DNA from: Methanobacteriota archaeon
GTDB lineage: Archaea; Hydrothermarchaeota; Hydrothermarchaeia; Hydrothermarchaeales; JAADFM01
Direction: 5' to 3'
Length of the DNA stretch: 12,927 nt
Assembly (NCBI GenBank): GCA_013152845.1
Contig: JAADFM010000042.1
Location: 839-13,765, forward strand
The notes below the pieces were generated by a model. It was not told the origin of the DNA. It worked only from the letters and a program-made list of their open reading frames with translations, and did not search any database. Shown piece after piece: positions 1-12,927 of this stretch (position 1 is the first letter of the stretch; every line of letters starts with the position of its first letter). The translations under genes were made by a program, and so were the position numbers.

Positions 1-1701
1 AACGATAACACGGTTATCCTGACCGCCTGTACCATTAACCAATTCGGGCATCCTGCGGACAACATCCCTGTGCAGGAGGACGAGGTGGTGGACGGGGTAA
101 CCTACAACCACGGAGAGTTCAATCATCATCTGTTGAGCGCCTTGATGGGACAGACACCCAACGGAAATCCTGTAAACGCCGATACCGACGGGAACGGCCT
201 TGTATCGATGCTGGAGGCTTTCAACCATATAACCGCAAGCAATTCCCAGGCTGCTGTAGAGACCCCACAGTACAGCGACGGTCAAAACGGCATAGGTAAC
301 TACGTTTATGTCTCGGCGATAACGGATGTGTATATCAGAGATTCTCTGTCAGATACGGGTACGGTACCCTCAACAGGTGGACTCTCCCAGAGTCCGGATA
401 TCATTGTTCGCAAAAACCCCGTTGCTGACCCACAAACCGAGTTCGGGAATATCAATGTCGACCCGGGTAGCGATAAGGTAGAAATCGGCAACGACAATTA
501 CATTTACGGCCGGGTGCAGAACAAGGGACCTTTCGATTCGGATTGCGCAATAAGATTCTACTTTGCACCCCTTACGACCTCCTGCTCTCCAGCCAACTGG
601 GAGTTCATAGGAGAGACCGAAATCCAGAATGTGCCTGTAAACGGTGTGGGCATCTCGGACGCAGTTACATGGCCCAATGTTCCTGACCCCGGGCAGATCG
701 GACACTTCTGTATAATCGCCACAATCAGGGGATATGACGACATCCACCCGGACCCGGGCGGTATAAACAATGCCGCCGATTTCATACAGTTCATGAGGGA
801 CCACAACAATATCGCATATAGAAACGTGGCGTTTGAGAACGTCTTGCCGGATGGATACTTCTCGGCCGTGTTCCAGGTCCAGGGTTTCTATGGTGACAAG
901 ACCCGGTGCGACATAGTGATTGACAGGAGCCAACTACCGCCCGGGGGCTCCGTGGGGATTAAGATCAGGAAAACGATGTTCGTGCAGGGTACCAGCACCC
1001 TCGAAAACATGAGCGAAAGGACGAGCAGGACATCCCACAACTACTACTGGTTCTACGTCGACGGGGATGGAATCGGGACCATAAAGGACCTTGTAGTCCC
1101 GCCAGGCGACGGCTATCAGGCCAGGATAGAGGTGGTCCTCTCCGGACAGGCAGAAAGCGGCAGGACCTACCCCCTCCAGATATCCCAGAAGCTGGGCGAC
1201 CAGACATTGGGCACCATTACGATGATGCTCAATTCCATCAGCTTATCTGACGCCGAGTACATAGGGGTGCGCTCAAGCCACCTCGTTCACAGGGCCGGTT
1301 GTCCAGCCGTGGCAAAGACAAAGCTCGAGAACATGGTCCCCTACAGCAATCTCGAGGACGCCAGGGTCGACGGTTTCGACTGGGCTCTCGACTGTCTGAA
1401 CAAACCATTCACGTCGAAGGATGTATCGAGGCGCCTCGCTTTGAAGGTCCTCAAGTTTGTAAACGGGGCAGAAGGTCCAGAGGAGCTGATGGCCAAGGTG
1501 GAAGACACCCTGGGCATAGGCTACTATATGGGCAGATACGGGGAGGCCAAGAAGAAGGGCCTGGGGCTTATACGACCGACTGCAGAGAGGATAATAAAGG
1601 AAAGGGACAGGCGGGGCGGATTCACCAGCCTGGAACAGATTGACGATATCAGGGGCGTGGGTATAGACACCTTCGTGGATTTGGTGAACTCATTCAAATG
1701 A
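1..1701 (+). CDS. C-terminal part of a multidomain C13 (legumain/caspase-like) peptidase surface protein, 5' truncated
   Basis: The frame is open from base 1, so the gene begins upstream; 566 residues are visible (a GTG at base 70 is internal, not the start). Residues 1-100 match the end of clan CD C13-like peptidases: 'VILTAC', then an EF-hand-like loop D61-x-D63-x-N65-G66...E72 running into 'EAFNHI', then 'ETPQY'. The catalytic His and Cys should lie upstream, outside the window, so activity cannot be judged. Residues about 132-276 form the beta-sandwich that usually follows such peptidases, ending in the NNIAYRNV motif (269-276). A second beta-rich part runs to about 415. Residues 420-467 resemble an Ada-type metal-binding module (YIGVRSS, H430, C434, C465) but the last Cys of the usual CxxC is K468. 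Residues about 521-566 are a ComEA-like helix-hairpin-helix (GGFTSLEQI...GVGI). Probably an exported processing or surface protein; Asn/Asp-rich, with visibly lower GC in its first kilobase than its neighbours. Family assignment is fairly firm, the role is not. Confidence 0.8.
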   Translation, partial: NDNTVILTACTINQFGHPADNIPVQEDEVVDGVTYNHGEFNHHLLSALMGQTPNGNPVNADTDGNGLVSMLEAFNHITASNSQAAVETPQYSDGQNGIGNYVYVSAITDVYIRDSLSDTGTVPSTGGLSQSPDIIVRKNPVADPQTEFGNINVDPGSDKVEIGNDNYIYGRVQNKGPFDSDCAIRFYFAPLTTSCSPANWEFIGETEIQNVPVNGVGISDAVTWPNVPDPGQIGHFCIIATIRGYDDIHPDPGGINNAADFIQFMRDHNNIAYRNVAFENVLPDGYFSAVFQVQGFYGDKTRCDIVIDRSQLPPGGSVGIKIRKTMFVQGTSTLENMSERTSRTSHNYYWFYVDGDGIGTIKDLVVPPGDGYQARIEVVLSGQAESGRTYPLQISQKLGDQTLGTITMMLNSISLSDAEYIGVRSSHLVHRAGCPAVAKTKLENMVPYSNLEDARVDGFDWALDCLNKPFTSKDVSRRLALKVLKFVNGAEGPEELMAKVEDTLGIGYYMGRYGEAKKKGLGLIRPTAERIIKERDRRGGFTSLEQIDDIRGVGIDTFVDLVNSFK

Positions 1702-1736
1702 GAGAAGGGTGGTGAGGCCCTATGCCCCCAGGAGGT

Positions 1737-1746
1737 ACCACGTGGT
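1737..1746. repeat. 10-bp perfect palindrome (ACCACGTGGT) upstream of thiL
   Basis: The sequence accacgtggt equals its own reverse complement. It lies in the 100-bp gap between the peptidase-like gene and thiL, about 24 bp upstream of the thiL TATA box, where an archaeal activator or repressor could bind. A short imperfect hairpin (ATGGT ... ACCAT, 1757-1772) follows. Function is inferred from position only. Confidence 0.3.
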
Positions 1747-1769
1747 CTTTGACGCCATGGTAGGATAAC

Positions 1770-1777
1770 CATAAAAA
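1770..1777 (+). promoter_or_regulatory. TATA box of thiL (leaderless promoter)
   Basis: The AT-rich element CATAAAAA stands out in GC-rich sequence and is centred about 28 nt before the thiL ATG at 1802. With the usual archaeal TATA-to-start distance, transcription would begin at or within a few bases of the ATG. No Shine-Dalgarno sequence precedes the ATG, in keeping with a leaderless mRNA. Confidence 0.55.
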
Positions 1778-1801
1778 CCGGGACAGAGAAAAGTAATCCC
1801 C

Positions 1802-2785
1802 ATGAAACTCAGGGACCTTGGCGAGCGCCGGATAATCGAGGTCTTCCAGGAGGTCTTCGGAGACTGCGGTGGGGCGGTTGTGGGCATAGGGGATGACGCG
1901 GCCGTCTTCCCGGTGGGGGACAGACTCCTGGTGGTCTCGACAGACATGGTGGCCGAGGGGACCCACATCCCAAAGGAGATGACCCCCAGGCAGATAGGCA
2001 AGTATGCGGCCGCCGTCAACCTCTCGGACATCGCCGCCATGGGGGCCCGGCCATTCGGCATGGTCTTCTCCTTCGGGCTGCCGGGGGGACTGGATGAGGG
2101 GTTCGTCACCGGGGTGGCAGAGGGGATAAGGGAGGCGTGCACCCCCCACGGGGTCTGCATCCTCGGTGGGGATACCAAGGAGAGCGCGAAGCTCGTCATC
2201 ACCGGCACGGCCCTGGGGGAGGTGGAAAAGGACAGGCTCCTCACCAGGTCCGGGGCGCGGCCTGGGGACCTGATTTGTGTTACAGGCAGTATAGGCTCTG
2301 CCGCGGCGGGGTTCTACTGCCTCACGAGGGGGATTGAGGGAGGGCGGTGCGGTGATTTCATAAAGGCTGCCCTTGAACCGGAGGCCCGAATCCAGGAGGG
2401 CCTTATCCTTTCGGGGTACGCCACCTCCTGCATGGACATATCCGACGGCCTGGCCTATTCCCTGGGCGAGATTGCCGGGATGAGCGGTGTGGGCTTCCTC
2501 GTCCGGGAGGATGCCATCCCTGTTGAGGAGGGGGTCGAGGGGGTGGCCGCTGAGGCGGGTGTGAGCCCCAGGGAGTTAGTCTTCCACAAGGGCGGGGACT
2601 TCGAGCTCCTCTTCACGGTGGCCGGAAAGGATATCGACGTGGTGAAATCGAGGATGGAGGAGCTCGGTACACCTGTTACCGTTATTGGAGAGGTCATAGA
2701 AGAGGGATACCTCCTCCAGGAGCCCTCCGGCGAGACGGTTGAGCTGGAGACCAGGGGTTACCAGGCCTTCCTGACCAAGATATAA
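1802..2785 (+). CDS. thiL: Thiamine-monophosphate kinase ThiL
   Basis: ThiL phosphorylates thiamine monophosphate to thiamine diphosphate with ATP, the last step of cofactor synthesis; it is cytosolic. The 327 residues are a normal full length for the family. Family motifs in order: GIGDDAAVF (28-36) for Mg/nucleotide binding, STDMVAEGTH for the substrate/metal site, VNLSDIAAMGARP typical of the AIR-synthase-related N-domain, a glycine-rich GGDTKES segment, CMDISDGL in the C-domain, and HKGGDFELLF. The ATG at 1802 is chosen because a TATA box sits about 28 nt upstream and because the N-terminus (LRDLGERRII) is where ThiL proteins begin. It is monocistronic or read on into amrS 36 bp later, which has its own TATA box. 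No riboswitch is expected because the transcript appears leaderless. Confidence 0.95.
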   Translation: MKLRDLGERRIIEVFQEVFGDCGGAVVGIGDDAAVFPVGDRLLVVSTDMVAEGTHIPKEMTPRQIGKYAAAVNLSDIAAMGARPFGMVFSFGLPGGLDEGFVTGVAEGIREACTPHGVCILGGDTKESAKLVITGTALGEVEKDRLLTRSGARPGDLICVTGSIGSAAAGFYCLTRGIEGGRCGDFIKAALEPEARIQEGLILSGYATSCMDISDGLAYSLGEIAGMSGVGFLVREDAIPVEEGVEGVAAEAGVSPRELVFHKGGDFELLFTVAGKDIDVVKSRMEELGTPVTVIGEVIEEGYLLQEPSGETVELETRGYQAFLTKI

Positions 2786-2787
2786 AT
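2780..2787 (+). promoter_or_regulatory. TATA box of amrS, overlapping the thiL stop codon
   Basis: ATATAAAT includes the TAA stop of thiL (2783-2785). Its centre is about 38 nt from the amrS ATG, so a start near 2810 would leave a leader of about 10 nt containing the purine-rich GGAAAGGA. This is a short-leader arrangement, unlike the leaderless genes nearby. Confidence 0.5.
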
Positions 2788-2821
2788 AGAATGGGAGCGC
2801 TTTTAGGATACAGGAAAGGAA

Positions 2822-3862
2822 ATGGAAAAGCTGGCCATGCTCTGGGAGGCGAGGGATGAGAAAAAGGTCAGGTGCGGCCTCTGCTCCCACCGCTGTACCA
2901 TAAAGGAAGGGAGGAGGGGCATCTGCGGGGTCAGGGAGAACCGGGACGGCACCCTGTACACCCTCAACTACGGTCTCACCTCCTCGGTGGCCCCGGACCC
3001 CATCGAGAAGAAGCCCCTGTTCCACTTCTACCCGGGCACGACCGTCTTCTCCCTGGGGACGGTTGGGTGCAACTTCAGGTGCATGCACTGCCAGAACTAC
3101 AATATCTCCCAGCGCCCCCTGGAGGAGGCGCCCTTCCTCCACGACTATCCCCCGGAGACGGCGGTGGAGCTGGCCAAGGACCACGGGTGCGCCGGCATCG
3201 CCTGGACCTACAACGAGCCCACCATCTGGTTCGAGTACACCTATGACTCGGCCGTCCTGGCCAAAAAGGAAGGCCTCTACACCGTCTACGTCACCAACGG
3301 CTACATGACTGAGGAGGCCCTGGATACCATCGCCCCCCACCTGGATGCCATGAACGTGGATGTCAAGGGCTTCACCGATGAGTTCTACAAGGAAATCGCC
3401 TCTGCCAAGCTGGCCCCGGTCCTGGAGACGGTTGAGCGGGCGGTGGAGAAGGGAATCTTTGTCGAGCTCACCTATCTGGTGATACCTACCCGCAACGACG
3501 GGGATGAGGAAATCCGGCGTTTTGCATCCTGGGTGGCGCAGCTGGACCCCGAGATACCCGTCCATTTTTCGAGGTTCCACCCGGATTACCAGATGATGGA
3601 CCTGCCTCCGACCCCGGTGAAGACCCTGGAGAGGGCCCGCGAGCTGGCACTTGAGAGCCTCAGCTATGTCTATACCGGCAACGTGCCCGGGGACCCGGGG
3701 GAGAATACCTACTGCCCGGACTGCGGTGCCGAGCTGGTGCGGAGGTGGGGGTTTGTGGTGGAGGAGATAAACCTCTCAGAGGACTGCACCTGCCCCGGCT
3801 GCGGCAGGGAGATATCCATGGTCACAGCCCAACGCCCAGGCCGGCCAGCCCGGAGAGGATGA
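2822..3862 (+). CDS. amrS: AmmeMemoRadiSam system radical SAM enzyme (AmrS)
   Basis: A radical SAM protein of the family that co-occurs with MEMO1 and AMMECR1 homologues; its reaction is not settled. The N-terminus has a Cys-rich segment (C18, C21, C25, C35) in RCGLCSHRC...GICGVREN, diagnostic for this family. The canonical radical SAM cluster motif Cx3Cx2C is C83, C87, C90 (CNFRCMHC). Further family motifs are AWTYNEPTIW, MNVDVKGF and HFSRFHPDY. A C-terminal zinc ribbon has C298/C301 and C324/C327. The 346-aa length is normal. The ATG at 2822 follows GGAAAGGA. The MEMO and AMMECR1 partner genes are not in this window. The last 13 codons overlap the end of the convergent membrane-protein gene. 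Confidence 0.93.
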   Translation: MEKLAMLWEARDEKKVRCGLCSHRCTIKEGRRGICGVRENRDGTLYTLNYGLTSSVAPDPIEKKPLFHFYPGTTVFSLGTVGCNFRCMHCQNYNISQRPLEEAPFLHDYPPETAVELAKDHGCAGIAWTYNEPTIWFEYTYDSAVLAKKEGLYTVYVTNGYMTEEALDTIAPHLDAMNVDVKGFTDEFYKEIASAKLAPVLETVERAVEKGIFVELTYLVIPTRNDGDEEIRRFASWVAQLDPEIPVHFSRFHPDYQMMDLPPTPVKTLERARELALESLSYVYTGNVPGDPGENTYCPDCGAELVRRWGFVVEEINLSEDCTCPGCGREISMVTAQRPGRPARRG

Positions 3863-4148
3863 GGAGTAGGCCGGCAATCCTCACCGCCATCTTGGCCATG
3901 CCTTCCCCCACGGCGATGAGGGCCACTCCCGCGATGGCGGGGAGGGCGGCGATGAGCAGGGCCCAGGTGCTGTGGGGGCCGACACCGGTGATGAGCTGCT
4001 CCGGGAACTTGTACATGGCAACCCCCACCAGGATGAGGGCTATGCCTATGATTCTAAGGACCATCCCCACGACCTTGGGGGCCACAAAAAACAGCAGCGC
4101 TCCGGCTAGAAGGACCGCGATTTCGGTTAGGGGGATTGTCTGGAGCAT
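3822..4148 (-). CDS. Small glycine-rich integral membrane protein, four predicted helices
   Basis: 108 residues, almost all hydrophobic, readable as two helical hairpins: about residues 8-26 and 27-45 (AVLLAGALLFFVAPKVVG, MVLRIIGIALILVGVAMY), a short polar loop (KFPEQLITGVGPHS), then about 62-80 and 86-106. The two halves have a similar helix-turn-helix layout, but I see no convincing sequence repeat. It is not recognised as a named family and no catalytic residues are visible. It is judged real because the composition is coherent for a membrane protein, the other frames at 3870-4148 look like noise, and a TATA-like AATATATA lies 26 nt from its ATG. Its 3' end overlaps amrS by 41 bp in convergent orientation. 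Role unknown. Confidence 0.7.
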   Translation of the reverse strand: MLQTIPLTEIAVLLAGALLFFVAPKVVGMVLRIIGIALILVGVAMYKFPEQLITGVGPHSTWALLIAALPAIAGVALIAVGEGMAKMAVRIAGLLLILSGLAGLGVGL

Positions 4149-4157
4149 GCTAAAACG

Positions 4158-4164
4158 TTAAATA
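4158..4164 (+). promoter_or_regulatory. TATA box of the 258-aa protein gene, interlaced with the divergent promoter
   Basis: TTAAATA is centred 26 nt before the ATG at 4187, giving a leaderless transcript. It lies between the minus-strand TATA box (4171-4178) and the minus-strand start (4148), so the two core promoters overlap and cannot easily be occupied together. Confidence 0.5.
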
Positions 4165-4170
4165 GCCGGT

Positions 4171-4178
4171 TATATATT
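4171..4178 (-). promoter_or_regulatory. TATA box of the small membrane protein gene (minus strand)
   Basis: On the minus strand this reads AATATATA, centred 26 nt before the ATG at 4148, which predicts a leaderless transcript. On the plus strand it is only about 12 nt from the opposite gene's ATG, too close to be that gene's TATA box. Confidence 0.5.
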
Positions 4179-4186
4179 CCTTTCCC

Positions 4187-4963
4187 ATGAGCAGGATAGA
4201 GGGCATCTTTTACCTGGAGGCCCAGGGCGACCAGAAGAGGGCCGTTGAGGACTCTCTGAAATCCCTGATGGCCGCCCTCAAGAGGGAGGAAGGGGTCGAG
4301 GTTCTGGGGGAGGCCCTAGAGGAGACGCTGGAGGAGGAGGGGATGTATTCCACGGCCGCCGAGGTGGAGCTTGGGTTTGCGGATTTCAATACCTACCTCA
4401 GGTGCGCCATAAAATACGGTCCATCGGCCATCGAGATAACAAGGCCCAACGAGACGGTGATTCCCGCCGACGAGTACCTCCTGACCGTGGGGGAGGTGGT
4501 GAGGGTTGCCAAGACCCTGTTCACAAAACACCGGGCAAGATACAGGTTTTACAGGTCTGACAAGGAGGCCAGGATAGGACTCTCGGAGGAGGAGATAGAG
4601 GGTCTCCTCGACCAGGGGGCCCTGCGGGTGAAGATTGTCGTGGAGGCCCGGGGGGGCTCGGAGGAGGATGCGGTGGAGGAACTCGTAAATGCGGTGAAGG
4701 AGGACCTCTTCATAAACAAGGCCAAGGCAAAGGCCATGGATGAGGGTTCCGGGTTCTCCGGCCTTGTGGGCATCGAGGCCTTCATGTACGAGGCCAGGAT
4801 ACTCTTCAATATCGGGGTGGCCCTGACACCGGTCCTGATAGAGATCATGGAGCCCGAGAAAATCCGGCTCAGCGCCCTGGACATCCAGGACATCGGGGTG
4901 GACATGGCGTCGGTCTTCTTCGAGCTGGCCCACAAGCTGGAACACGAAAAGAGGGTTAGGTGA
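4187..4963 (+). CDS. Uncharacterised archaeal protein with two internal repeats
   Basis: 258 residues, acidic and soluble, no signal peptide or membrane helix; I do not recognise the family. The protein appears to be two copies of a domain of about 110 residues. Copy 1 (about 5-115) has FYLEAQG, an amphipathic helix, then SAIEITRP (I82-P87). Copy 2 (about 146-256) has IVVEARG, a similar helix (EDAVEELVNAV), then VLIEIMEP (I218-P223), and each copy ends in a long helix (VGEVVRVAKTL; VDMASVFFELAHKL). A basic linker (KHRARYRFYRSDKEAR) and a short LSEEEIEGLL helix join them. The strand-helix pattern suggests an alpha/beta fold, perhaps a pseudo-dimer. No metal or nucleotide motif is visible. The ATG at 4187 is supported by a TATA box 26 nt upstream. 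Transcribed alone, divergent from the membrane protein. Confidence 0.8.
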   Translation: MSRIEGIFYLEAQGDQKRAVEDSLKSLMAALKREEGVEVLGEALEETLEEEGMYSTAAEVELGFADFNTYLRCAIKYGPSAIEITRPNETVIPADEYLLTVGEVVRVAKTLFTKHRARYRFYRSDKEARIGLSEEEIEGLLDQGALRVKIVVEARGGSEEDAVEELVNAVKEDLFINKAKAKAMDEGSGFSGLVGIEAFMYEARILFNIGVALTPVLIEIMEPEKIRLSALDIQDIGVDMASVFFELAHKLEHEKRVR

Positions 4964-5067
4964 AGGACAGGGGGGCCGGTGAAAAAGTCGGGTAGAGATG
5001 TGGTAGAAAGGTATGGAGATGTGGGTGGGTTGCCTGGCCCCTCTGCCCTACATTATGGGTGAAATCC

Positions 5068-5113
5068 GTAACAACTGCAACTTTTTTCTGTGACCCCTGG
5101 AGTAACAACTGCA
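5068..5113. repeat. 12-nt direct repeat GTAACAACTGCA, possible operator
   Basis: Identical 12-mers occupy 5068-5079 and 5102-5113, 34 bp apart start to start (a little over three helical turns). The downstream copy ends about 40 bp before the hdr TATA box. Their position suggests tandem binding of an upstream regulator to control hdr transcription. The repeat is seen directly; the regulatory role is inferred. Confidence 0.4.
5082..5087 (+). terminator. Possible T-run terminator
   Basis: TTTTTT lies about 120 nt after the stop of the 258-aa protein gene. Archaeal RNA polymerase can terminate at short U runs without a hairpin, and this is the only T6 on the plus strand in the spacer. It sits just after the first copy of the direct repeat, so other roles are possible. 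Confidence 0.3.
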
Positions 5114-5152
5114 GGACGCACACCTGGGAGGGACCGGACCTGTTCACGGAAA

Positions 5153-5160
5153 CTTTAATA
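5153..5160 (+). promoter_or_regulatory. TATA box of the hdr operon
   Basis: CTTTAATA is the only AT-rich box near hdrC. A start site about 26 nt downstream would fall near 5183, giving a short leader of 16-22 nt that contains AAAGGA and GAGAGG, so this operon would be translated with a leader and Shine-Dalgarno sequence. Confidence 0.5.
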
Positions 5161-5198
5161 TTCTGCCGAGCTCATTGTCGGGGTAAAGGACGAGAGGC

Positions 5199-5743
5199 GT
5201 GTCAATGGTCATCAAAGAGACAGGAATCCTTCGGACGGCGTCGGGGGATGGGGAGTTTGTGGAGATGATAAAGGAGGCCGGGGGGGAGAACATAACCCGG
5301 TGCTACCAGTGCGGCACCTGTGTCGGCTCCTGTCCCGGGGGGATGAGCACACCATACCGGACCCGCAAGGTCATCCAGAAGGCCCTGATGGGCAGGAAGG
5401 AAGAGGTCCTCGAAAGCAGGGAGATATGGTACTGCACCACATGCTTCACCTGTTACGAGAGGTGCCCCCGGGGTGTGGACCCCACCGAGGTCATAATCGC
5501 CATAAGGAACGTGGCCGTAAAGGAGGGGATAGTGCCCGAGAACTTCAAGAAGAGCGCCCGCAACCTCCTCGCCACGCCACAGGTCACATCGTGCCCCTGA
5601 GGGACCCCGTGGGGAAACACCGGGTGCAGCTGGGGCTGGAACCCGTGCCTCCCACCGTCCAGAGGGACCCGCAGGCCCTGGAAGAGGTGAGGAGGATAGG
5701 GGAGCTGGTGGGTACAAAGGAACGGCTCAGGCTGGAGGAATAG
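5199..5743 (+). CDS. hdrC: Heterodisulfide reductase subunit C-like (HdrC), frameshifted by a 5-bp duplication
   Basis: HdrC is the iron-sulfur subunit that passes electrons to the HdrB disulfide-reducing site. Two full 4Fe-4S motifs are present: C35, C38, C41, C45 (CYQCGTCVGSCP) and C79, C82, C85, C89 (CTTCFTCYERCP). The frame then hits a stop at 5598-5600 after an unrelated tail (PQVTSCP), giving 133 aa. The expected C-terminus (TGHIVPLRDP...LGLEPVPPTVQRDP...) continues in the next frame to a TAG at 5741-5743. The break coincides with GCCACGCCAC (5571-5580): removing one GCCAC restores RNLLATGHIVP and a product of 179 aa, normal for HdrC. The start is GTG 5199 (AAAGGA 8 nt upstream) or ATG 5205 (GAGAGG 7 nt upstream); unresolved. 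First gene of the operon, with hdrB one base after its restored stop. Either a sequence error or a genuine disruption. Confidence 0.85.
5571..5580 (+). repeat. 5-bp tandem duplication (GCCAC twice) breaking hdrC
   Basis: Two adjacent copies of GCCAC at 5571-5575 and 5576-5580. Removing one joins the two hdrC frames exactly at the conserved ATGH segment, so this is the likely cause of the frameshift. Confidence 0.8.
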
Positions 5744-5744
5744 G

Positions 5745-6617
5745 ATGGAGTTCTCCCTCTTCCTTGGATGTACCGTGCCCAACGTATATCCCGGAATCGA
5801 GGCAGCCACCCGGCTCACCATGGAAAGACTCGGGGTGGAGCTTTTGGATATGGACGGGGCCTCCTGCTGCCCGGCTCCAGGGGCCTTTGGCTCGGTGGAC
5901 AGGTCCCTGTGGTATGCCCTGGGGGCCAGGAACCTCACCATCGCCGAGGCCCTGGAGGCAGACATCATGACGGTGTGCAGCGGCTGTTTCGGCACACTCT
6001 TCGAGGTGAACCACCGGTTGAAGGAGGACCCCGCGGCCAGGGAACGGGTCAACGGGGTCCTCGCCGAGGTGGGGCGGGAGTACCGGGGGGAGAGGGAGGT
6101 CAGGCATTACGTGGACGTCCTCTACCGGGACATCGGGGTGGATGAACTGGCCCGGGCGGCCACGCGCCCCCTGGAGGGCCTGAAGGTGGCGGTCCACTAC
6201 GGCTGCCATCTCCTCAAACCCAGCCGCGGCCGGTCCATAGACAGCCCAGAGAGGCCGAGGATGCTGGAGGAGCTCATCAGGGCCACGGGGGCCGAGACCG
6301 TGGAGTACAGGGACCAGCTCCTCTGCTGCGGCGGGGGAGGGGGGGTGAGGGGGAACAACCCGGAGGAGGCGATTTTCATCGCAGCCAGGAAACTGGAAGA
6401 GGTGAGGCGGGCCGATGCCGACCTCCTGGTGAACCCCTGCTCCTTCTGCACCCTCCACTACGATTTCTCCCAGCGGGAGATGCCCGGGGGCTCGCCCGAG
6501 GTCCCGATAATGCATTACGCCCAGTTCCTGGCCCTCGCCATGGACATGCGGCCGGAGCAGGTGGGCCTCCAGTACCATTCGGTCTCCCTGGCGGAGGTCC
6601 TGGAGAAGGTGGGATAG
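5745..6617 (+). CDS. hdrB: Heterodisulfide reductase subunit B-like (HdrB), two CCG domains
   Basis: HdrB carries the noncubane iron-sulfur clusters that reduce heterodisulfides (CoM-S-S-CoB in methanogens) or related disulfides. Both cysteine-rich CCG domains are complete: C9-x31-C41C42-x35-C78-x2-C81, and C154-x39-C194C195-x36-C232-x2-C235, matching the family spacing. Other landmarks are FLGCTVP at the N-terminus, HYGCHLLKPS, a CCGGGGGVR loop and NPCSFCTLHYD. 290 residues is the usual length. The ATG follows the restored hdrC stop by one base, with GGAGG about 7 nt upstream, so translation is probably coupled. HdrA, the flavin subunit, is not in the window, so the electron donor is unknown. 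Related CCG proteins occur in succinate/lactate/thiol reductases and in HdrDE; adjacency to an HdrC with two 4Fe-4S motifs favours the HdrCB arrangement. Confidence 0.92.
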   Translation: MEFSLFLGCTVPNVYPGIEAATRLTMERLGVELLDMDGASCCPAPGAFGSVDRSLWYALGARNLTIAEALEADIMTVCSGCFGTLFEVNHRLKEDPAARERVNGVLAEVGREYRGEREVRHYVDVLYRDIGVDELARAATRPLEGLKVAVHYGCHLLKPSRGRSIDSPERPRMLEELIRATGAETVEYRDQLLCCGGGGGVRGNNPEEAIFIAARKLEEVRRADADLLVNPCSFCTLHYDFSQREMPGGSPEVPIMHYAQFLALAMDMRPEQVGLQYHSVSLAEVLEKVG

Positions 6618-6628
6618 GATGGAGGAAC

Positions 6629-7120
6629 TTGAGCAGGCTTGCCACCCGGGAGATGGCGGTGGAGATGAAGAGGAAGGGTATGAGGACCGGGGATGCCATG
6701 GCGGCCCTGAGGAACGCCAAGTCAGTCCTCAACGAGTGCCGGCTGCGGCCGGAGTCCAGGGAGGTGCTCCTCGGCAAGGCCTACGAGATCATCGGGGATG
6801 CCCAGAAGGACCTCTTCATCCAGGCCGGCCCCCTGGGGGAGGAGTTCACCAGGAAGTGGGAGTCACATCTGAAGGAGGTCATGAAGGGGAAGAAGGTGGG
6901 GAAGTTCCCGGCCCCGGCCCGCAGCTTCTATCCGGGCATGCCCAGGGACGGGGGATGGGTGAGGATATCACGGGAGCTCGACCCCGAACTCATCAAGGCC
7001 CTGGAAGAGAGGTTCGGGCTGGATGTCGAGGAGGCCGACGGCGCCTTCATCCTGAAGGGAGACAGGGAGACCCTGAAGGAGGCCTTGAAGGAGATATCCA
7101 GGGTGGTGAGGCAGGGGTGA
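6629..7120 (+). CDS. Uncharacterised 163-aa archaeal protein in the hdr operon (DUF2096-like?)
   Basis: Soluble, helix-rich N-terminal half with MKRKG...LRNAKSVLNE (about 13-35) followed by a long amphipathic helix, then a basic linker (MKGKKVGKFPAPARSF), a SFYPGMPRDGGWVRI segment (about 98-112) and a C-terminal alpha/beta part ending FILKGDRETLKEALKEISRVV. The layout reminds me of the archaeal DUF2096 family, from memory and not checked; no enzymatic motif is visible. The start is uncertain: TTG 6629 follows GGAGGA (6621-6626) by only 2 nt, and the next in-frame ATG (6653) would remove eight residues. It begins 11 nt after hdrB and its stop overlaps the next start as GTGA, so it is co-translated with its neighbours. 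That context suggests an accessory or partner for HdrCB; this is inference. Confidence 0.72.
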   Translation: MSRLATREMAVEMKRKGMRTGDAMAALRNAKSVLNECRLRPESREVLLGKAYEIIGDAQKDLFIQAGPLGEEFTRKWESHLKEVMKGKKVGKFPAPARSFYPGMPRDGGWVRISRELDPELIKALEERFGLDVEEADGAFILKGDRETLKEALKEISRVVRQG

Positions 7121-7911
7121 CCATAGACTGCCACGTGGCCCTGACCCTCCGGAAGAGGAACAACCCCGAGGTGGAGGTCCTACTCGGGGCCATGCAGGCC
7201 CACGGCATCGATAAGGCGGTTATCGTGCCGGTCTGCCCCGGGACAGGTGAGGAGGAGATGGTCAGGATAAACGATTCCGTGCATACCGAGGCCATAGGCT
7301 ACTACGCCATCGAGGGATTCGCCACCGTGAACCCCCGCTCCCCGGCGGCCCAGGAGGAGCTTGACCGGGCGGTGCGGGAGCTGGGTCTTAAGGGCTTGAG
7401 CATCGACCCGGCCGTCCAGGGGTTCCGCTTCGGAGACGACGAGTTCTGGAGCCTGATGGAGGTGGTCAACTCCCTGGGGGTCCCTGTATTCTGCAGGAGT
7501 GCCAGGTCCGAGTTCTTCGTTACCGAGGAGATAAACGAGACCGTCATCAGCTTCCCGGAGGTGCCATTCATCTTCACCCAGATGGGTCTGGAGAGCCCGG
7601 GAGGCAAGTTCTCAAAGCTCTTCGGCGAGGGCAACGTCTATTTCGAGACCTCCCGGGTGCCCCCTGCATACCTCATGGAGGCCGTGAAGGAATACGGGGC
7701 CGGGCGGCTGGTATTCGGCTCGGGGTACCGGGGCGGGCAGTACCCGGCCGAGGAACTGGAGAAGCTCCAGGCCATGGACATATCCGAGGAGGAGAGGGAG
7801 GCCGTCCTGGGGGGCAACATCTCCCGGCTCCTGGGCCTCTCCCCCCTGGCCGAGAAGGGCAGGAGCAGGCTGAGAGGCATTCTGGAGGGCCTGCCTTTTT
7901 TCAGGAAGTAG
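7117..7911 (+). CDS. Amidohydrolase-fold protein (COG2159-like) lacking metal ligands, probable pseudoenzyme
   Basis: 264 residues with the sequence landmarks of TIM-barrel metal-dependent amidohydrolases: N-terminal IDCHV, HGIDKAVIVP, GLKGLSIDP (90-98), GVPVFC (121-126), FIFTQMG (151-157), NVYFETS, RLVFGSGY (197-204) and a final GGNISRLLGL. Active members have HxH near the N-terminus, His after the third and fourth landmark strands and Asp in FGSD. Here these are H6-V-A8 (second His lost), C126/R127 for the first later His, Q155 for the next, and G203 for Asp. Only the first His remains, so metal-dependent hydrolysis looks unlikely and a scaffold, binding or regulatory role is more plausible. 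The GTG start at 7117 overlaps the preceding stop (GTGA), making it the last gene of the hdr operon. Its 3' end overlaps the convergent response regulator by 11 bp. Confidence 0.82.
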   Translation: MTIDCHVALTLRKRNNPEVEVLLGAMQAHGIDKAVIVPVCPGTGEEEMVRINDSVHTEAIGYYAIEGFATVNPRSPAAQEELDRAVRELGLKGLSIDPAVQGFRFGDDEFWSLMEVVNSLGVPVFCRSARSEFFVTEEINETVISFPEVPFIFTQMGLESPGGKFSKLFGEGNVYFETSRVPPAYLMEAVKEYGAGRLVFGSGYRGGQYPAEELEKLQAMDISEEEREAVLGGNISRLLGLSPLAEKGRSRLRGILEGLPFFRK

Positions 7912-8275
7912 ACCCCGGCCGTTCGAGGATTTCCCTGACCCTTGTGACCAGGTCCTGTTTGGTGAAGGGTTTTATGATGTAGTCGTCGGCCTTGAGGACA
8001 TGCAGCCCCAGGAGCCGGTCGATGCCCTGGGACCTGACGGTGAGCATGGCTATCGGGACGTCGTGGGTCTCCCTGACCCTCTTGAAGACCTCCCACCCGT
8101 CCATCTCGGGCATCATGACGTCGAGGAGGATGAGGTCCGGGGCCTCGGATTCGAGTCTTTCGAGGCACTCCTTCCCGCCGCTGACCCCCACCACCTCGTA
8201 TCCTTCCGCCTCGAGGATGTGCCTGACCAGCTCCACGGTGTCTGGTTCGTCGTCCACTACCATTACCTTCTTCAC
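7901..8275 (-). CDS. Stand-alone CheY-like receiver-domain response regulator
   Basis: A single receiver domain of 124 residues with no output domain. The acidic pocket is D8/D9 (VVDDEPD), the phospho-acceptor is D52 (LLDVMMPEMDG), the switch Thr is T79 (MLTV) and the conserved Lys is K102 (YIIKPF). The usual G before ADDYI is K95. It probably receives phosphate from a histidine kinase encoded elsewhere and acts by protein contact. The GTG start at 8275 gives the standard N-terminus (xKKVMVVDDE) and has GGGGGTGA just upstream, a good archaeal ribosome site; an internal ATG at 8263 would cut off residues of the first strand. The reading frame stays open far upstream, but that part is antisense to the glycosyltransferase and is discarded. 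No kinase or chemotaxis gene is nearby. Confidence 0.9.
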   Translation of the reverse strand: MKKVMVVDDEPDTVELVRHILEAEGYEVVGVSGGKECLERLESEAPDLILLDVMMPEMDGWEVFKRVRETHDVPIAMLTVRSQGIDRLLGLHVLKADDYIIKPFTKQDLVTRVREILERPGSTS

Positions 8276-8326
8276 GGATTCACCCCCATATCTCCAAAGT
8301 GATGGCACATCGGGCCTCCGTCCCGC

Positions 8327-8334
8327 TTTATCTC
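8327..8334 (-). promoter_or_regulatory. Weak TATA box for the response regulator
   Basis: Reads AGATAAAG-like (GAGATAAAG) on the minus strand. A start about 26 nt downstream would leave a leader of about 28 nt holding the GGGGGTGA ribosome site, consistent with the GTG start. The match is weak, and the 114-bp divergent region offers no better minus-strand candidate at suitable spacing. Confidence 0.3.
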
Positions 8335-8359
8335 TGTCCCTATCCTCTGGCGCTTCTCT

Positions 8360-8367
8360 TTTATATA
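8360..8367 (+). promoter_or_regulatory. TATA box of the glycosyltransferase (leaderless promoter)
   Basis: TTTATATA is a near-consensus archaeal TATA box centred about 26 nt before the ATG at 8390. No ribosome site precedes the ATG, so the mRNA is probably leaderless. Confidence 0.65.
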
Positions 8368-8389
8368 TGTCACCTTCAATGTACCCTAT

Positions 8390-9736
8390 ATGATTGTGGA
8401 ATGGCACAGCTACGAGCTGCCCTCCCACGGGCTTGCAGGCGACCCCTCGGTCAAGCTGGGTCTTGTGGGCGGCCTGGGTGTTGTCTCCGACGAGGTCCTC
8501 TCCAGGATTTCCGGGGAGGTGACCATATACGGCATAGGTTCGAGGTACCTCCGCGGGGAGGAGCTGCCCATCTACGAGGAGATTGACGGCTACCGGGTCA
8601 TCAGGCCCTTCTTCACCCTGGACGGGGCCGAGACCGTCAGGAGGTGCAGGGACATCTTCGTAAAGGGCGGGTTCGAGTTCTCGCCCGAGCACGAGAGGGA
8701 GATACCCATGCTGCCCTTCCTGTCGGACTACACCCTGGCCATCCCTGAGGTCAGGTTCCAGGACCGGCCGGACCTCCTCTGCGGCCATGACTGGATATCC
8801 CTCCTCGGGACCATGGGGAAGTCCTTCGAGCATGACCTGCCATTTGCGGCATTCCTCCACTCCCTGGAGCCCGGCAGGCAGGGCGGGGTGGTCCACACCC
8901 GCGAGGGGCCCAGGACCGTGGGCCGGGGTTACTACACGGGCTCGAGGACCATCAGGGATATCGAGGCCCTCTCGGTGCTCAAATCCAGGGCGTGTTTCAC
9001 GGTTGGCACCACCATGGTGAGGGAGCTGCTCGAATTCGCCAGGGCCCACGGCATATCTTCCCCTGCAGTGAAGCACAAGGTCTTCCCCATCCACCACGGT
9101 GTGGACACCCGGACCTACCGCCCACTCGGCCTCGAGAAGGAGTACGACATCATCCTCATCACCCGCTTCGCCCCGGTCAAGGGTGTCATGGAGTTCCTGG
9201 AGGCCGTATCCAGACTCAGGAAGGGGAAGCCAGACCTCAGGGTGCGCCTCATCGGAGGCGGGGAGCTGGAGGACAGAATCCGGGAGGAGGTGCGGGCGAG
9301 GGGCCTCCAGGAGACCGTCTCCATATCCACCAGGTGGCTCCAGCCGGGGGAGAAGGCCAGGGAGATAAACAAGGCCAGGGTCGGCGTGGCGCCGTCCAAG
9401 TACGAGCCCCACGGAATGGTGGACCTGGAAGTCGGTGCCTGTGGGGTGCCCTGTGTGGTGGGCACCGGGGGTTTTTCCGAGCGCACCATCGACGGGGTGA
9501 CCGGGGTCCTCTGCGACCCCTTCGACGCCGGGGACATCGCGGAGAAGATATGGGGGCTCCTGAGGGATTCAGAGGAGGCCGAGGAGATTGGGGGAAATGC
9601 CCGGGATTTCATCTCGAGGAACTACGACTGGGAAGTGAGGGCCAGGATATATCCCGAACTCTTCGAGGCGGTGGTGGAGAGGGATTTCAGGGCGCTGAAG
9701 GACCTGCCCCTGACGGTCCCCCTGGAGATGGGGTAG
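8390..9736 (+). CDS. Glycosyltransferase, GT-B fold, glycogen-synthase-like (GT4/GT5)
   Basis: 448 residues, soluble. It should transfer a sugar from a nucleotide-sugar donor. The N-terminal Rossmann domain has the VGGLG loop (26-30) after a Lys (K22), typical of starch/glycogen synthases and related GT4 enzymes, then HDW, FLHSLEPGRQGG and HHGVDTRTYRP at the domain junction. The C-terminal donor-binding domain starts at YDIILITRFAPVKG and holds the EX7E motif as E339 and E347 (YEPHGMVDLE), followed by ACGVPCVVGTGGFSE and GVTGVLCDPFD. The acceptor cannot be told from sequence: glycogen, a cell-surface glycan or a compatible solute are all possible. The ATG is set by a TATA box about 26 nt upstream. 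Its stop abuts the convergent antiporter stop with no spacer. Confidence 0.9.
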   Translation: MIVEWHSYELPSHGLAGDPSVKLGLVGGLGVVSDEVLSRISGEVTIYGIGSRYLRGEELPIYEEIDGYRVIRPFFTLDGAETVRRCRDIFVKGGFEFSPEHEREIPMLPFLSDYTLAIPEVRFQDRPDLLCGHDWISLLGTMGKSFEHDLPFAAFLHSLEPGRQGGVVHTREGPRTVGRGYYTGSRTIRDIEALSVLKSRACFTVGTTMVRELLEFARAHGISSPAVKHKVFPIHHGVDTRTYRPLGLEKEYDIILITRFAPVKGVMEFLEAVSRLRKGKPDLRVRLIGGGELEDRIREEVRARGLQETVSISTRWLQPGEKAREINKARVGVAPSKYEPHGMVDLEVGACGVPCVVGTGGFSERTIDGVTGVLCDPFDAGDIAEKIWGLLRDSEEAEEIGGNARDFISRNYDWEVRARIYPELFEAVVERDFRALKDLPLTVPLEMG

Positions 9737-11282
9737 TCACTCCTCAGTGCCCAGGGCGTCCAGGGCGGCATTGATTTCATCGGCCAGGGACGCCACGGCC
9801 TCTTCGCTGATGACCCCCCTGCGCAGCGCCTCGAAGAGTGCGCTCTTCTGGGCCAGGAGGGCCCGCCGCCGGGCGACGTGCCTCTCCCCTGCCCTTATCT
9901 CTTCGTGTTTGCCGACTATCCCCGAGATCTCCTCTCCAAGGGCGTCCTTGCGCTGTGCGTACTCGGAAATCAGTTCCTTGAGGACGGTCTTGGACACCTC
10001 CCTGGCCTCGTCCATGCGCTTGAGCTCTTCCAGGGCGGCCTTGACGGCGATGGACTCCCCGAGCTTCCTCTCGTAGCGGACCCTGAAATCGCTCACCCTC
10101 CTCAGGCCGAACTTCGGCACTATCCGCTCGAAGGAGAGTCCCTGGACCACCAGGGAGAAGAGGACCACACCGAAGGTCATGGCCAGTATCTCCTCGCGCC
10201 CCGGCATCTCCCTGGGGAACCAGGGCCACGGGTATGGTCCCGTGGAGCCCGCCCCAGAATGCGGTGTGCTGCCAGCTCAGGGGTATCCTGTCCTTGGAGA
10301 CCCGGTTGAAGATAGTGTATAGGGGGTATACCGTCAACCCCCTCGCCAGGAGGACGGCCATGATGGCGGCACCTATCTCAGGGACCCTTGCGGCCAGGAT
10401 ATCGATGTGGATTTCCTTTCCGATGAGGATGAAGACCAGGGAGTTTATGACAAAGACGGCCAGGTCCCAGAAGGTGGTCAGGGCCACCTTGGTGGTGGGA
10501 CTCATGGCCAGGAGGCGCCCGTAGTTTCCTACGATGAGGCCTGCCACCACCACGCCGATGACCCCGGAGGTGTGCAGCTTTTCAGCGATTATGAAGACGG
10601 AAAAGGCCAGGATGAGGGTCACCGTGACCTCGATGAGGTGGTCGTCTATCTGGGCTAACGCCTTGTAGGCCACGTAACCAAGGACCAGGCCCACCAGCCC
10701 GCCGCCCAGGACCACGAAGACGAAACTCAGGCTCCCGGCCGCCAGGTCGAGGTTCCCGGTCTCTATCATGCCCAGGATGATGGCGAAGATGACAACGCCG
10801 GTGCCGTCGTTGAAGACACTCTCTCCCTCCACCAGGGTCGACAGCTTCTTTGGGACCCCGAGTCTCTTGAAGGTGGCAAGGACCGAGACCGGGTCCGTGG
10901 GCGATATCATGGCACCGAAGAGGAGGGCCAGGGGGAGGTCCATGCCGGTAAGCGCGTTTATCAGGTAGCCCACAACGGCCGTGGAGATGATTATCCCGGG
11001 AACAGCCAGGAGGAGGATGGGCCTGAGGTTGTCCCATACCTGGTCCAGGTCCATGCGGAGGGCGCCCTCGAAGAGCAGGGGCGGGAGGAAGACGAAGAAG
11101 ACCAGTTCCTGGCTCAGTTCGATGTCAGGGACTAGGCCCCAGGTCCCCACCAGGAGCCCCACCAGGACGAGGGCGCTGGTGTAGGGGAGTTTGATGTACT
11201 TGGTGGTGATGGCAACCCCTATGGCAAGGAGGAGCAGGACCAGGAGCTCGCTTATCTCCATGACCGCCATGGCTTCGGACAT
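9737..11282 (-). CDS. nhaP: Na+/H+ antiporter, CPA1/NhaP family, frameshifted at a C4 run
   Basis: A membrane exchanger moving Na+ (or K+) out against H+. The first 355 residues hold multiple transmembrane helices with CPA1 landmarks: FLPPLLFEGALRMD, SPTDPVSVLATFKRLGVP, LVEGESVFNDGTGVV (the ND ion-binding pair), SGVIGVVVAGLIVGN and WGGLHGTIPVALV. After V355 the frame turns to noise, while the expected last helix (REEILAMTFGVVLFSLVVQGL) and a charged coiled-coil-like tail of about 110 residues lie in the next frame, ending at 9737. The join is a run of four C on the coding strand (10214-10217); dropping one C gives VALVPREMPGREEI and a 514-aa protein of normal length. The ATG at 11282 is chosen because a TATA box lies about 26 nt upstream; further upstream open sequence is antisense to the SpoIIM gene. 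Divergent from that gene. Confidence 0.88.
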
Positions 11283-11303
11283 GGTATCTATTCTGGCCCT
11301 CCA

Positions 11304-11311
11304 TATAAAAA
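11304..11311 (-). promoter_or_regulatory. TATA box of nhaP (minus strand)
   Basis: Reads TTTTATAT on the minus strand, centred about 25-26 nt before the ATG at 11282, indicating a leaderless transcript. It lies 13 bp from the divergent TATA box of the SpoIIM-like gene. Confidence 0.55.
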
Positions 11312-11323
11312 ACCCTTGCGAAC

Positions 11324-11331
11324 TTTTTAAT
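11324..11331 (+). promoter_or_regulatory. TATA box of the SpoIIM-like gene
   Basis: TTTTTAAT is centred about 28 nt before the ATG at 11356. With the minus-strand box 13 bp away it forms a back-to-back divergent promoter in a 73-bp intergenic region. Confidence 0.5.
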
Positions 11332-11355
11332 CCGGCCGCAGGGGATAATATACAC

Positions 11356-12048
11356 ATGAGCCTCCGTCTCGCCGTCCGGTTGTGGACCCTCTCACTGGCC
11401 CTGGGGGCCCTAGTTGCCACGGCCCTGGATGAGGCGGCACCGGCATCCAGCGGCGCGGTGGCGGCGGGTATTTCGTCCCTCCCGGAGCTTGCATCCCCCC
11501 TGGCTTTTGGGAACCCCTTCCTCCTGATATTCATCAAGAACTCCCTGGCCTCCCTGACGATAATCTTTCTGGGACCCCTCCTCTGCGTCCTGGAGATGTG
11601 GATATTCACGTCTGTCCCGGAGGAGACCTACGGGTTCCTGGAGTCCCTGACCGCACCCTTCTACCGGGTAGCCGGGACCCTCCACCCACCCTTCAAAGAC
11701 CTGGCCCCCTTCTTCAGGTCGTGCTATTTCTATCTCTACTTCGTCCCCCTCCTGGCCCTGGCTGCCAACGGGGCGGTCCTGGGCTTCCTCCTGGTCCTCT
11801 ACACCCCCGGGCACGTCATCGGGTACCTCCTGCCACACGGCATCCTGGAGTTCCCGGCCTTTTTCGCCAGCGTTATCCTCGCCCTGGGGTTCGCCCGCGA
11901 CCTGGAAGGACCCATATCCCGGGCCGAGCTGGACGGACTGAAGGCAGGGCTGGGCGGGCTTTCAAACCGGCGGACCCTCCTCCGGGCGGCCGCCATCCAG
12001 CTCCTACTGCTCCTTGCGGCCTACCTGGAGGTCGTCAGCGCTCCATGA
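11356..12048 (+). CDS. SpoIIM/DUF95-family integral membrane protein
   Basis: 230 residues with several transmembrane helices. Helix 1 is about 5-24, followed by an Ala/Ser/Pro-rich loop, then FLLIFIKNSLASLTIIFLGP (about 55-74). A polar loop of about 45 residues (EETYGFLESL...FKDLAPFFRSC) precedes the paired family motifs AANGAVLGF (136-144) and LPHGILEFPA (159-168), with a final helix at about 210-226. The 'iF.nN' helix, 'NG..lG' and 'LPHGi.E' are hallmarks of SpoIIM-like proteins. In Bacillus SpoIIM works in forespore engulfment; archaeal homologues have no known role and the name implies none. The ATG at 11356 is set by the TATA box; the open frame upstream reaches into the antiporter gene and is discounted. 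The 3' end overlaps the convergent ABC ATPase by 14 bp. Confidence 0.85.
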   Translation: MSLRLAVRLWTLSLALGALVATALDEAAPASSGAVAAGISSLPELASPLAFGNPFLLIFIKNSLASLTIIFLGPLLCVLEMWIFTSVPEETYGFLESLTAPFYRVAGTLHPPFKDLAPFFRSCYFYLYFVPLLALAANGAVLGFLLVLYTPGHVIGYLLPHGILEFPAFFASVILALGFARDLEGPISRAELDGLKAGLGGLSNRRTLLRAAAIQLLLLLAAYLEVVSAP

Positions 12049-12766
12049 GGGCGAGGATCTCCCTCCGGCGGGCAACGAACTCATGGTCCGTCCGGTCCCT
12101 GGGACGCGGGAGCTCGATTTCGAAGACGGCCTTGACCTCGCCGGGCCTCCGGCTCAGGACTGCCACGCGGTCGGCCAGGAAGACGGCCTCGTCCACGTTG
12201 TGGGTCACAAACACGATGGTCTTGCCCGTCCTCTCCCAGAGGCCCACCAGGAACTCCTGGAGGCGGTTGCGCAGCTGGGCGTCCAGGGAACCGAAGGGTT
12301 CGTCCATGAGGAGGACCGCGGGGTCGTTGATGAGGGCGATGGCCGCTCTCTGGGCCATGCCGCCGGAGAGGGTCTTGGGATAGGCGTCCTCGAAGCCGGA
12401 AAGCCCCACCCGGGCCGCAAACTCCATGGCCATCCGCCTGCGCTCTCCCTCCGGCACCCCTTTGAGTTCCAGGCCGAACTCGATGTTCTCCCTGACCGTC
12501 CTCCAGGGGAAGAGGGCGGATTCCTGGAACACAAGGCCCACCCGGGCGGATGGGCCGGTCACCTCCGTGCCGTGGATGAGGATGCGGCCAGAGCTGGGTT
12601 CCATGAGCCCGGCGATGACCTTCAGGAGGGTGGTCTTTCCGCAGCCAGAGGGGCCAACCACTGCCAGGAACTCCCCCTCCTCCACCTCCAGGTTGATGTC
12701 CCTGAGGGCCTGGACCTCCCCGAAGGGCTGGGGGAAGCTCTTCGAGAGGCCCTCTATCCTGAGCAT
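12035..12766 (-). CDS. ABC transporter ATP-binding protein, NitT/TauT (SsuB/TauB) type
   Basis: 243-aa ATPase that powers uptake of small anions or related solutes at the membrane. All nucleotide-binding motifs are intact: Walker A GPSGCGKTT (38-46), Q-loop Q81 (LVFQESALFPWRTV, with the FPW typical of this subfamily), signature LSGGMAQR (133-140), Walker B VLLMDEP (151-157), D-loop SLD (160-162) and switch H189 (VTHNVDEA). Subfamily members import nitrate, sulfonates, bicarbonate, thiamine pyrimidine precursors and others; the sequence alone does not choose. The ATG follows the permease stop directly (TAGATG), with GGAGG just upstream inside the permease end, so the two are one operon, transcribed from outside the window. 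Confidence 0.93.
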   Translation of the reverse strand: MLRIEGLSKSFPQPFGEVQALRDINLEVEEGEFLAVVGPSGCGKTTLLKVIAGLMEPSSGRILIHGTEVTGPSARVGLVFQESALFPWRTVRENIEFGLELKGVPEGERRRMAMEFAARVGLSGFEDAYPKTLSGGMAQRAAIALINDPAVLLMDEPFGSLDAQLRNRLQEFLVGLWERTGKTIVFVTHNVDEAVFLADRVAVLSRRPGEVKAVFEIELPRPRDRTDHEFVARRREILALMER

Positions 12767-12927
12767 CTACCTCCACCTCAGCAGGTGCCCTTCGAGGAGG
12801 GCCAGGTTCATGGCATAGCCCACCAGGCCTATCATAATCATGGCGTCTATCATCCCCCAGTAGCGGCCCAGGTCCGCCATGTAGACTATCTCGAAGCCCA
12901 GACCGGATTTGAGGCCCATCATCTCCG
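12767..12927 (-). CDS. ABC transporter permease, C-terminal fragment
   Basis: The frame enters from the right edge and ends at TAG (12767-12769), immediately before the ATPase start. The 53 visible residues read MMGLKSGLGFEIVYMADL, then a hydrophobic stretch MIDAMIMIGLVGYAMNLALL and a short tail ending LLRWR. This pattern (GLG, short helix, helix with G..G, final W) matches the end of TauC/SsuC-type permeases. The rest of the gene and any substrate-binding protein lie outside the window. Confidence 0.8.
   Translation of the reverse strand, partial: EMMGLKSGLGFEIVYMADLGRYWGMIDAMIMIGLVGYAMNLALLEGHLLRWR

Follow-up and report, generated by a model that had tools for sequence, protein, structure and literature searches.

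The window, by which we mean the whole stretch of 12,927 nucleotides analysed here, belongs to a MAG of an uncultured Hydrothermarchaeales archaeon and holds a block of four real genes with no hdrA among them. The features of the block are as follows:

5154..5161, + strand: TATA-like box TTTAATAT, 38 bp upstream of the hdrC start, read from the sequence
5199..5600, + strand: N-terminal frame of hdrC, 133 aa, with both 4Fe-4S motifs, CYQCGTCVGSCP and CTTCFTCYERCP (Fer4 domains)
5571..5580, + strand: tandem GCCAC GCCAC, a 5-bp repeat at the site of the HdrC frame change
5582..5743, + strand: C-terminal part of HdrC in a different frame, start approximate (TIGR03290 positions 105-136, 21.4 bits)
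5745..6617, + strand: hdrB, 290 aa, with two CCG domains and ten cysteines (TIGR03288, PF02754 and alignment)
6619..7120, + strand: DUF2096-related gene, called as a 163-aa ORF at 6629-7120 (TTG start), with a likely N-terminus at ATG 6619 in a different frame
7117..7911, + strand: amidohydrolase-fold pseudoenzyme, 264 aa, GTG start (PF04909)

Of the genes named in the preliminary description, hdrB (5745-6617), the 163-aa ORF (6629-7120) and the amidohydrolase ORF (7117-7911), all on the + strand, were confirmed, as was the GTGA overlap at 7117-7120. The TATA-like box, which resembles the archaeal promoter pattern, is a possible promoter of the operon. Downstream of it, the product of the frame from 5199 appears to be HdrC; both 4Fe-4S cysteine motifs of that family lie in the 133-aa frame. 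This frame ends with a stop at 5600 and reaches 132.9 bits against TIGR03290 (cut-off 160), while the part in the other frame reaches 21.4 bits; the intact HdrC of Candidatus Hydrothermarchaeum profundi JdFR-18 (G004) also stays below the cut-off, at 154.6 bits. The spacing of 1 bp reported between hdrC and hdrB is thus retained only if the frame break is bridged, and hdrC cannot be described as a single open frame.

Judged by its sequence, the window HdrB is of the methanogen type and has kept every one of the ten cluster cysteines. It scores 380.5 bits against TIGR03288, above the curated equivalog cut-off of 345.15, and possesses both CCG motifs and the full ten-cysteine set for non-cubane clusters (C9, C41, C42, C78, C81, C154, C194, C195, C232 and C235, invariant in an alignment of five sequences). 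QmoC, SdhE and TfrB-type proteins share CCG or 4Fe-4S domains with the window proteins, but the latter are far below the respective cut-offs (SdhE, 138.3 against 500; TfrB, 77.9 against 385; QmoC, 89.1 against 300). In the HdrB tree the window and Ca. H. profundi form their own clade (99/98) outside Methanobacteriaceae, and the DUF2096 tree separates a Hydrothermarchaeia clade from a methanogen clade (99/96 each); long branches were flagged in each tree, and for the window HdrB the sequence composition was flagged too. The idea that an hdr cassette was recently acquired from a methanogen was rejected, as both trees place the Hydrothermarchaeia sequences in separate clades.

The product of the 163-aa ORF seems to be a distant relative of DUF2096. 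It misses the Pfam gathering scores (PF23100, 21.2 bits against 26; PF09869, 15.9 bits against 24.6) and is therefore named DUF2096-related here. Its counterpart in Ca. H. profundi, 42% identical in a whole-length alignment, passes PF23100 with 40.3 bits, and ten Hydrothermarchaeia genomes have a protein that passes. The structure model (pLDDT 85.1, pTM 0.55) shows four helices followed by strand-helix-strand-strand-helix, and the protein as modelled matches the DUF2096 layout of a helical N-terminal half and a KH-like C-terminal half. Relatives start with M-x-L-E-x-L-Q-Q-x-W, and the window has M-E-E-L-E-Q-A from the ATG at 6619 in a different frame; hence a second break is suspected at the 5' end of this gene, from a few residues. 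The 11 bp described between hdrB and the 163-aa gene accordingly stand with the TTG start, but not with the alternative ATG. In the literature searched, no mention was found of DUF2096, DUF749, MTH1881 or MTH1878.

The last gene encodes a protein that matches PF04909 (Amidohydro_2; 71.9 bits, cut-off 26.4), and its model is a TIM barrel (pLDDT 85.6; fold match 3s4t, E 3.3e-13). Active metal-dependent amidohydrolases have the ligand set HxH, H, H and D. At these five positions the window protein has H, A, R, Q and G instead of H, H, H, H and D, so that one ligand is left and four are lost, which bears out its earlier description as a dead amidohydrolase. It shares the TIM-barrel fold with members of the Amidohydro_2 family such as dihydroxybenzoate decarboxylase, but differs in the lack of these four ligands. 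All five are intact in the relatives G002, G013, G017, P0010 and P0011. Two other relatives, P0007 and P0008, share 66-68% identity with the window protein over the full length, indicating that the amidohydrolase-fold protein is maintained.

The 163-aa gene is also kept near hdrCB elsewhere. Of 110 Methanobacteriota genomes searched, 102 have both genes, and in 94 of these DUF2096 is found no more than 2 kb downstream of hdrB. The genomes span many genera; they are related rather than independent. Within Hydrothermarchaeia, both genomes with a TIGR03288-type HdrB, the MAG of the window and Ca. H. profundi, have it directly behind hdrB. The link is not universal, however: among 61 relatives, nine have HdrB over the cut-off, with DUF2096 adjacent in four, unlinked in three (G030, G043 and G052) and without a match in two (G035 and G050), and 65 of 80 named HdrB loci lack DUF2096 in the stretch fetched. 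Moreover, DUF2096 is kept without this type of HdrB in 15 of 17 Hydrothermarchaeia genomes, which suggests some role apart from HdrB. A GGPP-synthase-like gene is found near both hdrCB and DUF2096 in several lineages.

Of the 17 DUF2096 loci of Hydrothermarchaeia, 13 have the amidohydrolase beside DUF2096, and the amidohydrolase adjoins hdrCB in two genomes only; 11 of these 13 pair loci lack hdrCB, one of them (G011) having a contig end just upstream. Thus, of the last two genes of the block, DUF2096 is conserved near hdrCB, but the amidohydrolase follows DUF2096. The order of this pair exceeds chance, given the 13 of 17 loci and the recurrence of the order hdrC-hdrB-DUF2096-amidohydrolase in Ca. 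H. profundi (L048/L126), which represents another family of the order. This organism has the same four genes as the window (HdrB 55% and DUF2096 42% identical), but its hdrC is one open frame and its amidohydrolase has four of the five ligands.

One may argue that hdrCB and DUF2096 are ancestral neighbours that share a history of slow gene-order change and no joint function. The three archaea in which both genes are present but apart, the many Hydrothermarchaeia with DUF2096 and without this hdrCB, and the GGPP-synthase-like gene likewise near both would agree with this. However, we regard it as unlikely, since the order is found in those 94 of 102 Methanobacteriota genomes of many genera, and all 12 Methanobacteriaceae loci with close order hold one further small gene between hdrB and DUF2096. 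In Methanothermobacter (L111 and L112) a homologue of MTH1880 (PDB 1iqo) occupies this position, unlike in the window. MTH1880 (DUF749) was rejected as a linked gene in the Hydrothermarchaeia lineage: 8 of the 23 genomes of the order and class have DUF749, the MAG of the window is without it, and where it was read it lies away from DUF2096.

The preliminary description regarded HdrCB without HdrA as anomalous. However, contig C26 of the same MAG encodes a full-length HdrA adjoining mvhD; this HdrA matches PDB chain 8rvu_a over residues 2-656 (971.7 bits). According to the accessible part of PMC3087415, mvhDGAB, hdrA and hdrBC of two Methanothermobacter species are three units that do not adjoin one another, and hdrA is separate from hdrBC in most methanogens. 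With HdrA and MvhD on C26 and such separation being usual, an hdrCB pair with no hdrA beside it is nothing unusual, and the idea of a different electron donor finds no support. A standard hdrA locus with its own hdrCB had also been considered; an hdrA locus was found, but without its own hdrBC, and no CCG domain was found on C26. Other HdrB/C-like genes of the MAG, on C107, C47 and C31, are also candidate partners of the C26 HdrA. The Methanothermobacter hdrBC unit resembles the window in its hdrC-hdrB order, in having hdrA elsewhere (as described in that same part of PMC3087415) and in DUF2096 downstream, and differs in that the window has an amidohydrolase fold after DUF2096 and no McrA was found.

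A CoM-CoB heterodisulfide reductase acting in methanogenesis requires methyl-CoM reductase as the source of the heterodisulfide; McrA was found in none of the 23 genomes of the order and class (the MAG of the window being 62.7% complete), and ComA likewise in none of the 23. The disulfide is therefore unlikely to be CoM-S-S-CoB formed in that way. DsrC is present in 19 of these 23 genomes, including the MAG itself, which also has DsrA over the cut-off among its Dsr genes and genes that read as Apr-Qmo and Sat.

We consider it quite unlikely that the frame of hdrC is really broken and that the locus, inherited from ancestral methanogenesis, is a relic on its way to losing its function. The frame break of hdrC, the suspected break in the DUF2096 gene and the lack of McrA in the 23 genomes would fit such decay. 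The methanogenesis marker m32, termed a remnant in Hydrothermarchaeota in the accessible part of PMC9635834, was also counted for it; no tie of this marker to any gene of the window was found. However, HdrB is intact with its cysteines kept, the amidohydrolase-fold protein is maintained, and hdrC is an open frame in Ca. H. profundi. In addition, a third frame switch occurs in an antiporter-like gene near 10,200 of the same window, an indication of errors in assembly or sequencing rather than of decay confined to the hdrCB operon. Very improbable is the earlier proposal of a single complex of all four products, acting as a variant disulfide or thiol reductase with a donor other than HdrA: close spacing, the GTGA overlap and the recurring four-gene order speak for it, but the genome encodes HdrA and MvhD, hdrCB is usually separate from hdrA, 11 of 13 DUF2096-amidohydrolase pairs lack hdrCB, no real match to DUF2096 was found in the PDB (Hdr complexes included), and the proteins that the accessible part of PMC12350162 lists for active Hdr fractions from an M. 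species are also cited against it.

The reading we favour, with a probability of roughly 55%, is that of a standard HdrBC in a Dsr/Apr-bearing archaeon without Mcr, served in trans by HdrA-MvhD, with DUF2096 as an accessory and the pseudoenzyme as the partner of the latter. The block would then be the hdrCB locus of this Hydrothermarchaeales archaeon, supplying HdrB and HdrC, which reduce the disulfide in a cytoplasmic HdrABC of the ordinary kind. We infer that HdrB and HdrC of the window and HdrA of C26 make up one enzyme. Both HdrB (341.2 bits) and HdrA match chains of the HdrABC-Mvh and HdrABC-Elp complexes of methanogens over their whole lengths, whereas the lineage of the window differs from those methanogens in that McrA and ComA were not found. 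Electrons may pass from an MvhD-linked donor to the flavin of HdrA, then to HdrC and finally to HdrB with its two non-cubane clusters, and DsrC-type thiols are candidates for the substrate disulfide. DUF2096 would be an old neighbour of hdrCB that is shared with Methanobacteriota. Its most likely part is that of an accessory which, via the KH-like half, serves the expression or assembly of HdrBC, rather than that of a stoichiometric subunit. The amidohydrolase-fold pseudoenzyme may be paired with DUF2096 and not with HdrCB.

A bolder version is offered tentatively, as we hold it to be somewhat doubtful. DUF2096, present in nearly all Methanobacteriota sampled and most Hydrothermarchaeia, might be an unrecognised ancient HdrBC accessory that controls synthesis or cluster assembly through its KH-like part; the pseudo-amidohydrolase partner would have been gained in Hydrothermarchaeia and lost its metal site repeatedly, the pair persisting at loci without hdrCB. 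The amidohydrolase next to DUF2096, with its eroding metal site, provides a natural set of stages between an apparent enzyme and a pseudoenzyme. In methanogens the energy cycle is closed by heterodisulfide reductase; to our knowledge the building of its unusual clusters and the control of its genes are poorly understood. As an uncharacterised gene that sits close behind hdrB in most of the Methanobacteriota sampled, and directly behind it in a Dsr lineage without Mcr, DUF2096 is a candidate helper that may be tested by knock-out in a methanogen.

The window (contig C42, 839-13765) falls, by lineage, within Hydrothermarchaeales, and the hdrCB block on it reads as follows.

5199 to 5600, plus strand: N-terminal frame of hdrC, an open frame with a GTG start
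5571 to 5580, plus strand: tandem GCCAC, read from the sequence as the hdrC frame-switch site
ending at 5743, plus strand: last part of hdrC, in another frame, the frame switch lying upstream
5745 to 6617, plus strand: hdrB, passing the TIGR03288 cut-off
6629 to 7120, plus strand: 163-aa DUF2096-related ORF, both DUF2096 halves matched below the curated cut-offs
7117 to 7911, plus strand: amidohydrolase-fold gene (Amidohydro_2 fold)

The window HdrB retains ten cysteines in the alignment, and its closest PDB chains are the HdrB of methanogen Hdr complexes (341.2 bits). Three frame switches are seen or suspected in the window. A gene presumably encoding a Na+/H+ antiporter (9737-11609, minus strand) shifts its reading frame near 10,200, a further sign that our metagenome-assembled genome (1.17 Mb, 177 contigs, 62.7% complete) probably carries indel errors. 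Directly 5' of the block, a 258-aa protein (4187-4963) has no Pfam or NCBIfam match above cut-off.

DUF2096 is a conserved hdr neighbour. Among 110 Methanobacteriota genomes, evenly drawn from a larger group, 105 possess DUF2096, 103 HdrB (E 1e-80 or better) and 102 both; in 94 of these 102, hdrB is followed on its own strand by DUF2096 at a distance of no more than 2 kb (367-1,975 bp between profile matches), although the sample is one clade and the 94 linked cases are hence not independent. In six of the remaining eight the two genes are on separate contigs; in the last two they are 3,951 bp and, in G068, 473 kb apart. The best 80 of 547 candidate named HdrB loci include 15 with DUF2096, within 2 kb downstream of hdrB in 13; in the Methanocaldococcales-like loci L141 and L144 it is found about 4.5 and 5.3 kb downstream. 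A small MTH1880-type relative sits between hdrB and DUF2096 at 12 of the 13 close loci among these best 80, the exception being L126 of Candidatus Hydrothermarchaeum profundi JdFR-18, and the small intervening protein of the Methanothermobacter locus L111 matches PDB 1iqo, MTH1880. Among 23 Hydrothermarchaeia genomes, HdrB exceeds the cut-off only in our own and in Ca. H. profundi (G004), and DUF2096 is immediately 3' of hdrB in both.

Relatives of the 163-aa protein align over its whole length, and the N-terminal DUF2096 cut-off is passed in 10 Hydrothermarchaeia genomes, the window protein falling below the Pfam cut-offs. Its predicted model (pLDDT 85.1, pTM 0.55) consists of a helical half and a KH-like half, and a fold search placed KH domains among the best matches, though weak. 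Full-text searches of one open library found no mention of DUF2096 in print.

In the Methanocaldococcus locus L141 (5289-11262), hdrC-hdrB is followed by genes that we take to be RNase-J-like and GGPP-synthase-like, then by DUF749 and DUF2096; the presumed GGPP-synthase-like gene flanks DUF2096-amidohydrolase in several Hydrothermarchaeales too. DUF749 (the MTH1880 family) adjoins or is close to a presumed Mtd-like gene, not beside DUF2096, in four Hydrothermarchaeales genomes (L242, L243, L245 and L246), and after a gene assumed to be DPH5-like in G012 (L244).

Several distributions count against a strict link. Nine genomes among 61 relatives have HdrB above cut-off: DUF2096 adjoins hdrB in our own (G000), G004, G023 and G045, is present yet distant in G030, G043 and G052, and is unmatched in G035 and G050. 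It is also absent from the stretch fetched, in some cases a short one, at 65 of the best 80 of 547 named HdrB loci, many of them from Methanosarcinales and Methanomicrobiales, and 15 of the 17 DUF2096-bearing Hydrothermarchaeia genomes have no HdrB above cut-off. Recent transfer is argued against by the trees, in which the HdrB and DUF2096 of Hydrothermarchaeia and of Methanobacteriota form separate clades, with long branches flagged.

Of the four-gene set put forward in the preliminary description, DUF2096 near hdrB is kept elsewhere (the 94 Methanobacteriota genomes and Ca. H. profundi), whereas the amidohydrolase fold goes with DUF2096. In Hydrothermarchaeia it adjoins DUF2096 in 13 of the 17 genomes (of 23) that possess the latter (our own, G001, G002, G004, G006, G010, G011, G012, G013, G014, G017, G018 and G021) and is not in the stretch fetched beside it in G007, G008, G009 and G019; the profiles were built from most of the sequences counted. 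The remaining flanking genes vary between genomes. The ligands H, H, H, H and D are all present in three of the 13 proteins (G002, G013 and G017); among the remaining ten, seven different residue combinations occur at these positions. The deepest loss, four of five, is common to the window protein and its two metagenome relatives, in keeping with the earlier reading of a dead amidohydrolase; the bacterial relative P0009 has lost three. Ligand loss at differing positions suggests that catalysis is dispensable and the protein itself retained. The Ca. H. profundi gene has no ATG, GTG or TTG ahead of its first strand (L048, 6798-6920) and may use an alternative start codon.

The block was earlier described as missing HdrA and perhaps served by a different electron donor. 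FlpD/MvhD has two matches in our genome, one of them adjoining a 663-aa HdrA on contig C26 (residues 2-656 matched to PDB chain 8rvu_a, 971.7 bits), and no CCG domain was matched on C26, leaving this HdrA locus without its own HdrB. Passages of one review place the Mvh-Hdr genes of two Methanothermobacter species in three nonadjacent units, and hdrA away from hdrBC in most methanogens (PMC3087415). Given this usual separation and the HdrA on C26, the absence of hdrA at the block is ordinary and gives no ground for positing another donor. Because further HdrB/C-like genes occur on C107, C47 and C31, we can only infer that the window HdrCB pairs with the C26 HdrA. Contig C47 (L020) encodes a 446-aa protein fusing HdrB-like and HdrC-like parts, near a gene that we take to be glutamate-synthase-like.

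The suggestion of one four-protein complex fares poorly, as the DUF2096 profile gave only chance-level matches in the PDB despite the methanogen Hdr complexes there. Together with the proteins detected in active Hdr fractions, according to parts of PMC12350162, this result speaks against DUF2096 as a stoichiometric subunit; neither line, so far as those parts go, counts against a transient role. From neighbourhood alone, we infer a role for DUF2096 in making HdrBC.

Electrons would pass from HdrA-MvhD to HdrBC, and a disulfide would be reduced at HdrB. CoM-S-S-CoB is a less likely substrate, as far as the ComA route to CoM is concerned, since neither McrA nor ComA was found in the 23 order and class genomes, our 62.7% complete one among them. 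Contig C4 (L019) of this Mcr-less genome carries presumed HdrD-like and HdrE-like genes adjoining others that we take to be MtrH-like, corrinoid-protein-like and activator-like, and the presumed HdrE-HdrD pair of G004 (L242) resembles the first two. Contig C16 carries genes that we read as AprB, AprA, QmoA, QmoB, QmoC and Sat. DsrA exceeds the cut-off in our genome (461.1 bits, one internal stop). Hydrothermarchaeota are described, in portions of PMC6775978, as having hdrBCD and sulfate reduction genes with mcr absent. DsrC is present in 19 of the 23 genomes, including our own, and on this ground DsrC-type thiols are proposed as a candidate substrate of HdrB.
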